In this document: piece after piece, positions 1-64,000 of the stretch
Layout of the letters: the number at the start of each line of letters is the position of its first letter
How positions within the stretch are numbered: the first letter of the stretch is position 1
Assembly (NCBI GenBank): GCA_020072965.1
Contig: JAIQFY010000027.1
Coordinates: 1-64,000, forward strand
Length of the DNA stretch: 64,000 nt
Origin: Terriglobia bacterium
GTDB taxonomy: Bacteria > Acidobacteriota > Terriglobia > JAIQFV01
Direction of reading: 5' to 3'
Notes under the pieces: generated by a model
Databases searched by the model: none
What the model was told of the DNA's origin: nothing
What the model saw: only the letters and a program-made list of their open reading frames with translations
Translations under genes and position numbers: made by a program

Positions 1-485
1 GGGTCGAGATTGTTGGTCAGGCGCACCGCCGTCTCGCCGCCGAAGGGGTAGTAGAATAGGTCGCCAGAAGAGTTTATCAACGCCGCGGTCGCCTCGGCAT
101 TCATTTCGTAGTTGCCGCGATGAGCAATCTGTTTCGCCTGCTCGGCACTGGTCCCGGGAAGCCTTGCAAAAGCCGTCTCCATCTTAGCGGCATCAAATAA
201 GGGCTCTGCTTCACCGGACATCGCATTGACCCGCATCAACTGGCCCTGCCGGGCTCCCCCTCCCTGCAGTTGTTCGGCGCCCGGCGGGCGCTTGGTCCAG
301 AGATAGTGGATACCGTCCTTCATCCACCGCAACCCGGTGGGGGGATTTCCGTTGAAGTTGACACGAACTTTGGGATCAGGACTGTAAATTTCGTCCAGCG
401 TCAGGAGTTTCTGCTGGGCCAGAACTGGCAGACAAATAAAAAGAACCCCGATCAGCAGGATCAGGTTCCGCAGGCGGATTAACAT
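1..485 (-). CDS. S9B family (dipeptidyl peptidase IV-like) peptidase, N-terminal part
   Basis: This is the first part of a minus-strand gene that runs off the left edge. The start is ATG at 483-485 with a strong ribosome site GGAGG at 496-500. Translation gives a signal peptide (MLIRLRNLILLIGVLFICLP, then VLAQQ) and then LTLDEIYSPDPKVRVNF and GLRWMKDGIHYLW, which resembles the start of the DPP IV beta-propeller domain (family S9B). About 161 residues are visible; the propeller repeats and the Ser-Asp-His catalytic domain would lie outside. The family removes N-terminal X-Pro or X-Ala dipeptides, here in the periplasm or outside the cell. The family call is by recognition of the N-terminal motif; a related propeller-only protein cannot be excluded. 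Confidence 0.7.
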   Translation of the reverse strand, partial: MLIRLRNLILLIGVLFICLPVLAQQKLLTLDEIYSPDPKVRVNFNGNPPTGLRWMKDGIHYLWTKRPPGAEQLQGGGARQGQLMRVNAMSGEAEPLFDAAKMETAFARLPGTSAEQAKQIAHRGNYEMNAEATAALINSSGDLFYYPFGGETAVRLTNNLD

Positions 486-824
486 TTTTTCTTTTCCTCC
501 CCGTGAGCGTCGAATATTTGATGGGTTGGTTTGACAGACCGTTTATAATTCCCCTCGTTTGAGTGAGGCATCACAGCATAGCCCAGCACTTTCGGGATTC
601 AAAGTCATTTATGACTGTTGAGGGCCTCAAGGGGCCTCGCGAGGAAGCAGCCATAATTGCAGGGTGGATTGGTTCATGGTGGGATGTCGTTTTCCACTAC
701 AAAAATCCGCGATGGGAAATGCGTCCGTTGCGGCTACCAAACCATGGTCACCATAAGATTCCCGCTCTGAAAACAAAGGATTCCTGATCGGGTTGAACAG
801 AATCAATTCTGAAAGGACATTCCC
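486..824. other. Spacer between divergent genes
   Basis: This 339-base spacer separates the minus-strand peptidase from the plus-strand transporter, so it should hold both promoters. I see no promoter I can support: TTGACA at 531-536 and TATAAT at 544-549 are only 7 bases apart. A 74-codon frame at 563-787 shows no protein-like features and is left out. The only clear site is the transporter's ribosome site AAAGGA at 812-817. Confidence 0.5.
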
Positions 825-2225
825 GTGGGGTTCAAAGACCGGTTACAGGAAGTGAGGGTGGGTTTTCAAAGTTCTTTCTGGGTGGCCAATATTACCGAAA
901 TTTTCGAGCGCCTTTCCTACTACGGCGCCTTCTCTTCGCTCGCCCTGTACTTGCAGGAGCAACTGAATTTCTCCACTACGCAGACCGGCACCCTGACCGG
1001 CATTTTCGGCGGCATGGTGTGGTTCCTGGCCATTTTCGGCGGAGCCGCCGCCGATCGCCTCGGATTCCGCCGCGCGCTGTCCATCGCCTACTTCATCCTC
1101 GCCACCGCCTACTTTCTGATCGGCTCCATCGGCTCGCCCTGGCTTGCTCCCGTACGCAACGCGGTTCCGCTGGGCTTGTTTGTCGGCTTCATCCTCATTC
1201 TTCCCGCGCTCGGCGTTTCGCTGGTGAAGCCGTGCGTCGTCAGCACCACGGCGCGCGCCTCGAAGGAAAACGTGCGGTCCATCGGCTACTCGATTTACTA
1301 CACCATGGTGAATATCGGCGGCGCGGCCGGGCCCTTGGTGGCCAGCTGGGCACATCGCAATCTCGGCGTGGAGAACGTCTATCGCATCGCCGCCCTGAGC
1401 GTGCTCGCGATGTTTTTTGTGGTGCTGATCTTCTTCCGCGAGCCGCGCAAAGCCGGCGACGGACCGACTCCTTCGGTCGCTGAAGTGGCGCACAACTTCT
1501 GCGTCGTGCTGGGTAATTACAAACTGGTCTTACCGGTGCTCGTGGTCGCCCTCGTGCTCGTGGCCGCTTCGCTCGCCGGAGTCGCGGTGCCGTGGTGGGT
1601 GTGGATCGTCATTCTGGTGCTTGCGATGGCGGGCATGAGCCGCTTCATGTGGTTCCTGGTGCTGTTCACCGGGTATTGGATCGTCTTCTGGCAGGAATTC
1701 ATCAGCCTGCCCGTCTACATCCACAACTACATCGACGTCAACGCCCCCGTCGAGGCAATCCTCATCACCGACGGCCTCGTTGTAATCGTGCTCACCATCG
1801 CGGTGAATTACCTGACGCGCAGGATTCCCGCGTTCCCCGCCGTGATCCTAGGCACCGTCATCTCATCCCTCGCGTGGCTCATTCTCGCTTTCCGCCCCAC
1901 CCTCTGGGGCGCAATACTGTCGCTGTTTGTGCTCGCGCTGGGTGAGATCATCCAGTCGCCGCGCTATTACGAGTACATCTCGCGCCTGGCGCCCCCGGGC
2001 CAGCAAGGCACCTATATGGGCTTCGCGTTTTTGCCCATTGGCATTGGCTCGCTCATCGGCGGATGGTTTGGCGGAAGCATCGTGCACCATTTCGGCGAAG
2101 TCACACACCAACCTGATCGCATCTGGTTCGCTGTGACCGCCGTCGGCCTGGCGACCGCCGTTCTTCTCGCGATCTACAACAAGATCGTCCGCCCGGTGCA
2201 GGCCAACGAAAATGCCACCCGCTGA
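825..2225 (+). CDS. POT/PTR-type MFS transporter (proton-coupled oligopeptide transporter family)
   Basis: A 466-residue integral membrane protein with about 12 hydrophobic segments. Near the first segment it has E-I-F-E-R-L-S-Y-Y-G (residues 25-34), which matches the ExxERFxYYG motif of the proton-dependent oligopeptide transporter (POT/PTR2) family, with Phe replaced by Leu. Known members import di- and tripeptides with protons across the inner membrane; some carry nitrate or other solutes, so the substrate is not certain. The start is GTG at 825, chosen because AAAGGA lies 7 bases upstream. It sits beside peptidase genes (S9B at the left edge, M24 at 3194), which fits peptide use. A decayed fragment of a second copy follows at 2411-2542. 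Confidence 0.85.
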   Translation: MGFKDRLQEVRVGFQSSFWVANITEIFERLSYYGAFSSLALYLQEQLNFSTTQTGTLTGIFGGMVWFLAIFGGAAADRLGFRRALSIAYFILATAYFLIGSIGSPWLAPVRNAVPLGLFVGFILILPALGVSLVKPCVVSTTARASKENVRSIGYSIYYTMVNIGGAAGPLVASWAHRNLGVENVYRIAALSVLAMFFVVLIFFREPRKAGDGPTPSVAEVAHNFCVVLGNYKLVLPVLVVALVLVAASLAGVAVPWWVWIVILVLAMAGMSRFMWFLVLFTGYWIVFWQEFISLPVYIHNYIDVNAPVEAILITDGLVVIVLTIAVNYLTRRIPAFPAVILGTVISSLAWLILAFRPTLWGAILSLFVLALGEIIQSPRYYEYISRLAPPGQQGTYMGFAFLPIGIGSLIGGWFGGSIVHHFGEVTHQPDRIWFAVTAVGLATAVLLAIYNKIVRPVQANENATR

Positions 2226-2410
2226 ACACTGACGAATACAGGGGCACAGAGACACGGGGTATGCCGGCTTAGTGTTTTCGGCGCCCCGGGCATCTCTGCG
2301 TTCAATCAATTGCAGCTCAGCTTTACCCCTCGAGAGCCGCAATTCAAGACTTTCCAATTCTCAACCGACGTGTCGAGTCCGTTCAGTTGGTACCCGGTTT
2401 AGCTGAGCTT
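2226..2410. other. Spacer before transporter remnant
   Basis: No gene is seen here. The DNA lies between the intact POT-type transporter and the C-terminal remnant of a paralogue, so it may be decayed coding sequence, but I could not align it to the intact gene by eye. Confidence 0.4.
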
Positions 2411-2542
2411 GGGATAGGCGAGGGGATCCATCAACCCATGCGATTGTGGCGGGTCGTCACGGCCATCGGGGTGGGCACCACTGTTCTCATGGTGCTTTAC
2501 AACAAGCTGGTCATGCCCAGGAAGAGTGAGGTGGCGGGATAA
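2411..2542 (+). pseudogene. C-terminal remnant of a second POT-type transporter
   Basis: Read from about 2411, the plus strand encodes E-L-G-I-G-E-G-I-H-Q-P, then M-R-L-W-R-V-V-T-A-I-G-V-G, then V-L-Y-N-K-L-V-M-P, ending at TAA 2540-2542. This lines up without gaps with the C-terminus of the intact transporter just upstream (G-E-V-T-H-Q-P-D-R-I-W-F-A-V-T-A-V-G and A-I-Y-N-K-I-V-R-P). The rest of this copy is missing, and sequence divergence is large, so it is an old paralogue rather than a recent duplication of the neighbour. It is probably what remains of a tandem transporter pair. Confidence 0.75.
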
Positions 2543-2580
2543 CAGCTGCGACGCAGGATAGCCTTTGCAGGGAAACGGGA

Positions 2581-2910
2581 CTACAGATTCAAGAAAGGAA
2601 TGGCAAACGGGATGTAATGGAAGGAAAAGACCGCCCCGGAATTCTGTTTAAATTCTTTTAAGGCAAACTCCCGGTAGATCATCTCATCCATCAGCTCCTC
2701 GTCCCACCCGTACATCTCAAAATAAAGCCACACGTCACACTGGGAGAAACAATCCCCGCTGCGCTGGACCATCACCATCTTTACTTCCGGGATGGAGGCA
2801 TACAGGTCTCGAACTTCATCGCGGATCACATGAGCGAGTTCGGAGGGTTCACGCCGCTGAAGAAGGGGTGTCCAGTTGCCCGGGAATACTGAAGACGCCT
2901 CAAAATCCAT
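2581..2910 (-). CDS. Hypothetical protein, 109 residues
   Basis: A small soluble protein of about 109 residues, with start ATG at 2908-2910 (a TTG two codons earlier is possible). I do not recognise the family. It is acidic, with aromatic-rich segments such as V-W-L-Y-F-E-M-Y-G-W-D-E-E-L-M-D-E-M near the middle and a hydrophobic tail. It has no signal peptide or membrane segment. It is supported mainly by protein-like composition and by a clean frame from start to stop; no good ribosome site is visible, and its upstream side is the heptamer-repeat spacer. It lies alone between a transporter remnant and the M24 peptidase gene. Confidence 0.5.
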   Translation of the reverse strand: MDFEASSVFPGNWTPLLQRREPSELAHVIRDEVRDLYASIPEVKMVMVQRSGDCFSQCDVWLYFEMYGWDEELMDEMIYREFALKEFKQNSGAVFSFHYIPFAIPFLNL

Positions 2911-2935
2911 GGTCAAAGATTCGAGTTCAAAGTTC

Positions 2936-3006
2936 GATGTTCAAGGTCCAAGGTCCGAAGTCCAAAGTCCAAGGTCCAAGATCCGAAGTCCAAAGTCCAA
3001 AGTCGA
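2936..3006. repeat. Heptamer array, unit GTCCAAA
   Basis: The spacer carries degenerate 7-base units of the form GTCCAAA, GTCCAAG, ATCCGAA in tandem, repeated about ten times in register. The 7-base period destroys any long meaningful protein reading. It is the left half of a two-part repeat spacer; the right half at 3053-3144 has units GTCAGAA when read on the opposite strand, so both halves carry GTC-led heptamers pointing inward. Confidence 0.8.
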
Positions 3007-3052
3007 GAAATCAGTTCCAAGTCCCAAATTAAAGCCCCAATGCTTCTTCCGG

Positions 3053-3144
3053 CCTCCGGCTTCCGGCTTCTAACCTCCGAACTCCGACTTCTGAATTCCT
3101 GCCTCTGGCTTCTGACTTCCGACTTCTGCCCTCTGACTTCATTC
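3053..3144. repeat. Heptamer array, unit CTTCTGA
   Basis: About a dozen degenerate units such as CTTCTGA, CTTCCGA, CCTCTGG and CTTCTGC follow each other with a 7-base period. On the minus strand the unit reads GTCAGAA. The array ends about 50 bases from the stop codon of the M24 peptidase gene. Confidence 0.8.
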
Positions 3145-3193
3145 GCAGGCCTCTTACGGATCCCCAAATACCTCTTCCAGTCACCCCGCCCAA

Positions 3194-4390
3194 TCAATCC
3201 CCCACATCCACAAGGACCAGTTCCCGCTGAATCGGCTGACCGGTAACGCGGATCTCGAAATTGTCGCCCATGTAAACGTCGATCTCGCTGCGGACCCCGA
3301 ATTCATTGGGCAAATAGACGCCCGGCTCAATGGAAAAGCAGGTCCGTGGGATCAGCTTCCGGTCGTCCTGGGTCTCCAGATTATCGATGTGGGCACCGTT
3401 GCCGTGGACTTCCAATCCGATATTGTGCCCGGTGCGGTGAATGAAGAATTTTCCGTACCCTTTCGATTCGATATGACCCCGGGAGACGTCATCCACCTCC
3501 CAGCCATAAGGGGTCTCCTTACGGGCAGCCCGCTGGTTCAAGTACTCCACCGCCGCGTCGCGCGCCCCGATCACCACTTTGAAAACCTCGTGATGGCGCT
3601 GGCTTGGACTTCTCCCGCAAAAACCCGTCCACGTGTAATCGGCATAGACCGAATCGTGCTTCTTCAACTTGGCCCAGTAATCGATTAAAACGAAATCTCC
3701 CTTCCGGATTTCCTTGTGCTTCTCCCGGGTGGGACCGTAGTGCGGGTTGCCGCTGTTTTCATTGACGGCGACGATCGGCGCATCGTAGGAAGTCAGATTC
3801 TCTGCTTCAAAACGTTCCCACATCCACTGTTGAATATCGTATTCGGTGGTCCGCTGACCGCGCCTCAAGCGGGCGCCGATCTCAGCATAGGCGCCATCCT
3901 TGATGGCCATTAGTTTTCTTTCCGCCTCGTGGTGCATGGCCAACTGGTCCTCACTCCATCGGGACTCAAAAAACTGAACGAGGTCCTTGGAGCTGACCAC
4001 TTTCTTCCCGAGGGATTGAATCAGCTCGATGGTGCCCGCATCCACCCGCGAGAGGTAAGGGATGGCACATTGGGGGGAGTATTCCATCGCGATGGTCGTG
4101 GCGTCCCTCATCATTTCCCTCAAATGCTCGGTCATGTCACGCCAGCTGAGGAACAGAATCTTCTTCCCGGGGAGAAAATCCAAGTTCGTCGGTTCGATGA
4201 CACTGTGCAATCGGACCGGCTCGCCCGATGGTGGAATCCAAAACCACCACCGACGGGTCAGCATCGTTCCTTCCTTCCAGCCCACCACCTTGCGGGCGAT
4301 AGGATTGCCTCCTTGAAAGTCGTACATCAGCCACCCATCAATTTTGTAATCTTTCAACGCAGCCTGAATGCCGGCAATGTCGATGCTCAT
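3194..4390 (-). CDS. M24 family metallopeptidase (Xaa-Pro aminopeptidase-like)
   Basis: A 398-residue cytoplasmic enzyme of the creatinase/prolidase fold. All five metal ligands of family M24 are visible: D237 (VLIDYWA), D251 (YADYTW), H322 (HRTGHNIG), E355 (FSIEPGVYL) and E369 (VRSEIDV); H217 (NPHYGP) fits the conserved substrate-binding histidine. Residues 1-150 form the creatinase N-terminal domain. Such enzymes usually use two Mn or Co ions to cut N-terminal X-Pro bonds, but the fold also includes creatinases and decarboxylating relatives, so the exact substrate is inferred. The neighbouring POT-type transporter and the S9B peptidase suggest use of proline-rich peptides. No signal peptide is present. 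Confidence 0.88.
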   Translation of the reverse strand: MSIDIAGIQAALKDYKIDGWLMYDFQGGNPIARKVVGWKEGTMLTRRWWFWIPPSGEPVRLHSVIEPTNLDFLPGKKILFLSWRDMTEHLREMMRDATTIAMEYSPQCAIPYLSRVDAGTIELIQSLGKKVVSSKDLVQFFESRWSEDQLAMHHEAERKLMAIKDGAYAEIGARLRRGQRTTEYDIQQWMWERFEAENLTSYDAPIVAVNENSGNPHYGPTREKHKEIRKGDFVLIDYWAKLKKHDSVYADYTWTGFCGRSPSQRHHEVFKVVIGARDAAVEYLNQRAARKETPYGWEVDDVSRGHIESKGYGKFFIHRTGHNIGLEVHGNGAHIDNLETQDDRKLIPRTCFSIEPGVYLPNEFGVRSEIDVYMGDNFEIRVTGQPIQRELVLVDVGD

Positions 4391-4581
4391 GAATTAATTC
4401 TCCAGAGAGGATTATTTGAGGATTGTTACCAGGATTCCGGAAATCAGTATAGCAGATTTAAAAGGGAGCGGACTCCCGTCTGCAACAAAGGAATGAAAAA
4501 TCTGAGGGATTTCATGGGGGCGGGCACTCCGGGAACCTCCCCGACCTCCCGAGTTGCCAGGGGAGTTGATGGATTGCGGTG

Positions 4582-5295
4582 CTACCGGAACAATCTTTCA
4601 ACAAAGGCAATGTGGTAAGCCAGAAAGCATCCAAATAGAACGCTCATGGTGCCGGCGAGAAGTCGGATCTGATGGTTGAACCGGTCAAACCTTCGAACGG
4701 TGAATATGAACGGCAAGCTGATGGCAGTGCTCATGACCAGCATACCTGCCATAGAACCCACCCCGAACACGAACATATAAATCAACCCGTGCAGTGGTGA
4801 AGGCAGAGTGGTCAGCACCAGCAGGGTGAGCGCGGCACTCCCCGCCAACCCGTGTACCATGCCCACCCAGAACGGTTTCTTTCCCAGGTTGACGGAATGG
4901 TGCGACCCCGCGGCATCAGGGGCCTTCAAATGCGAGTGAAAATGAACATGGAGGGGCCCTCCCTCCTGATGAGCGTGTAAATGGAGATGTTCCCCGCGCC
5001 TGAATTTCGACAGGGCATGGGCGCCCAGCAGGATCAGCATCAAGGCCACGGAAAACTCAAAAGACAACGCCACCTTCGCAGGGATCGAAAGACGCAGAAC
5101 AAGAACCAGAACTCCAACCATCATCAACGAGGCGGTGTGCCCCAGACCCCACAGCCCTCCCACCAGGGCCGATTTCCAAAGGTTGCGTTGCTCACTCACA
5201 ATGGTCGAGACGGCGATCAGGTGGTCAGCATCCAAGGCATGCTTCAAACCAAGTACGAACCCGAGGCTAATCGCCACTACCAAAGAAGGAGACAT
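4582..5295 (-). CDS. Nickel/cobalt permease-like membrane protein (NiCoT/UreH-like)
   Basis: A 237-residue membrane protein with about six hydrophobic segments. The first segment holds H19-A-L-D-A-D24-H25, the HX4DH signature that binds metal in nickel/cobalt transporters of the NiCoT and UreH/HupE-like groups. A loop at residues 103-133 is very rich in histidine (HLHLHAH, HVHFHSH), typical of a metal-collecting loop. The likely job is moving nickel or cobalt across the inner membrane. No urease or hydrogenase gene is in view. The B12-binding radical SAM enzyme at 24083 could be a cobalt user, but that link is only a guess. An Rrf2-type regulator lies 202 bases upstream on the same strand. 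Confidence 0.75.
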   Translation of the reverse strand: MSPSLVVAISLGFVLGLKHALDADHLIAVSTIVSEQRNLWKSALVGGLWGLGHTASLMMVGVLVLVLRLSIPAKVALSFEFSVALMLILLGAHALSKFRRGEHLHLHAHQEGGPLHVHFHSHLKAPDAAGSHHSVNLGKKPFWVGMVHGLAGSAALTLLVLTTLPSPLHGLIYMFVFGVGSMAGMLVMSTAISLPFIFTVRRFDRFNHQIRLLAGTMSVLFGCFLAYHIAFVERLFR

Positions 5296-5497
5296 TGATC
5301 ACCCATGATCGTGAGCAGGAAACGAGAAGGTCGATTCAAGAAGTTAGCCGAAGATTACACCGGGAAGTCAACGCTTTCAACCCGATTGACCAGAAAATCG
5401 CAGGGATTTCCATACACACTGATGAACCGGGGTCCACCACCCTACCCCGATACATCAGCGGCACCCTTCGTTACGAATGAAATGCGCCGGAATGGAA

Positions 5498-5959
5498 TCA
5501 GACTACGACGAGCTTCTCAACGCTGGCGGGGTGGTTTGCTTCCCGGTTGGACCGGTTCTTCAACAACACGTCCTTCAGCGTCACACGCCGGAAAATCTCC
5601 AGGACACTAGCACGCGCTTCCGCACAAACCTCATGAATCGAGCACCAGGACATGCGTTCACATTCAATCCCGGGAATAAGACACTGGTTCAAAACAATCG
5701 ACCCTTCAATCGCTTCGATGATATCTAAGAGTGATATTTCTGACGGGTCCTTCTCTAATGAATAACCGCCCGCTGCGCCTCGATGGGATTTAATAAAACG
5801 TGCGTGTGTCAATTGCTGCAATATCTTTGAAAGAAAATGAGAGGGAATATTTTCGGAATAAGCCAATGCGGGCAAATGAACGATGTTGCCCCGAGGAAAC
5901 TCAGCCAGTCGAGTCATAACTCGCAACGCATAATCACTTGCTCGGGTGAGTTGGAACAT
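5498..5959 (-). CDS. Rrf2 family transcriptional regulator with four-cysteine cluster
   Basis: A 153-residue regulator with an N-terminal winged helix (F-Q-L-T-R-A-S-D-Y-A-L-R, and the wing R-G-A-A-G-G-Y-S-L). It contains C93, C100, C106 and C112 spaced x6, x5, x5. Members such as IscR and NsrR hold an iron-sulfur cluster through three cysteines in this region and sense cluster status, iron or nitric oxide; the fourth cysteine here is extra. The start is ATG at 5957-5959 behind a double ribosome site (GGAGG twice). It may regulate itself and the metal permease gene downstream. The cluster type and target genes cannot be read from the sequence. Confidence 0.85.
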   Translation of the reverse strand: MFQLTRASDYALRVMTRLAEFPRGNIVHLPALAYSENIPSHFLSKILQQLTHARFIKSHRGAAGGYSLEKDPSEISLLDIIEAIEGSIVLNQCLIPGIECERMSWCSIHEVCAEARASVLEIFRRVTLKDVLLKNRSNREANHPASVEKLVVV

Positions 5960-6115
5960 ACGCCTCCTTTCCTCCAGTTAAGCCTCCGCTGAAGAATTCT
6001 ACCATTTCTGCCGGCGTCAAGCTACTCTCATTGAATTGAAGCAGGGTGAGGGGATAAATTCAAGGGCGAGGGGGAGGGAGTTTTCCCCACCCCCAAGGTG
6101 TATTGAAGTGAGGGT

Positions 6116-7045
6116 TCAGACCCGGATCGGACCCGGCTCCGCTAGCCGGACTCGCCGCTCCGCGAGATAGGCGCGAAGCCCGTCCCGCCAGAACTCCATA
6201 TCGTCCATCCCATATTGCGCTAATTTGGAGTGGGCAAGCACGGAATAAGTCGGGCGCTTGGCAGCAGCCCCGTACTTTGCAGATGTCGTTGGCGTTAGAT
6301 TTGCCGTCAGTTCCGCCTCCTCAAAGATGGCGCGCGCAAAATCGTACCAGGAGCACGCGCCTTGCGCCGTGACATGAACCACGCCGTAGAGTGATCCCCG
6401 GGTTCCAGCCTGTGGGATCTCCGTGCGGTGATCTCGTTCAAACAGGACCAGTTCATGGATCTTGCGGGCGGCCTCGGCGGCACGCGTAGGGGTCAGCACC
6501 TGGTCGCTCACGACGCGAATCGGTTGTTGCTCGCGTTGCAGCCGCAACATCAGGTCCACAAAATTATAGCCCTTACTGCTTCGCCCGGCGTCGCCATAGA
6601 GCCCGCAGGTCCGGATGATAAAATGACGAGGGCAGTTGTGCTTCACAAAGAACTCACCGGCCAGTTTTGAATTGGCGTAAACACTCTGGGGGTTGGGGGC
6701 ATCCTCCTCAGTGTAAGGGGCTCCCTTGGCTCCGTCAAAAACGTAATCGGTAGAAGTGTGGACGAACAGGGCGTCATGCTTGCGGCAAAGCTGGGCCAGG
6801 TGCCGGACCGCAAAAGCATTCACGGAAAAGGCCTTTTCTTGAACCGTTTCGCACAAATCCACCTGATGATAGGCACTGGTATTGAGGACGACATCGGGAT
6901 AGGCCCGGGTGAACAGCCGTTCAGTCGAATCATAATGGACAATATCAAGGTCCTTGTGCCCGAGCGCGACGACCGTCTCATTTTCAAAGGCAGTGGCGAG
7001 TTCACCTCCCAACTGCCCATTGGCCCCAATAATAATGATCTTCAT
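6116..7045 (-). CDS. rmlD: dTDP-4-dehydrorhamnose reductase family protein (RmlD-like SDR)
   Basis: A 309-residue extended short-chain dehydrogenase. It begins M-K-I-I-I-I-G-A-N-G-Q-L-G-G with the NAD(P) glycine motif at residues 7-13. It has S-T-D-Y-V-F-D-G and the catalytic Y-A-N-S-K, both typical of RmlD, which reduces dTDP-6-deoxy-L-lyxo-4-hexulose to dTDP-L-rhamnose. No rmlA, rmlB or rmlC is in the window, so it may act on another keto-sugar made by this cluster. I chose ATG at 7043-7045 because it starts exactly at the Rossmann strand; an in-frame ATG at 7088 would add 15 residues that cross a 14-base tandem repeat. Last gene of the glycan cluster. Confidence 0.85.
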   Translation of the reverse strand: MKIIIIGANGQLGGELATAFENETVVALGHKDLDIVHYDSTERLFTRAYPDVVLNTSAYHQVDLCETVQEKAFSVNAFAVRHLAQLCRKHDALFVHTSTDYVFDGAKGAPYTEEDAPNPQSVYANSKLAGEFFVKHNCPRHFIIRTCGLYGDAGRSSKGYNFVDLMLRLQREQQPIRVVSDQVLTPTRAAEAARKIHELVLFERDHRTEIPQAGTRGSLYGVVHVTAQGACSWYDFARAIFEEAELTANLTPTTSAKYGAAAKRPTYSVLAHSKLAQYGMDDMEFWRDGLRAYLAERRVRLAEPGPIRV

Positions 7046-7046
7046 G

Positions 7047-7074
7047 TCCCTGTTCTTATATCCCTGTTCTTCCA
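7047..7074. repeat. 14-base tandem repeat before the RmlD-like gene
   Basis: The plus strand shows TCCCTGTTCTTATA followed by TCCCTGTTCTTCCA, two 14-base units sharing their first 11 bases. The length is twice the 7-base period of other spacers here. It lies just upstream of the chosen start of the RmlD-like gene. Confidence 0.5.
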
Positions 7075-7114
7075 ACTCGGAATGCCTCATTAATTAGACG
7101 GAAATCTTCTCCCC

Positions 7115-8263
7115 TCAGGGTATGTAGAATTCCGAGAGTTGTGCCACGACATATTCCTGCATGGCCGGGGTCAATTCGGGGTACATCGGGAGCGCCAGCA
7201 CTTCGTGGCAGGCTGCCTCGCTGGCGGGGAAATCGCCCTCTTTGTATCCCAGGTACTTAAAGCAAGCCTGCAGGTGCAGCGGGATGGGATAATAAACGGC
7301 TGTAGAAACTCCGCGGCCCTGCAGGAACTTCTGCAATTCATCCCGGCGTTCCACGCGCACGACGTACTGATTGAACACTGACTTTGCGTAGGATTGGATC
7401 ACCGGCCCTCTCACATTCCCTCCGAGTCCGGCTTGGGCCATCAGGCTGTCATAGATCCCGGCGCGCAAGCGCCGAGCGTTGCACCACTCGTCGAGGTATT
7501 TTAACTTCACGCTGAGCGCCGCCGCCTGGAGGGCATCCAGCCGGCTGTTATAACCGACGATTTCATGAACGTACTTGGTGCGTCCCCCATGCATTCTGAG
7601 GAGCATCACCTGATCTCGGAGATGCTTATCATTGGTGACCACCATGCCTCCGTCCCCGAGACCTCCCAGGTTCTTGGACGGGAAAAAGCTGATGCAGCCC
7701 AGGTCGGCCATGGATCCAGCTTTGTGCCAACTCCCCTGAAGGCAGTACTCTGCCCCGATCGACTGCGCAGCATCTTCAAGAACTTTCACCCCTCTCCTTC
7801 CGGTGATTTCAAGGATAGGCTCCATGTCAGCCGGCTGCCCGAACAAATGAACGGGAATAAGGGCTTTCGTTCGGGGAGTCATCCTCGCCTCAATCTGCCC
7901 GGGATCGAGGTTGAACGTCACGGGATCAATGTCCACGAAAACCGGGACTCCGCCTGCGTTGTAAATCGCACCGGCGGTCGCAAAGAAGGTAAAGGGTGAG
8001 GTAATGACCTCATCACCTCGCTCAATTCCCACCGCGCGCAGTCCGAGAAGGAGTGCATCGGTTCCGGAGGCCACACCCACTGCATAGGCCGTGTGACAGT
8101 AGCTGGCAATCTCCGTTTCGAGCGCTTCGACCTTCGGTCCAAGAATGAAGCCTTGCGATTCGAGGACTTCGTGAATTGCCTCTTGCATTTCCCCGCGAAG
8201 ACGTGCGTATTGAGCGCGCAAATCCACTGAGGGGACTTTCATTAGAACAGATGATTTTTCCAT
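7115..8263 (-). CDS. DegT/DnrJ/EryC1/StrS family aminotransferase
   Basis: A 382-residue PLP-dependent sugar aminotransferase. The N-terminus V-P-S-V-D-L-R-A-Q-Y, A-S-G-T-D-A-L-L-L-G-L for the cofactor phosphate, V-L-E-D-A-A-Q-S-I-G-A for the ring-binding Asp, and S-F-F-P-S-K-N-L-G with the Schiff-base lysine are all visible. The family transfers an amino group from glutamate to a keto group of a nucleotide-linked sugar. Because the cluster encodes a 4,6-dehydratase, a 4-keto-6-deoxy sugar is the likely substrate, giving a perosamine-like or similar amino sugar; this is inference. The start is ATG at 8261-8263; a second ATG at 8240 is possible. It lies 69 bases upstream of the RmlD-like gene. 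Confidence 0.88.
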   Translation of the reverse strand: MEKSSVLMKVPSVDLRAQYARLRGEMQEAIHEVLESQGFILGPKVEALETEIASYCHTAYAVGVASGTDALLLGLRAVGIERGDEVITSPFTFFATAGAIYNAGGVPVFVDIDPVTFNLDPGQIEARMTPRTKALIPVHLFGQPADMEPILEITGRRGVKVLEDAAQSIGAEYCLQGSWHKAGSMADLGCISFFPSKNLGGLGDGGMVVTNDKHLRDQVMLLRMHGGRTKYVHEIVGYNSRLDALQAAALSVKLKYLDEWCNARRLRAGIYDSLMAQAGLGGNVRGPVIQSYAKSVFNQYVVRVERRDELQKFLQGRGVSTAVYYPIPLHLQACFKYLGYKEGDFPASEAACHEVLALPMYPELTPAMQEYVVAQLSEFYIP

Positions 8264-8315
8264 GACCTGCTGTTTTGACCTCCCTGAGGGGACTATCTCC
8301 CGATGATGTAATAGC

Positions 8316-8342
8316 CTGCTCCCTGCTCCCAGCTCCAGCTCC
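8316..8342. repeat. Short heptamer repeat (CTGCTCC)
   Basis: Units CTGCTCC, CTGCTCC, CAGCTCC and then AGCTCC follow each other upstream of the aminotransferase gene. The 7-base period is the same as in the larger array at 2936-3144. Confidence 0.55.
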
Positions 8343-8506
8343 GCGCCACTGCACCCAAGGAAAAGGGATTATACTCTTGTGAGGCTCCTGTTCAATCAAG
8401 ATCAGAGACGCAACAACAGGGCCCGGAATGTTTTATTGACATTGAGGGATGCCCCGGCAAGCTCACATCCGCCAATGACCGACCCCTTGCAGCGGAGTGA
8501 CCGGCT

Positions 8507-9352
8507 TCAGCCCTCCGACGTGCGTGCTTCAGCCTTCCATTCCTGTTTCGCAGCCGATCCTTGGACGGCCGGCGTCTTTTCCATTTCATAGATCAGATAA
8601 GCCCATCGTGACTGCGGGATGAAACTTGCGGCCATCCGGTTCAAAGATTCAAATAACCGCTGGACCACGCGCCATCGCCCCAAACCCGGAAACCCATAAC
8701 GGTAATGCAGCACCATCCGAAACACCGGGAAGGGTTGTCGAAATTGCAGCACCGGTAGAAAACCTGTTTCGCGGCGGATCAGATCCTGCAGGGCGAGGGG
8801 AGAGTTGCACTTGATTCCGGCCTCTGCTTTGATCAGAAAGATCTGCAATCGGACAATGAAATTCCTCCCGTTCGGTTCTATGATGATGATCTTCCCTCCC
8901 GGCCGGCAAACCCGCGAGATTTCTTTCAAAGTTGCTTCCCGTTCCGGCAGATGATGCAGGACGTCGCGACACAGGACGATGTCAAAGCACTCCCCGGGAA
9001 AAGGCAGTTGGTCGGCGCGGGAGCAAGCAAAACCGCATTTTGAAAGCTGGCTCCTTGCGAAGATAAGTTTGTTCGGAAAAAGATCGATTCCAAACAATGT
9101 GGCTTCGCTCTCGCCAAGAAAGAATAAATTACCCCCTTCTCCACATCCCACTTCGAGAAGGCGTTGCCCCCGGCGGGATTGAACGCGGTCCAACAAGGTC
9201 TTTTCCGTCTCCGAGAAATAGGGACTGCTGGTTTGATGACGGAATCGCTTGGCATCCGCGGCCTCAAAATAGAGGGATTGAATGGTGGAGAAATTGTCGG
9301 GGGGGATCAATTGAGATTCTGACTTCCTTTGAGGAATTTCGGAATCCGCCAT
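8507..9352 (-). CDS. Class I SAM-dependent methyltransferase
   Basis: A 281-residue Rossmann methyltransferase. Motif I is L-L-E-V-G-C-G-E-G-G-N; the acidic residue after strand 2 is in L-F-G-I-D-L-F; motif IV is F-D-I-V-L-C-R-D-V-L-H-H-L-P; and then I-S-R-V-C-R-P-G-G-K-I. This is the methyltransf_11 type. The substrate cannot be read, but its place in a nucleotide-sugar cluster suggests O- or C-methylation of a sugar or of a lipid-linked carrier. The C-terminal third is rich in basic and aromatic residues and may bind membrane or substrate. It is followed by the aminotransferase gene after 243 bases with no gene. Confidence 0.8.
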   Translation of the reverse strand: MADSEIPQRKSESQLIPPDNFSTIQSLYFEAADAKRFRHQTSSPYFSETEKTLLDRVQSRRGQRLLEVGCGEGGNLFFLGESEATLFGIDLFPNKLIFARSQLSKCGFACSRADQLPFPGECFDIVLCRDVLHHLPEREATLKEISRVCRPGGKIIIIEPNGRNFIVRLQIFLIKAEAGIKCNSPLALQDLIRRETGFLPVLQFRQPFPVFRMVLHYRYGFPGLGRWRVVQRLFESLNRMAASFIPQSRWAYLIYEMEKTPAVQGSAAKQEWKAEARTSEG

Positions 9353-9405
9353 TCGAAGGGCTGCGATTTGACCGTCCCCGTCTTCCGCAAGCCTCCGGTG
9401 GGGGC

Positions 9406-11836
<2,431 letters not shown>

Positions 11837-12925
11837 CTACTGCTCCTTCATCGCAAGCGGTTGCACCCAGTCCACCCGCCCGATCCACTCTCCGACGTTT
11901 TCCGAGTACCAGCGTATGGTCCGCCGGATGCCTTCCTCCCAGGAGACCTGCGGTTTCCATCCCGAGACCTGATGCAGTTTTTGGTAGCCGACCAATAACT
12001 CTTCTACATCACTTGTCCCAGGACGAAATCGCTGCTCTGCGATCTGCAGCGGCTTTTCTTTCCAGTACCCTTCCCGCACGCCGATTCTGAAAATCAGGCG
12101 AAACCAGTCTTCGATCGAGATGTTTTCTCCCTGGCCGTAAGTGTAGACTTCTCCCGGGCGACCATAGAGCGCCACGTTCAAGTGACCTTGAACCCCATCG
12201 TCGACGTAACAAAAATCCCGCCGTGCCTTCACGTAACCCAATTCAATGACATCCCGCAGGAGCGCCTGGCTGATGATTGTACCGGTAACATAACGCGGAT
12301 TCTGGCGGGGACCATAGTTGTTGAACATGCGGGTGGTCACGCCCGGAAGCTGGTAGGCGTCATAAAAATTCATTGTCAGAAAGTCAGAGGCCACCTTAGA
12401 GGTGGCATAAACGCTTTTGGGGTTCAAAGGAGAGCGCTCATGAAGGATCACACTCCCGTTCTCATGAAAGTCATGCTGATCCTTCACTGCTTCGTTCACA
12501 TTGCCATACTCCTCCGAGGTGCCTGCGGTATCGAATTTGAATATTGAAATATCGTTGTCGATGACCGACTGCAGCAGGTTCAGGGTGCCCAGAACATTAG
12601 AATAAACGGTGTCATAGGGGCGTTCCCAGCTCTCGCCCACATGGGCCTGCGCGGCCAGATGAAAGATGATTGTGTCCTTTCCATCTTTCAGATCGCGGAT
12701 CGCCAAATCCACGGAGTGCTTGTCTGTGAGATTTCCGCGGTAAACCTTGATTTGGTTTCGCAGATGGTTGATATTTCGGAGTTCATGACTGGAGGTGGCG
12801 CGGACAAATACCCGCACATCAGCGCCATATTCGACCAGCGTCTCCGTGAGGTGGGAGCCGATAAATCCGTCCGCCCCGGTGACAAAAGCAGTTCGGCCCT
12901 TATATTCGTTGGCCAGGCTCTTCAT
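11837..12925 (-). CDS. Nucleotide-sugar 4,6-dehydratase (GDP-mannose 4,6-dehydratase-like SDR)
   Basis: A 362-residue extended SDR with T-G-A-D-G-F-I-G-S-H near the N-terminus, F-H-L-A-A-Q-A-H-V-G-E-S-W, T-S-E-E-Y-G (the Thr-Glu of 4,6-dehydratases) and the catalytic Y-A-T-S-K. This enzyme class oxidises C4, dehydrates C5-C6 and reduces C6, giving a 4-keto-6-deoxy sugar. Pairing with a GDP-fucose-synthase-like gene 9 bases downstream argues for GDP-mannose as substrate; a dTDP-glucose or UDP-GlcNAc (LegB-like) substrate is also possible. It is the first gene of the minus-strand glycan cluster and so probably follows its promoter in 12926-13203, although no clear promoter was found there. Confidence 0.8.
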   Translation of the reverse strand: MKSLANEYKGRTAFVTGADGFIGSHLTETLVEYGADVRVFVRATSSHELRNINHLRNQIKVYRGNLTDKHSVDLAIRDLKDGKDTIIFHLAAQAHVGESWERPYDTVYSNVLGTLNLLQSVIDNDISIFKFDTAGTSEEYGNVNEAVKDQHDFHENGSVILHERSPLNPKSVYATSKVASDFLTMNFYDAYQLPGVTTRMFNNYGPRQNPRYVTGTIISQALLRDVIELGYVKARRDFCYVDDGVQGHLNVALYGRPGEVYTYGQGENISIEDWFRLIFRIGVREGYWKEKPLQIAEQRFRPGTSDVEELLVGYQKLHQVSGWKPQVSWEEGIRRTIRWYSENVGEWIGRVDWVQPLAMKEQ

Positions 12926-13203
12926 AAATGGGACCCCTTAAAGGTGAGCAAAAGAACGGGCCCGCGAACATTGTCTCCGCGTTGAGCCATCAGGAACAGC
13001 GCGGCATTCCCCCCACTATCCTGAAGAACTGCCTGCGACCCGACTCATCGCATTTTACACAGTTATTCAACATAAAGCCATTTTTCCCCGTGCGCGGGGT
13101 GAAACAAACTCATTGCCTTCATCAAACAAGCTGCCGCCAGAACCGTGAGTGGAGGTCTGAGGAAAGATCCTCGAAGCAGGGGGGAGTTCTATTGTCGCTT
13201 CAT

Positions 13204-13581
13204 TCAATCCCCGCCGAAGGGATGGTCGATCAAATAAAGCCATCGGCCGTCCGGTTGACGCCGGACGACCTCGATGGATTGGCCTTCCACGTCGATCGGT
13301 TTTCCATCCGGCCCGTTGCCGGTCAGACGCCACTTCCCGCTCAGCAATGCCACCTCTCCAGCCTGAAGGCAGTACCTTGTTTCAATGGTCATCTGCCCAT
13401 GGAGGTCCAGAAGCTGCTCGTAGGTTTCTCGAATCGCAGCCAGACCCTCAGCGGCCTGTTCGGAAGGACTGCCAGCCAGGGTTGCTCCGGGCTCATACAA
13501 GGCCAGAACTGGTTCGATTCTTCCGGAATTGAACGCCTCGGCAAATTGTTGATGCAATTCTTCAGCCCTGATCAATGCCAT
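13204..13581 (-). CDS. SnoaL-like/DUF4440-type protein
   Basis: A 125-residue protein with the ketosteroid-isomerase/SnoaL cone fold pattern: an N-terminal helix L-H-Q-Q-F-A-E-A-F-N-S-G-R-I-E-P-V-L-A-L-Y-E, A-G-S-P-S-E-Q-A-A-E-G, and then beta strands ending R-W-L-Y-L-I-D-H-P-F. Proteins of this group are often of unknown function; some are isomerases, cyclases or stress proteins. The start is ATG at 13579-13581 because GAGAGGA lies just upstream at 13588-13594; a longer frame to 13698 has no support. It follows the aldehyde dehydrogenase on the same strand after 117 bases and may be cotranscribed. Confidence 0.7.
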   Translation of the reverse strand: MALIRAEELHQQFAEAFNSGRIEPVLALYEPGATLAGSPSEQAAEGLAAIRETYEQLLDLHGQMTIETRYCLQAGEVALLSGKWRLTGNGPDGKPIDVEGQSIEVVRRQPDGRWLYLIDHPFGGD

Positions 13582-13698
13582 GTCAGATCCTCTCCATGAG
13601 CCGCCGATAAGAGAGCATAGTCCGGGGGGAGCTTGTTGAGACAGCGAATTGAAATTCCAAATCCGTGCCGTCTTGAAGAATCCGATCTGATGGGGCAT

Positions 13699-15252
13699 TC
13701 AGGGGCGAAATTTTCGCGTCCACCGGGAATGATAGAGCACCTTCAAGGCGCGTGAAAGGAGTTTGGAAAATTTTCTGGAGTAGGGATACCAGTTGATTTC
13801 CCGCCGCAATCCGAGCCGGTCTTCCAGAACGGTTTGCACAAAACAATACTTTTGGATTCCACCCTCCCCGTGCCGGAATCCGATTCCACTTTCCTTGACG
13901 CCGCCGAAGGGAACCTCGGTCGCCAGGTAGTTTACCAGGCAATCGTTGATGCATACGCCGCCGGATTCCATGCGACGGGCCAGGGATCTGGCCTTGTCTT
14001 TGTCACGGGTCCAAATGCTGGAGTTGAGTCCGTATCTCGAATCATTCGCCAGGCGCATTGCTTCCGGAGCGTCTTTGGCGCGCATGATAGGTATGACCGG
14101 CCCAAACGTTTCCTCGGTCATAATTTTCATCGAGTGGTCAACGTCCACAAGAACCGTGGGCTCAAAAAAAAGGCCGGGCAAGTCGGGATTTCTCTTTCCC
14201 CCCACCAGAATTCTTGCCCCCTTCGCGATGGCATCGGCAACGTGGTCCTCGACAACCGCCAACTGACGGGACATGGTCATGGAACCAACATCCACATCAA
14301 AATGGGTATCAATCCCCTGACGCAGGTCCTTCACCTTCTCAACAACCCGCGCGATGAAGGCCTCGGCCACCGGTTCCTCGACGTACACCCGCTCCACCGA
14401 CATGCAAATTTGTCCGGAATTGGAAAGGGCTCCCCATACGGCGCCGTTTGCGGCTCGTTCGAGGTTAGCATCTCGGAGGACGATCATGGGATCCTTGCCG
14501 CCCAGCTCTAACGTCACAGGCTTCAAGGTATTGGCCGCACGCGCCATCACCTTTTTACCGGTCGCCACACTCCCGGTAAATGCGATCTGATCGGCATAGT
14601 CAATGAGAGCCTCCCCGGTTTCGCCAAAACCAGGCACCACCTGAAAGAGGTTCTTGGGAAGTCCGGATTGTTCCGCCAGCCGTTGCCCGAGGAGGGCGGA
14701 AAGGGGTGTATATTCAGAGGGTTTGACGACCACGGCATTCCCAGCCATCAAAGCCGGGATCGACTCTCCCAAGGTCATCAGAAGAGGAAAATTCCAGGGG
14801 GCGATGATTCCCACCACCCCGCGGGGCAAATGGGATGTGCGGACCCGCTTGGTCTTGAGCAGAACCAGGCTGATCCGATGGACACGATCCCGCAAGAACT
14901 CTTCGGCATTCTTCGTGTAATAGTCGATCGCCGCGCACACATATAAAATCTCTGCCGAGAGTGCCTCACTCCGTGTTTTGCCGGTCTCAGCCACGATCGT
15001 ATCTATAATCGCATCTTCCTGATCGAGAACCCTGTTCCGCAAGGCCAGCAGGATCTTTGCCCGTTCCTGGAACGGTAGTCCGCGCCAGCTCTCAAAGGCA
15101 TCGCGCGCCTTCGCCACTGCAATCTTCACTTCATCAGGCTCAACAACCGGAACATCCGCGATCTTCTCCAGCGTAGCAGGATTGACAACTGGAAAAGTCC
15201 TCTTCAATTGTGAAGCGGACGGCTGCTCACTCTCAACGGCAGGTAAGCTCAT
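13699..15252 (-). CDS. NAD(P)-dependent aldehyde dehydrogenase
   Basis: A 517-residue aldehyde dehydrogenase. Visible are P-W-N-F-P-L for cofactor binding, K-P-S-E-Y-T-P-L-S, F-T-G-S-V-A-T-G-K-K, the general base in V-T-L-E-L-G-G-K-D-P, and the nucleophile in S-N-S-G-Q-I-C-M-S-V. The enzyme oxidises an aldehyde to an acid in the cytoplasm; the substrate is unknown. The C-terminal tail of about 40 residues after the core is basic and aromatic, as in membrane-linked fatty aldehyde dehydrogenases, so long-chain aldehydes are possible. The start is ATG at 15250-15252; GGAGG lies 6 bases upstream, which rules out the TTG at 15262. Confidence 0.9.
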   Translation of the reverse strand: MSLPAVESEQPSASQLKRTFPVVNPATLEKIADVPVVEPDEVKIAVAKARDAFESWRGLPFQERAKILLALRNRVLDQEDAIIDTIVAETGKTRSEALSAEILYVCAAIDYYTKNAEEFLRDRVHRISLVLLKTKRVRTSHLPRGVVGIIAPWNFPLLMTLGESIPALMAGNAVVVKPSEYTPLSALLGQRLAEQSGLPKNLFQVVPGFGETGEALIDYADQIAFTGSVATGKKVMARAANTLKPVTLELGGKDPMIVLRDANLERAANGAVWGALSNSGQICMSVERVYVEEPVAEAFIARVVEKVKDLRQGIDTHFDVDVGSMTMSRQLAVVEDHVADAIAKGARILVGGKRNPDLPGLFFEPTVLVDVDHSMKIMTEETFGPVIPIMRAKDAPEAMRLANDSRYGLNSSIWTRDKDKARSLARRMESGGVCINDCLVNYLATEVPFGGVKESGIGFRHGEGGIQKYCFVQTVLEDRLGLRREINWYPYSRKFSKLLSRALKVLYHSRWTRKFRP

Positions 15253-15659
15253 ATTGGCCTCCAACTCAATACCCCACGACGACCCGAATCGCCACTCACC
15301 ATCCCTTCGAGCCGTTGAACAATGACGTTAAACGTCTCGGGTCATTATTCCGGACCCACTGCCACTGAAGCGAAATGGACGCGATGGCGGACTGAAGCCA
15401 GCTCCGGGCAGAGCGGCAGTGGTTGTCCTTCGTCCCGATTCTCGAAGTGAGATCTTCATTATGAAATCCGGCCCACTGGCACCAACTCTTGAATATTGCG
15501 CCCCGCCCCGGCTCACATGTCGGTGCTTCCCTATGGCTCGAGCCAGTGAGGGCGCGGAAGAGGAATACCCCCGCCCCAAAAACTCATGCGGATTTCAGCT
15601 GTGTTAGAATCAACCCAAACGATGGCTGATTAAAAAAGTCTACAAAGGCAGGATGTTAC
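15253..15659. other. Spacer between divergent genes
   Basis: This 407-base spacer separates the aldehyde dehydrogenase (minus) from the DUF2520 gene (plus). It contains a small hairpin around 15321-15346 in which AATGAC and GTCATT flank an inner GACGT/ACGTC palindrome. No gene or convincing promoter is seen; short frames on both strands lack protein-like features. Confidence 0.4.
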
Positions 15660-16568
15660 TTGAAACGAAAGTGGGCGTCAACAAAGCGGCCTGACCATTC
15701 CCGGAAGCCCCATGTCGTCATTATCGGCGGCGGGCGAGTCGGCCAAACGTTGGGTCGACTCCTCTCCGACCAGGGCTACGTGATCGATAGTGTCGTGTGC
15801 CGGACCTCACCGGCCGCCCGGGCTGCCCAGCGCTTTACGCGAGCCCGGCGCGCGAGTAGCCTGATTTCGGCGGACCTGTTCCCTTCAGCGCAGATTGTGT
15901 TCATCACGACTCCGGATGCTCGCATCGCACGCACATCCCTCCTTCTATCTCGCCTGGCGGTCGATTGGAACGGTAAAATCATCTTTCATACAAGCGGCGC
16001 GCTCTCGTCGCGGGAACTCGCCGCGCTGTCCGCGAAGGGGGCCCGCGTCGCCTCGCTTCACCCCTTGCAGACTTTTCCATCACCCATCGAAGGAGTCAAG
16101 AGGGTCAGAGGAATTTTCTATACTTTTGAAGGCGACCCCGGGACTGAAGCCATGGCCCGGAAGTTAGTACGTGAGCTGGACGGGCGCCTCGTCAAAATCA
16201 GGGCGAGAGACAAGCCGCTTTATCATTGTGCGGGAACCTTTGCCTGTGGCGGCCTGCTTGCCCCCCTCTCAGTGGCTTACGAGCTTTATGGGAAGATTGG
16301 AATTCGAGAGAAAACAGCGCGCGCCATGTTGAAACCCCTGGTAAATGCCACCGTTGAACTCGCTCAGAATTCGGACCTTCGAAAAACCATCACAGGCCCG
16401 ATTTCGCGGGGAGATGCGGTGTCCATTGCGGGGCATATACGAGCACTCGCCGAGGTCGCACCGCAGTTCGAAACCCTTTACAAATTCCTTTCACTCCGGA
16501 TGCTCGAATTGGTCGGCGCTTCAATCCCCCGAGAGATGTCGAGGATGATCAAGAGACTGTTGGCGTGA
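15660..16568 (+). CDS. Rossmann-fold DUF2520 protein
   Basis: A 302-residue protein with an N-terminal Rossmann fold (V-V-I-I-G-G-G-R-V-G-Q-T-L-G) and a C-terminal helical domain with Y-H-C-A-G-T-F-A-C-G-G, matching the DUF2520 family. Related proteins look like NADP- or F420-dependent oxidoreductases and ketopantoate-reductase-like enzymes, but their substrate is unknown; some members sit next to pantothenate genes, which is not the case here. The start is taken as TTG at 15660; the ribosome site is weak (AGGA at 15650). It overlaps the next gene by 4 bases (GTGA), so both are likely translated from one message. Confidence 0.75.
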   Translation: MKRKWASTKRPDHSRKPHVVIIGGGRVGQTLGRLLSDQGYVIDSVVCRTSPAARAAQRFTRARRASSLISADLFPSAQIVFITTPDARIARTSLLLSRLAVDWNGKIIFHTSGALSSRELAALSAKGARVASLHPLQTFPSPIEGVKRVRGIFYTFEGDPGTEAMARKLVRELDGRLVKIRARDKPLYHCAGTFACGGLLAPLSVAYELYGKIGIREKTARAMLKPLVNATVELAQNSDLRKTITGPISRGDAVSIAGHIRALAEVAPQFETLYKFLSLRMLELVGASIPREMSRMIKRLLA

Positions 16569-17149
16569 AGGTCGACAACGAGGCGCCGCCACGGGAGACG
16601 AGAAGGACGTCCTCTCGTGAGGACCCCGCTTCGAAGGTGGTTTCGGCTATGGGAAGCCGACGACGACAGCGTGAGTGGGAGCTTATGATCAAGCACAGTA
16701 TCCGCAGAACTCCTGCTGTGAAATCACATCGACGCGGACTTGCCGGCCCGGGAAGCCTGTCGACATCTGATGACTTGAGCGGACGAACCCGCACTAAACC
16801 TCGCTGCCTTGCGTGTGGAAACCTGATCTTGTTGCCCTTCATGTTTCTGGTCCTTGTGATGGGAGCTCTACTCTCGAACCCGAACCCACCCTATGCGGAA
16901 AAAAAGGCAGGCTCGGAAAGCACTCATATCGTCGATATTAACCACGCCAGCGTGGAAGAACTGGCGACGCTGCCCGGGATCGGAAAGGTCACCGCCCAGA
17001 GGATTGTTGCGTTTCGTGAACAGAATGGTCCTTTCCGGCGGCTTGAAGAGTTGCTCATCATCCGGGGCATCAGCGAAAAACGTCTCAAGCAGATTCTGCC
17101 CCGAATTTCGTTGGGGTCCGATCCTGAAAAACCAGAGAAGACCCGGTGA
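16565..17149 (+). CDS. Membrane-anchored helix-hairpin-helix protein (ComEA-like)
   Basis: Up to 194 residues. A basic N-terminal part is followed by a hydrophobic segment at about 87-106 (L-I-L-L-P-F-M-F-L-V-L-V-M-G-A-L-L) and then a helix-hairpin-helix region: V-D-I-N-H-A-S-V-E-E-L-A-T-L-P-G-I-G and I-R-G-I-S-E-K-R-L. This is the ComEA/PsbU type of HhH, which binds double-stranded DNA outside the cytoplasmic membrane during natural uptake. The usual ComEA is shorter, so the 80-residue N-terminal part may not be translated; ATG at 16685 behind GGGAG is an alternative start. No comEC is in view. Confidence 0.7.
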   Translation: MKVDNEAPPRETRRTSSREDPASKVVSAMGSRRRQREWELMIKHSIRRTPAVKSHRRGLAGPGSLSTSDDLSGRTRTKPRCLACGNLILLPFMFLVLVMGALLSNPNPPYAEKKAGSESTHIVDINHASVEELATLPGIGKVTAQRIVAFREQNGPFRRLEELLIIRGISEKRLKQILPRISLGSDPEKPEKTR

Positions 17150-17304
17150 GTCGAAGATCCTGGAGTGCGGGGAACGCCGCCGAATGAAGATTTCTTCGAG
17201 TAGTCCCTTGAACTGCAACTTTGAAGTGCCTGCCCGGAGCCATGGGGCGAACCTGCGATGTCAACCGTAAAGAGCCCCCTCCTGAATACGAGCGATTCCC
17301 TTCT

Positions 17305-18345
17305 TCAGTACCCCTCCGTCGAGGCGGTAACTTTCCCTCGGAACAACCGGTAAAGATAGACAAAGTATCCGGTCGTCAGAACCATCCCGATGATCCACCA
17401 AACAAGACCCACACTGAGACCATAATGGCCGGAGGCCGTGTTGTGAATCGTCAGATTGAATCGAGGGTCTGTGCTGGCCGGCAACACGGTGGGGTACAAT
17501 CCGAATGCTGCGCCTCCGAGCATTCCTGCCAGGTAAGCACTCGATGAAACGAAAGCAGCCTTGTCATTCCCAAGAGAGCGAAAATAAAACATTCCGACCA
17601 GTCCGGCGAACACCATGAGGGGGATAAGCCATCCGAACCAATGCGCCCGGTAATTGTCGTAGAGTTCCGGACGGATGTTCAAGGTAATGGGCAGCGATGT
17701 CACGGTCAGGAAAGCAATTCCCCACCAGGTCCATGCCGCCGTCCGCCGGGCGCGCGAATTTATTTCTCCCTCGGTTTTGGTGGCCACATAAAGCGCCCCG
17801 TGCGAAGCCAGGGCCAGGAAGGCGAACACCCCCATCAAGACCGTGTACCAGTCAAGCACTCCGGCGTTGGGCCCCACCAGGAAGTTGGTCCAAAGAGGTT
17901 CAAAAAAATATCCGTCCGCCTGCAGGGGAACACCTCGAATGACGTTGCCCAGCGCCGCGCCGAAGAAGATGGCCAACAAGCCACTGGAAACCGAAAAGAT
18001 GCCGTCGAAGAAGCTATGCCAAACCGGACCTTCGAGGTGCGCCCGGAATTCAATCCCGAGCCCGCGCAACATCAACAGCCACAGGACCATCATTAACGGA
18101 AGATAGAACCCGCTGAAACTGGATGCATACAACATAGGAAACGCAAAGTAAAGAGTTCCACCCGCAGCCAGCAACCAGACTTCATTCCCGTCCCAGACCG
18201 GACCGATCGCCTTAATGACCGTTCGGCGCTCGCCCTCGGTCCTCGCAGCCCACAGGTGGATGATCCCCGCCCCCAGGTCGAACCCATCCAACACGACGTA
18301 CATGACCAGCATGATTGCAACCAGGATGAACCATAAAGTTTCCAT
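17305..18345 (-). CDS. cydB: Cytochrome bd ubiquinol oxidase subunit II
   Basis: A 346-residue inner-membrane protein with about nine hydrophobic segments. The N-terminus M-E-T-L-W-F-I-L-V-A and the motif Y-V-V-L-D-G-F-D-L-G-A-G match CydB. With CydA it forms a quinol oxidase that reduces oxygen to water with high affinity and does not pump protons. The start is ATG at 18343-18345 behind AGGAG; a longer frame to 18420 adds 25 residues unlike the family. It is downstream of cydA with a 129-base gap on the same strand. No CydX-like small protein was recognised in or after the operon. Confidence 0.93.
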   Translation of the reverse strand: METLWFILVAIMLVMYVVLDGFDLGAGIIHLWAARTEGERRTVIKAIGPVWDGNEVWLLAAGGTLYFAFPMLYASSFSGFYLPLMMVLWLLMLRGLGIEFRAHLEGPVWHSFFDGIFSVSSGLLAIFFGAALGNVIRGVPLQADGYFFEPLWTNFLVGPNAGVLDWYTVLMGVFAFLALASHGALYVATKTEGEINSRARRTAAWTWWGIAFLTVTSLPITLNIRPELYDNYRAHWFGWLIPLMVFAGLVGMFYFRSLGNDKAAFVSSSAYLAGMLGGAAFGLYPTVLPASTDPRFNLTIHNTASGHYGLSVGLVWWIIGMVLTTGYFVYLYRLFRGKVTASTEGY

Positions 18346-18474
18346 GAAAGGCCACTCCTGTCTTATCAAAACATCCACGTTTGCAACTGGGGCGGTTAGC
18401 CACCTGCGGTCAGTAATCACTCAACAGCGGAACACCGCCAGGCGCTCTGAACATTTCTGCGGCGAGACCATTCC

Positions 18475-19803
18475 TCACCGGACCTGAATATCCGGCCCAT
18501 GCTCCAGTTCGCGACGGATCAAAAACAAGAAAAGAATTCCCATGACGAGGTACATGCCCATGAATCCGAGCAAAGTAAATAATCCGTTCCCCGCGGAAAT
18601 ACCCGGCGATGCCCCGTGTTCGGTGCGGAGCAACCCAAACACCAGCCAGGGTTGTCGACCTACTTCCGCCGTAATCCATCCCGCCGTGTTCGCGATGTAA
18701 GGAAAAGGGAAGCTCAACAACAACACCCAGAGCATCCACTTCGATTCAAATAGTTTCCCTCTCCACAATAGGAAAACTGCCACGAGCAAGGCGGCAATAA
18801 AAAGAGTCCCCAGTCCCACCATGATGTGATAGCTGTAGTACAAAAGCGGGAGGTTGTCAGGCCACTGGTCGCGAGGGAAGGCATCCAGACCTTTGACCTC
18901 GGCCTCCCATCGGCGGTACGTGAGAAAACTGAGCATCTTCGGAATCACGATGGGGTTGTCCATCTTCTGCAGCACAGTGTCCGGCTGACCAATGATGACC
19001 AGAGGGGCCGCGGTGTCGGTCTTAAATAAGGCTTCCATGGCGGCCAGAGTGACCGGTTGTTGATGGGCAACCAACCGGCCCTGCTGATCCCCCAATGGAA
19101 ACAGTTGAAGGACGCTGAAAATAAATCCGGTCACAACACCCAACCGGATAAAGATCTTAGCCAGATCGGAATGTTTCCGTTCCAGCAGATAAAATGCACC
19201 CACTGCAGCCATCACAAAAGCTGCGGTAATGACAGCACCGCTCATATTGTGAGCATACTGCCACCACGCCCAGGGATTCAGAATTAAACCCCAGAAACTG
19301 CTCAGCGCCAGGGAACCATCCGCAGCCTGAGTGTAAGCGACGGGGTGCTGCATCCATGCATCGGTGGCCACGATGAAGAAGCCTGAGATCCAGGACCCCA
19401 GGAATACCAAAAATGCCGTCCACCAGTGCCCCCATCGGCCCAGCCGCTTTTCACCGTAGAGAAACAACCCCAGAAAAGAGGATTCCAGGAAAAACGCAAA
19501 CACGCCCTCCATGGCCAGGGTCTGCCCGATCACTCCCCCGGCGAACCGTGAGAATCTCGCCCAGCTCGTGCCAAATTGGAATTCCATGGGAATCCCGGTC
19601 ACAACCCCGAGGGCAAAATTGATGGCAAAGATTCTGGCCCAGAAACGCGCCGCCACGTTGTAGCGGTCGTCGTTCTTCCAAAGGGCCAGACTCTTGAGGA
19701 TGACGATTAACAATCCCAATCCCATGGTCAGCTGGGGAAAGAGGTAATGGAATGTGACGGTGAAAGCAAAGTGCAGGCGATGGACTAAGAGTGCACTCTC
19801 CAT
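18475..19803 (-). CDS. cydA: Cytochrome bd ubiquinol oxidase subunit I
   Basis: A 442-residue membrane protein carrying the heme ligands of the bd oxidase. The N-terminus M-E-S-A-L-L-V-H-R-L-H-F-A-F-T-V-T-F-H contains a conserved histidine for heme b595, and G-W-I-T-A-E-V-G-R-Q-P-W is the CydA signature. The Q-loop is of the short type, since the whole protein is well under 500 residues. The start is ATG at 19801-19803 because AGGAGG lies 7 bases upstream. It is the first gene of cydAB. A bd oxidase suits growth at low oxygen or under respiratory stress. Confidence 0.94.
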   Translation of the reverse strand: MESALLVHRLHFAFTVTFHYLFPQLTMGLGLLIVILKSLALWKNDDRYNVAARFWARIFAINFALGVVTGIPMEFQFGTSWARFSRFAGGVIGQTLAMEGVFAFFLESSFLGLFLYGEKRLGRWGHWWTAFLVFLGSWISGFFIVATDAWMQHPVAYTQAADGSLALSSFWGLILNPWAWWQYAHNMSGAVITAAFVMAAVGAFYLLERKHSDLAKIFIRLGVVTGFIFSVLQLFPLGDQQGRLVAHQQPVTLAAMEALFKTDTAAPLVIIGQPDTVLQKMDNPIVIPKMLSFLTYRRWEAEVKGLDAFPRDQWPDNLPLLYYSYHIMVGLGTLFIAALLVAVFLLWRGKLFESKWMLWVLLLSFPFPYIANTAGWITAEVGRQPWLVFGLLRTEHGASPGISAGNGLFTLLGFMGMYLVMGILFLFLIRRELEHGPDIQVR

Positions 19804-20466
19804 GGTGTATGGGCCTCCTGAATCGCGGAATGAAAGTAGAAGTCTGGCGCCGGAATAGAGGTTCAACCGGACCGTGGATCACCGGTTGGAAGATAAGAAC
19901 AATTCCAGATGATGAATACAACGAATGAATCAATAAGATATTTCCAACGACTCCGAACCCGGATGAGTCCCTCAAACTTCTGGAGGGATGGCACGAACCG
20001 ATTCGGCGGGCTCGCCCTTCGAATGGTCCCATAGGGATGAAGCTCCCTCAACGTTTTGCTTGTGACCCTTCCAAAGCCCAAATCTGGGACCAACCCAATC
20101 ACGCAGGAGTCTACCCCATCAATTCTCCACGTTCAACTTTCTTCCTGACTCCAAGGATGTCGCCCTGCAGTTCCGCGCGGCGACCCGAAATGATGTTCGC
20201 TGGTTTGAAATCCCTGCTCCAAAAACGGAGAGAGCCAAGGAGTGCTCCGCCCAGAACAACTCACAAAATATTCCTGGAGAAATGAATATGCAACAGATCA
20301 GGACCTGTGGAGGATTACTACCAATTCACCGCAACCCAGGTCAAAAATCTCACGTGTACGGCAGGTAAGATATTGATATTGCATGTGATATTTTCGTTAT
20401 AGTATAGGGGTACTTGTGGCCTGTTAAAACCCGGGGGACGGGTAGCGGTCCTCAGAAAGGGTTTAC
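19804..20466. other. Spacer between cydA and the histidine kinase
   Basis: 663 bases between divergent genes. No gene is seen; an 82-codon frame at 20037-20285 has no family features and no ribosome site. The cydAB promoter must lie near 19804-20000 on the minus strand, but no clear -35/-10 pair was found. A possible promoter for the kinase gene is listed separately. Confidence 0.45.
20373..20403 (+). promoter_or_regulatory. Possible sigma-70 promoter of the histidine kinase gene
   Basis: TTGATA at 20373-20378 and TATAGT at 20398-20403 are separated by 19 bases, inside an AT-rich patch 65 bases before the TTG start at 20467. The spacing is longer than the usual 17, so this is only a candidate. 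Confidence 0.3.
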
Positions 20467-21855
20467 TTGACCACGTTGACGCTCAATGGCGAGCAGGTGA
20501 AGTTTCGATTGCTGTGGGTCGGAATCTTCATCGTCATGGTGCTTCTCGCCAGTGTGACATATCCGCCCAACACCCTACCGCTGCGATCCATCAACCGTGT
20601 CCTGTTGATGGCGGCGCTGTGGCATCTCCTCGTGTTTTTTACACCTTTGGCTCAGCTCCTTCGAGGTGGGTTCGACGTGGCAGCGATTCTAGTAGATGTT
20701 GTTTTCATTAGCTGGATCGTTCGAATCACTGGCGGCTTCCAGAGTGAGTTCGGATTACTGTATTTCGTCGAGTTGATCCTTGCGGCCGTGTTCTCCGAGC
20801 GGCTCCATCTCCTGTTGGGATTCATCTTTATTGAACTGGGTTTGTGCTCACCACTCCTCTCCTTTCAGGGGCTGGGACCGTCGTCCTCCGGCTCGGGCGC
20901 TGTTTTTATTCGATTTGGCTTTTGGAAGGCCGAAGATCTTTCCGCCCTGGGGGTGCGCACCGCAGCCCTCGTGGCGGTCTATCTCATCGGTTACGTCGGA
21001 AAAACCCTGAAGGAACGGGGACTTGCCCAGGGAACCAACCCGCTCACGGATCTGCCGGGAAGGGGTTCTTCTCCTTCCGCTAAGACTGTTCCCGTGATAG
21101 AATCCCCCCGCATGAAGTCGACGGGGACAGCTTCCGTTGGAGAGCACCTGTCGATCATCTCACACGAGCTACGGTCGCCGCTAACCATCTTGCGCGCCTA
21201 CACCGACCTGCTTAAGGACCCGCATCGAGGAACCAGTGCTGAGGATATAGTTTCGAAAATCGATGAAGAAGTGACTGAACTGTCCGAAATGATCTCGAAC
21301 CTTGAGGCTATTGTCGACGAGAGAACTTCACCGGAGACGGAAGCGCTCAAGGCCGTTGATCTCGTGACCTTGCTCAAGACCCAGGTTGACAGGCACAAGT
21401 CTCTGAGTGCCTTGCACAACTTCCTCTTCCAATCCCGCCGGGCCGAGGTTGTGGTGCAGGGAGACCGGAACAAACTTGCGCGGGCTTTCAGCAACCTGAT
21501 CAGTAATTCCGTCAAATATTCACCAGAAGGGGGCTATATTGAAGTGGGGATTGACATCCAGGAACGTCGTCATCTGGATTTCTTTGCCACTCCACCTCGC
21601 TCCATCAACCCTTCCCAGCTTTTCGCCGTGGTAAGAATTATTGACTCTGGAATTGGGATGTCGTCGAAGTCGATTTCCTCCGCTTTCGAAAAATTCACGA
21701 GGGCGGAGAGCGAGCGGGCGCGGGGGATCGCGGGCACGGGGTTAGGGCTTTATTTGAGTCGCAGGATCATCGAGCAATACCAGGGAGCCATACATCTGGA
21801 AAGCGTCGAAGGCCGAGGAACTACGGTGACGGTGGCCCTCCCGCTCTCCACCTGA
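20467..21855 (+). CDS. Membrane sensor histidine kinase
   Basis: A 462-residue kinase. Residues 15-180 hold five or six membrane segments with almost no extracytoplasmic loop, so the signal is probably sensed in the membrane. The HisKA box S-I-I-S-H-E-L-R-S-P-L-T-I-L has the phosphorylated H233. The ATPase domain shows the N box (N-L-I-S-N-S-V-K-Y-S), G1 (I-I-D-S-G-I-G-M) and G2 (G-I-A-G-T-G-L-G-L). The start is TTG at 20467 with AGAAAGGG at 20454-20461. The next gene, 10 bases downstream, is its likely receiver partner. The respiratory operon cydAB lies upstream on the other strand, but no sequence evidence links them. Confidence 0.9.
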   Translation: MTTLTLNGEQVKFRLLWVGIFIVMVLLASVTYPPNTLPLRSINRVLLMAALWHLLVFFTPLAQLLRGGFDVAAILVDVVFISWIVRITGGFQSEFGLLYFVELILAAVFSERLHLLLGFIFIELGLCSPLLSFQGLGPSSSGSGAVFIRFGFWKAEDLSALGVRTAALVAVYLIGYVGKTLKERGLAQGTNPLTDLPGRGSSPSAKTVPVIESPRMKSTGTASVGEHLSIISHELRSPLTILRAYTDLLKDPHRGTSAEDIVSKIDEEVTELSEMISNLEAIVDERTSPETEALKAVDLVTLLKTQVDRHKSLSALHNFLFQSRRAEVVVQGDRNKLARAFSNLISNSVKYSPEGGYIEVGIDIQERRHLDFFATPPRSINPSQLFAVVRIIDSGIGMSSKSISSAFEKFTRAESERARGIAGTGLGLYLSRRIIEQYQGAIHLESVEGRGTTVTVALPLST

Positions 21856-21865
21856 GGAGAATGAC

Positions 21866-22252
21866 TTGGAGAACAAGAAAATCATTATTGTAGACGACGA
21901 GCCAGGGGTTCGAGAGGCCGTGGCTACCGTGCTGTCGAGAGAGGGCTACGAGGTTCTCGAGGCGGGAGATGGAACGAGCGGCGTGTCGCTGGCACTGCGG
22001 GAACGTCCGGCGCTTGTCATTCTTGACGTTCTTATGGAACCCATGAGCGGCTGGGAGGTCTGTCGCATTCTCCGTCAGATCAAGGAGATTGCCGACACGC
22101 CTGTGTTGATGTTAACGGGAAAGCAGGACGTCAAGGATAAGATTACCGCCATGCAAGTCGGCGCCGACGACTTCCTGCCCAAGCCGTTCCGAAACGATGA
22201 GTTAAAGTGGCGCGTGGAACGGTTGGCCTGCGGGGCGATTCTAACTTCTTAG
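21866..22252 (+). CDS. Single-domain response regulator (receiver only)
   Basis: A 128-residue receiver domain with the acidic pair in I-I-V-D-D-E, the phosphorylated D54 (V-I-L-D-V), T84 and K106 (L-P-K-P-F). There is no output domain. Single receivers act by protein contact or in phosphorelays. Its gene lies 10 bases after the histidine kinase and just before the EAL-domain gene, so it probably takes phosphate from the kinase and may act on the EAL protein; the latter is inference. Confidence 0.92.
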   Translation: MENKKIIIVDDEPGVREAVATVLSREGYEVLEAGDGTSGVSLALRERPALVILDVLMEPMSGWEVCRILRQIKEIADTPVLMLTGKQDVKDKITAMQVGADDFLPKPFRNDELKWRVERLACGAILTS

Positions 22253-22266
22253 ACGGAGGGGTGGAT

Positions 22267-23628
22267 TTGAAGAAAAATGACACCGGCCCATTAAACCGTC
22301 ATGGATTGATGGAAGCCCGAACATCCGGTCCACCACCCCCTCCCATCGAACCTTTGACGGTCCTGGAGTGCGGCACCTGTAATCTGCGACAGACGACCCT
22401 CGATTCTGTTACCGGGTTCCCCACAATACTCACCCTGACAGTAGATGTTGACTTGTTGTTCGATACCCATCCCCGGGTCGGGGTGGTTTACCTGCAAATA
22501 GGCAAGTTCAGCGGGCTTGAAAGCGCCTATGGCTGGGAGTTGTTTGGGGAGATTCTGGGCGTCGCGGCCACCTCGCTCAGGACCTGGAGCCTGTCCGGCG
22601 AGTGGAAATATCGCATCCTGTCAATCCACTTCAATAACGTTGATGGATTTTATCTTGTGGTGACGATGAACGGTCTCAAGTCCGAGACCCCCCATCTGTT
22701 GCTGGAATTGCTCGCGAACCAGCTCCGGGAGCTTGTGTACAACGCCTTGTGCACCCCATTCGGCCACAGCGTCATCGACCTCCTGGGCGTTTTTCAATGC
22801 TCCATGAAACTGGATCATGACCCGCGAGTGCGCGCGAGCCGGCAATTGCACCGCGCCTTCAAAGAGACCTCGCGACTGGTGAACCGCTCGGAACGAAAGG
22901 AACAAGACGCCCTGGAACAGGAAGTGCGCAAGATCATCACAGAACGGATCATTCACACGGTGTTCCAGCCCATCGTTCATATGGCGAGCCAGCAACGCGT
23001 GGGCTATGAAGCGCTGACGCGGGGCCCGGAAGGCAGTCTCCTGGAAAACCCCGAACCTCTTTTCGCCGCCGCGCGTGACAACTCGTTACTGATGGAGTTG
23101 GAATCCATCTGCCAGGCGTCGGCGTTCGATTCCATCGTCGCATTCAAACCGCAGGGCCGAATCTTTGTCAACACCTCATCCAACTTCATCACGCACCCCC
23201 TCTTCCATAAGCGGCTCAAGGAATCTGTCCTCAAGAAGATGGTCTCCTCCCTGGTTTTCGAGATCACGGAAAAGGAAGCCATCCAGAACTACCACGATTT
23301 TCGGAAAGCTATCGACCCCGTCCGCAAGGAGGGCATTCGACTGGCCGTGGACGACGCGGGGTCCGGCTATGCCGACCTCGAATCCATCGCGGAAGTGCGC
23401 CCTGAGTACATCAAGATTGCCAATTCCATTACCCGCAATGTCTCCCGCGACCTCATCAAGCAGGAAATTGTCTCCAGCTTCCTCGGACTCGCCCTCAAGC
23501 TCCGCTCCACTGTCATCGCCGAAGGCATTGAGACTCGGGAGGACTTCCACGTCCTCAAACGCCTCGGGGTAGAATATGGACAAGGCTACTTCCTCGGGCG
23601 CCCGGCCCAGCTCGTGAAGGCCAGCTAG
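22267..23628 (+). CDS. EAL-domain protein with degenerate GGDEF-like domain
   Basis: A protein of about 453 residues. Residues 50-200 look like a GGDEF fold (T-V-D-V-D-L-L-F, V-V-Y-L-Q-I-G-K-F) without the GGDEF motif. Residues 225-450 are an EAL domain, which hydrolyses cyclic di-GMP. The key residues are present: E248 (Y-E-A-L), N302, E332 (F-E-I-T-E), D362-D363 (V-D-D-A-G-S-G), K383, E419 (A-E-G-I-E-T) and Q439. The usual K-I-D is K-I-A-N, so one acidic residue near the metal site is missing and activity may be changed. The start is TTG at 22267 (or GTG at 22261) behind GGAGGG; the longer frame would overlap the receiver gene. Confidence 0.85.
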   Translation: MKKNDTGPLNRHGLMEARTSGPPPPPIEPLTVLECGTCNLRQTTLDSVTGFPTILTLTVDVDLLFDTHPRVGVVYLQIGKFSGLESAYGWELFGEILGVAATSLRTWSLSGEWKYRILSIHFNNVDGFYLVVTMNGLKSETPHLLLELLANQLRELVYNALCTPFGHSVIDLLGVFQCSMKLDHDPRVRASRQLHRAFKETSRLVNRSERKEQDALEQEVRKIITERIIHTVFQPIVHMASQQRVGYEALTRGPEGSLLENPEPLFAAARDNSLLMELESICQASAFDSIVAFKPQGRIFVNTSSNFITHPLFHKRLKESVLKKMVSSLVFEITEKEAIQNYHDFRKAIDPVRKEGIRLAVDDAGSGYADLESIAEVRPEYIKIANSITRNVSRDLIKQEIVSSFLGLALKLRSTVIAEGIETREDFHVLKRLGVEYGQGYFLGRPAQLVKAS

Positions 23629-24082
23629 AAATCAGCAGATCCGGATGGAGTGTTTTTCGGTTCGATGTGGGCCCTGTCACGCGTGCATTGAGGGGCCGAC
23701 CAATAAGCTTCGCCCAAAGTAGGCCGTATTTAATTCCTCCTTGTTCATGCACATCTCAGTCTCATGCACCTCACCGCCGAGGCTCCGGGACGGCACACAT
23801 TCACTTTGGGTTATCACCTGCGAACCCAAGCGTCCATGCCGGCCCGCGGGTCCATGTGTTGACACAAGAGTTCTCAGTTCATCCCCACTATTCGTCGGGG
23901 GAACTCTTACTGTGCCCCTGCCCGGGACCTTGATGTTTGAGGGATTGTGTCGAAGCTCGATATGGTCGGCCGAGAGTCCCTCTCTGGAACGGGAAAGACA
24001 AAAACGACTCCGGATCCACAACTGAGAAGTTTATTGATGCAAGGGGGCCGTATCTAATCTCGAGGCTGAAAGTCGAAGACCC
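23629..24082. other. Spacer with unassigned minus-strand frame
   Basis: 454 bases between convergent genes. A 114-codon minus-strand frame covers 23677-24021 (ending A-Y-F-G-R-S-L-L-V-G-P-S-M-H-A) with ATG and AGGAGG-like DNA only deep inside it. The minus strand also shows GTGCATGAG and GTGCATGAA eight bases apart, and small hairpins (TGTGTCAACACA, CCCGCGGG). It reads more like structured RNA or a decayed element than like a conserved protein; I do not assign it. Confidence 0.4.
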
Positions 24083-25630
24083 TTACCCGGACCTCATCGA
24101 CATTCTGACCTGAAGCTTTTTCTGGCGGTAAAAGCGGTTAAAAACATTGGCTGCGGTCTTAATCAGTATCTTGGTCGTCAATCCCATGTTCTTGCGCCGA
24201 ACGCTGTCGGCCGCCATCCCATATCCCGCATAGGCGCCGCGAAATGCGAGGCAAGCGAACAAATACGCCATCTTCCCGCCCCATGACCATCTCCGGGCTC
24301 TCCCGTGCCGGGTCCGCTTGAGACTCTCCCGGACAGAATAAAAGCTGTCCCAACATTTCTTGTTCTCGGCGTGCAAATCACTCATCGTGATGTGCTGGTG
24401 CTTGACAATGTCGACCGGCCTGAGCGGTTTCAGCCAGTATCGGTCCTGAAGAATTTGAGTGGTATGTTTCGGGACGAAATCAGGTTTTCCCCGGTACTTC
24501 TTGTCGTTCATCATTTCATAAAAGTCTTTCGTGCCGGGATAGGGGTTAAATACTGTAAATTGCGCAAACAGTGTTCCGGACTCGGTGGCAAACTTCCGCA
24601 TGGTTCGGATGGTCTGAACGGTATCAGATTCAAGGCCGCTGATGATTGAGCTCAGCACGTAGATCCCGCAGTCCTGAATTCGCTGAATGGCCTCCACCAT
24701 TTTCTGCCCGACGGGATTCCACAGCTTCCCGACGCTCTTGAGGCCTTCTTCGGAGAACGATTCGACCCCGATCAGGGCCGTCCGGATCCGCATTTTGTGA
24801 TACAGGGCCTGAAGGTACTCTTCATCCGAGGTTGCCTCGGCAGTCATCTGGGCAAAGGCGTACATGTCGCGGGGCACGTTTCGATCGTACTCGTCAAAGA
24901 ACTTCAACCGTTCCTCGCGGATTTGCTCGAGCTCCTTCCGTTTGTTTTCTCCCGGCTCACGCGCGATCCGGCCCAGGGTCGCCGGATTGAAATTATCGTC
25001 CGCGAAGACGATGTATCGAAATCCCAGATCATACAGCTCATTCACCTCTTCGATGACTTTGTCGCTCAAGCGCTGGCGCGGCTGGCGTCCTTCGGTCACC
25101 CACACGGAACAGAAACTGCAATTCTCCGGGCAGCCCGCAACGGTCTGCACTGTGGGAAAGATATATTTGGTAGGATCCAGAAGATGCCATTTCGCTTTCA
25201 GCATCGCCTCGCCGGGCACCCGGCCGCCATCGTACCTCCGCCGCAAATTATTCTCGACTGCATCTTTGACGACCTGACCCCAGACGACTTCTCCACTGCC
25301 CGTGACAACCGCGTCGGCTCCCATTTCTAGCGGCTCCTCGGGGAAAATTGTGGCATGTATGCCCCCCATGATCACCTTGGCGCCCCTTGACTTTGCTTCT
25401 TTCATGACCCGATAACCAGGGATACAGTTGCCGGTCGTGATGCCGATGCCAACGATATCCCCTGGTTGAACCCGTGCTGGATCAAATTGCTCAATGGACT
25501 CATCGATAAGCATGGGGTCGCCGACGAGGTCGCCAGGCGTAGCCTGCGCGATGACATATAGCCATCTTGGAGTAATGATGCTGTAACCCACAGTAGACAT
25601 CGAAGGATTCACCAGGACCACTCTTGCCAT
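24083..25630 (-). CDS. B12-binding domain radical SAM protein
   Basis: A 515-residue enzyme. Residues 1-145 resemble a cobalamin-binding Rossmann domain (D-I-V-G-I-G-I-T-T-G and I-M-G-G-I-H-A-T-I-F-P-E-E). The radical SAM core follows with the cluster motif G-C-P-E-N-C-S-F-C-S (CxxxCxxC), F-A-D-D-N-F-N and L-I-G-V-E-S-F-S. Such enzymes make a 5'-deoxyadenosyl radical with a 4Fe-4S cluster, and many are methyltransferases that act on unreactive carbon using methylcobalamin. The basic C-terminal 100 residues contain hydrophobic stretches and may touch the membrane. The gene stands alone, so the substrate (lipid, hopanoid or other) is unknown. The DxHxxG base-off motif is absent, as is common in this class. 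Confidence 0.87.
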   Translation of the reverse strand: MARVVLVNPSMSTVGYSIITPRWLYVIAQATPGDLVGDPMLIDESIEQFDPARVQPGDIVGIGITTGNCIPGYRVMKEAKSRGAKVIMGGIHATIFPEEPLEMGADAVVTGSGEVVWGQVVKDAVENNLRRRYDGGRVPGEAMLKAKWHLLDPTKYIFPTVQTVAGCPENCSFCSVWVTEGRQPRQRLSDKVIEEVNELYDLGFRYIVFADDNFNPATLGRIAREPGENKRKELEQIREERLKFFDEYDRNVPRDMYAFAQMTAEATSDEEYLQALYHKMRIRTALIGVESFSEEGLKSVGKLWNPVGQKMVEAIQRIQDCGIYVLSSIISGLESDTVQTIRTMRKFATESGTLFAQFTVFNPYPGTKDFYEMMNDKKYRGKPDFVPKHTTQILQDRYWLKPLRPVDIVKHQHITMSDLHAENKKCWDSFYSVRESLKRTRHGRARRWSWGGKMAYLFACLAFRGAYAGYGMAADSVRRKNMGLTTKILIKTAANVFNRFYRQKKLQVRMSMRSG

Positions 25631-26627
25631 CTTGCGCTCCTTAGTTTTGTAACCTCAATCCGAGGAGAGGCTCTGTTCAGGGAAACCGAAGGCCTGGAGA
25701 TCGGCCAGCCCGCCATGCGGCCGATCAAACGGGGCTCGACGACTACCATCCTGATCGATCAGACACTCACTTTTAGTTTTATATTCAACACCTCGGGCTT
25801 GTGGAACTAGAACTGGACCTCCCCGAACCCGCATGATGGACCGTCACGGCAGAACACTCCCGGGAGCACACCCTCAACCCCGATCCTTCAGGCCCGGCTT
25901 CGGAACGCCTGGGCCGGCCTATTTACAGGTCACTAGCGTCGCAGCTTAACGAAGGCCCGTGCCCATGCAAGAGGGTGCGTACGAGTGACAAAGAGGCAGG
26001 TCGGATCCAATAGGGAGCAAAAGGCGAGTGAGCTGGTGAAGATGTACAAGGAGGCAAAAAAATTCGGCGGGCCGAGCGTCAAGTGCAGGACGCGCCGTCG
26101 AACAGCCCCGGCAACAGACCAACAGCAGTTGCGCCATTTCCGAAACAGGGGGGGTATAAAACAGAACACTGCCACCACGAGATTCGCCAAGTTACCGGCG
26201 TTGCGCGCACCATTACGCATCTCCTTCCGGAGGACGTCCCTTCGGTCGACGGATTCGACTCGGTGCGCCGGAAGGCGCCATGCTTGCCACAGTTGGACAA
26301 GAAATCTGAAGCCCTGTCGCTTCATCAAAGGGAGTGTAACACTCCGAACAGTTGAGAAGCAAGGAAACACTCCATGCGTATTTACTGTTGACGAATCCCG
26401 AATTTGTGTGCGCAATTCAGGGCGGAGAAAGTTCGGGATGTCGAGGTTCCTCACCCCGAGGGATCCGTCCAGCCCTGCCGCACTAATATTACTGGCCTCC
26501 GAGACATCAAACGCGGATCCGAGGATCCCTGGGCCAATGAACAAGAGCGTTGACTCCAGGCCGGATGTGAATACACCGATCGGAAGCGTCAAACAGGTTC
26601 TTCAACTCGCCTCTCTGTATCAGAAAA
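25631..26627. other. About 1 kb without a recognised gene
   Basis: Both strands carry long frames: 25985-26689 plus (234 codons) and 25933-26592 minus (219 codons), which overlap almost fully. The plus frame is Arg/Thr/Ser-rich without a hydrophobic core, and its end runs into the permease gene on the other strand; the minus frame has hydrophobic stretches near its end but no family features and no ribosome site. I assign neither. The stretch may be decayed DNA or hold an untranslated RNA. Confidence 0.4.
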
Positions 26628-27953
26628 TCACCTGGGATGGGCCTTTCGTGTCACGCGGCTGCCCAGGTAAAGAAGGGGTCCGAGGGTAATGAGGACAGCG
26701 CCGAAACTCAAGGTGTTGATGGGTCCGAGTTTTTCTCCATAATTGCGAATCACTGTCGCAACAATCAACAAGAGTGGAAATATTCCAACGGCAACAGCGC
26801 CAAATAACCCGCCCGGGACCCGGTAAGGTCGTTCCAGTTGCGGTTCACTGATGCGCAGAAATACGAGCGCGGCAAATTCAAGCAGTATGCTCATTCCCGT
26901 CAGGAGCACGTCCAGCATCACCACCCTTTCAAATCCGAGACCCATGCAGAGTCCCCATACAACGGAACAGACTATAACGGCAACGGTCGGCACCCCGGTC
27001 TTCGGGCTGCAATAGGAAAAAACCTTAGGCAAGAAACCATCCTCGGCCATCACGGCCGGCAACCGGGAAAGTGACATGACCAGGGCATTGAACGAGCCTA
27101 CGGCAGCTAATGCCCCCGCACCCATGAGGGCTGCGGCCAATCCGTTTCCTCCGAGGGTTCGGGCGATATCAACCCATCCCCCCGTGGCCCACGCCTCGAG
27201 AGAAATTCCTGTCCGGGCCAAGGCAGCAACGGGGATGATGTAGGTCAGCGTGACAAGGATGCACGAACCCAGCATGGCTAACGGATACGTTCGTCGGGGC
27301 CGATCTACTTCCTCGGCGATGGTCGACGCATTGTCCCATCCCATGTAGTTCCACATCGAAATGAGAATCCCACCCAGGATATCGAGGTGGCTCACTGAAA
27401 CGGGAGTGGTTTGGACGGCCTCATGATGACGCAACCCATACCAGACCACCAGCAAGAAGGGACTGAGGATCGCCACTGTCACTCCAATAGAACCTCGCCC
27501 GACAGCGACTGCCCCCTGTAAATTCCAGAGGACACAACCCACGATCATCGCAACACCGATCAACAGAGGGATGTGTCCTCGATCGAGAACCGGCCAAAAA
27601 CGCACCACGTACCAGGCAAACAGGGTAGGATAGATGGCCATGTCAAAAATGCTGCCCATAAAGGTCAGCCAGGCTTCTTGAAACCCCCAGAAAGGGCCCA
27701 TCCCGCGGGAAACCCATACATAAAAGCCCCCCTCCTTTGGTAACGCGCTCGCCAGCTCACTTACCATCATTGCTGTGGGCATCCCCCAGAGCAAAGGAGT
27801 GAGCAGGAGGGTTACAATCGCCCCGAGATACCCAGCCTTTTGGACCAAATCCTCCAACCCAAACGGACCGCCGCAAACCATGCAATAGGTTGCTGCGATC
27901 AGCGTCAGGAGAGAGAGCTTTCTGGGTCTGTTGGAGATCCGTGAGAGGGTCAT
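26628..27953 (-). CDS. APC superfamily amino acid permease
   Basis: A 441-residue membrane protein with about 12 hydrophobic segments. The first segment has the C-G-G-P-F-G-L-E motif and the second region S-E-L-A-S-A-L-P-K-E-G-G-F-Y-V-W-V, typical of amino acid-polyamine-organocation permeases (amino acid permease 2 group). It likely imports or exchanges an amino acid or amine in the inner membrane. The start is ATG at 27951-27953, or GTG one codon earlier, with AAGGGA about 10 bases upstream; a longer frame to 27995 is less likely. It stands alone, flanked by about 1 kb of unassigned DNA on each side. Confidence 0.87.
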   Translation of the reverse strand: MTLSRISNRPRKLSLLTLIAATYCMVCGGPFGLEDLVQKAGYLGAIVTLLLTPLLWGMPTAMMVSELASALPKEGGFYVWVSRGMGPFWGFQEAWLTFMGSIFDMAIYPTLFAWYVVRFWPVLDRGHIPLLIGVAMIVGCVLWNLQGAVAVGRGSIGVTVAILSPFLLVVWYGLRHHEAVQTTPVSVSHLDILGGILISMWNYMGWDNASTIAEEVDRPRRTYPLAMLGSCILVTLTYIIPVAALARTGISLEAWATGGWVDIARTLGGNGLAAALMGAGALAAVGSFNALVMSLSRLPAVMAEDGFLPKVFSYCSPKTGVPTVAVIVCSVVWGLCMGLGFERVVMLDVLLTGMSILLEFAALVFLRISEPQLERPYRVPGGLFGAVAVGIFPLLLIVATVIRNYGEKLGPINTLSFGAVLITLGPLLYLGSRVTRKAHPR

Positions 27954-28878
27954 CACGGTTGTTCCCTTTCGAAAACTATTTACCGATCTCGCCACACCTC
28001 ATCCTGAATGGACACTCAGGGTTGACCGCGGGTTCTGCGGGGGCATGCCTGCTGAGAGGAATCTTTACATACGGGTGGCCTCTCCCCCCTCGAAACACAA
28101 CCCACACCCGCGTAAACTCAGGATGGGTCAAGCCTCCCATCGGGAGGGTACAAAATTCCGGATGCGAAAGTTAGCACCAGTCCTACGGCGTGTAAAGAGA
28201 AGAGAGAGCAAGGTGGCGCACTGATCCCCTTTGCCGATACAAGTGATTCCCACGACAAGAAATGCTCCGGAGAGGTCCATCGAGCAGCAGGCACTTTCTC
28301 AGCATTCGCAGCTGTACCGTGAGCGTTTGTCAGCTGCGCCTGTTTATCCAAGCCCCCTTTCACCAAATCACTGGCAACCAATCTCTGGCTTTTATCGTCT
28401 CGATGAATGTGCGGAGGCTTAGCGGCAATCTTCCCTCATTTCAGGAGGCGAGGGAGATCCCCACCCGAAACAGATCAAGAGGTTTGGTCGCTTCGAGTTA
28501 CTTCTTCTAGCGAGCGTGCATGAACACATCCTTTATCTGATTCCTGTGGAGACGACCCGTCGGGTTGCCAGTGCGAAGCCGTGACGTGACGTCAAGTCGC
28601 GGATGAATGCGCGGCCCTCACGCCTTTGTTTCCACGATACGTGTGAAAAAAAGGGCTAAGCAGAATGGTGTTTAAAGCCGATAAGATGTCTTCACTTAGC
28701 GGCCGCGCCTATATCGAGCCGCAGATCGGTGGATCTCGCCCTTCAGACTTCAACGCTGGAAGACACTTTACTCAAGAAAAGGGCTTTCCGGATTGCTAGA
28801 CGATGGAACCCACTCCGACCGATCAGAGTGCCCCCCTTTTCGAGTTCGACTGGAACTATTCATTTCAAGGAGACTTTA
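27954..28878. other. Spacer between divergent genes
   Basis: 925 bases between the permease (minus) and the metalloprotease (plus). Several frames of 60-97 codons occur on both strands, all without family features or ribosome sites. The metalloprotease frame is open back to 28729, but that extension lacks signal-peptide features. The only clear site is AAGGAGA at 28867-28873 for the metalloprotease start. Confidence 0.4.
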
Positions 28879-31485
28879 ATGCGATTTGTCAAATGCATCA
28901 CTTTGCTAATTTTGTTTGTCGGCCTTTCCATGGGCCAGACCCCGCCTTCCGAGGAGGGTGGCGCCCCGCGGGAAAGGTCCGGAATGCCCGGAATGTCCCA
29001 GACCCCTCCGGAACCCAAGCCATATGAAAAGGTCATTACCAAGGAGGCCAAGTCAAAACAGGGAATCTTTACCGTCCACCAGGTGAAGGAGAGGTGGTAT
29101 TACGAAATTCCCAAGACCCAGCTAAACAAAGAGTTTCTCTGGGTCAGCCAGATCGCGAGAACCACGCTGGGAGCGGGTTATGGCGGCCAAGCGCTGGGAA
29201 GCCGGGTCGTGCGGTGGGAGCGAGTCAACAATCGAGTGCTCCTGCGCGACATCAAGTACGATGTTGTGGCGGATCCCAAAGAACCAGTTGCCCTGGCCGT
29301 GAAGGCGGCGAACAACGACACCATCCTAATGTCGTTCAACGTGGAGGCCTGGGGAAAGGACGAGGCCCCGGTCATCGACGTCACACGCCTGTTCACGACC
29401 GATCTGAGCGAAATCAGCGCGCGTTCTTTCCTGCGCGCGTCCTCGCTCGACAATGCCCGATCTTTCATCGATCGCATCGCGACCTTCCCGACTAACATCG
29501 AGGTGGAAACAACGCATACCTACACGTCTCCACCTCCATCGGCGGCCACCTCCCCGACCCCGGTCCCGCAAAGTCCTCTCGCCGCCAGCATGCGGTCGGG
29601 CAGCGCCACCCTGGTTCTCCATTACAGCATGGTCAAGCTGCCGGAGAAGCCGATGATGCCGCGTGTGTTCGATGAGAGAGTCGGCTACTTTACAGTCCGG
29701 CAGATGGATTATGGCCGGGACGAACACCGGGCTCCCAAACGCACCTACATCACCCGTTATCGACTCGAGAAGAAGGACCCTGCGGCAGCCCTTTCGGAGC
29801 CGGTGAAGCCGATTGTGTATTACGTCGATCCGGCAACGCCGAAAAAATGGGTGCCCTATATCAAGCGCGGAGTGGAGGACTGGCAAGTGGCATTTGAAGA
29901 AGCCGGATTCAAGAACGCCATTCTCGCGAAGGACGCACCCGCGCCGGAACAAGACCCCGACTGGAGTCCGGAGGACGCACGCTACTCAGTAATCCGCTGG
30001 CTACCTTCAACGGTCGAAAATGCCATGGGGCCGCACATCAGCGACCCACGCACGGGCGAGATTCTTGAAGCCGACATCTCCATGTACCACAACATCATGA
30101 ACCTGCAGCGCTCCTGGTACTTTCTGCAAGTGGGTCCGCTCGATCCGCGTGCCCAGAAGCTCCCTCTGCCCGATGACCTGATGGGAAGGTTGATTGAATA
30201 TGTCGTGGCCCACGAGGTCGGCCACACCCTCGGCTTCCAGCACAACATGAAGGCCAGTTCGATGTACCCGCAAGAAAAGGTGCGGGACCGCGATTGGGTC
30301 AAGAAGATGGGACATACCCCTTCCATCATGGATTATGCCCGCTTCAATTACGTGGCCCAGCCCGAGGACAACATTGATGTCGCCGATCTTGTTCCCGGCA
30401 TTGGCCCCTACGACAAGTGGGCGACGATGTGGGGATACAAGCCGATCCCCGGCGTGAAAACGCCCGATGAAGAGAAGGGCACGCTCGACGAGTGGTCGCG
30501 ACAACAGGACAAGATCCCCTGGCTTCGTTTTTCAACACCCGGATCGCAGGGAGCTGACTTTGGAGAACTCACCGAGGCCGTCGGCGACGCCAATGCCATC
30601 AAGTCTACCGCGCTCGGCCTGAAGAACCTGGAACGCGTGTCGAATATGCTGTTGTCAGCGACCACGACGGAGAAGGGTGAACCTTACGACGACCTCGAGG
30701 AGTTGTATGGCCGGATGCTGGGCCAGTGGACCCTGGAGATGAATCACGTCGCGGCCATCGTGGGCGGGTTTAACACGCAGGAGAAATACACCGGGCAGGA
30801 AGGCGTCGTCTTCCAGCCCTTGCCACGCGAACATCAAGCAGCGGCTGTCAGGTTCCTCAATGACAACGCCTTCATGACCCCTTCGTTCTTTATTAAGCCC
30901 GAAATCCTTCGCCGGATCGAGGCGGTTGGAGTCGTCGATCGCGTGCGCATAGCCCAGCGGAGCGTTCTCAACAGCCTGATGAGCCCTTCGAGGCTGGCTC
31001 GATTGGTGGAACAGGAAGCCGTCGATGGGAAGGGTTCTTACCCTCCAACCGACTTCCTCGCCGACCTTCGCAAGGGCGTGTGGAAGGAACTGGAAGGAAC
31101 GGGACCGGTCAAGATCGACTCCTTCCGCCGCAATTTGCAGCGGTCCTTTGTCGAACTGATCGACGAGCGGTTAAACCGTCCTGCTCCCACTATGCCGTCA
31201 GGCCCCGGATTCACACCACCTCCCACGACGGGAGATGTGCGTCCCTTCTTCCGGGGGGAGCTGAAGACGGTCAGCGCCGCTGTGACCACGGCCCTGGCAC
31301 GCGCCTCGGATCGTGAAACACGGCTCCACCTGGAGGACATCAAAGACCAGATCGCCAAGGTGCTCGATCCCAAAATCGAACCGCCCGCGAACGCGGCAAC
31401 GACCCCGTCACGGCGCGGCTTTGATCTCCTGGAGGAATGGGAAAACCCGAATACGTGCTGGCCTGATTATCAGATCAAGAAGTAA
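28879..31485 (+). CDS. Exported zinc metalloprotease (DUF5117/DUF5118-type)
   Basis: An 868-residue protein with a signal peptide ([20 protein letters not shown]). The zinc site is H445-E-x-x-H449-x-x-G-x-x-H455 ([11 protein letters not shown]), the metzincin pattern, followed by S-I-M-D-Y-A as the Met-turn. The N-terminal half matches the DUF5118/DUF5117 arrangement found before this catalytic domain in Bacteroidota and Acidobacteriota, and the C-terminal part is helical. It probably cuts proteins in the periplasm or outside. The start is ATG at 28879 because AAGGAGA lies 5 bases before it. A Pro/Thr-rich stretch at about 215-240 may be a linker. Confidence 0.88.
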
Positions 31486-31941
31486 GAGTTCTACAAAGGG
31501 CGCCTCGATTCATCGCGGCGCTCTAGAGGAGGTCTTGAAACACACTGTGTTTCGCTTTCTTTGGCGGGCTTTTCTGGTCCGGCTTTGACCGCAATTTGCG
31601 GATGGCTCACTTCAGGACATCGGGGTGAGCCTTTCTTCTTGCCTGAAAATGAAGGAATATTTAAGGGCCAGATGACTTTTCTCGATCGAACCTCCCTTCA
31701 CCCCAGACGATAAATGCACATCCCTTTCACTCAGCGCATTAGACTTTTCCTTTTTGTGTGATCACCTTCATAAATACGATCCCGATAATCAGATTGACTT
31801 GAGGACATCGAGGGAGTAGCGTTAGCCCAAATTATGCCCTGGGATGATGTCCGCCCCGCGGACCACTCAGTTGTTCGCCCCCAGCGACGGCATCAATCTG
31901 GCATCGCACCAATCCACTGCCTACAAGGAGGCTTGGATACC
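31486..31941. other. Spacer before the DUF3857 pair
   Basis: 456 bases without a gene. A frame upstream of 31942 remains open to 31834 but has no signal-peptide character. The AT-rich patch at 31735-31800 is a plausible promoter area for the next gene, but no clear -35/-10 pair is visible. The ribosome site AAGGAGG at 31925-31931 marks the next start. Confidence 0.4.
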
Positions 31942-33912
31942 ATGTTGCCTGGAAAAGGTCGTTTTGCGTTTATTGCACTTCCGGCCCTGATTTTCTTCAT
32001 CTGTCTTCTGTCGTCTCCAGCCCAGGCCAAGGATGATTGGCCGGCTCCCTCTCAGGAGGAATTGGCGTTGAAGGACAATCCCGCCAGCCCCGGCGCCCAC
32101 GCCATGATCCTCTACCGGGAGAGCACCAGCGACGACAGGCTGGGCGTCAGAACCGATTACATACGGATCAAGATTTTCACTGACGAAGGTAAGAAGTATG
32201 CCGACATCGAGATCCCCTTCTATCACGGCATTGAATCCGTGAATGAAATTCATGCCCGCACCATCCATCCCGACGGCAAGGTCGTTGAATGGGATGGAAA
32301 GGTATTTGAGAAGTTGTTGGTGAAGGCCGGTGGGTTCAAGTTTCAAGTCAAGACGTTTACCCTGCCAGAGGTCCAGCCTCGCAGCATCATTGAGTACAAG
32401 TACCGAATTCAACATGATTCTCGCTTCATTTCCAACACAACCTGGGATGTGCAGGAAGACCTCTTTACACGGAGGGCACTCTTTACCGTCCGCCCCAACA
32501 CCATCCTCGGTGCCCTGTACTGGCGTGCCTACCGTCTCCCCGAGGGCACAGAACCTCAAAAGCAAAAGGATGGTTCCATGAGGCTCGAAGTTCAAAATGT
32601 CGCGGGATTAGAGAAAGAACAGAATATGCCTCCCCCCAGCGAACTACGCGGCCGACTGGAGTTCTTCTATCGCGATAATCCTTCGGAGACCATGGAGGAG
32701 TTTTGGAAGCGAGTCACCAAAGAAGGGGCCAAAAACACCGACAATTTCATTGGGAATCGCAGCGCCATCAGACAGGCCGCCGTCCAAGTGGTGGCCGCAA
32801 ATGATGTCCCCGAGGTCAAACTCCAAAAGCTTTACGCGCGCGCCCAGCAAGTGCGCAATCTCGCGCTCGATCAGGGGAAAACCGAGAAGGAAGAGAAGCG
32901 TGAGAAACTGAAGGACAACGACAATGTCGAGGACGTAATAAAACACGGCTACGGTTCGTCGCCGGACATTAACCGTTTCTTTGTGGCGCTGGCCCGGGCT
33001 GCCGGCTTCGAGGCCGATTGGGTTCGCGTTGTCCCGCGTTACCAGAACTTCTTCCATCCCGAGCTGCAGGATGTCAGGCAGCTGACAGCTGATGTAGCGG
33101 TGGTTCGCCTGGCTTCGAAAAACGTGTATCTCGATCCTGCATGCAATTTCTGCCCGTATGGCTTCCTGCCCTGGTACGAGACGGGGGTCGGAGGCGTCCG
33201 TCTTAACAAGCAAGGAAGCGAGTTGATCAATACGCCCGCGCCCAAGAGCGCAGAGGCCATCATGGAGCGAAAGGTGGATGTTCGTCTGAAGGCGGATGGA
33301 GACCTGGAGGGAAAATGGGTGGTCAACTTCCTCGGTCAGTATGCGCTGGAACACCGCCAGGACGAGCGCACCCAGGACGATACAGGGAGGCGCAAGGATC
33401 TCACGGAGAAGATCAAGAAATGGTTGCCGGCCAATGCGCGCCTCGAGATCAAGAACGTTACAGGGTGGGAGGGCTCCACCGAGCCGCTCCACATTGAGGG
33501 CACCCTGACCTTGCCTGAGTTTGCCGCTTCCACCGGGCGCCGGTTGCTGCTCCCCCTGACCGTTTTCGACGACGGGCATTCAGTATACTTCCAGACCGCG
33601 CAGAGGAAGCATCCGGTCTACCTCCTCTACCCCTACCAGACGGTAGACGAAGTGTCGTTGGAGCTGCCCGAAGGCTTTAGAGTCGAGTCCCTCCCCAAGG
33701 CGGACTCCACCCCAGCGACAAGCGCGGCGATGTATCAGGTGTCGTGTAAGCAAGAAGGAAACCAGCTGCGCATCGTTCGGCGTGCGGGTCTCGAGGGAAT
33801 TTACTTTCCGCTGGAGTACTACGGCGCCCTCCGAACTTTTTTTCACAATATGAAGGCCAAAGATGAGGAAAAAATTGTCTTGCAGTCAATACAAGCCGCG
33901 CAACGCCCGTAG
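31942..33912 (+). CDS. Exported DUF3857 / transglutaminase-like protein with lost catalytic residues
   Basis: A 656-residue protein with a signal peptide (residues 1-26, ending S-S-P-A-Q-A-K). Residues 35-260 form the DUF3857 beta domain. A transglutaminase-like fold follows, but the expected Y-G-D-C-K-D is Y-G-S-S-P-D (Ser at 340 in place of the catalytic Cys), and the histidine strand F-N-H-V reads T-A-D-V; only the Asp (Y-L-D-P) remains. It is therefore probably not an active transglutaminase or protease and may bind substrate. The start is ATG at 31942 behind AAGGAGG. It overlaps the next gene, an intact paralogue, by 50 bases, so the pair is likely translated together. Confidence 0.85.
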   Translation: MLPGKGRFAFIALPALIFFICLLSSPAQAKDDWPAPSQEELALKDNPASPGAHAMILYRESTSDDRLGVRTDYIRIKIFTDEGKKYADIEIPFYHGIESVNEIHARTIHPDGKVVEWDGKVFEKLLVKAGGFKFQVKTFTLPEVQPRSIIEYKYRIQHDSRFISNTTWDVQEDLFTRRALFTVRPNTILGALYWRAYRLPEGTEPQKQKDGSMRLEVQNVAGLEKEQNMPPPSELRGRLEFFYRDNPSETMEEFWKRVTKEGAKNTDNFIGNRSAIRQAAVQVVAANDVPEVKLQKLYARAQQVRNLALDQGKTEKEEKREKLKDNDNVEDVIKHGYGSSPDINRFFVALARAAGFEADWVRVVPRYQNFFHPELQDVRQLTADVAVVRLASKNVYLDPACNFCPYGFLPWYETGVGGVRLNKQGSELINTPAPKSAEAIMERKVDVRLKADGDLEGKWVVNFLGQYALEHRQDERTQDDTGRRKDLTEKIKKWLPANARLEIKNVTGWEGSTEPLHIEGTLTLPEFAASTGRRLLLPLTVFDDGHSVYFQTAQRKHPVYLLYPYQTVDEVSLELPEGFRVESLPKADSTPATSAAMYQVSCKQEGNQLRIVRRAGLEGIYFPLEYYGALRTFFHNMKAKDEEKIVLQSIQAAQRP

Positions 33913-35863
33913 CCTTGTTCTGTGTGTACTGAGCCTTGCCTGGATCGGGGCCGCGGGAATTTCCCGAGCCGCCGCCCCGGAGTGGCTTCGCACTGCGGCG
34001 CGAGAGTCGCTCCCGAATTATCCCAAGGAAACGGTGGCCGTCTTACTCCTCTCGGAGCAGATGACCACCGTGAGGGAAAACGGCGAGATCGAAACGCTGT
34101 ATCGACGCGCTTACAAGATCCTGCGGCCAGAGGCCCGGGAGAGATACGGGACCTTTGCAGTAGACTTTGACAAAGACACGCGCCTGAGCAACATGAAAGC
34201 ATGGTGCCTCCCGGCCACCGGGAATGAGTTCGAGGTGAAGGAGAAGGATGCGGTGGAAACGGGTTTTTCCGAGGAGTTGTATAACGACACGCATCACAAG
34301 GTGCTGACCATCCCCGCCGCAGTGCCTGGAAACGTGATCGGATACGAATACGTCCAGCGAAAGAGGCCTTACGTCCTTCAGGATGAGTGGTGGTTTCAAC
34401 GCACCATCCCGGTGCGGCGCGCTCGATTCTGGCTCAAGCTGCCCGCGGGCTGGGAGTTTGATTCTTTCTGGGCCAACTTTAAAGGCCCGGATTTAAGGTC
34501 AAACGGAGAAAACCAGTATGTCTGGGAGCTGGAGAACATCCCGGCCATCGAGCCGGAACCGGGGATGCCGGCGTGGCTGGCACTGGCGGGCCGGCTGGCC
34601 GTCAAGTACTTTCCCCGTGACCCGTCACTTCGGGAACAGAACCGAGCCTCATGGGAGTCCATAGGAAAATGGTATGCCGGACTCATTGCCTCACGCCGCG
34701 ACGCCACACCGGAAATCAAACAAAAGGTGTCCGAACTGATTACAGGGAAAACCAACGCCCTCGATAAAATGAAGGTGATCGCCTCGTTCCTCCAGCGGCA
34801 AATCCGTTATGTCGCCATTGAGATCGGCATTGGGGGATACCAACCACACACCGCGGGGGAGGTTTTCACGCACCATTACGGCGACTGCAAGGACAAGGTG
34901 ACGCTGCTCAGCACCATGTTGCATGAGATTGGCATTGAATCATATTACGTGCTGGTCGATACGAACCGCGGCATCGTGCTGCCGGAATTTCCTTCGGCCA
35001 TGAGCTTTAACCATGTAATCCTGGCCATTCGACTTCCAGAGGCCGTGACCGGGGAAGGCTTGTTTGCGAGCCAGAATCATCCCAAGATCGGACGCCTGTT
35101 GTTTTTTGATCCTACCGATCCGTATACCCCCCTGGGATACCTGCCCTCTTCGCTTCAGAAAAACTACGGTTTGTTGATCGGCCCTGAGGGCGGGGAGTTG
35201 GTGGGTCTGCCGTTGCTTCCTCCGGCCAGCAATCGGCTTCTGCGCACTGCAAAATTGACGCTGAACCTGAACGGGACGGTTTCAGGCGAGGTCGAAGAAA
35301 TCCGATGGGGAGCCCCGGCCGCCGATCAGCGCGCCCTCTTCCTAAGGACGGCTCCGGCAGAGCGGGCTAAGGTATTGGAGCACCTGCTCGGCTCCTCGCT
35401 GGCAGGGTTCGCATTGACCAAAGCAACCATCGTCGGCCTCGAGGAATATGATCAGAACCTCGTCGTGCGCTACGAGTTCGTGGCACAGAACTATGCCAAG
35501 ACCGCCGGCACCCTGTTGCTCATCCGGCCCCGCGTATTAGGGAACAAGGGCTCCGATGTTATGGAAAAACAGGAGCGGAAATATCCGGTGGAGTTCGCCG
35601 AAGCCACACTCCACTCGGATCTTTTTGAATTCACGCTTCCGCCCGGATTCGTCGTTGACGAACTCCCCGCACCTTTGAAAACCGAATTTGAATTTGGAAA
35701 GTACAGCAGCAAGGTCGAAGCCCGCGGGAACACGCTCCGATATGAGCGTCTGTACGAGATCAAGGACGTCACCAAGGAAAACTTCACCCAGTTGAAGAAG
35801 TTCTTCCAGCAGATTGCAGCTGACGAACGCTCCAATGCCATCCTGCGACGGGAGGCACCTTAA
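33863..35863 (+). CDS. Exported DUF3857 / transglutaminase-like protein, intact triad
   Basis: A 666-residue paralogue of the preceding protein. A signal peptide (L-V-L-C-V-L-S-L-A-W-I-G-A-A-G, cleaved near A-A-A) is followed by DUF3857 and a transglutaminase-like domain with C342 (H-Y-G-D-C-K-D), H384 (S-F-N-H-V) and D416 (F-F-D-P-T-D), the full catalytic triad. The C-terminal 200 residues are a beta-rich domain as in related Bacteroidota and Acidobacteriota proteins. Known members are of unknown function; the fold cuts or cross-links amide bonds. It starts inside the 3' end of its partner. A joint role in the periplasm, with one active and one inactive subunit, is inferred. Confidence 0.87.
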   Translation: MRKKLSCSQYKPRNARSLVLCVLSLAWIGAAGISRAAAPEWLRTAARESLPNYPKETVAVLLLSEQMTTVRENGEIETLYRRAYKILRPEARERYGTFAVDFDKDTRLSNMKAWCLPATGNEFEVKEKDAVETGFSEELYNDTHHKVLTIPAAVPGNVIGYEYVQRKRPYVLQDEWWFQRTIPVRRARFWLKLPAGWEFDSFWANFKGPDLRSNGENQYVWELENIPAIEPEPGMPAWLALAGRLAVKYFPRDPSLREQNRASWESIGKWYAGLIASRRDATPEIKQKVSELITGKTNALDKMKVIASFLQRQIRYVAIEIGIGGYQPHTAGEVFTHHYGDCKDKVTLLSTMLHEIGIESYYVLVDTNRGIVLPEFPSAMSFNHVILAIRLPEAVTGEGLFASQNHPKIGRLLFFDPTDPYTPLGYLPSSLQKNYGLLIGPEGGELVGLPLLPPASNRLLRTAKLTLNLNGTVSGEVEEIRWGAPAADQRALFLRTAPAERAKVLEHLLGSSLAGFALTKATIVGLEEYDQNLVVRYEFVAQNYAKTAGTLLLIRPRVLGNKGSDVMEKQERKYPVEFAEATLHSDLFEFTLPPGFVVDELPAPLKTEFEFGKYSSKVEARGNTLRYERLYEIKDVTKENFTQLKKFFQQIAADERSNAILRREAP

Positions 35864-35950
35864 GGGTCTCCTCGGGCCAGACAGATCGAGCTGCCCGACC
35901 CGCGGTGCCCTGGCGGATTTGAATCTTGACGGAAGTACCGCCTGCCTTCC

Positions 35951-36490
35951 TCAAGGCTGTCTTCCCTTTGAACCAGCCCGTTGGGCCTCCCATTCAAGGT
36001 ATTTCGCAAACACCTCTGTCTTCCCTGGAGGAGCGATTTCGAATTTTCCATGCAGCTTGCCGTCCGGCAATCGATCGTACGATAGCCGATATCGTGGCGC
36101 GTCGGAAATTGCCTCGCTTACAAACGCGACTTTCGCATCGGGGCTCGTCTGAACAGTATAGTGAATGACGTGGTCTTCAACATCGAAGTAGATGGCATGG
36201 AGAACTGAAGGCCCCCCTTCCCGGTATATGATCATGAGATCGTCGTGTGTGAACGCCGGGCGGCCATTTGCCGGCGGGTATTCCGCGTGGTTTCGACGCA
36301 CCATGATGTTCTTTTGAAGATCGAACGAAAACGTGAATCGTCCTCTTGCTTCACCGGGTTTTGTCACCGCTTCCCAGTCCCCCGCCAAAAACTCCAGGGG
36401 ACCCCATACCTCTTCTTTTTCAGCCGCAGTCACGGATTGAAACAGAAATAAGAACACACAAATGCAGACCCAGCAGCTGGGGCGTTTCAT
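35951..36490 (-). CDS. Exported DUF1579-like protein
   Basis: A 179-residue protein with a signal peptide (M-K-R-P-S-C-W-V-C-I-C-V-F-L-F-L-F-Q, cleaved after V-T-A-A). The mature part begins L-E-F-L-A-G-D-W-E-A, the opening of DUF1579 and related lipocalin-like beta-barrel proteins, and continues with strands F-T-F-S-F-D-L, H-A-I-Y-F-D-V-E-D and Y-R-L-S-Y-D. Function is unknown; the barrel may bind a small hydrophobic ligand. It lies alone on the minus strand, converging with the DUF3857 pair. Confidence 0.7.
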   Translation of the reverse strand: MKRPSCWVCICVFLFLFQSVTAAEKEEVWGPLEFLAGDWEAVTKPGEARGRFTFSFDLQKNIMVRRNHAEYPPANGRPAFTHDDLMIIYREGGPSVLHAIYFDVEDHVIHYTVQTSPDAKVAFVSEAISDAPRYRLSYDRLPDGKLHGKFEIAPPGKTEVFAKYLEWEAQRAGSKGRQP

Positions 36491-36868
36491 AAGGCACCTC
36501 GGGTTTGTAGTCGCGGCTGACCGCGTATTTCATTTCCTGCGGCACGGTCCGTGAGCAAATTCTACCCTAAGAACAGCTCTCAAAAGAAGGCCCTGACGGG
36601 ATGAGAACAGTTTCAAGGCCGTCTCGTCGAAAGGCCAAGTGATGGGGGGCGAAACCCGCCGCTCACTTCAGCGTATACATGGATTGGCTGGGCCTGTGCA
36701 AGCAAAGAAGCCGGTCGGTGCTTGCCCGGCCAACATCGGGATCTGATATCAATAATCCCCGTTCCCCCATGACTTAGCCTATGGAGTTCGGGGCTGGGTC
36801 ATGTTAATTTAGATATTCTTCCACTCGGATTCAGTCGCATGGGCCTGGAGGCTCGACGGAGGAAAAGT
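36491..36868. other. Spacer before the orphan permease
   Basis: 378 bases between divergent genes. No gene is seen. An AT-rich patch at 36800-36820 is the likely promoter area for the permease, but no reliable -35/-10 pair could be assigned. The ribosome site CGGAGGAA at 36856-36863 precedes the permease start. Confidence 0.4.
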
Positions 36869-39295
36869 ATGGAGAGTATATGGGGCGATCTTCGATACGC
36901 ATTCCGGATGCTCTTGAAGAGCCCGGCCTTCACCGTGGTTGCCGTTGTGACGTTAGCGCTCGGAATTGGCGCCAACACCGCGATATTCAGTGTCATCAAC
37001 GCCGTACTGTTGCGGCCGCTTCCGTTTCGTGATCCGGCAAGGCTCGTTCTCGTCACGGAACGAAGCAAGTTTCCCATCCTCACCACGTCCTACCAGAATT
37101 ACGTGGACTGGCGTGACCAGAGCCATTCCTTTGACACGATGGAAGCCACTCGCGCCACGAATCTGACCTTGACAGGCGGAGGCGATCCGGAGCGTTTGTC
37201 CGCCCGCATGGCGACGGCGGGTCTGTTTCCTTTACTCGGCGTGGAGGCTGCTGCCGGCCGGACTTTTTTGAAAGAAGAAGACCGAGCGGGCGGTCCTCCC
37301 GTCGCTTTGGTCAGTCAAGGTCTCTGGAAGCGACGCTTCGGAGGCTCACTCGATATAATCGGCAAGACGATTGATCTCAATGCCCAACCCTACACCGTGG
37401 TCGGTATTCTCCCCCCAGGATTCCAGATCCTGCAGCCCGCCGACGTGTATGTTCCCTTTGAGCCCTGGGCCAAGACGCTGCCGGACGACCGTTCGTGGCA
37501 CCCCGGAATCATGCCGGTCGCTCGACTGAAACAAGGTGTCACGATGGCGCAAGCCCGCACCGAGATGCAAACCATTGCCAAGCGGCTGGAGCAGCAGTAT
37601 CCCATTTATGATACGGGGGTAAGCTCAGATGTGGTTGGGTTGCAGGAGCAAATGGTGCAAAACGCCCGCCCGGCCTTGCTGGTCCTTCTGGGCGCCGTGG
37701 GTTTCGTCCTGCTGATTTCTTGTGTGAACGTGGCCAATCTGCTGCTGGCCCGCGCCACCTCGCGTGGCAAAGAGGTGGCGATCCGAACGGCGCTGGGCGC
37801 GAGTCTCGGACGGGTCGTTCGACAACTGCTGACTGAGAGCGTCGTGCTGGCGCTTGCCGGCGGCGGATTGGGACTGCTCCTGGCCTCGGCCAGCATTGGA
37901 CCGTTGTTGAAGCTCTCAGCCGGAAGCGTTCCTAACGTGGGCCCTGTCGGAATTGATCGGTGGGTCCTGGCGTTCACCGTGGGGATTTCGGTCGTGACGG
38001 GAATCCTGTTCGGCCTCGTCCCGGCGCTTCGCACGGCCAAGTTGAACTTGCGCGAATCTTTGAGTGAAGGAGGACGGAGTTCCTCGGCGGGCGCTCAACA
38101 TCATCGTCTCCGGGCGGTCCTGGTCGTCTCCGAGATCGCCCTTGCCATGCTGCTGCTTGTCGGGGCAGGTCTGCTCTTGCGGAGTTTTCAGCGCTTGCAA
38201 GAGGTCCCTCCGGGCTTTCAACCGGATCATCTCCTGGTCGCGGATCTTCCTATTTCGCCGACGACCTATGCCAAACCCGACCAGAGATTCCAGTTCTTCG
38301 ACCGGCTTGTAGATCGAGCCAGGGCGCTCCCCGGAGTCCGTTCGGTGGGTGCTGCCTCATTCTTGCCGGTGAGCGGTGGAGGCTCGATCATTCACTTCAA
38401 CATCTTTGGCCGCGCGCCGAAGAGCGCGCACGATTTTGTTGCGGCCGGCTATCGCACGATCACGCCGAACTACCTGGAGACCCTGGGCATTCCCCTGCTG
38501 CAGGGGCGGATGTTCACAGCCGCGGATAATGAGAAGGCGCCGAGTGTCGTCGTCATTAATGCCACAATGGCGCGAATTTTTTTCCCCGGAGATAACCCTC
38601 TCGGCAAGCGCATGCAGCTTGGGGCCCTGCCGGAGCAATCGGTCCCCTGGATGGAAATCGTGGGGGTGGTAGGCGATGTGCGGCCGGGACTGGGCCTCGA
38701 CCCCCAGGCCGAAATGTACTTGCCGTATCGCCAGGCCGATGCCGTCCTGCCGGTCTTTCAGCTTTCCGTCGTTTTACGCACCACGATGGAACCCTCGACC
38801 AGCTCTTCATCTCTGCGGACCGCCCTAGCTGAAATTGACAGCAGCCAGCCGCTGGTGAATGTCCGCACCATGGAAGAAAACATATCCGGCTCGGTGGCGC
38901 AACCTCGCTTCCGGACCTGGCTGTTGGGGATCTTTGCGGTCGTCGCGCTCGTCCTGGCCGCGGTAGGAATCTACGGTGTGATGTCGTACTCCGTGAACCA
39001 GCGGACCGGCGAAATCGGCGTCCGGATGGCGCTCGGTGCCGAGGCAATGGATATCTTTCGACTCATCGTTGGCCAGGGCCTGTGGCTGGCGCTCATCGGG
39101 GTGTCGATCGGGCTGCTCTTCGCCGCGGGTTTGACGCGTGTCCTGCGCACCTTCTTGTTTGGTGTGAGCGCGCTCGATCCAGCCACTTTCGTGGGCGTGG
39201 CGGTGGCACTTTCTATAGTCGGTCTCGTGGCTTCGTATCTTCCCGCTCGGCGGGCCACGAAAGTGGATCCCATGGTGGCGCTACGGGAGGAATGA
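36869..39295 (+). CDS. MacB/FtsX-type permease without ATPase (Acidobacterial duplicated orphan permease type)
   Basis: An 808-residue membrane protein with the layout [18 protein letters not shown], one membrane segment ([14 protein letters not shown]), a large MacB-like periplasmic domain, three membrane segments with an FtsX domain ([15 protein letters not shown]), a second periplasmic domain and a second FtsX domain ([11 protein letters not shown]). This duplicated arrangement without a linked ATP-binding gene is the ADOP group, very abundant in Acidobacteriota. The partner ATPase is presumably encoded elsewhere. The start is ATG at 36869 behind GGAGGAA. Export of peptides, lipoproteins or drugs is possible but not shown. 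Confidence 0.9.
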
Positions 39296-39893
39296 AGCAT
39301 GCGTCCAGCAGGGCGGATGGGACACTCGTGGCCTTCGATGGGGTTCAATTCTTTGTGGGAGATCGCCTCCCTGCACTCAAGCAGCGGGATAAACACTCTA
39401 AGCACTAACTTTGATGGGCCGGTGTGGACACCGCCCTGCACCCTGAAATTCAATTCATTTTGGGTTCCGAAATTAAAGCCTCAGTTTTGGGGTATTGACT
39501 GGTGAGGCGAAAGCTCCGAGGGAGTTAGCTCAAGCAGCGATAGACTGCAAGACACTCCCCGCTCTTCCCTTGAACTGCGATCTCCAGGCCGGGTTTAAGG
39601 TCCTTGACGCACTCCCGGTTCTTCCATTCGCGCAGTTCTCCAGCCTGGCGCAGCGCAGTCTCAAATTTCAAATTTGACATTTCAGATCTCGCCGGCCGAC
39701 CCGGGAAGGTTCTCGTCTATGGCTCGTTGGATCCAATCGGCGGCCTTACCCCTTTCGGCCTGTTGCGCAGAGGCGCAATCCCCGCAACCAGCACGCCCCC
39801 TGGATTGACCCTGGCTCTAAGTGTTGGGAAAAACGCCCACCGCCCTTTTCTGCAGTCCATAAGAGAGTACTCCCGGGTCCTTGAATTCAGAAT
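39296..39893. other. Spacer with heptamer repeats
   Basis: 598 bases between convergent genes. No supported gene; a 113-codon plus frame at 39604-39945 overlaps repeats and has no family features. It contains two short heptamer arrays listed separately. Confidence 0.4.
39662..39689. repeat. Heptamer repeat (CAAATTT)
   Basis: CAAATTT, CAAATTT, GACATTT and CAGATCT follow each other in register, again a 7-base period in a gene-free spacer. Confidence 0.6.
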
Positions 39894-39903
39894 TCAGGGT
39901 CCT
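39876..39903. repeat. Heptamer repeat (GAATTCA) between GGGTCCT units
   Basis: GGGTCCT, then GAATTCA twice in tandem, then GGGTCCT again: four heptamers in register directly at the end of the VWFA gene, whose last codons overlap the last unit. Confidence 0.55.
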
Positions 39904-41228
39904 TTCTTTGAATCTTCGTTTGCCTCGTCACTCTGGGGGGCATAGTAGCCCTTGCGGGCGGTAACCACCACATTGGGGCGATCCACTTTGACCACTATCT
40001 TTCTGAAACGGCCATCCCGACTATTATTGTTTGAATAATATCCTAGAAAATACCGTAGCGGGGTCTCGAGCGCGGCCTTCGTCAACTGGGCATGCAAGTC
40101 ATTGTTGTTATGATAGTATTTACCCCCCGTATCCGACGCCAACGCACTGGGTGCATCATCCCTTGCGAACCGATCCGCCTGATCCAATCGAAATCGAACA
40201 GGCACTGACTGGATTGTCCCGCTGGAAGCGGTGGGAGACTCCCCGCCGATTGCCGAAACTTGCAGTCCAGACGTATTCACAGATGCGATCACGGTGTTGG
40301 CGCGGATCGCACCATCAATTACTTCCTGGATCTGATAGTTTGCCTGGCGTGCGATGAGGCCATCGCTGAGAAAGACGATGGTCTTCGGCCCGCCCACACC
40401 TTTCAGGCGACTGACCAAATCATGTAACGCAAACATCGTTCGCTTCGATTCATCATTGATTTGTTCTGCTCTCTCCCGGGCCGCAGTCAGGACCCTTTGC
40501 ACCACGCTCGGGCCGCCCTGCATGCCGCTGCAGGCAATGGTATCGTTGACCGCCACAGTGAACGGATCTCCCGCTTTGTCCCTCCGCTCAGCAATTTCGA
40601 TCGCCTGGTAATCACTCAGGGGGGGACAATCGCCTGAGGGTTGCCGGGCGGTTGCGATTATCGAGATACGGTTCAAAGCGGAAATGATCAGTTCCCGGTC
40701 TTGAGTGAACCCGGTTGAATACCTGCCTGATGCGCTGACGAGGGCTACGCAGTCGGTCGGAGTGAGATTCGTCCGGACAAATTTTTCACCGGCCTTTTTA
40801 AGTCGCGCGAGATCCCCAAAGTTGATGTGATAATCATCCACAAAGAGGATTATCGTTCGAGACATCAGAGCCTCTTGCCCGGCGCCCGTTGAGACTTTAG
40901 CTTTGTCGGGACTTGAAGCCAGGATTTCCGGCGCAACCTCCAGGTGAAAGAGAGAGATCTTCTGCGGGACACCATCCTCGAAGACTCTGAAGTCTTGTTC
41001 CGTCAGGTCCTTAATTGGATTTCCCTTCTTGTCGGTCACAGAGGCATTCAGCGAGACGAGATCCACGGGGACCTTGATCGTAATCGAAGGTTCATTCTTT
41101 CGTTGCGGCGTAGGTCTCTCGGATGCGGGGTAGGTGGGATGCGCCAAAATAACCAGGCACACGAGCATGCCCCGCCCAAAGGATGTGAGCGATCCTTTCC
41201 TCAAGTTCATGATCATGGGCGATGTCAT
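39894..41228 (-). CDS. VWFA-related protein of the Acidobacterial type
   Basis: Up to 444 residues, with an export signal near the N-terminus (G-M-L-V-C-L-V-I-L-A-H-P). The segment V-S-L-N-A-S-V-T-D-K-K-G-N-P-I, then L-T-E-Q-D-F-R-V-F-E-D-G, is typical of the VWFA-related Acidobacterial domain. It precedes a von Willebrand A-like fold with I-I-L-F-V-D-D-Y-H-I-N and K-T-I-V-F-L-S-D-G. The usual MIDAS D-x-S-x-S is D-D-Y-H-I, so metal binding is doubtful. The family is expanded in Acidobacteriota and its function is unknown. Starts at 41228 and 41210 are both possible, since neither has a clear ribosome site. Confidence 0.82.
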   Translation of the reverse strand: MTSPMIMNLRKGSLTSFGRGMLVCLVILAHPTYPASERPTPQRKNEPSITIKVPVDLVSLNASVTDKKGNPIKDLTEQDFRVFEDGVPQKISLFHLEVAPEILASSPDKAKVSTGAGQEALMSRTIILFVDDYHINFGDLARLKKAGEKFVRTNLTPTDCVALVSASGRYSTGFTQDRELIISALNRISIIATARQPSGDCPPLSDYQAIEIAERRDKAGDPFTVAVNDTIACSGMQGGPSVVQRVLTAARERAEQINDESKRTMFALHDLVSRLKGVGGPKTIVFLSDGLIARQANYQIQEVIDGAIRANTVIASVNTSGLQVSAIGGESPTASSGTIQSVPVRFRLDQADRFARDDAPSALASDTGGKYYHNNNDLHAQLTKAALETPLRYFLGYYSNNNSRDGRFRKIVVKVDRPNVVVTARKGYYAPQSDEANEDSKKGP

Positions 41229-41261
41229 AGGTAAGTCATGTCGGCCGGGAGAATTTCCCCA

Positions 41262-41696
41262 TTAGGAATGCGGCAGGCCACCGAGATCTCGGGACATCAT
41301 CCGCAGATCGCTGCGCTCAAACCATCCGATGCCTCGCCAAAAAGCCATCGCGTCCGAATTCTCCTGTTCCACAAATAAGTGACATCTCTGGATACCGCAT
41401 GTTTGGAGTTTCTCGAGGCATCTGAAAACCAGCGCTGACCCAATCCCGCTCCTCCTGCTAAGCCGCGCCACCGCCACGTGGTGGAGGTAACCGCGCCGGC
41501 CGTCCTGGCCGCACAAGGCGGCGCCCACGAGCCGGTCCTGATCGTAGGCCACGAAGCTCATCGCGGGATTTCGGTCTAGAAAATACTTAATGCGCTCAGG
41601 TGAGTCCGCCTCACGCAATGAAATCCCCTCAGATTCCCTCCACAAAGCATGAGCGGCGGGATAGTCCTGCATTGTAAATTCACGGATTTCCACCAT
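41262..41696 (-). CDS. GNAT family N-acetyltransferase
   Basis: A 144-residue GNAT enzyme. It has V-E-I-R-E-F-T-M-Q-D-Y at the start, L-H-H-V-A-V-A-R-L-S-R-R-S-G-I-G-S-A-L with the acetyl-CoA pyrophosphate loop (R-R-S-G-I-G), and a C-terminal F-W-R-G-I-G-W-F strand. It transfers an acetyl group to an amine; the substrate (protein N-terminus or small molecule) is not clear. The start is ATG at 41694-41696 because it begins at the first GNAT strand; a frame to 41777 adds residues unlike the family. It lies between the VWFA gene and pip on the same strand. Confidence 0.83.
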   Translation of the reverse strand: MVEIREFTMQDYPAAHALWRESEGISLREADSPERIKYFLDRNPAMSFVAYDQDRLVGAALCGQDGRRGYLHHVAVARLSRRSGIGSALVFRCLEKLQTCGIQRCHLFVEQENSDAMAFWRGIGWFERSDLRMMSRDLGGLPHS

Positions 41697-41815
41697 GGCG
41701 AATGATCGGTGATTCTCTCGATGGGGGCTCCAATGGAACTTGGCGCGATTTGCAAGCAGCAGGGACACTCCAACCACTCCGGGCGTGTTTCCCTGATTAA
41801 TGGATCTCTCCGTTC

Positions 41816-42838
41816 CTATTTCTTCGCAGCGCGGTTTTTCTCCGGCGATTTGCGCGGGCCGGACCCGGGGGATAAAGTGATTCCCCGCTCCTTCAAATTC
41901 CGGTATTGGTCGGTCGCTTCGACCAATCCCGCGGCGATGCCCGGCTCCTTGGAATTGTGCCCGGCATCGGGGACGATGATGAGTTCCGCTTCAGGCCACC
42001 GCCGGTGGAGATCCCAAGCGCTCCGGATGGGGCACACCAGATCATACCGTCCCTGCACGATGGTCGCAGGAATGTGACGAATGCGCTCCACATCGTCGAG
42101 GAGTTGATTCTCATTGCGGAGCCAAGCGCCATGAACGAAATAGTGGCATTCGATGCGGGCAAAGGCCTCTGCAAATTCATCAGCCCCGTACGACGCGATA
42201 AAGTCCGCATCGGGAAGAAGTTTGCTGGTGGCCCCTTCCCAGATGCTCCAGGCCTTGGCCGCAGCCTTTCGAATTCCTGCATCCTCTGACGTCAGGCGAC
42301 GATAGTACGCCGACATCATGTCACCGCGTTCCACTTCGGGAATCGGTTTCAAGTACTCCTCCCAAACATCGGGATATATATCCGAAGCGCCCTGCTGATA
42401 GAACCACAGCAATTCCGACCGCCTCAATAAGAAGATGCCGCGCAAAACCATCGCGGTCACGCATTGGGGATGAGTTTCGGCATACGCCAGGGCCAGCGTG
42501 CTCCCCCAGGAGCCCCCGAACACCATCCAGCGGTCAATGCCAAGATGTGTCCGCAACTTCTCCATGTCATCCACAAGAAGCCAGGTCGTGTTCTCCTGCA
42601 GGCTGGCATAGGGTGTGCTCTTCCCCGAACCGCGCTGGTCATACATAATGATTCGCCAGGCCGCCGGGTCAAAAAACCGTCGATCGGCGGGAGAAAAGCC
42701 TCCTCCCGGCCCCCCATGAACAAAAACCGCGGGCTTTCCTTGAGGATTGCCACACTCTTCGTAATAAAGCGTATGGATCGAGGAGACCTTCAATTTTCCG
42801 GTTTTATACGGTTCAATTTCCGGGTAGAGGGTACGCAT
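41816..42838 (-). CDS. pip: Proline iminopeptidase (S33 family)
   Basis: A 340-residue alpha/beta hydrolase. It has the oxyanion motif H-G-G-P-G-G-G, the nucleophile elbow G-G-S-W-G-S, Q-R-G-S-G-K-S, and near the end G-R-Y-D-L-V-C-P and G-H-N with the Asp and His of the triad. This set is typical of proline iminopeptidase, which removes N-terminal proline from peptides in the cytoplasm. The C-terminal 25 residues are basic and may be disordered. The start is the third of three ATGs (42836-42838), 6 bases after AAGGAG. It fits with the M24 and S9B peptidases and the POT-type transporter elsewhere in the window. Confidence 0.9.
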   Translation of the reverse strand: MRTLYPEIEPYKTGKLKVSSIHTLYYEECGNPQGKPAVFVHGGPGGGFSPADRRFFDPAAWRIIMYDQRGSGKSTPYASLQENTTWLLVDDMEKLRTHLGIDRWMVFGGSWGSTLALAYAETHPQCVTAMVLRGIFLLRRSELLWFYQQGASDIYPDVWEEYLKPIPEVERGDMMSAYYRRLTSEDAGIRKAAAKAWSIWEGATSKLLPDADFIASYGADEFAEAFARIECHYFVHGAWLRNENQLLDDVERIRHIPATIVQGRYDLVCPIRSAWDLHRRWPEAELIIVPDAGHNSKEPGIAAGLVEATDQYRNLKERGITLSPGSGPRKSPEKNRAAKK

Positions 42839-42970
42839 CATCATCTCCTTCAAAAATGGGATCAACACAAATGTCGTTCTGGAGGCTGGACCTTAGCATA
42901 AAAGGAGACAGGATGGGCAATTCGAAAAAGAAATTCAAGAGAAATCGCCTATGTTGCTGCTCCCTGCCCG

Positions 42971-43228
42971 GTGAAGATGAAAGACCACCAGGAGTTCTAT
43001 GGAACCGTCACCTGCGTGAAATCAGACTATTTTGAAGTGGAGGACGTGGATCAAGAGCGGGTTATCACCATCAAATACGAGGACGTCCAAAAGGTCTACG
43101 AAGGGTATGGCGGAAAAACACCCCTCCCGGACGGCGAGTCCCTCCTCGGGGCAGGCTCATCGGCCTCCTTGTCGTCGGGGGCCTGCTCATCACCCTGATC
43201 GTCATCGCAGCAACCCAACGCGATTGAG
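42971..43228 (+). pseudogene. Small membrane protein gene with a one-base frameshift
   Basis: The frame from 42971 encodes H-Q-E-F-Y-G-T-V-T-C-V-K-S-D-Y-F-E-V-E-D and Y-E-D-V-Q-K-V-Y-E-G-Y-G-G-K, a small beta-rich domain. It then runs into a Ser/Ala-rich tail and stops at 43198. Adding one A to the AAAAA run at 43114-43118 gives G-G-K-N-T-P-P-G-R-R-V-P-P-R-G-R, then a membrane segment L-I-G-L-L-V-V-G-G-L-L-I-T-L-I-V-I-A-A and a stop near 43228, a sensible small membrane-anchored protein. So the gene is either broken or a base is missing in the assembly. A ribosome site and ATG at 42901-42915 are out of frame, so the true start is also uncertain. Confidence 0.6.
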
Positions 43229-43331
43229 AAACAGATTGAACGGAGGCGGGGCAGCGCGCGGGCCTGTCCTGAGGCTCCTCATCTCCACATCAGGGCGACA
43301 TCTCGCCCTTTTCCCTTTGGCGAACCCCCGA

Positions 43332-43360
43332 TTGACCCCCACGAATTCCTGTGAGAGAAT
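43332..43360 (+). promoter_or_regulatory. Possible promoter of the kinase gene
   Basis: TTGACC at 43332-43337 and GAGAAT at 43355-43360, 17 bases apart, lie 80 bases before the kinase start. The -10 match is only four of six bases. Confidence 0.25.
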
Positions 43361-43439
43361 TTTCACAACTTCAGTCGCACTCTCCCGAAGGTGTGGGGAC
43401 TCTGGCACCGACCACACCCAACTCTTCAAGGAGGCTCAC

Positions 43440-45602
43440 GTGGTCAGCACAACGCTGTCGCATTTCCAGATCCTTTCCAAGCTCGGAGAGGGGGGTATGG
43501 GAGAAGTCTACCGCGCGCTCGATACCAAGCTCGGGCGGGAGGTGGCCATCAAGATCCTTCCGCGAACCTTGCTTTCGGATCCGGACAGACTGGATCGATT
43601 TGAGAAAGAGGCCCGCGCTGCCGCCGCTCTCACTCATCCCAACATTGTCACCATCTACTCCATCGAAGAGGCAGAAGACCTTCGTTTTATTACCATGGAG
43701 CTGGTGCGGGGCATCCTACTTTCCAAACTCATTCCGGAACAGGGCCTTCCCCTCCGAGGGTTCTTCCGGCTGGCGATTCCGATGGCCGATGCGGTCAGCG
43801 CCGCCCATGAACGCAGCATCATCCATTGTGACCTCAAGCCTGACAATATCATCGTCACTCATGAGGGTCGCGTAAAGATCCTGGATTTTGGGCTGGCCAG
43901 AACCACTCTGCGGGGACCCTTCCTGGAAGAAGGCGAGCTTCCAACACGACCGATCGCCAACGGACTGGGCCTCTGGGGCACTCTGTCCTATATGTCCCCG
44001 GAGCAGATCGAGGGGAAAGAACTGGATCACCGCACTGACATTTTTTCACTTGGCGTCATTCTCTTCGAAATGGTGACCGGCCGGCGCCCCTTCCGGGCCA
44101 AGACCACCGCCGAGATGATCGCTTCCATCCTCAAAGATACGCCTCCGTTGGTCAACGACCTCAAGCCGGGCCTTCCCCGGCAGCTCGGGCGTATCATCCG
44201 GCATTGTCTGGAGAAGGATATCCGCAAACGGTTACAGATGGCGCTTGATCTGCGGAATGAACTCGAGGCCCTCGAAGCAGAGGTGGGCGCGGGCAGCGAA
44301 GAACTCCCCTCCATTGCCGTGGTCCCTTTCACCGATATGAGCCAGGAAAAAGACCAGGATTATTTCTGCAAGGGCATTGCCGAGGAGATCATCAGTTTCC
44401 TGAGCAAGATCAAAGATCTAAATGTTGTTTCGAGGATGTCATCGTTCCAGGTTGATGCGAGCAAGGTCGATAGCCGCGAGATCGGCCGCCAGTTGGGCGT
44501 CAGCACCCTGTTGGAGGGAAGCGTTCGCAAGGCGGGCGACCAGATCCGGATCACCGTCCAGTTGATTAATGTGGCCGATGGATACACCCTCTGGTCGGAG
44601 CGATTTGACCGTGAATTCAAGGATATTTTTGCCATCCAGGATGAGATTGCCTCCAGCATTGCGCGCGTGCTGAAAATTACCCTGAGCCCTAAGGAGCGGC
44701 ACGTTCTGCGGAAGATTCCAACAGCCAATGCCACGGCGTACGATTACTACCTTCGGGGAAGACATTTCTATTACGACTATAACAAGCGGACGGTTGAAAC
44801 GGCCGTGCGGATGTTCTCCCGGGCGATCGAGATCGATACCCGGTATGCCAACGCCTATGCCGGCCTTGCGGACTGCTGCGCGTACCTGTTCATGTACGGG
44901 GGCCGCATGGAAACCCACCGCACGCAAGCTGATGGCGCCAGTGAAAAGGCTCTGCAACTGGATCCTGAGTCAGCCGAAGCCAACGCCTCGCGGGCGCTCG
45001 CCCGCGCCTTGCTCGATCAATACGAGGAAGCGGAAACCCTGTTTGAAAATGCCATCCGGCTGGATCCCCGGCTGTTTGAGGCGTATTACTTTTACGCGCG
45101 CACCTGCTTCACCCAGGGGAAGGCGGAGAAGGCCCTGGAACTTTACGAGAAGGCCATGGAGGTTCGCCCCGAGGATTACCAAGCCCCCCTTCTGGTCGCC
45201 CAGATCTATGATGATTTAGGCCGGCCGGCCGATGCTGAGCGGGCACGACGGCGCGGGGTTGATCTGGTTGAAAGCAGATTGAACCGGAATCCCGAAGACG
45301 TCCGCGCGCTTTACATGGGGGCCAACGGGCTCGTGGCTCTCGGCGAAAATGAAAAGGGCCTGGAATGGGCGCGCCAGGCGCTGGCGATGGATCCCGACGA
45401 ACCGATGGTGCTTTACAACGTCGCGTGTATCCAGTCCCTTGCCGGACGAATTGAAGAAGCGATTGACTCTCTCGAGCGTTCAGTACAAAAGGGACTACTG
45501 CAAAAGAGCTGGCTCGAACATGACAGCAACCTTGATCCTCTCCGCAGCCATCCCCGCTTCCAAGCCGTCGTCGGGATGCTTGGCAAGGGTTTTGTGGTTT
45601 GA
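43440..45602 (+). CDS. Ser/Thr protein kinase fused to TolB-like and TPR domains
   Basis: A 720-residue protein. Residues 9-270 are a Hanks-type kinase: G-E-G-G-M-G-E-V-Y, K38 (V-A-I-K-I), H-C-D-L-K-P-D-N at 129-136, D-F-G at 149-151 and M-S-P-E-Q. The catalytic loop has Cys in place of the Arg of HRD, so it is a non-RD kinase. Residues 285-405 (I-A-V-V-P-F-T-D-M-S) resemble the TolB N-terminal/FlgO-like domain, and 430-690 are TPR repeats. No membrane segment is seen, so it is likely cytoplasmic. The start is GTG at 43440 behind AAGGAGG at 43428-43434; upstream open frame back to 43032 is not coding. This fusion is common in Acidobacteriota. Confidence 0.9.
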   Translation: MVSTTLSHFQILSKLGEGGMGEVYRALDTKLGREVAIKILPRTLLSDPDRLDRFEKEARAAAALTHPNIVTIYSIEEAEDLRFITMELVRGILLSKLIPEQGLPLRGFFRLAIPMADAVSAAHERSIIHCDLKPDNIIVTHEGRVKILDFGLARTTLRGPFLEEGELPTRPIANGLGLWGTLSYMSPEQIEGKELDHRTDIFSLGVILFEMVTGRRPFRAKTTAEMIASILKDTPPLVNDLKPGLPRQLGRIIRHCLEKDIRKRLQMALDLRNELEALEAEVGAGSEELPSIAVVPFTDMSQEKDQDYFCKGIAEEIISFLSKIKDLNVVSRMSSFQVDASKVDSREIGRQLGVSTLLEGSVRKAGDQIRITVQLINVADGYTLWSERFDREFKDIFAIQDEIASSIARVLKITLSPKERHVLRKIPTANATAYDYYLRGRHFYYDYNKRTVETAVRMFSRAIEIDTRYANAYAGLADCCAYLFMYGGRMETHRTQADGASEKALQLDPESAEANASRALARALLDQYEEAETLFENAIRLDPRLFEAYYFYARTCFTQGKAEKALELYEKAMEVRPEDYQAPLLVAQIYDDLGRPADAERARRRGVDLVESRLNRNPEDVRALYMGANGLVALGENEKGLEWARQALAMDPDEPMVLYNVACIQSLAGRIEEAIDSLERSVQKGLLQKSWLEHDSNLDPLRSHPRFQAVVGMLGKGFVV

Positions 45603-46172
45603 AGTGCTGGAGGCTGGGACCCGGTGGCGGGGCATCGCATTCTTAAAGGCGATCGCTCCAAATCCATCCCGGCTTCGAAGGGATTATTTGGCCCATTCGA
45701 GTCTCTTGCCGAAATCCCATTCCCCTCTTCTTCTTGCAATACGAGCAGGAAAACTATAAACTACACAACGATCTCAAGCAGCTTAAGGGGGTCGGGGACA
45801 CGTTCAGGAGAAAGACGAGTCCCACAGATTTTTCCTCTCGGCACTGATTCGAGCAGGGCACTCAATTCACGGGATGATGAACCCGGTTATCAATTCTTCG
45901 GAAACCCTGATCCCCTTCCCATCGTAGAGAGACTAGCCAAAGTGTTGCTGCTGCCGGGCCGGCCAGCGTTAAATCCACTGGAAATCCATCAGTAAGGGAA
46001 ACTCGCTATTCCAACCACTCCAATAGATCCAGAACCGATGAACCTCCGAGGGAGGAGTCCGCTCCTGTTCTCCCGAACCCTGGATTGCTTAGGCGGAGGA
46101 CAAGACATCCTCCCCGAGTTTGGACTCTCTCTTTGCCTCTCTCGGCATAATCCATCTGAAAGGAGTAATTTC
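45603..46172. other. Spacer before the M16 pair
   Basis: 570 bases without a supported gene. The M16 frame stays open back to 46038, but that part has no signal-peptide character. Frames of about 120 codons at 45624-45995 show no family features. The ribosome site AAAGGAG at 46159-46165 fixes the next start. Confidence 0.4.
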
Positions 46173-47585
46173 ATGAAAAAAGCAGTCTGCTCCTTGTTTG
46201 TGCTGCTCGCCCTGGTCCTGGTCGCGTCGAGCATTTCGTCTCATGCTCAGGCTCAGACAAAACCTTCGGCCAAGGCGGTGCAAACGACCAAAGGAGTCAA
46301 AGTAGATTTCAAAGATGTAAAGCTTGCAAATGGTTTGCGCGTATTAATCGCGGAAGACCATACGGCTCCAGTGATTTCCTTGGCGGTTACCTACAACACG
46401 GGTTCGCGCAATGAGCGCCAGGGCCGCACCGGCTTTGCGCATCTCTTTGAGCACATGATGTTCAAAGGATCCGAAAATGTCGGAACCGGAGAGCACATGC
46501 TCCTCGTGTTTAACAATGGCGGGAACCTGAACGGATCCACCAACGAGGATCGCACCAATTACTTTGAAGAGCTGCCGGCCAACCAGCTTGATCTGGCGCT
46601 CTTCCTCGAGGCCGACCGGATGCGTTCGCTCCCTGCGGCCATCACCAAGGAAAACCTCGACAACCAGCGCAATGCCGTTCAGGAGGAGCGCCGGCTGGGT
46701 GTCGACAACCAGCCTTATGGTAAGACCGAAGAGAAATTCCAGGAGACCATGTACGACAACTTCACCTACAAGCACTCCGTCATCGGCTCCATGCAAGACC
46801 TCAATGCGGCAAGCGTCGAAGACGTCATCGACTTCTTCCATATCTACTATGCCCCCAACAACGCCGTCCTGGCGCTGGTGGGAGACTTCAAGACGGACGA
46901 GGCCCTCGCCAAAATCAAAAAGTATTTTGAACCGATTCCTTCTCATGCCGCCCCGCCGCCGGTCGATTCCACGGAACCGGACCAAACCGCGGAACGACGC
47001 TTCACAATGGAGGATCAGCTGGCACGACTCCCGCAGCTCGCCATCGGCTACAAGGGGTTCGTCGGGAATACCCCCGACTTCTATGCCATGCAGGTGCTGA
47101 ACCAGGCCCTCGCCAGTGGCCAGAGTTCACGGCTTTACCAGATTCTCGTCAAGGAGAAGGAGCTGGTGGCAAACATCTTCGGATTTGTGCGAGAGATGCG
47201 CGGACCCGGTTACTACCAACTCACCGCGACCTTGAAGCCCACCACGAAGTTCGAGGACGTGGAAGCCGTCATCAATGAAGAGATCGCCAAGTTACAGCAG
47301 GAACCCATCGCGGATTGGGAGCTTCAGAAAGCGAAGAACTCCGCGCGCCGCTTCTCCGTCCAGGCGCTTCAGAGCACGCTCGGCGTGGCCATCCGCCTCA
47401 GCCAGTACGGGGTCTATTACAACGATCCGAGCTTGATCAACACCCAGTTTGAGAAGGTCGATGCGGTCACCAAAGCGGACGTGCAGCGAGTGGCCAACAA
47501 GTATCTGAAGGTAACCAACCGAACTGTCGCCCAAACCGTACCCAAACCCAAGACCGCCGCATCGCCGGCCGGCATGGAACGCTAA
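46173..47585 (+). CDS. Exported M16 zinc peptidase (active subunit)
   Basis: A 470-residue protein with a signal peptide (M-K-K-A-V-C-S-L-F-V-L-L-A-L-V-L-V, cleaved near A-Q-A). The inverted zinc motif H90-L-F-E93-H94 is intact in G-F-A-H-L-F-E-H-M-M-F, and the downstream acidic ligand lies in the N-A-V-Q-E-E-R-R segment. M16 peptidases (pitrilysin-like and processing-peptidase-like) use this site to cut peptides inside a closed chamber formed by two halves. This protein is one half; the next gene encodes the other. It acts in the periplasm or outside. The start is ATG at 46173 with AAAGGAG 7 bases upstream. Confidence 0.9.
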   Translation: MKKAVCSLFVLLALVLVASSISSHAQAQTKPSAKAVQTTKGVKVDFKDVKLANGLRVLIAEDHTAPVISLAVTYNTGSRNERQGRTGFAHLFEHMMFKGSENVGTGEHMLLVFNNGGNLNGSTNEDRTNYFEELPANQLDLALFLEADRMRSLPAAITKENLDNQRNAVQEERRLGVDNQPYGKTEEKFQETMYDNFTYKHSVIGSMQDLNAASVEDVIDFFHIYYAPNNAVLALVGDFKTDEALAKIKKYFEPIPSHAAPPPVDSTEPDQTAERRFTMEDQLARLPQLAIGYKGFVGNTPDFYAMQVLNQALASGQSSRLYQILVKEKELVANIFGFVREMRGPGYYQLTATLKPTTKFEDVEAVINEEIAKLQQEPIADWELQKAKNSARRFSVQALQSTLGVAIRLSQYGVYYNDPSLINTQFEKVDAVTKADVQRVANKYLKVTNRTVAQTVPKPKTAASPAGMER

Positions 47586-47604
47586 GAGAGGAGAACACAG
47601 AACC

Positions 47605-49092
47605 ATGAACAGAATTATCTCAATACTGCGTCGGGCGATGTGGGCGGCAGGTGTCGGAACGATGGCCTGCTCCCTCGCTCTGGCTCAGCAGTCGATGCCC
47701 CCCCAATCCGTCAAGGGTGCTGTCGTTAAAGGCAAGGCGCCGGTCAGCAGTGAGGTTCTGAAAGTCAAGCTTCCCAAGCCCACGGAAAAAAAGCTGAGCA
47801 ACGGGCTTCAAGTGATTGTGCTCGAAAACCATAAGCTGCCGACTTTCAACATGCAGATGGTCATACTGGCGGGCGGGATTTCGGACCCCGTGGGCAAGCC
47901 CGGTCTTGCGCAGGGCACCGCCACCATGCTGCGCGAAGGAACCAAGACCCGTACGAGCAAACAAATTGCCGAGCAGATCGACTCCCTGGGTGCGACGCTT
48001 ACCGCCAACGCCAGTTTGTCTTCCATTACGAGCACTGTCTCGGCATCGGGCCTGACCGACAATTTGGATGGGGCAATGGAATTATTTGCGGACGTCATCC
48101 TGAATCCCAGTTTCCCTGCCGATGAGTTCACCAAATTAAAGACCCGAATGATGGCACAACTCCGTCAGGCGCGGTCCCAACCGGGATTTCTGGCCAACGA
48201 AATGTTCTCCAAAGCCATGTATGGCGAGCATCCGGCCGGGCGCATCGCCCCAACCCCGGAAGTCATTCAGAGCTTCACGCCTGAAATGCTGACGCAGTTC
48301 CACACCACCTATTACCGGCCCAATAACGCGATTTTTGCGATCGTGGGCGACGTGAAGCCGGATGAGATTGTTGCCAAGCTTGAAAAGGCTTTTGCCGCGT
48401 GGAAGCCCGCCGACGTGCCGAAAACCGTGATTCCCAAGGCAGGCGAACCCGGCGCGGCGAAGATCCGCCTGGTGGACCGGCCGGGCTCGGTCCAAACCAA
48501 CCTTCTCGTCGGGGATCTGACTATCGAGCGGACCGACCCGGATTATTGCCCTCTCGAGGTGATGAACCGGGTGATCGGCGGTGGGCCCAGTGGACGGCTC
48601 TTCATGAACTTGCGTGAGGACAAAGGGTACACCTACGGGGCCTACAGCAACGTCAGCGCGTTCAAGTACCGCGGGGCCTTCCAGGCCAACACCGAGGTTC
48701 GCACCAACGTTACGGACGGAGCCATGAAGGAGCTGATGTATGAAATCAAGCGCCTCCGCGATGAAAAGGTGCCAGCCGCAGAGTTCGAAAATGGCAAGCG
48801 GGCCATCATCGGCGGGTTCGCGCTCGAACTGGAATCTCCCCAACGGGTGCTTCAAAACATTATTACCCAGAAGCTCTACAACCTGCCGGCCGATTACTGG
48901 GATACTTACCCCCAGAAGATTGCCGCTGTGACTGTGGACGATGTCCAGCGCGTTGCCAAGAAGTATCTCGACCTCGATCATCAGCAGGTGGTGGCCGTGG
49001 GCGACGCCAAGCAGATTGAAGAGCCTTTGAAGAAGTACGGCGCCATCGAAGTCTACGACACCGAAGGCAAACTGAAACCTGTGGGCCAGTAA
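47605..49092 (+). CDS. Exported M16 peptidase-like protein (inactive subunit)
   Basis: A 495-residue protein with a signal peptide (ending S-L-A-L-A-Q-Q). It has the M16 fold (G-L-Q-V-I-V-L-E-N-H, D-N-L-D-G-A-M-E-L-F, Y-R-P-N-N-A-I-F-A-I-V-G-D-V), but at the zinc site it reads L-A-Q-G-T-A-T-M-L in place of H-x-x-E-H (Q103 and T107 for the histidines). The C-terminal half keeps G-Y-T-Y-G-A-Y-S, the Arg/Tyr-type motif that completes the active site of the partner. It probably pairs with the active subunit encoded 19 bases upstream, as in bacterial M16B heterodimers. A terminator follows. Confidence 0.9.
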   Translation: MNRIISILRRAMWAAGVGTMACSLALAQQSMPPQSVKGAVVKGKAPVSSEVLKVKLPKPTEKKLSNGLQVIVLENHKLPTFNMQMVILAGGISDPVGKPGLAQGTATMLREGTKTRTSKQIAEQIDSLGATLTANASLSSITSTVSASGLTDNLDGAMELFADVILNPSFPADEFTKLKTRMMAQLRQARSQPGFLANEMFSKAMYGEHPAGRIAPTPEVIQSFTPEMLTQFHTTYYRPNNAIFAIVGDVKPDEIVAKLEKAFAAWKPADVPKTVIPKAGEPGAAKIRLVDRPGSVQTNLLVGDLTIERTDPDYCPLEVMNRVIGGGPSGRLFMNLREDKGYTYGAYSNVSAFKYRGAFQANTEVRTNVTDGAMKELMYEIKRLRDEKVPAAEFENGKRAIIGGFALELESPQRVLQNIITQKLYNLPADYWDTYPQKIAAVTVDDVQRVAKKYLDLDHQQVVAVGDAKQIEEPLKKYGAIEVYDTEGKLKPVGQ

Positions 49093-49114
49093 CACTTCCC
49101 GACTCCGCAGGGTC

Positions 49115-49176
49115 AGGGACAGACACCTATCTTTTCGTGTTCTCCAAATTTGTACAGCGAGCAGGTGTCTGTCCCT
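49115..49176. repeat. Palindromic repeat, copy 1 (14-bp arms, 34-base loop)
   Basis: AGGGACAGACACCT at 49115-49128 and its exact reverse complement at 49163-49176 enclose 34 bases. The same arms and the same loop length occur at 62511-62572; about 20 of the 34 loop bases agree, mainly on the right side (TACAG and AGC). It begins 23 bases after the M16 stop codon. The arms recall REP-like palindromes mobilised by IS200-type (RAYT) transposases, none of which is in view. Confidence 0.85.
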
Positions 49177-49203
49177 TTCCCCTTTCGGAGTTTTGCATTG
49201 GTA

Positions 49204-49237
49204 GCCCCGGCGAACATTTTTCTCGCCGGGGGCTTTT
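49204..49237 (+). terminator. Rho-independent terminator after the M16 pair
   Basis: GCCCCGGCGA at 49204-49213 pairs with TCGCCGGGGGC at 49223-49233 (one bulged G), and TTTT follows. The nine-base loop includes a T run. It should end the M16 transcript, 110 bases past the stop codon. Confidence 0.8.
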
Positions 49238-49406
49238 GCCCGAAACACGCAAAATCGTAAATTCAGATTCAATTGGAGCTCTATCATCCATCTCCTTTTT
49301 CATTATCCATTTCGCCGAATGAATCCCCACGTCTGACACGATTTTCCCATTATTCAACCGTACAGTTGAAAATCGAAAAGAGCTAGAACAACCATCAGAG
49401 GATGCT

Positions 49407-50291
49407 TTGAAGGCGCCGCTTCCGATGATCGACGGGGTTTCTCCGAGTTGCAAATGGCTTCCGGCAGGTCCATGGGAGACTGTTCTGGATTTTCTGAAAG
49501 AGCGTCACCCCCAAGTTGAAACTGCAACCTGGCTGTCCCGGATGGCAAGGGGGCAGGTGGTGGATGAGACCGGGCTTTGCCTGAATCCGGGAAGTCCTTA
49601 CCGTGTTGGAGCCTGCATCTTCTACTACCGCGAGCTTGAGTCGGAAAGCAGTATCCCCTTTGTTGAGTCCGTTCTCTATCAGGATGAACATCTCCTGGTA
49701 GTCGATAAACCTCATTTTTTGCCCGTGGCCCCTTCGGGTCGGTTCCTTCATGAAACCTTGCTCGTCCGATTGAGAAAGAAAGGGGGGCTGGAAACGCTCG
49801 CCCCAATCCACCGAATCGACCGGGAAGCAGCTGGGGTTGTCATGTTTTCTCTCAATCCAGCAACAAGACGGCATTACGCGTCACTTTTTCAAAATCGGAA
49901 GGTCAAGAAAGTGTACGAGGCTCTGGCGGGTACCCTTCCGGGACTGAGTTTTCCTATGACGCGCCGGAGCCGAATCGTGGCGGGAGAACCCTTTTTTCGA
50001 ATGAAGGAAATCGAGGGGGTACCAAACTCCGAAACTTACATTGAGGTCTTCAAGAAAATGAACGGAGGGACGCTCTATCAGGTAAGTCCCGTAACAGGCA
50101 GAAAACACCAAATCCGTCTGCATCTCTCGGGGTTAGGGATTCCGATCGTGAATGACAAACTCTATCCTGTGACGCGGTCGGCGGAGGACGACGATTTTTC
50201 CAGCCCCCTTAAACTATTGGCGAAATCAGTTTCCTTTCAAGATCCATTGACCCGGAGAGAACGCTACTTTGAAAGCGGGAGAACGCTTTAG
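49407..50291 (+). CDS. RluA family pseudouridine synthase
   Basis: A 294-residue RNA-modifying enzyme. It has V-V-D-K-P-H-F-L-P-V, the catalytic motif H-R-I-D-R-E-A-A-G with the active Asp, and T-G-R-K-H-Q-I-R-L-H-L near the C-terminus, all typical of the RluA family. It turns uridine into pseudouridine in rRNA or tRNA; the exact site cannot be read. The usual Thr-Ser of H-R-x-D-x-x-T-S-G is Ala-Ala, a deviation seen in some subgroups. The start is TTG at 49407 behind AGAGGA at 49397-49402; ATG at 49425 is an alternative. Confidence 0.87.
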   Translation: MKAPLPMIDGVSPSCKWLPAGPWETVLDFLKERHPQVETATWLSRMARGQVVDETGLCLNPGSPYRVGACIFYYRELESESSIPFVESVLYQDEHLLVVDKPHFLPVAPSGRFLHETLLVRLRKKGGLETLAPIHRIDREAAGVVMFSLNPATRRHYASLFQNRKVKKVYEALAGTLPGLSFPMTRRSRIVAGEPFFRMKEIEGVPNSETYIEVFKKMNGGTLYQVSPVTGRKHQIRLHLSGLGIPIVNDKLYPVTRSAEDDDFSSPLKLLAKSVSFQDPLTRRERYFESGRTL

Positions 50292-50735
50292 TGTGGCGAA
50301 GTGACGGAGCGGCAGAACCGGGTTTCAACAATCACCAGGATTCGTGTTTTCGTCATAGACGATTTTCTTAAGCCTCGCGCCCTCTTCAACGCGAGCATGA
50401 ACCGACGGATCCGCATAACTAGCTTGGTATAGTGCATACCCCAGTAGGCTCCTCCGATCCTCAAAAGTGACGGCCCAACGCCAGAACCGTCATATGACCT
50501 CAATCCTTGTTTCGATCTGCAAATAGACCTGCACTTTCTTTATTCGCATGGACTGTGAGGGCCCGCGTTGACCCCCGTTTGACCCTTGGGGTATGATCGG
50601 TCTTATCATAGCCGAACCTCACCCACACGGGTGGGCGGTAGCTGACCCTGCGCACAAGAGAGTATCGCGCACTTTACGAATTACACTTCTAACCTTAAGG
50701 GATTGTTCCGAAACACGATCCCAAACGTACTCAGT
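50292..50735. other. Spacer before the sigma/anti-sigma/CHAT operon
   Basis: 444 bases without a gene, containing the candidate operon promoter at 50568-50597 (listed). The sigma-factor frame is open back to 50703 but the first 11 codons look non-coding. Confidence 0.4.
50568..50597 (+). promoter_or_regulatory. Candidate promoter of the sigma/anti-sigma/TPR-CHAT operon
   Basis: TTGACC at 50568-50573 and TATGAT at 50592-50597 are 18 bases apart, about 140 bases before the sigma-factor start. It fits a housekeeping sigma-70 promoter. A second TTGACC at 50579-50584 lies between them; this doubling could be an operator or chance. Confidence 0.45.
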
Positions 50736-51203
50736 ATGGACAGGTTCGAGGAATTATATCGCCGGCATGTCCAAGCGGTGTTCCGCTTCGCGCTCAGTTG
50801 CGTGAGCCGGCGGGAGATCGCGGAAGAGATCACAAGCGAGGCGTTCCTTGCGCTCTTGCGCCACCTCGATGGGATCGACCAGGGGCAACTCCCGGGGTGG
50901 TTGATAACCGTCGCTCGCAACCGGGCGCTCGACTACTGGAGGCGCAGGGCAACTGAGCAGAAGTACCTTGACGGGTGGGAGGATCCTCCGCCCGTTGAAG
51001 TGAATTGGACAGACGGATTCATAGTAGACAATCCGGATTTGAAGCCGATCCATCGGCTGTGCCTCACATTGCGCTACGTGGAAGGCATGAGCCGGGCAGA
51101 AATAGCCCAATCCATCGGGCTTTCGGAAACGCAGGTTAAGGGACATCTGCAATACGGTCTTCAATTGCTGCGCAAGACCATGGCAGAAAAGGAAAGAAAA
51201 TGA
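50736..51203 (+). CDS. ECF-type RNA polymerase sigma factor
   Basis: A 155-residue sigma-70 family protein. Region 2 is F-E-E-L-Y-R-R-H-V-Q-A-V-F-R-F-A-L through L-P-G-W-L-I-T-V-A-R-N-R-A-L-D-Y-W-R-R-R; region 4 is L-R-Y-V-E-G-M-S-R-A-E-I-A-Q-S-I-G-L-S-E-T-Q-V-K. No region 1 or 3 is present, as in ECF factors. It directs RNA polymerase to a small set of promoters when released from its inhibitor. The start is ATG at 50736 (a frame to 50703 exists). It overlaps the anti-sigma gene by 4 bases (ATGA), a sign of coupled translation. Confidence 0.9.
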   Translation: MDRFEELYRRHVQAVFRFALSCVSRREIAEEITSEAFLALLRHLDGIDQGQLPGWLITVARNRALDYWRRRATEQKYLDGWEDPPPVEVNWTDGFIVDNPDLKPIHRLCLTLRYVEGMSRAEIAQSIGLSETQVKGHLQYGLQLLRKTMAEKERK

Positions 51204-52129
51204 ACAAGCTCCCCAGCGACCTCGACGCCTTCGAGGCGGAGGCAATCAAAGAGTCCGGCGGCCTTCTGGACTCGCTCCGGAAGCAAAGATCCGACTGCCC
51301 GCCCGTGCCGATGCTCCGAGCGGCACACGCCGGAGTGCTCACAGAGGAAGTGCAATCCGCAGTCACGGCCCATGTCGCCGGCTGCCGGCTGTGCCGGGTC
51401 CTGCAAGCGGACTTTGCGGCTTTGGATTCGACCGAGGCTTCGCCGCAAGAGGTCGAGCAGATCCTCATCCATGTGCGTCGTCAAGCCGGCAAATCGGACG
51501 GCTCCTCGTTCTGGAGATTCAATATCTTTTCATGGCGGACGGCGATGGCCACCGCCGCTTTGGTGCTCAGTGTTGTCCTCATCGTGTGGGAGGTCAAGAC
51601 CCCGCAACAGCCGGGTCCGGTGCCCTCACCGGTAGCAGAAGTGAAGCCGACCCCCGCCCCACAAATCCCTGAAGCATTCCGGCTGGAAAAGCCGGCGGTG
51701 AAGATGACTCTCGGCGTCCTCACCTGGAGAAGCAACAAGAACGGTCGTGACCAGTTCCTCAAAGACATGGCACCAGCGCTCGAAGCCTACCGCAATGATA
51801 ACTTTAACGCCTCGGCCGACTCCCTTCAAACACTGTCCTCAAAGTACAGCGAATCGGTCGAGGTTTTCTTTTATCTCGGAGTAAGCCGTCTCTTCCTCGC
51901 AGAATACCCAGCCGCCATCAAGGCGCTCGAACAGGCCGCACGCCTCGCAGATGATTCTTTCTCCCCCGATGTTTTGTGGTATCTTTCCATCAGTTGCCAG
52001 CGCTCCGGGCAAACCGAAATGGCCCGGGGTTATTTGCAGCAACTCTGCGGAGGATCGAGCGGGTATGCCGCGCGTGCCTGCGTGGCTCTAAATGGACTTG
52101 ACAGCTCTGCGGCTGCCCCGCTTCGTTAG
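51200..52129 (+). CDS. Membrane anti-sigma factor with zinc-binding head and TPR tail
   Basis: A 309-residue protein. The N-terminal part has H58-V-A-G-C62-R-L-C65, the HxxxCxxC motif of zinc-binding anti-sigma (ZAS) domains. One membrane segment is at about 114-131 (T-A-M-A-T-A-A-L-V-L-S-V-V-L-I-V-W), followed by a Pro-rich linker and TPR-like helices at 190-300 (E-V-F-F-Y-L-G-V-S-R-L-F-L-A-E-Y-P-A-A-I). The head should hold the sigma factor in the cytoplasm, and the TPR tail should lie in the periplasm. The gene starts within the stop of the sigma gene. The TPR tail could contact the exported TPR-CHAT protein encoded 35 bases downstream. Confidence 0.87.
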   Translation: MNKLPSDLDAFEAEAIKESGGLLDSLRKQRSDCPPVPMLRAAHAGVLTEEVQSAVTAHVAGCRLCRVLQADFAALDSTEASPQEVEQILIHVRRQAGKSDGSSFWRFNIFSWRTAMATAALVLSVVLIVWEVKTPQQPGPVPSPVAEVKPTPAPQIPEAFRLEKPAVKMTLGVLTWRSNKNGRDQFLKDMAPALEAYRNDNFNASADSLQTLSSKYSESVEVFFYLGVSRLFLAEYPAAIKALEQAARLADDSFSPDVLWYLSISCQRSGQTEMARGYLQQLCGGSSGYAARACVALNGLDSSAAAPLR

Positions 52130-52164
52130 CCTTCCTCCCACCGGCCAACAACACGATCACATCT

Positions 52165-54993
52165 ATGAAAATGTTTTTGAGGACTCCTCGTCTCCTTGGG
52201 AGCGTCGCGGTTGCCCTCTTTCAACTCACCACATTTGTGCCCCAGAGTTTTGGCGGATGCTGTCTAAGAGAAAATCCCCAGGACGTCAAGGCACCCGGTA
52301 CCCTCCAAGAAGAATTGGACGCCGCCGACCGGCTGGTCGCGGAGGGAAAGGGCGAAGCGGCGCGGAAACTCTATGAGGCAGCAGCGGCGCGAGCCCAAAG
52401 CGAGAAGAACGGCGTTCTTGAATCGCGTGCGCTGGCCTCCATCGGACGGCTGCTTTCCCGTGCGACCCAGTACGTTGAAGCCCAGAAGTATTTGACCCAG
52501 GCACTGCCCCTGGCCGAGGCTGCTGGCGACCATGCCGCCGTCGCGCGGGTATGCGATTCGCTCGGGATTGCCGCCCGATACTTGGGTCGAGCCGACGAGG
52601 CCCGGACCTGGTACAAGAAAGCAGCGGAAGCCGCCGGCCTGGCCGGGGACCTCCGACTCCAAACCAACAGCCTGATTAACCTCGCTGGCTTGATGGAATC
52701 GTCTGACCCTAATGCCGAGAGAACAATCCGCGATGCGACAGAGGTCGCCCACAAAATAGGCGACAAGGATCTCGAGGGGCGGGCTTTTCATCGATGGGGA
52801 GACTTTCTATTCACAACCGGCGATTTCGCCGCAGCGATGGAGAAACTGGATCGCGCCGCTGCACTCTTAGGGGAAATCCGGGATGATGAGGAGCTGGCCA
52901 GGGTCTACACCAGTATGGGCCGACTGAACCGCGCGCACGGTCGGCCGGCCGAAGCGATCCCGCTCTATGAAAAAGCACTCCATATTCAACAGGCGGTGGG
53001 CGACAAGGTCGGTGTGATTCAGAGCTTGAACGCCATGGGTGTGGCTTATCAGGGTCAAGACGATAACAAACGGGCCCGTGAATACTTCGAAAGGGCTTAC
53101 GAATTGGCCCTCAAGACCGATTCTCCCCGCATCATCGACTTCATGCGTGCCAACCTGGCTGGAAATCTCATCGATCTCCACGAATATGCGCGGGCTGCAC
53201 CGTTGCTGGAGGAAGTGCTGCGCCGCGGCGCCGACTCCAATCTGGCGTTCCGTCACGCTCAGCTGTCGGCGGCATACGAAGGAATGGGGCATCTTACCGC
53301 CGCGCGCGAGCAGGCCGACAAAGCGGTGGAATTGGCGTCCGCCAGAGTTGATTACATGCCGGTGGCCATGTCCCAAAGGGCCGAGGTTCGAGAACTGCAG
53401 GGTGATTTTCCCGGGGCGCTGGAGGATGCGCTGGAAGTCATCCGTGTTACCGAGGGAATACGGGAGAGGCTTGTGCCTCTGGATTTCATGAAACAGGGAT
53501 TCAGTTCATATTACCAGCTGGGCTACTCCTTCCTGGTGGGATTGTACCTTCGCCTTGGAAAGCCGGAGAAAGCGCTCGAGGTGGCTGAATTGGCCCGGGC
53601 GCGGGCCTTCCTGGACTTGCTCGCCACCAAGGAAGTCCGTTTGAAGGCAGCCGACGAATCCGCGGTTGCCGCCCTTCGCCGCATCGAAAAGGAACTCCGG
53701 GCGCAAGGCATTGATCCGGCGGAAGCCGCCAGCGCTTCGGAAAACAAATCCAACCCGGTGAAGCGAACCGGCGAAGCAGAATCCTTGCTCCAAAAATGGA
53801 AATCGGGGAGTCCGGAACTACAGAGCTTCGTTGCGGCCACCCCCCAGACAGCTGCTGAGATCATTGCTACAGCTGCCCATCTCCATTCCACGCTCATTAA
53901 TTATTGGGCTGGAAAGGATGCGCTTTACATCTGGGTGGTCAAGCCGGAAGGCAAAGTGGCATCACGGCGGGTGGAGGTTACTGAGAGGCGTCTGACCGAA
54001 CTCGTCAATGCGGCCTCAGCGGTCGGAGCTTCGACCCGGCAAGGTTCGACCCCCATTGTGCGAGGACCTGCTCAGATAGTATCGCCTGCTGCTTCGAAAG
54101 TAGGTTGGACCGAGCTGTACAATCTGCTCATTTTGCCCGTGAGACAGTGGCTCCCGTCCCGGGGACATCGACTGACCATCATCCCGCACGGTCCCCTGAT
54201 GCGACTTTCGTTTGCAGCGCTGGCAAACGAGAAGGGCCGCTATTTGCTGGAAGATTACCCGCTGCACTATGCCCCGGCGGCAGCGCTTCTTGAATTCTTG
54301 GCGGCGAAGAAACGCGAAAAGGACGGCGTGCCCCATTTCCTGCTGGTGGCCGATCCGGCGTTCCCTTCCGCCGTGAAAGGCGAAGACCCTCTTTCACCGT
54401 TGCCGGGAGCGCGCGCGGAGGTTCGGAGTATTGCTCACCTTTTGCCGGCGGAGGCCGTCACAATGCTCCAGGGCCCAACAGCCGACAAGCAGGCGGTTAC
54501 GGCTTGGATGAGCCGCTCCTCGGTGATACATTTCGCGACCCATGGCGTGGGACAGGATTACCAGCCACTGGACTCCTATCTCGCCTTGAGCGGCGGCAAC
54601 GTGGTGGCCGATTCCCGCCTATCGGCCAAGGATATCTATGCCCTTGACCTGCACGCCAACTTAGTGGTTCTCAGTTCCTGCCGGTCCGGTGGTGGCAAGT
54701 TGACGGGAGAAGGGATCGCTGCCCTTGCGCGGGCCTTTCTTTATGCGGGCGCTCCTTCGCTCATCGTTTCGCTATGGGATGTGCCCGACCAGCCGGCCAA
54801 CCGCCTTCTTCCAGGATTCTATGCTTCCTGGCTGCACGGGAGCGACAAGATTGACGCCCTTCGCGCGGCGCAGCTTCACCTGCTCAGGGAGCTACGCGCC
54901 GGCCGCGTGAAAGTGCGGACACCTGCCGGCGACCTGGTGCTCCCTGAACATCCAGTCCTTTGGGCCGGCTTTGTCCTCCTTGGCGAGCCCTGA
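52165..54993 (+). CDS. Exported TPR-CHAT (caspase-like) protein
   Basis: A 942-residue protein. The N-terminal 31 residues look like an export signal (L-L-G-S-V-A-V-A-L-F-Q-L-T-T-F-V) followed by S-F-G-G-C32-C33, a possible lipobox. Residues 45-480 hold about ten TPR units. Residues 640-940 are a CHAT domain with H793 (H-F-A-T-H-G) and C839 (L-S-S-C-R-S-G-G-G), the His-Cys dyad of clan CD proteases. CHAT proteins cut protein partners; the TPR part usually selects them. It is the third gene of the sigma/anti-sigma operon. A role in cutting the periplasmic part of the anti-sigma factor is inferred. The start ATG has no strong ribosome site; ATG at 52171 is an alternative. Confidence 0.92.
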   Translation: MKMFLRTPRLLGSVAVALFQLTTFVPQSFGGCCLRENPQDVKAPGTLQEELDAADRLVAEGKGEAARKLYEAAAARAQSEKNGVLESRALASIGRLLSRATQYVEAQKYLTQALPLAEAAGDHAAVARVCDSLGIAARYLGRADEARTWYKKAAEAAGLAGDLRLQTNSLINLAGLMESSDPNAERTIRDATEVAHKIGDKDLEGRAFHRWGDFLFTTGDFAAAMEKLDRAAALLGEIRDDEELARVYTSMGRLNRAHGRPAEAIPLYEKALHIQQAVGDKVGVIQSLNAMGVAYQGQDDNKRAREYFERAYELALKTDSPRIIDFMRANLAGNLIDLHEYARAAPLLEEVLRRGADSNLAFRHAQLSAAYEGMGHLTAAREQADKAVELASARVDYMPVAMSQRAEVRELQGDFPGALEDALEVIRVTEGIRERLVPLDFMKQGFSSYYQLGYSFLVGLYLRLGKPEKALEVAELARARAFLDLLATKEVRLKAADESAVAALRRIEKELRAQGIDPAEAASASENKSNPVKRTGEAESLLQKWKSGSPELQSFVAATPQTAAEIIATAAHLHSTLINYWAGKDALYIWVVKPEGKVASRRVEVTERRLTELVNAASAVGASTRQGSTPIVRGPAQIVSPAASKVGWTELYNLLILPVRQWLPSRGHRLTIIPHGPLMRLSFAALANEKGRYLLEDYPLHYAPAAALLEFLAAKKREKDGVPHFLLVADPAFPSAVKGEDPLSPLPGARAEVRSIAHLLPAEAVTMLQGPTADKQAVTAWMSRSSVIHFATHGVGQDYQPLDSYLALSGGNVVADSRLSAKDIYALDLHANLVVLSSCRSGGGKLTGEGIAALARAFLYAGAPSLIVSLWDVPDQPANRLLPGFYASWLHGSDKIDALRAAQLHLLRELRAGRVKVRTPAGDLVLPEHPVLWAGFVLLGEP

Positions 54994-55031
54994 GCCCTCG
55001 CGACCTAGCGTAAGGCCAACTTCAATGCTTG

Positions 55032-58000
55032 TCAGTCTCGCCCTAGCCCCGGGTGAAATAGGACCTGTTTCCATCCGTGGAAATAATGCTCCATGGCATC
55101 GTCGCAGTCGCCCTTCGCCAGCGCTTTGTCTCCTTTCAGCAACTCCTCATTCGCCTTATCAATATTCTCATGATCAGTCCCCTCCTGCTGAGCATCTGCA
55201 ATCACTACCAGGGCCAGGAGACGATCTGCGTTGATCAACCGATTGATGAAGGCCTGAAGAACGGCATCAGGGATGTCGCTTTTCTTGTCTCTGATGAGTT
55301 CAACCAGTACGTCGATGCTCTCCTTGTCTTCATTGAAGACCTTCTCCCCACGTTTCGTTTGCAGGTGGGTTGGATCATTCCAATAGCCACTATCGAGCGA
55401 CTTCGTCAAGTGTTGGATGACTTTGTCGAGCCTCTCCCTGTCTTGCTTATCGCCGACCGTAGCGCGGAGCGCCGAGATGGCGCTGAGAACACTTTGCTTG
55501 ATACCGAGAGGCCCCAGCACGATGATAGATACCTCGGCGCTCGCTACGCCACCGTGTCCGTCATTCACGGTAAGCGTCATGTTGTTCGCGCCAAGGGGAC
55601 AGGTGAGCGTTACCAGTGCGTTGGATGCTGACCCGCACGATCCGTTCCAGGAGAATGCGAGCGTGCCTCCGTCAGGAGCGCTGCCGGAGCCGCTCAAATT
55701 GACACTTGCGCCTGTGGGTGCCGTGGCATCAATTATTTGATTCGGCCCTGGATTGACTGTAGGTGGCACGTTCTGAATCCCCGGTGCGCCGGGATCAACA
55801 ATCTCTCCATTTCCGATGCCGTCGGCATCGAACGGAGCGAAGCCGTCGGTCAGAGTCAGGATCACATTGTTTCCCGGGAACACCGCATTTTGGACCGCCA
55901 CAAACTGCCCGGACGGGCCTAAGATCTTCCAATAACTATTGGCGGGGCCGGGCAGAGAGATGGTGACCGTAATCGTTCCGCCGGGTGACACTCCAGCCAC
56001 CGAGAAGGAAACCATTCCATAGGGGAACTGTACCCCGGGCGGAAGTTGTCCCAAGACGGGTGAGACGCTTACGGCATGCAGTGAAGTCCCGGGCGGAGAC
56101 GTGATAGTGATGGGCCCAGCCGGACCAATGACGGTGGCGATATTCCGCGCTGAGACCGTGAGACTGGCGGTGGCGGTGTGCGTCGAAGACGCCGACGTGC
56201 CGGTCACTGTGATGTTCGCTGTTCCACCCGTGGTCAACGTGCTAACGACGAGGGTGAGAGTGGAGCTACCGCCCGCCGTGACCGAGGCGGGGCTGAACGA
56301 GCCCGTCACGCCGGGGGGTAGACCTGAGACGGCAAGGCTGACGTTCTCCGCGACACCACTCGTGAGGGCCGTGGTGATCGTGAAGGTTGTCTTCGCGCCC
56401 TGAGTCAACGATGCGACGAGCGGGCTCATGGCGATTGAGAAGTTATTCGGTGCTGTGACCATAACATCGGCGATAGCGATGTGCGAAGCGGAGGCCGATG
56501 TGCCGGTCAATGTGAAGGTGGTCGTTCCGGTTGTGGCCGCTGCGCTGGCGTTGAGCGTAAGAGTGGAGCTACCGCCCGCCGTGACCGAGGCGGGGCTGAA
56601 CGAGCCCGTCACGCCGGGGGGTAGACCTGAGACGGCAAGGCTGACGTTCTCCGCGACACCACTCGTGAGGGCCGTGGTGATCGTGAAGGTGGTCGTCGCG
56701 CCCTGAGTCAGCGATGCGACGAGCGGGCTCATGGCGATCGAGAAGTTATTCGGCGCTGTGACCGTGATGGTGACGGTGGTCGTGTTGTCGGATAGATTGG
56801 GCTCCGCGAAGGCAACGCACCGCGGGTTCGGGGGGCAGGCGGTCACGGCGGCGGTGTTGGTCAGTGGGGCCGATGCCTGGCCGGCAGGCAGAGCGGCCGC
56901 ATCGATGACGGCATCGTATTCAACGGTCCACTTTCCACCCGGGAGCAATATTTGCTGTTGAGTTGAAGCGGTGATCCAGGTGCAAGCGAGTACCTGCGGT
57001 GTGCCACTCACCGTACAAGTTGGCTGGGGCTCTCCCGCCACGAGAGGAGTTCTCACCGTCCCCGAGGGCGAGGATTGGATCGTCAGCCCCGTGGGCAACG
57101 TGTCCGTCATTGTAAATACCCCGGACCCGGCGCCGCTCGTGGGTCCGTTGCTTACCTCAATGGTGAAGTGAACTGTTTCTCCGACCCCTGCCGTGGCCTT
57201 ATCGGACCGCTTTCGCACGGCCAGGTCCGGAGCGCTCACGGTGATGGTGACGGTGGTCGTGTTGTCGGATAGATTGAGCTCCGCGAAGGCGACGCACCGC
57301 GGGTTCGGGGGGCAGGCGGTCACGGTGGCGGTGTTGGTCAGTGTGGCCGATGTCTGGCCGGCAGGCAGAACGGCTGCATCGATGACGGCATCGTATTCAA
57401 CCGTCCACTTTCCACCCGGGAGCAACATTTGCTGTTGAGTTGAAGCGGTGGCCCAAGTGCAAGTGAGTACCTGTGGCGAGCCACCCACCATACAAGTCGG
57501 CTGGGGCTCTCCCGGAACAAGAGGAGTTCTCACGGGCCCCAAGGGGGAGGATTGGATCGTCAATCCCGCCGGCAACGTGTCCGTCATTGTAAACACCCCG
57601 GACGCGGCGCCGCTCGTGGGTCCGTTGCTCACTTCAATGGTGAAGTGCACCGTTTCCCCGACGCCTGCCGTGGCCTTATCGGACACCTTCCGCACGGCCA
57701 GCTCCGGAGCGTGCACGGTGACGGTGGCGGTGGCCGTGTTGTCGGATAGATTGGGCTCCGCGAAGGCGACGCACCGCGGGTTCGGGGGGCAGGCGGTCAC
57801 GGTGGCGGTGTTGGTCAGTGTGGCCGATGTCTGGCCGGCAGGCAGAACGGCCGCATCGATGACGGCATCGTATTCAACCGTCCACTTTCCACCTGGGAGC
57901 AACATTTGCTGTTGAGTTGAAGCGGTGGTCCAGGTGCAAGTGAGTACCTGCGGTGTGCCACTCACCGTACAAGTGGGCAGGGGCTCTCCCGCAACGAGAG

Positions 58001-61000
58001 GAGTTCTCGGGTTCCCCGGGGTCGCGGAATTGATTGTCAGCCCCGCCGGCAACGTGTCCGTCATTGTAAATACCCCGGACGCGGCGCCGCTTGTGGATCC
58101 GTTGCTCATTTCAATAGTGTAGTGCACCGTTTCCCCGACGCCTGCCGTGGCCTTATCGGAGAGCTTTCGCACGGCCAGGTCCGGAGCCCGAACGGTGACG
58201 GTGGCGGTGGTCGTGTTGTCGGATAGATTGGGCTCCGGCAGGGCGGTGCACGTGCTTGAGGTCGGAGAGCAGGCGGTCACGGTAGCGGTGTTGGTTAGTG
58301 TGGCTGAAGTCTGACCGGTGGGCAGAACCCCCGTGTCGACGACGGCATCGTATTCGAGGGTCCACGTTCCGCCAGGAGGCAATTGATTCTGGACAGAACT
58401 GTAGGCCCATGTGCAAGTGAGTACCTGCGGAGAGACCGACACCGTGCAGAATGGCATGAGCTCTCCTGGCAGGAGTGGAACTCTCAGGTTCCCCAGGGTC
58501 GTGGAATCGATCGTCAGCCCCACCGGCAACGTGTCCGTCATCGTGATTTCCCCATATGTGGCGTCGGCATTGGTTCCGTTGCTCACTTCAATGGTGTAGT
58601 GCACCGTTTCCCCGACGCCTGCCGTGGTCCTACCGGACAGTTTCCGCACGGACAAGTCCGGACCGGGTAGAGGGGCCGCCACAAACATGAAAGCATGGCC
58701 TTGCCCGTTGATTCTGCCATTCCCTGCGATCTGTCCATTGTCATTGACAGTCACTGCCGAATCCAAACTCTGCCAGGCCGGGGACGTGCTCGAAATTGCC
58801 TTCATCACACCGTTTCTATAGATGAATGCACGCTGTCCGTTCGCTGTCGTTGACGCACCCACCGTCGTGCCCGAGCCATTGACAGCGATCGCCCAGCTCC
58901 GTGCCCCCCCCAGAGTTCCGAGGTCACTCATCGCGCCTTGATTGTACAAAAAGGCATGATAGCCCCCGGTTCCCTTATCGACACGACCCACCACTTGGCC
59001 AGAACTGTTCATGGCAACAGCAAAACTCGACAGTCCCCCGGCGCCGATGTCATTCATCACTCCGCGGTCATAAAAAAAGGCATGCTGGGGGTTGGATGCC
59101 GCTGTCGACTGTCCCATCACCTGCCCCAGGTCATTGATGGCGTGGGCTTCGCTATGGCCAAAGAGCCCCCCTCCGAGTGTACCGAGATCCGTCATCCCGC
59201 TGGTGCCATAAAGGAAGGCATGAAAGCCACCGGTACTTTTATTTGCCGCTCCCACCACCTGGCCGGAGTTGTTGATGGCGTAAGCCGTGCTATCCGGTCC
59301 ACCAAGCGTGCCGAGGTCCGTCATCCCGACGCTGTTGCTATAGAGGAACGCATGCGAGCTTCCATCGGCAGTAAATGACCATCCGGTCACCTGGCCGGAG
59401 TTGTTGATGGCGTTGGCAAAGCTGTCTCTTCCACCGAACGTGCCAAGGTCGGCCATCACCCCGTTGCTGTAAAGGAAGGCGTGCGCGACGCCCGCGGCCG
59501 TCATGGAATACCCAACCACCTGGCCGGAATCGTTGATGGCGGAAGGTATGATGTATGTCCCTCCTGGAAGCGTGCCAAGATCGGTCATCACCCCGTTGCT
59601 GTAAATAAAGGCGTGTGTCGCGCCAGTGGCGGTGTAGGAGTAGCCGACTACCTGGCCCGAACTGTTCATGGCCGTGACAGCACTTGCTTGCCCACCGAGC
59701 GTACCGAGGTCAATGATGTTGAATGCCTGCTCCGGCGGCGGCGTTATAAACGCATTGATGGTGATCAAAATGCCTGTGCTGGCTGTCAGTCCGTTCGCGT
59801 CGGTGACGAATACGGTGAAGGTATAAATGCCTTCCAGCGGGGAGGGGTTGGATAAAATCCCGGTTGCCGCGTCAATCCTAAACCCGACAAGAAATCCGGG
59901 CGCGCTCCAGGTATACGGCCCTGTGCCGCCGGAGGCCGACAACGCAAGGCTGTACGGGGCACCCTCCGCCCCCTCTGCAACTGCAGGGGTAATAATGGAA
60001 AAGTCGATGACGGTGGGTCCTGTGAGTTCTCCCGTTTCCGGGAGTCTCCCCGCGATGGTTCCGTCCGATGCTTCGAAGTGGTAGGCGTGCGACCCGACTG
60101 CGAGCGTTGTGGTGAAGGTGTACTGCTCGCCATCCGTGAAATCGCCATTGCGTGACAAGGGGTCCGTGGCCGCGGTGTCCTGCGACATCGCTGAACAGGC
60201 GCCGTCGATGCAGACGTTGACCGAGGTGGGCGCCAGATTCCCCGTGTGTGAATAAACAGTCTTGAAAGTAAACACGGTAGACGCGGTGCCGGTGTCGGGA
60301 TTGACGCCATCGGTCCCATATCCGGTCTCACCAGAATAAGAAAGCACTGGGGCCGGAGGAGGAGGGGGGGTGTTTATCATGGCGATGGCATGGTCATATC
60401 CCGAAGCCACGGCCGCAACGTTCGCCAGTCCGCTCACTTGGACGGGGAGATCGTTTTCAACGGTCGGCTGATTGTCGGCCGGGTTTCCGGCCAGGTAAGT
60501 TCCCCACTCCCAGACCGTCCCGTCGCCCATGAGGGCCAGGGTGTGATTCATCCCTGCCGTGACCGCGATGACGTTGTTCAATGCATTCACCTGAGCGGCG
60601 GGAGTATGGCTCCGGGAATTAGTCCGGCCGATGGGATCGTTGGTCCCGTTTCCGAGCTGGCCGAACTGGTTATTGCCCCATGTCCAGACGGTGCCATCAT
60701 TTTTGAGAGCCACGGTATGACTGCCGTGACTGGCCACGGCGGTCACGCCACTCAGTCCGGCCACCTGAGAGGGAGTCGGGCCGGGGGAATAGACGCTCCC
60801 CACTAACACGGAATCTCCCCAGGCCCAGACCGTGCCGTCGTTTTTGACGGCAACGGAATGTCCCTCGCCTGCGGCTATGGCGACGGCGCCTGTGAACGCC
60901 ACTACAGGTAGAGGTTCTATTCCGGCCGGCTCGAAAGCGAGTTGCAGGGAGGCGTTGGATCCCCAAGCCAGGACCGTACCGTCGCTCTTGAGGGCGAGGG

Positions 61001-61553
61001 TATGAGCGGATCCTGCGGCCACTGCGGTTACACCAGCAAGCCCATTCACCTGGACGGGACTAAAACTATCAGAGTTTGACCCGTCACCGAGTTGGCCATC
61101 CGTGTTACTGCCCCAGGCCCAGACGGTTCCATCGCTTTTGAGGGCCACGGCATGCGATAAACCCGCAGCCACTGCGATCACCCCGCTAAGGCCCTGCACC
61201 TGGACGGGTGCTAAGCTATCAGTGCTTGTACCGTCGCCCAACTGACCTCGCTGGTTAGAGCCCCAGGCCCAAACCGTGCCATCACTCTTGATCACATAAG
61301 TGGCCCCCCCGCCTGCGGCCACGGACAAAACATTGGTAAGAGGCTGGCCCAAACCGTCGATCACCACATCCACACCTGAAAATTTATCGGCGTTCGTTCC
61401 GTCGCCGAGCTGGCCGTAAAAGTTATTGCCCCAGGTGAAAACGTTCCCGCTCGTAATTCTCATGATCGGACGGGATCTGGCCTCGGTGAGGGTGGGGTCG
61501 GTGCTGGCGAACAGAGTGAGCGCAGAGAGAGCAATGACATTCAGCAACTTCAT
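55032..61553 (-). CDS. Giant exported repeat protein (RCC1, HAF, DUF11 and Ig-like domains)
   Basis: A 2,173-residue protein with a signal peptide (M-K-L-L-N-V-I-A-L-S-A-L-T-L-F-A). In order: seven RCC1-like units (V-W-A-W-G-S-N-x-x-G-Q-L-G-D-G) at 36-390; an Ig-like part at about 490-600; eight HAF-type units (L-G-T-L-G-G, A-I-N-N-S-G-Q-V-V-G) at 608-958; four DUF11 repeats (A-G-V-G-E-T-V-H-Y-T-I-E-V-S-N-G) at 961-1600; two Ig-like repeats at 1603-1811; a domain with G-M-V-S-F-S-V-A-G; a PKD-like domain at 1931-2015; and a helical C-terminus. At the DNA level the DUF11 repeats have an exact 477-base period. It is probably a cell-surface or secreted adhesin. The start is ATG at 61551-61553 behind GGAGGAGG. 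Confidence 0.9.
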   Translation of the reverse strand: MKLLNVIALSALTLFASTDPTLTEARSRPIMRITSGNVFTWGNNFYGQLGDGTNADKFSGVDVVIDGLGQPLTNVLSVAAGGGATYVIKSDGTVWAWGSNQRGQLGDGTSTDSLAPVQVQGLSGVIAVAAGLSHAVALKSDGTVWAWGSNTDGQLGDGSNSDSFSPVQVNGLAGVTAVAAGSAHTLALKSDGTVLAWGSNASLQLAFEPAGIEPLPVVAFTGAVAIAAGEGHSVAVKNDGTVWAWGDSVLVGSVYSPGPTPSQVAGLSGVTAVASHGSHTVALKNDGTVWTWGNNQFGQLGNGTNDPIGRTNSRSHTPAAQVNALNNVIAVTAGMNHTLALMGDGTVWEWGTYLAGNPADNQPTVENDLPVQVSGLANVAAVASGYDHAIAMINTPPPPPAPVLSYSGETGYGTDGVNPDTGTASTVFTFKTVYSHTGNLAPTSVNVCIDGACSAMSQDTAATDPLSRNGDFTDGEQYTFTTTLAVGSHAYHFEASDGTIAGRLPETGELTGPTVIDFSIITPAVAEGAEGAPYSLALSASGGTGPYTWSAPGFLVGFRIDAATGILSNPSPLEGIYTFTVFVTDANGLTASTGILITINAFITPPPEQAFNIIDLGTLGGQASAVTAMNSSGQVVGYSYTATGATHAFIYSNGVMTDLGTLPGGTYIIPSAINDSGQVVGYSMTAAGVAHAFLYSNGVMADLGTFGGRDSFANAINNSGQVTGWSFTADGSSHAFLYSNSVGMTDLGTLGGPDSTAYAINNSGQVVGAANKSTGGFHAFLYGTSGMTDLGTLGGGLFGHSEAHAINDLGQVMGQSTAASNPQHAFFYDRGVMNDIGAGGLSSFAVAMNSSGQVVGRVDKGTGGYHAFLYNQGAMSDLGTLGGARSWAIAVNGSGTTVGASTTANGQRAFIYRNGVMKAISSTSPAWQSLDSAVTVNDNGQIAGNGRINGQGHAFMFVAAPLPGPDLSVRKLSGRTTAGVGETVHYTIEVSNGTNADATYGEITMTDTLPVGLTIDSTTLGNLRVPLLPGELMPFCTVSVSPQVLTCTWAYSSVQNQLPPGGTWTLEYDAVVDTGVLPTGQTSATLTNTATVTACSPTSSTCTALPEPNLSDNTTTATVTVRAPDLAVRKLSDKATAGVGETVHYTIEMSNGSTSGAASGVFTMTDTLPAGLTINSATPGNPRTPLVAGEPLPTCTVSGTPQVLTCTWTTASTQQQMLLPGGKWTVEYDAVIDAAVLPAGQTSATLTNTATVTACPPNPRCVAFAEPNLSDNTATATVTVHAPELAVRKVSDKATAGVGETVHFTIEVSNGPTSGAASGVFTMTDTLPAGLTIQSSPLGPVRTPLVPGEPQPTCMVGGSPQVLTCTWATASTQQQMLLPGGKWTVEYDAVIDAAVLPAGQTSATLTNTATVTACPPNPRCVAFAELNLSDNTTTVTITVSAPDLAVRKRSDKATAGVGETVHFTIEVSNGPTSGAGSGVFTMTDTLPTGLTIQSSPSGTVRTPLVAGEPQPTCTVSGTPQVLACTWITASTQQQILLPGGKWTVEYDAVIDAAALPAGQASAPLTNTAAVTACPPNPRCVAFAEPNLSDNTTTVTITVTAPNNFSIAMSPLVASLTQGATTTFTITTALTSGVAENVSLAVSGLPPGVTGSFSPASVTAGGSSTLTLNASAAATTGTTTFTLTGTSASASHIAIADVMVTAPNNFSIAMSPLVASLTQGAKTTFTITTALTSGVAENVSLAVSGLPPGVTGSFSPASVTAGGSSTLTLVVSTLTTGGTANITVTGTSASSTHTATASLTVSARNIATVIGPAGPITITSPPGTSLHAVSVSPVLGQLPPGVQFPYGMVSFSVAGVSPGGTITVTISLPGPANSYWKILGPSGQFVAVQNAVFPGNNVILTLTDGFAPFDADGIGNGEIVDPGAPGIQNVPPTVNPGPNQIIDATAPTGASVNLSGSGSAPDGGTLAFSWNGSCGSASNALVTLTCPLGANNMTLTVNDGHGGVASAEVSIIVLGPLGIKQSVLSAISALRATVGDKQDRERLDKVIQHLTKSLDSGYWNDPTHLQTKRGEKVFNEDKESIDVLVELIRDKKSDIPDAVLQAFINRLINADRLLALVVIADAQQEGTDHENIDKANEELLKGDKALAKGDCDDAMEHYFHGWKQVLFHPGLGRD
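56120..56750. repeat. Two 303-base tandem Ig-like repeats
   Basis: Two copies of a 101-codon unit lie in tandem inside the giant gene. From about 56258 and 56561 onward some 130 bases are identical between the copies, so they were duplicated or converted recently. Confidence 0.85.
56750..58670. repeat. Four tandem DUF11 repeats with an exact 477-base period
   Basis: The marker GTGTTGTCGGATAG occurs at 56782, 57259, 57736 and 58213, each 477 bases (159 codons) from the next. The first three units are nearly identical over long stretches; the fourth is more diverged. Short-read assembly could collapse or expand such an array. Confidence 0.9.
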
Positions 61554-61709
61554 GAGTAAGCCTCCTCCAAATGGAAATTGGAAGGGTTTGACCCCATTCC
61601 AATTCAACAAATAAGAATTTCTACGTGACGCCCAGGGAGCCGTTCCAATCATCGACTGAAACGGATTTGGTCTCGATTAGTCCAGCCAGCCAATTAATGG
61701 GGACTCGAC

Positions 61710-61928
61710 TTATTTCGCTCTGTCTTCAGCAAAGCCTCTTTGGGGTTCTCGAAAAGAAGTAGGTCCGTTGTCGGCCGCGCGATTGGCGCGCGTCATTCTT
61801 GCGCTCGGTTCGCCAGCAGGGAGCGTCTTCTGCCGCGCCTCCAAGACCGATAATGTGGCTTCCAAATACTCAGTGCCGCAGGCCGCTGAAATGACGACAG
61901 CAAATACGACGAAAAGAAGCTTCTTCAT
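61710..61928 (-). CDS. Small exported protein, possible lipoprotein
   Basis: A 72-residue protein with an N-terminal signal M-K-K-L-L-F-V-V-F-A-V-V-I-S-A-A-C-G; the S-A-A-C could be a lipobox or a cleavage site. The rest is hydrophilic and Arg-rich (S-V-L-E-A-R-Q-K-T-L, T-R-A-N-R-A-A-D-N-G) without a known motif. The start is ATG at 61926-61928, preceded by a G-rich ribosome site (AGGGGGC); an ATG at 61952 is less likely. It lies upstream of the giant repeat protein on the same strand, 156 bases before its start. Function unknown. Confidence 0.6.
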   Translation of the reverse strand: MKKLLFVVFAVVISAACGTEYLEATLSVLEARQKTLPAGEPSARMTRANRAADNGPTSFREPQRGFAEDRAK

Positions 61929-62586
61929 ATGGAATCGCCCCCTGTAGCGCATGGGTTGCGCTGCTATCTATTGGGAATACGCGCGGTGGGTGGAAACGGA
62001 ACAATTCAATCCAAAGGAAATTCTACTGGCGTGACCCGTTAAATCAGGTGGCTCCTTCGCCGCCTCCAACGAAGGACGCCGGCCGGTGGAACAGCCTCAC
62101 TATCAGGTGTCTGCGATCATGGCCGGACCTTATGCGACGTCAGCGTCGGACGCCGGCATCCGGAGCCCTTTAGTGTGTGGAGGTTGGTCGTCTTACGGGG
62201 GAACAGGTAACAGTGGAGTCGGTGAGACTCTATGTGAAAACGAGGTGAAGCTGAGGGCGGCGGTAAGAGATGACTCCAATCGGACCGACTGGAAACGGGT
62301 GGCGGCACTGCTGAAATGAGTCGGTCGCTGCCGGCCTCCCAATATCGACGGTGCCCAGCAGGGTGGCGCAGGAGTGCGGGCTTAACCTTTCTGCGTCCAT
62401 CTGTGGAAGATCGTCCCAGTAAAGAACCGGCTGCAGGGCTCATCCTCGCACTCATGGCGCAAGAAAACCATAAGGACAGAAACCTCACGGATCGACGCAT
62501 ACGAAAGTAGAGGGACAGACACCTAATTGATCGAGATCGTCGAGCTTATACAGGAAGCAGGTGTCTGTCCCTGCACTCTTTTGTCT
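61929..62586. other. Spacer with palindromic repeat
   Basis: 658 bases with no supported gene. A 77-codon plus frame at 62086-62319 and a 127-codon minus frame at 62117-62500 overlap and show no family features. The right end holds copy 2 of the palindromic repeat. Confidence 0.45.
62511..62572. repeat. Palindromic repeat, copy 2 (14-bp arms, 34-base loop)
   Basis: AGGGACAGACACCT at 62511-62524 and its exact reverse complement at 62559-62572 enclose 34 bases, the same layout as at 49115-49176. It starts 15 bases past the stop codon of the cupin gene, which is on the minus strand, so both copies lie just after a gene end. Confidence 0.85.
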
Positions 62587-63309
62587 CTACTTGCTCGCAG
62601 CCTTGGCTCCCGTTGCACCTTTCATCTCAATATGAAGGCCCTCGAATGCCTTGGCTCCCGTATTCTGGACACTGTGCTGTACAGCCTGCCTCCAGTGTGC
62701 CTCGCCAGCCTTTCCACTAGTGGGAGTAGTTTCCCCGTCTAATGTGGTAACGTTTGCCATGGCGTCGGTCAGCATGATCTGAACGTTATCCGGATGGCCG
62801 TGCATAGGGGACTTGTCTCCCGCGTCGAAGTGATACCGGACGACACGCACTTGTTCGTTTTCAAACTCCACTTTATTGTGTTTCGGGTCTGCCGCGACGA
62901 CATCTTGCGCACCCGCAGGCAATGCGGAGGCCGGCTTCTTTGGCTCAACCAGGATTCCCACGATGGGCTTGTCCCCGGTGTTCTCCACCACGTGCGTCAC
63001 GGGTCCCCGCCACGCCGCTGATCCAGCCTTTCCATGGAGCTCTGAGGTCTTCCCGTCCGGCGTCGTGACCTTGGCATTTACATCCGCCAGAAAAATGTTC
63101 ACATTGTTGGGGTGACTGTGGTTGGCAGTCTTGTCGCCCGGCGCGATCATGTAACTCACGACTCGCACCTGGTCGTTTTCAAATACCACCTTGTGATGGG
63201 CCGAATCCGACTTGACGGCATCCAGATCCTGTGCCGCAGCGGCCAATGCACCCAGACAAACCAGCGCAAGGACAAATGTCAAAACAGCGATCCCTTTCAG
63301 TAAACGCAT
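62587..63309 (-). CDS. Exported double-cupin-like protein
   Basis: A 240-residue protein with a signal peptide (M-R-L-L-K-G-I-A-V-L-T-F-V-L-A-L-V, cleaved near A-A-A-Q). Two similar halves follow, each with F-E-N-(D/E)-Q-V-R-V-V, P-G-D-K or A-G-D-K, H-(S/G)-H-P-(N/D)-N-V, and W-R-G-P or W-R-Q-A. The H-x-H-P pairs resemble cupin metal sites. The halves would form a bicupin; the function and metal are unknown. The start is ATG at 63307-63309 behind AGGAGG; the longer frame to 63465 lacks a ribosome site. It stands alone between the palindromic repeat and a kinase gene. Confidence 0.75.
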   Translation of the reverse strand: MRLLKGIAVLTFVLALVCLGALAAAAQDLDAVKSDSAHHKVVFENDQVRVVSYMIAPGDKTANHSHPNNVNIFLADVNAKVTTPDGKTSELHGKAGSAAWRGPVTHVVENTGDKPIVGILVEPKKPASALPAGAQDVVAADPKHNKVEFENEQVRVVRYHFDAGDKSPMHGHPDNVQIMLTDAMANVTTLDGETTPTSGKAGEAHWRQAVQHSVQNTGAKAFEGLHIEMKGATGAKAASK

Positions 63310-63586
63310 CCCATACCTCCTGACGTCGCGGTTTAGAAACACCTTTGTTGTTGAGTTTTGAGACCTGTTCCCGTCCAGCTCCCTCATATCAGCGATTCTC
63401 TGCCGGCGAGAGCCAGACCGGAGGGTCAGTTGAAGGCCTGAAGAAAACAAAATTCCTAAGTCCAATGCAAATTTCTGACTTGATCCGAAGTCCTTACAAA
63501 CTCCGGACTCCCGGGACTTGTCGATTCAGTTCCTGGATCCGGCCGTTCGGAATTGTGGGCTGAGGCCGCAGTCATTCCCGGCAGGT

Positions 63587-64000
63587 TCATCCTGAGGCGA
63601 TCGGAATGCGAGCCCGGAATATGGTTCCCTCGACCGGGATGCTTGTAAAGGTGACCTTTCCCCCGAGGTACCGCTCGCAGAGCAACTTCATGCTGTAGGT
63701 TCCCAGCCCGCGACTGCTTCCCTTCGTGGAGAAAGAACGCTGGAAAATCTGGAGTTGGATGTCACGGGGGATGCATTGAGGATTGTGCACCCAGAATTCG
63801 ATGGCATGATCCATCGTGTCGCAACCCAGGGTGACAGTCTCGTCCTGGGTACTGGCTTCGAGGGCATTCTTGGCCATGTTGCCGATGATACGGCGCAACA
63901 ATACCGGATCGGACTCGAATTCGGTGTTCACAGCATTCGCAGCAATCCTCAAGTGCCGGCCATGAGCCGCCTCGTGGTTTGTATACAAATCGAGCACTTC
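63587..64000 (-). CDS. Sensor histidine kinase, C-terminal ATPase domain (partial)
   Basis: The C-terminal part of a minus-strand gene that enters from the right edge; about 138 residues are visible. The HATPase_c domain shows the N box (L-R-R-I-I-G-N-M-A-K-N-A-L-E-A), F-Q-R-S-F-S-T-K-G and G-S-S-R-G-L-G-T-Y-S for the G boxes. The G1 region (D-x-G-x-G) reads W-V-H-N-P-Q-C-I-P, a deviation seen in some kinases of the PAS-linked group. The sensor and HisKA parts lie outside, so the signal is unknown. The visible end is followed by about 277 bases of spacer with no gene. Confidence 0.8.
   Translation of the reverse strand, partial: EVLDLYTNHEAAHGRHLRIAANAVNTEFESDPVLLRRIIGNMAKNALEASTQDETVTLGCDTMDHAIEFWVHNPQCIPRDIQLQIFQRSFSTKGSSRGLGTYSMKLLCERYLGGKVTFTSIPVEGTIFRARIPIASG

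Follow-up and report, generated by a model that had tools for sequence, protein, structure and literature searches.

Facing heptamer arrays in an Acidobacteriota spacer: a probable ORF-less copy of a mobile hairpin element akin to 23S rRNA intervening sequences

STRRs are short intergenic heptamer arrays of cyanobacteria. MITEs and REPINs are high-copy inverted elements that lack an open reading frame (ORF) and have a longer, gene-carrying relative. In Coxiella burnetii, according to the available part of one paper (PMC4990558), the 23S rRNA intervening sequence (IVS) has inverted, complementary ends at which RNase III cuts, and two to three strain-variable GACAGAT heptamers lie ahead of the S23p gene. 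The accessible portion of Rehm 2015 (PMC4692102) reports convergent GGGAATC pairs in Xcc (70, of 186) and Xac (75, of 183), as well as GGGGAYT repeats in Nostoc. These repeats are intergenic and heptamer length varies between species. That portion contains no occurrence of S23 or four-helix proteins; in a search of PDB sequences, XCC0516 of X. campestris (PDB 2gsc) matches the PF05635 query. In Beggiatoaceae, TAACTGA sets are described as direct repeats, with just one inverted case in the genome (PMC4679880, in excerpt). The excerpt of one further paper says that PF05635 resembles Avd, and the 23S rRNA IVP is listed in the legend, also an excerpt, to a figure of CRISPR-associated genes. Among the papers listed in our search of the open-licence literature, none connects heptamer arrays with PF05635 genes at gene junctions.

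Here, we describe one spacer in a stretch of 64,000 nucleotides (the window, meaning that whole stretch). We give a probability of about 0.7 to the reading that this spacer holds an ORF-less copy of a mobile hairpin element, one with kinship to 23S rRNA IVSs. Such an element has a single short unit, as a rule of 7 bases and sometimes of 8 or 9, repeated in two arrays that face each other. Full copies enclose a gene for a four-helix-bundle protein of the S23, or 23S-rRNA-intervening-sequence, type (PF05635). Copies lie in the few bases from a stop codon to the next start, mostly between same-direction genes, where an RNA hairpin can be tolerated. The elements would move, with ORF-less copies mobilised in trans by those carrying PF05635, and slippage would lengthen or shorten the arms. 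By analogy with what is reported for 23S rRNA IVSs, RNase III may trim the element transcripts.

The window spacer and its orthologs

The initial annotation described two facing heptamer arrays in one spacer, forming a loose inverted structure of two related heptamers. Both arrays are present and that description is correct. The features are as follows.

2581 to 2910, minus strand: downstream gene, an ORF call, with its ATG at 2910, 13 bases off the left arm
2924 to 3004, plus strand: left arm, about 11 units of GTYCAAR (family F1), 11.6 units in TRF
3005 to 3045, no strand: loop separating the arms, containing the motif AAAGCCCCAATGCTTCTTCC
3046 to 3140, minus strand: right arm, GTCRGAA / GCCGGAA units (family F2) in minus-strand reading, from TRF
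3194 to 4390, minus strand: upstream gene for an M24 metallopeptidase (Pfam PF00557, E 2.9e-39), with its stop 53 bases from the right arm

The arms are the top two lag-7 segments of the window, with 49 and 40 matches in 60; the next has 29. Lag-7 identity is 0.80 over 2924-3006 for the left arm and 0.67 over 3046-3141 for the right. Relative to the interval first given, 2936-3144, the left array starts 12 bases earlier. Strict 7-base register, claimed for both, fits the left arm; in the right, TRF reports 8% indels within 3086-3140. Elsewhere in the window, at 56764-58662, TRF finds a 477-base unit in tandem (4 copies, 86% match).

The spacer lies between two same-direction protein genes, outside any 23S rRNA gene. 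A Pfam search with the downstream gene gave no match. This gene is present in 3 of 101 genomes searched, and an element is at the junction in all three. The ORF list has no ORF and no PF05635 gene between the arms. Arm-to-arm folding is only moderately better than for shuffled sequences (z of -1.64 for RNA and +0.27 for DNA). With arms from two families, the window copy is probably worn or composite.

The sister species (G001) is collinear with the window region and about 85% identical. Its spacer has the same arms, altered in length by whole units; the left arm is 77 bp (11 units) longer and the right arm 7 bp (1 unit) shorter. Among the loci examined, the loop motif is seen again in this ortholog and, within the sister species, in two further elements. 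In another genome of the same family (G002), with an 84% identical peptidase, the same junction has facing heptamers of a different type, AGGTGTC. This junction sequence also stands in JAQUPQ010000018.1, from a Terriglobia MAG.

By eye, we sorted arms into six families: F1, GTYCAAR; F2, RGYCRGA; F3, AGGTNNY; F4, CAGCNNT; F5, CAGTTNN; and F6, CAAATTC. A common spacer order is F3-F2-loop-F1', or the reverse, with F3-F3', F4-F4' or F5-F5' elsewhere. Matching of the outermost families is above permuted levels in the window's own genome (G000, p 0.008) and not in G001 (0.19). Matching of arms across the same spacer is not significant (p 0.097 in G000, 0.66 in G001 and 0.085 in G011). Also by eye, G001 has two elements, about 5 kb apart, with a common loop in opposite orientation, and their G000 counterparts share a different loop. 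A core, YCAR, in every left arm was proposed after viewing G000 and G001. It fails in G248, which has left arms like AGTGCTG (YTGR).

Period-7 tracts and the genes that they bracket

At E <= 1e-3, the left arm finds 48 places, and the right arm 54, in the 5.92 Mb of their own genome. The excess of period-7 tracts over shuffled sequence, on which the initial annotation staked its reading, is clear. At a threshold of 18, there are 15 lag-7 tracts per 400 kb in G000 (C1:1-340000 plus C70:1-60000, chosen as long contigs and not for repeats) and 18 per 400 kb in G001, compared with 0 in block shuffles (lags 6-9). All lags of 3-30 other than multiples of 7 together give 3 and 16 tracts in the two 400-kb samples, respectively. 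Two relatives in the class, G045 and G021, have 0 tracts in 200 kb each. At a threshold of 12, G045 has 4 tracts, without clear orientation, and G021 has none; the PF05635 profile is also without a match in both. Extrapolation from 12 clusters per 400 kb gives a genome total of roughly 180. Using simple codon-model gene calls, clusters mostly within a called gene number 0 of 12, 3 of 62 and 2 of 20, though 75-83% of the sequence is coding.

Tracts face one another genome-wide. For adjacent tracts no more than 350 bp apart, at a lower threshold, 56 pairs face and 1 is back to back, using an orientation motif fixed after the first samples had been viewed. Unselected samples contribute 7:0 and 11:0, the window 1:0, and sets fetched for holding arrays 25:1, 4:0 and 8:0. 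A looser coding, by family blocks, gives facing to not facing ratios of 39:4 (G000), 20:5 (G001) and 8:2 (G011). Partnerless F1 arrays, in a single direction and spaced 0.6-4 kb, occur at L155 (contig C35 of G000) and L156 (C10). Contig C35 also abounds in direct repeats of other kinds and in small genes that are duplicated.

PF05635 loci were picked regardless of repeats, 82 in total. The first 40 are from G000 (10 loci for 12 hits), G248 (17 of 17), G027 (7 of 17), G003 (2 of 4), G053 (1 of 3), G010 (1 of 3) and G001 (2 of 13). A further 15 are plasmid records, from 31 hit records (hits 1-5, 7, 8, 10-12, 14-16, 18 and 23). The remaining 27 are best matches, one per genome, in a 149-genome sample of the phylum, omitting three already in the first set. 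Note that the 82 include near-identical pairs, such as L252/L253 and L254/L255. Genes were scored as bracketed if the inverted score was at least 12 and exceeded the direct score, with lags 5-10 tried.

Facing arrays bracket the PF05635 gene at 71 of the 82 loci, in Acidobacteriota genomes and on mostly cyanobacterial plasmids (33 of the first 40, 14 of 15 plasmid records, and 24 of 27 further loci). The unit period is 7 at 60 bracketed loci, 8 at 10 and 9 at one. Hence, the unit is not always seven bases. Arms of 8-base units are seen at L271, L273, L280, L282, L287 and L290, and of 9-base units at L285. Among the first 40 loci, lag 7 appears on both sides in 33, and any one of lags 4-6 and 8-13 in at most 1; the inverted score exceeds the direct in 32 of the 33. 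Arms at the same locus score 25.6, compared with 7.2 (sd 0.99) when permuted (0 of 20000 permutations). In the window's own genome, each of the by-eye families F1-F6 brackets some PF05635 gene; window-type ends surround such genes at L216 (F1 arms) and L215 (F2 arms). The initial annotation is partly supported; it lacked both the genome-wide facing rule and the arrays as arms of a PF05635-enclosing element family.

Eleven of the 82 loci fail the bracketing test, and some of these (L293, L228) look like near misses by eye. L217 and L233 are array-less PF05635 matches with common flanking wording of a different, longer-gene context (the L217 frame is 444 aa), possibly a separate PF05635 branch. 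A search for PF05635 in phages gave no match. An array used as a DNA query against plasmids also gave none, noting that BLAST masks simple repeats.

Seven genomes, of 297 in the phylum, have F1 arrays, and every one of the 7 carries PF05635, compared with 75 of 149 genomes in the phylum sample. G224 and G067 are congeners; the first has 328 F1 matches together with 6 PF05635 genes, and the second has 0 of each. A control pattern, F1 read backward, also matched some genomes, perhaps as other heptamers.

Arms vary with the protein that they enclose. Between genomes, arm and protein similarity correlate with a Spearman coefficient of 0.167 (64 proteins, 2 of 3000 permutations as high; 70 of 71 proteins were usable). 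Arm similarity climbs from 0.133, for protein scores below 0.4, to 0.515, for scores of 0.7-0.85. Inside individual genomes, this relation is weak, with 439 (G000), 77 (G248) and 127 (G027) of 2000 permutations as high. Joint inheritance accounts for this covariation as well as binding does.

One rival explanation is plain simple-sequence repeats. Polymerase slippage would spread heptamers locally, with no mobile element, and PF05635 genes would be passengers. Length differences are indeed of whole units, and the available parts of Rehm 2015 (PMC4692102) and MacGregor 2015 (PMC4679880) cite heptamer over-representation, with a 7-base polymerase contact as cause. However, slippage gives neither facing arms nor a single gene family bracketed at this frequency. 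It also gives no common loops in dispersed copies and no replacement of whole spacers at fixed junctions. We consider this explanation unlikely.

Elements at fixed gene junctions

G248 belongs to another family of the phylum. Its C15:1-100000 holds 32 lag-7 tracts, with 0 or 1 at each of lags 4-6 and 8-13. By eye, fourteen facing pairs are built from eight heptamers. Arms score 22.1 against the partner in their own spacer, compared with 7.7 (sd 1.8) when permuted (0 of 20000 permutations as high) and 5.7 in direct orientation. Elements often lie right against the flanking codons, with 4 and 0, 6 and 6, or 5 and 4 bp to the stop and the start. One of 15 lies inside a called frame, and 12 of the 14 with both neighbours called are in same-direction gene pairs.

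Sixteen species of this genus were compared at six junctions, picked for a G248 element, and two control junctions, picked for G248 having none. Heptad tracts are in 54 of 73 junction rows (48 of 67 excluding G248), and the heptamer often differs at one junction. Control junctions have tracts in 0 of 27 rows. Of the 54, 37 begin no more than 7 nt after the stop and 44 end no more than 12 nt before the start. In the other 19 rows, relatives lack such a tract at the junction. Ten of these have gaps of -4 to 13 bp, start-stop overlaps included, and some with longer gaps have hairpins that are weaker or spaced otherwise. Any gap of 20 or less was left unscanned and counted as tract-less. Rows were excluded for alignments starting past residue 6, no stop, or gaps below -60 or above 700, as was junction J4b. 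By eye, several of the genes look like those of a nuo operon. At junction J3, inserts of 433-504 bp are found in at least seven species, and PF05635 matches lie in the G350 and G355 inserts (E 3.8e-15 and 5.4e-13). With junction ends side by side, no constant target-site duplication is evident, though divergence between these species may hide one.

The initial annotation was right to point to the cyanobacterial heptamer repeats. It lacked the plasmids of that group, on which the same layout brackets PF05635 genes. Lag-7 tracts flank the gene on both sides in 13 of 15 plasmid records, and 14 of 15 follow the facing rule. The exception, L250 of Pseudanabaena, fails because its inner arrays share one direction. 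On plasmids of Pseudanabaena galeata and Anabaena sp. 90, the gene lies between cas6 and cas4. On a plasmid of Picosynechococcus sp. PCC 7003, it is between cas10 and a cmr3-family gene (the cas-flanked loci, all on cyanobacterial plasmids, are L250, L258 and L261). These named copies are all between protein genes, not in 23S rRNA, and the remaining plasmid PF05635 genes sit among other genes. PF05635 shares its direction with the genes on either side in 11 of 13 annotated plasmid records and at 10 of 10 phylum loci having both flanks callable. Of the other 14 phylum loci, eight have one callable flank (6 with the gene, 2 against), one has opposed flanks and five have neither. Selection for co-expression and transcript-tied insertion fit equally.

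Tight placement between stop and start codons, mostly in same-direction pairs, would also be expected of RNA hairpins within operons, built from heptamers at hand and selected for roles in mRNA processing, stability or bidirectional termination. As a replacement for the element reading, we think this quite unlikely, since relatives lack the hairpins at these junctions, in some cases with start and stop codons overlapping, and PF05635 is left unexplained. Moreover, gene-pair contexts of the clusters barely differ from those of other long gaps, and divergent pairs hold clusters too (1 of 12, 9 of 57 and 2 of 20). On the same grounds, we rejected bidirectional termination as a sole role. Note that functional hairpins and mobile elements can be compatible.

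Assessment and relation to known systems

Mobilisation of REP/REPIN-like elements by RAYT (Y1_Tnp) transposases is highly improbable: Y1_Tnp genes are numerous in G000 (36, the highest of 25 genomes compared), G001 (19) and G248 (15), but arrays are on both sides at 0 of 28 usable Y1_Tnp loci in these genomes (leaving out L307 and L310, with no left flank; single-sided tracts number 1 at lag 7 and 2 at lag 9), and other array carriers have 0-10 such genes. We also rejected the idea of a reverse transcriptase in every carrier, as for an element driven by that enzyme with an Avd-like partner. RVT_1 is present in 8 of the 10 carriers of PF05635 and in 3 of the 12 genomes that lack it, and is absent from the carriers G027 and G116.

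Against reading the spacer as a copy of a mobile element stand its lack of an ORF, the two families of the window arms, their moderate folding, the non-significant arm matching in G000, G001 and G011, the lone one-direction arrays at L155 and L156, the loci that fail bracketing, and the weak covariation inside single genomes. No movement was observed, and neither a target-site duplication nor an insertion enzyme was found for the elements. What the data show is the arm geometry and the tie between arms and PF05635; movement, mobilisation in trans, arm slippage and RNase III trimming are inferred. The window feature seems to be ordinary, an ORF-less copy from a family of elements that is itself seemingly undescribed.

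Our data suggest that the puzzling heptamer repeats seen in several bacteria belong to a family of mobile elements. We lean, by a little, towards a wider claim: that cyanobacterial, Xanthomonas and Acidobacteriota heptamers, together with S23p IVSs, are one class of mobile RNA hairpin. Here, a four-helix-bundle protein, together with arms of 7-9-base units particular to it, would enter operon junctions, those of cas genes included, and ORF-less copies would be moved in trans. A repeat class is tied to the PF05635 protein family, and both become testable. If real, the element family would explain the facing arrays and their patchiness among close relatives. It would also explain PF05635 genes within unrelated operons, such as cas6/cas4 in Anabaena sp. 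90 and cas10/cmr3-family gene in Picosynechococcus. On the wider claim, element insertion may account in part for reports of PF05635 close to CRISPR and retroelement genes. Naming PF05635 from its neighbours may mislead.

Tandem 7-base units in an intergenic position are found here, as in STRRs. Like STRRs and, in the excerpt available, TAACTGA repeats, the present arrays are short, intergenic and heptameric; TAACTGA repeats are mostly direct, not facing. MITEs and REPINs likewise combine ORF-less copies with a gene-carrying relative, and longer relatives with the same ends are in the window's own genome (L216, L215). However, the partner here is PF05635, not a known transposase, no usable Y1_Tnp locus (0 of 28) is framed by elements, and the arms are arrays of 7-9-base units. 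The GGGAATC repeats of Xanthomonas and GGGGAYT repeats of Nostoc are also intergenic heptamers, with convergent pairs (in Xanthomonas) and species-variable length; in its accessible portion, Rehm 2015 did not in general find them associated with mobile elements (PMC4692102). As far as the excerpts describe them, 23S rRNA IVSs with S23p share with the present elements a protein family, complementary ends, and heptamers by the S23p gene. An S23p/PF05635 gene within inverted ends is found in the element family (71 of 82 loci) and not in the window copy. While IVSs sit in 23S rRNA genes, the present elements lie between protein genes, have long arms made of unit arrays, and include many ORF-less copies.

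Follow-up and report, generated by a model that had tools for sequence, protein, structure and literature searches.

An ECF sigma factor, a membrane anti-sigma factor and an exported TPR-CHAT protein that probably form one signalling device in Terriglobia

Introduction

Regulated intramembrane proteolysis of an ECF anti-sigma factor is exemplified by the RseA/DegS/RseP/RpoE system, in which DegS is a serine protease. Two described systems bring CHAT proteins together with sigma factors. In type III-E CRISPR, the CASP system comprises the TPR-CHAT protein Csx29, Csx30 and CASP-sigma, and Csx29 is activated inside the cell by RNA-guided Cas7-11 (PMC10028731). In the ECF54 group, which has an actinobacterial example, sigma genes have CHAT, subtilase or carboxypeptidase neighbours and no anti-sigma factor, and proteolytic regulation has been proposed (PMC8999054). 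This ECF54 remark and the CRISPR case were the only instances of CHAT-sigma coupling found in our literature search.

Results

A three-gene operon compared with described systems

We analyzed a 64,000-nucleotide stretch of DNA from a Terriglobia bacterium (the window), in which the genes for an ECF sigma factor, a membrane anti-sigma factor and an exported TPR-CHAT protein form one operon. All three open reading frames were verified.

50736..51203, + strand: ECF sigma factor, 155 aa; Pfam Sigma70_r2/r4; orthologues 49-94% identical
51200..52129, + strand: membrane anti-sigma factor, 309 aa; zinc motif, membrane helix and TPR-like tail (sequence, Pfam, orthologues)
52165..54993, + strand: exported TPR-CHAT protein, 942 aa; Pfam matches; signal peptides and dyad in orthologues

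The coordinates confirm the tight packing described in an earlier note on this DNA: the 3' end of the sigma gene (51203) overlaps the ATG of the anti-sigma gene (51200) through ATGA, and a 35-base gap separates the end of the anti-sigma gene (52129) from the start of the CHAT gene (52165).

Like type III-E CASP, the operon joins the genes of a sigma factor and a sigma inhibitor with that of a TPR-CHAT protease. CASP-sigma has binding motifs in its own locus and, likewise, a promoter-like element lies at the window sigma gene; the His/Cys dyad that is needed for cleavage in Csx29 is also conserved in the window CHAT protein. However, by sequence, the window CHAT protein has an export signal whereas the TPR-CHAT protein Csx29 is cytoplasmic, and the likeness of the sigma inhibitors is one of description: that of the window, unlike its CASP counterpart, spans the membrane once and bears a zinc motif. 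PADLOC assigned the three window proteins to no named defence or cas-like family beyond a generic TPR model, and a tandem-repeat finder (not a CRISPR finder), applied to the operon surroundings, reported no tandem array. We treat the likeness to type III-E CRISPR as an analogy, and our best call is a protease-gated ECF signalling unit that would be the envelope counterpart of Csx29/Csx30/CASP-sigma without belonging to that system.

With RseA/RpoE-type systems the locus shares a one-pass membrane anti-sigma factor, an ECF sigma factor, an expected periplasmic protease step and M50 site-2 proteases, which are encoded in the genome. The candidate site-1 protease, however, is an operon-encoded caspase-like CHAT protein instead of a DegS-type serine protease, and the anti-sigma tail is TPR-like. 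Compared by gene neighbourhood, ECF54 and the window both have CHAT proteins in a conserved setting, but the absence of an anti-sigma factor that marks ECF54 does not hold for window-type loci, where a membrane anti-sigma gene adjoins the sigma gene wherever the flank suffices. Cytosolic loci of the same class (L050, L054, L058, L065, L119, L143 and others) also place CHAT beside an ECF sigma factor and a zinc-motif protein; there, however, the CHAT protein has no signal peptide and belongs to a separate clade, and the zinc protein has no membrane segment.

Features of the sigma and anti-sigma factors

The sigma protein matched Sigma70_r2 (2e-15) and Sigma70_r4 (1e-9) in Pfam, and its 155 residues comprise regions 2 and 4 only, as fits ECF architecture. 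The gene had earlier been taken to begin at 50568; ATG 50736 is most likely the start instead, and position 50568 corresponds to the sigma70-like -35 of a possible housekeeping promoter.

50568..50597, + strand: TTGACC-N18-TATGAT, a possible housekeeping promoter ahead of the sigma gene; consensus match only

Both the -35 and the -10 hexamer of this sequence are kept in G001, a sister species of the same genus.

In the anti-sigma factor, alignment showed zinc ligands C33, H58, C62 and C65 to be kept in nearly all orthologues. The earlier note had listed the last three, correctly, but its list was incomplete in that it lacked C33, the fourth ligand. The protein of locus L102 is without the first Cys, and that of L117 is without an intact HxxxCxxC. 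Because the window protein gave no Pfam zinc-finger (zf-HC2) match, its zinc head was assigned by motif. On this basis it has the Cys...HxxxCxxC head and subsequent membrane helix of class I (ZAS) anti-sigma factors, and the pair fits an ECF sigma factor with a class I membrane anti-sigma factor that is predicted to inhibit it. The single membrane segment proposed before was recovered at residues 114-130, with a membrane helix in every orthologue. The protein further has a Pro-rich linker, the motif LTWR(177)S and a TPR-like tail with weak Pfam TPR matches. Arg177 is invariant in 14/14 anti-sigma factors, with G, S or D as the next residue, and the rest of the juxtamembrane stretch is variable. 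The tail also has a conserved Cys pair (C283/C294), which fits an oxidising compartment. A search against solved-structure profiles gave a sub-significant match to the anti-sigma factor DdvA (E 0.58). A single-sequence AlphaFold model was set aside (mean pLDDT 45).

The TPR-CHAT protein is predicted to be an exported peptidase

The third protein consists of a signal peptide (~aa 1-30), TPR repeats and a CHAT domain (aa 650-942), with Pfam matches to CHAT (PF12770, 1.5e-67) and TPR_12; among its 60 matches listed against solved-structure profiles, only TPR-type proteins appeared.

54541-54543, + strand: CHAT dyad H793, conserved in orthologues
54679-54681, + strand: CHAT dyad C839, conserved in orthologues

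All 20 exported CHAT proteins compared have H793 and C839, in agreement with the intact dyad reported earlier, and every type-A CHAT protein has both signal peptide and dyad. The window protein is thus predicted to be a clan CD caspase-like peptidase with a His/Cys dyad. We rejected the lipobox previously suggested at C32/C33: a same-genus orthologue has no Cys there, a lipobox-like motif occurs in only 2/13 orthologues, and an ordinary signal peptide is what the orthologues conserve. Export itself, as the note had proposed, is predicted from the signal peptides of the window protein and its orthologues, and a cytoplasmic location was not supported. Given the predicted export of CHAT and the single membrane pass of the anti-sigma factor, both TPR regions are expected in the periplasm and so, as also foreseen there, should meet in the same compartment. 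A single-sequence AlphaFold model of the CHAT domain was set aside (mean pLDDT 34).

The unit is conserved across families

The earlier reading had been made to depend on the gene order being conserved outside this genome. We found the unit kept at 14 anti-sigma loci, which come from 13 genomes and span six families in two classes; 13 of the 14 loci have a CHAT gene. Outside the genus, the sigma-anti-sigma-CHAT order occurs in families f3, f4 and f5, and in f37 of another class; the one rearranged locus (L062, f9) keeps all three genes in the order CHAT-sigma-anti-sigma, and another f9 locus (L098) has the usual order. Identities outside the genus are ~50% for sigma, 25-36% for anti-sigma and 31-39% for CHAT, and the flanking genes differ among loci. 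Kept across families in this way, the grouping is not due to chance. At the remaining locus, L102, sigma and anti-sigma are kept, including the Arg, with no adjacent CHAT gene and no type-A CHAT seen in the genome; the anti-sigma factor can therefore occur where CHAT is lacking, and the role of Arg177 may be a structural one.

In a tree, type-A CHAT proteins formed one clade (support 100). Anti-sigma and CHAT distances correlated with r = 0.81, compared with 0.55 for sigma and anti-sigma; the 0.81 excludes a near-identical pair and comes from raw distances that include the shared species phylogeny. Furthermore, when 42 CHAT genes of this class were sampled, a sigma gene lay no more than three genes away from 28 of them, against ~7% expected from 13-43 Sigma70_r2 proteins per genome, which suggests that CHAT-ECF sigma coupling is the norm in this class. 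The sigma/anti-sigma partners of CHAT belong to many different families, and three CHAT-coupled membrane anti-sigma factors (L112-L114) have tails without TPR-like sequence. Distant CHAT-sigma loci were kept out of the orthologue set. Among the loci scored, exported CHAT proteins pair with membrane anti-sigma factors and signal-less ones with soluble zinc proteins. We rejected this match as independent statistical support; it is statistically weak because the tree contains a single evolutionary switch.

A promoter-like element precedes the sigma gene and secreted-protein genes

The conserved element TTNTTCC-N16/17-CGTA at the sigma start is new here. It was first noticed by eye near starts and was then tested anchored on the conserved start, where it occurred in 9/11 non-redundant type-A loci; in a shuffled-set control, the best of any motif reached 3/11. 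When longer upstream regions were searched for 4+4 motifs, none scored above the shuffled sequences. In its strict form, the element has three copies in the 5.9 Mb genome: before the sigma gene, ahead of a cluster of secreted-protein genes at a distance of 7 kb, and inside a coding region.

50703..50730, + strand: promoter-like element TTGTTCC-N16-CGTA directly before the sigma ATG; conserved at sigma starts
61977..62004, - strand: second element copy, TTGTTCC-N16-CGTA, before the secreted-protein cluster; same place in G001
61710..61928, - strand: small ORF of 72 aa, the first to follow the second element; signal peptide (MKKLLFVVFAVVISAACG...); homologue in L053
55032..61553, - strand: giant secreted repeat protein (RCC1, HAF, DUF11, choice-of-anchor U), which follows the second element and small ORF

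We infer that the element is the promoter of the operon's sigma factor. The copy before the sigma gene is read as an autoregulatory ECF promoter, which would yield a leaderless or near-leaderless mRNA, and the second is a probable regulon promoter, with the giant repeat protein as a probable regulated output. The small ORF had no Pfam match. L053 has the same arrangement of element, small ORF and giant secreted protein, and in other genomes element copies precede secreted-protein genes that adjoin the operon. Because the element stands before both sigma and secreted-protein genes, the switch probably regulates itself and secreted proteins.

Discussion

The sigma factor, the anti-sigma factor and the CHAT protein probably act as one signalling device that turns on secreted-protein genes. 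We propose that a one-pass anti-sigma factor, with a cytoplasmic zinc head and a periplasmic TPR-like tail, would hold the ECF sigma factor at the inner membrane until an envelope signal is sensed, either by the TPR region of CHAT or by the anti-sigma tail. The exported CHAT protein would then act as the site-1 protease, cutting the anti-sigma factor on the periplasmic side, in the stretch that joins the membrane helix to the tail; M50 site-2 and subsequently cytoplasmic proteases would free sigma, which would transcribe its own operon and nearby secreted-protein genes from TTNTTCC-N16/17-CGTA promoters. To this reading, a self-contained envelope signalling unit in which CHAT cuts the anti-sigma factor as site-1 protease, we assign a probability of about 0.5. 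The sites cut by Craspase CHAT proteases are not conserved (PMC11106740), and by that precedent the conservation of Arg177 would not be expected.

A serious rival, though one we consider less likely, is that the sigma factor drives CHAT as one of its outputs and is not activated by it: CHAT would be exported with other secreted proteins, another site-1 protease or a ligand would free sigma, and the anti-sigma tail would sense something else. With the element at its head, the whole operon is a likely target of sigma, and a gene that is purely an output would sit in an autoregulated operon just as well, which counts against CHAT as activator; the other probable targets are secreted proteins, among which an exported CHAT fits as one more, and L102 does without CHAT. 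However, the other probable output genes vary by genome, yet CHAT is kept at nearly every locus and is coupled to many sigma/anti-sigma families.

It is less probable still that the anti-sigma tail restrains CHAT by TPR-TPR contact, the true substrate lying elsewhere in the envelope and a single signal leading to the release of both sigma and protease. The presence of TPR-like regions in the two proteins, in the same predicted compartment, and the joint change of the anti-sigma and CHAT sequences, are consistent with such contact, but the L112-L114 tails argue against it. A CHAT protein that serves as a signalling scaffold and activates the anti-sigma factor through binding instead of cleavage would suit its large TPR region, typical of protein binding, but is hard to reconcile with the invariant dyad, and we regard it as very improbable. 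That the three are unrelated neighbours, through coincidence or passive synteny, is already refuted by the conservation of the unit in six families and two classes amid differing flanking genes.

More tentatively than for the site-1 reading of this locus, we suggest that exported CHAT is a dedicated site-1 protease of membrane ECF anti-sigma factors, and that CHAT-ECF sigma/anti-sigma units in matching compartments are a general architecture of the phylum, of which CRISPR-linked Craspase may be one specialised relative.

To our knowledge, caspase-like CHAT proteins are common in bacteria, but few of them have a known substrate or signal. The unit offers a candidate substrate next door, a compartment, a readable output (TTNTTCC-N16/17-CGTA and the secreted-protein targets) and a natural control in the CHAT-less locus. 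Together, these make the role of non-CRISPR CHAT proteases directly testable with a reporter.

The operon and its three proteins

The earlier note described a three-gene cluster, and ORF and Pfam analysis recovered all of its members:

50736-51203, (+), ECF sigma factor
51200-52129, (+), membrane anti-sigma factor
52165-54993, (+), exported TPR-CHAT protein

The most likely translation start of the sigma factor is ATG 50736 and not an upstream TTG, since orthologues of other families begin at the same point. The anti-sigma gene overlaps the sigma gene by ATGA and is followed after 35 bases by the CHAT gene. In the anti-sigma factor, the zinc head contains the H58, C62 and C65 already noted, plus C33, and leads into one membrane helix (114-130); a Pro-rich linker and then a TPR-like tail follow the helix. 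The CHAT protein indeed carries an export signal, a signal peptide followed by TPR repeats and a CHAT domain, and its dyad is intact (H793 and C839). The lipobox once suggested for it did not hold up: the cysteines are missing from the same-genus orthologue, whose signal peptide is of the same kind. A Sigma70_r2 gene also lies ~1.5 kb past the window end (G000:C39:65521-65721, +).

Conservation of the unit

We refer to loci of the window's kind, with a sigma factor and a membrane anti-sigma factor and usually an exported TPR-CHAT, as type A. Searches with the CHAT protein (200 genomes of the class), an anti-sigma profile (399 genomes of the class) and a sigma profile (the phylum) together yielded 14 type-A loci in 13 genomes, from families f1, f3, f4, f5 and f9 and from f37 of another class; within the class, the unit was present in ∼3% of the genomes sampled. 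The gene order, whose absence elsewhere had been named beforehand as refuting, is conserved outside the window genome. The sigma gene lies immediately 5' of the anti-sigma gene at all 13 loci with enough sequence, and a CHAT gene is present at 13 of 14:

Sigma, anti-sigma, CHAT (11 loci): window, L053, L060, L061, L063, L098, L099, L100, L101, L103, L117
CHAT, sigma, anti-sigma: L062
Contig edge reached before sigma: L059
Without CHAT: L102

Outside the genus, identity to the window proteins is ∼50% for sigma, 25-36% for anti-sigma and 31-39% for CHAT. Inspection showed a hydrophobic signal at the N-terminus of each type-A CHAT (those of L099 and L101 are short, below our script's threshold, and were accepted by eye). 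A membrane helix occurs in all type-A anti-sigma factors. The His/Cys dyad is kept in all type-A CHATs and also in seven less closely related ones that are coupled to membrane anti-sigma factors. A tail Cys pair (C283, C294), found in 13 of the 14 anti-sigma factors, would fit a tail in an oxidising compartment without proving it. The juxtamembrane-to-tail stretch is variable except for Arg177, present in 14/14, with Gly, Ser or Asp as the next residue each time. Arg177 may mark a site of cleavage or docking. It could just as well be structural, because the CHAT-less L102 retains it, and Craspase orthologues cut non-conserved sites (PMC11106740), which cautions against over-reading this residue.

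CHAT-sigma coupling in the class

We sampled 40 CHAT loci of other genomes, chosen from the CHAT-search list for the similarity of their CHAT, regardless of neighbours. A sigma gene lay at most three genes away for 28 of 42 CHAT genes; the rate expected from Sigma70_r2 density (13-43 per genome, eight genomes) is roughly 7% per 10 kb neighbourhood. Wherever all three partners were scorable, an exported CHAT had a membrane anti-sigma factor as its partner and a signal-less CHAT had a soluble zinc protein (L118 and L137 re-read by eye; L117 without a zinc motif), a pairing that is descriptive and not strong independent evidence because it represents a single switch on the CHAT tree. The type-A CHATs group in a single, fully supported clade. 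Pairwise distances, with a near-identical pair left out, correlated at 0.81 (anti-sigma/CHAT), 0.77 (sigma/CHAT) and 0.55 (sigma/anti-sigma), values that common descent alone can explain.

Other arrangements were also seen. A separate cytosolic system, represented twice in the window genome, has an ECF sigma gene overlapping or adjoining a signal-less TPR-CHAT gene, usually beside a soluble zinc-motif protein of ~200-250 aa (L050, L054, L058, L065, L118, L119, L127, L141, L143, L146, L151). L120-L122, L128, L129 and L134 encode sigma, a ZAS membrane protein, a ~250-275-aa protein (EKRFLFHA..LPxxGG; no Pfam match in the one copy scanned, from L122) and CHAT, several of these CHATs having a lipoprotein-like signal. 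At L112, L113 and L114, the periplasmic tail of the CHAT-coupled membrane anti-sigma factor appears by eye Ig/FN3-like, not TPR; tail type thus varies while CHAT stays.

A promoter-like element at the sigma start

With the sequences anchored on the conserved sigma start, TTNTTCC-N16/17-CGTA was present at 9 of 11 non-redundant loci when one mismatch was allowed; it lies 55-58 bases 5' of a conserved Tyr codon at eight of these and 79 bases 5' of it at L102. In shuffled sets, this motif reached a mean of 0.07 of 11 and no motif exceeded 3 of 11, the latter being the fair comparison because the element was picked after looking. Several known ECF promoters have CGTA as their -10. Here, in most loci, only a few bases separate the end of CGTA from the ATG or GTG, which suggests a leaderless mRNA; in L099, L100 and L102 the element falls within the longest possible sigma reading frame. 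The 5.9 Mb window genome contains three copies of the strict form, TTNTTCCG-N15-CGTAY:

50703-50730, (+), before sigma
61977-62004, (-), before a small secreted ORF and a giant secreted repeat protein
Third copy, inside a coding region

The first two of these sites recur in the sister (same-genus) genome, which has none other at this spacing. With a spacer one base longer, there is one further match in the window genome and three in the sister; the inspected sites are coding sequence. The giant repeat protein (55032-61652, -) has repeats at 56764-58662, where its DUF11 part comprises four 477-bp tandem units with an 86% match; the sister copy is shorter (1787 aa), suggesting a change in repeat number.

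In G019, two near-identical copies lie 3' of the CHAT gene, and one of them precedes a secreted protein of 286 aa; a further copy, on a different contig, precedes one whose length is ~500 aa or more. The sole strict longer-spacer copy in the 5.2 Mb of G020 lies near the operon; the secreted protein that follows it is homologous to the C-terminal portion of a protein preceded by a copy in G048. A homologous secreted domain (LKPEEQVAxLFV...AGLGGF) lies behind the element in two genera (L060:12559-13098, -; L059:1657-3051, -), fused in one to a CsgG-like part; the smaller protein had no Pfam match. The 40 other CHAT loci (500 kb) held zero strict copies. In most other genomes, genome-wide counts were not above the reversed-pattern control, so a regulon is not established there.

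Proposed mechanism and relation to known systems

The earlier note proposed that CHAT cuts the anti-sigma factor or is held by it. The parts of the operon fit regulated intramembrane proteolysis: sigma would be held by the membrane anti-sigma factor, which would be cut first in the periplasm, then at site 2 by an M50 protease, and finally by cytoplasmic proteolysis. M50 proteases are present in the genome. CHAT stands out as the candidate for the first of these cuts: its gene is part of the operon, its export is predicted and its dyad is intact. We put the probability that it makes this cut at about 0.5. The main rival is that CHAT is instead an output of the sigma factor, but CHAT is constant across loci while other probable outputs turn over, which weakens that reading. 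L102 (G120, 8206-9635) has a type-A sigma, anti-sigma and element with no CHAT gene, and its first zinc-ligand Cys is substituted; it offers a natural control for the CHAT requirement.

The type-A unit would work like Csx29/Csx30/CASP-sigma (PMC10028731) but is not that system, since it differs in compartment and kind of inhibitor. CHAT proteins also neighbour ECF54, a group described as needing no anti-sigma factor (PMC8999054), whereas the type-A unit has one. We therefore set the type-A unit apart as, judged against open-licence papers, a new variant of protease-coupled ECF signalling.
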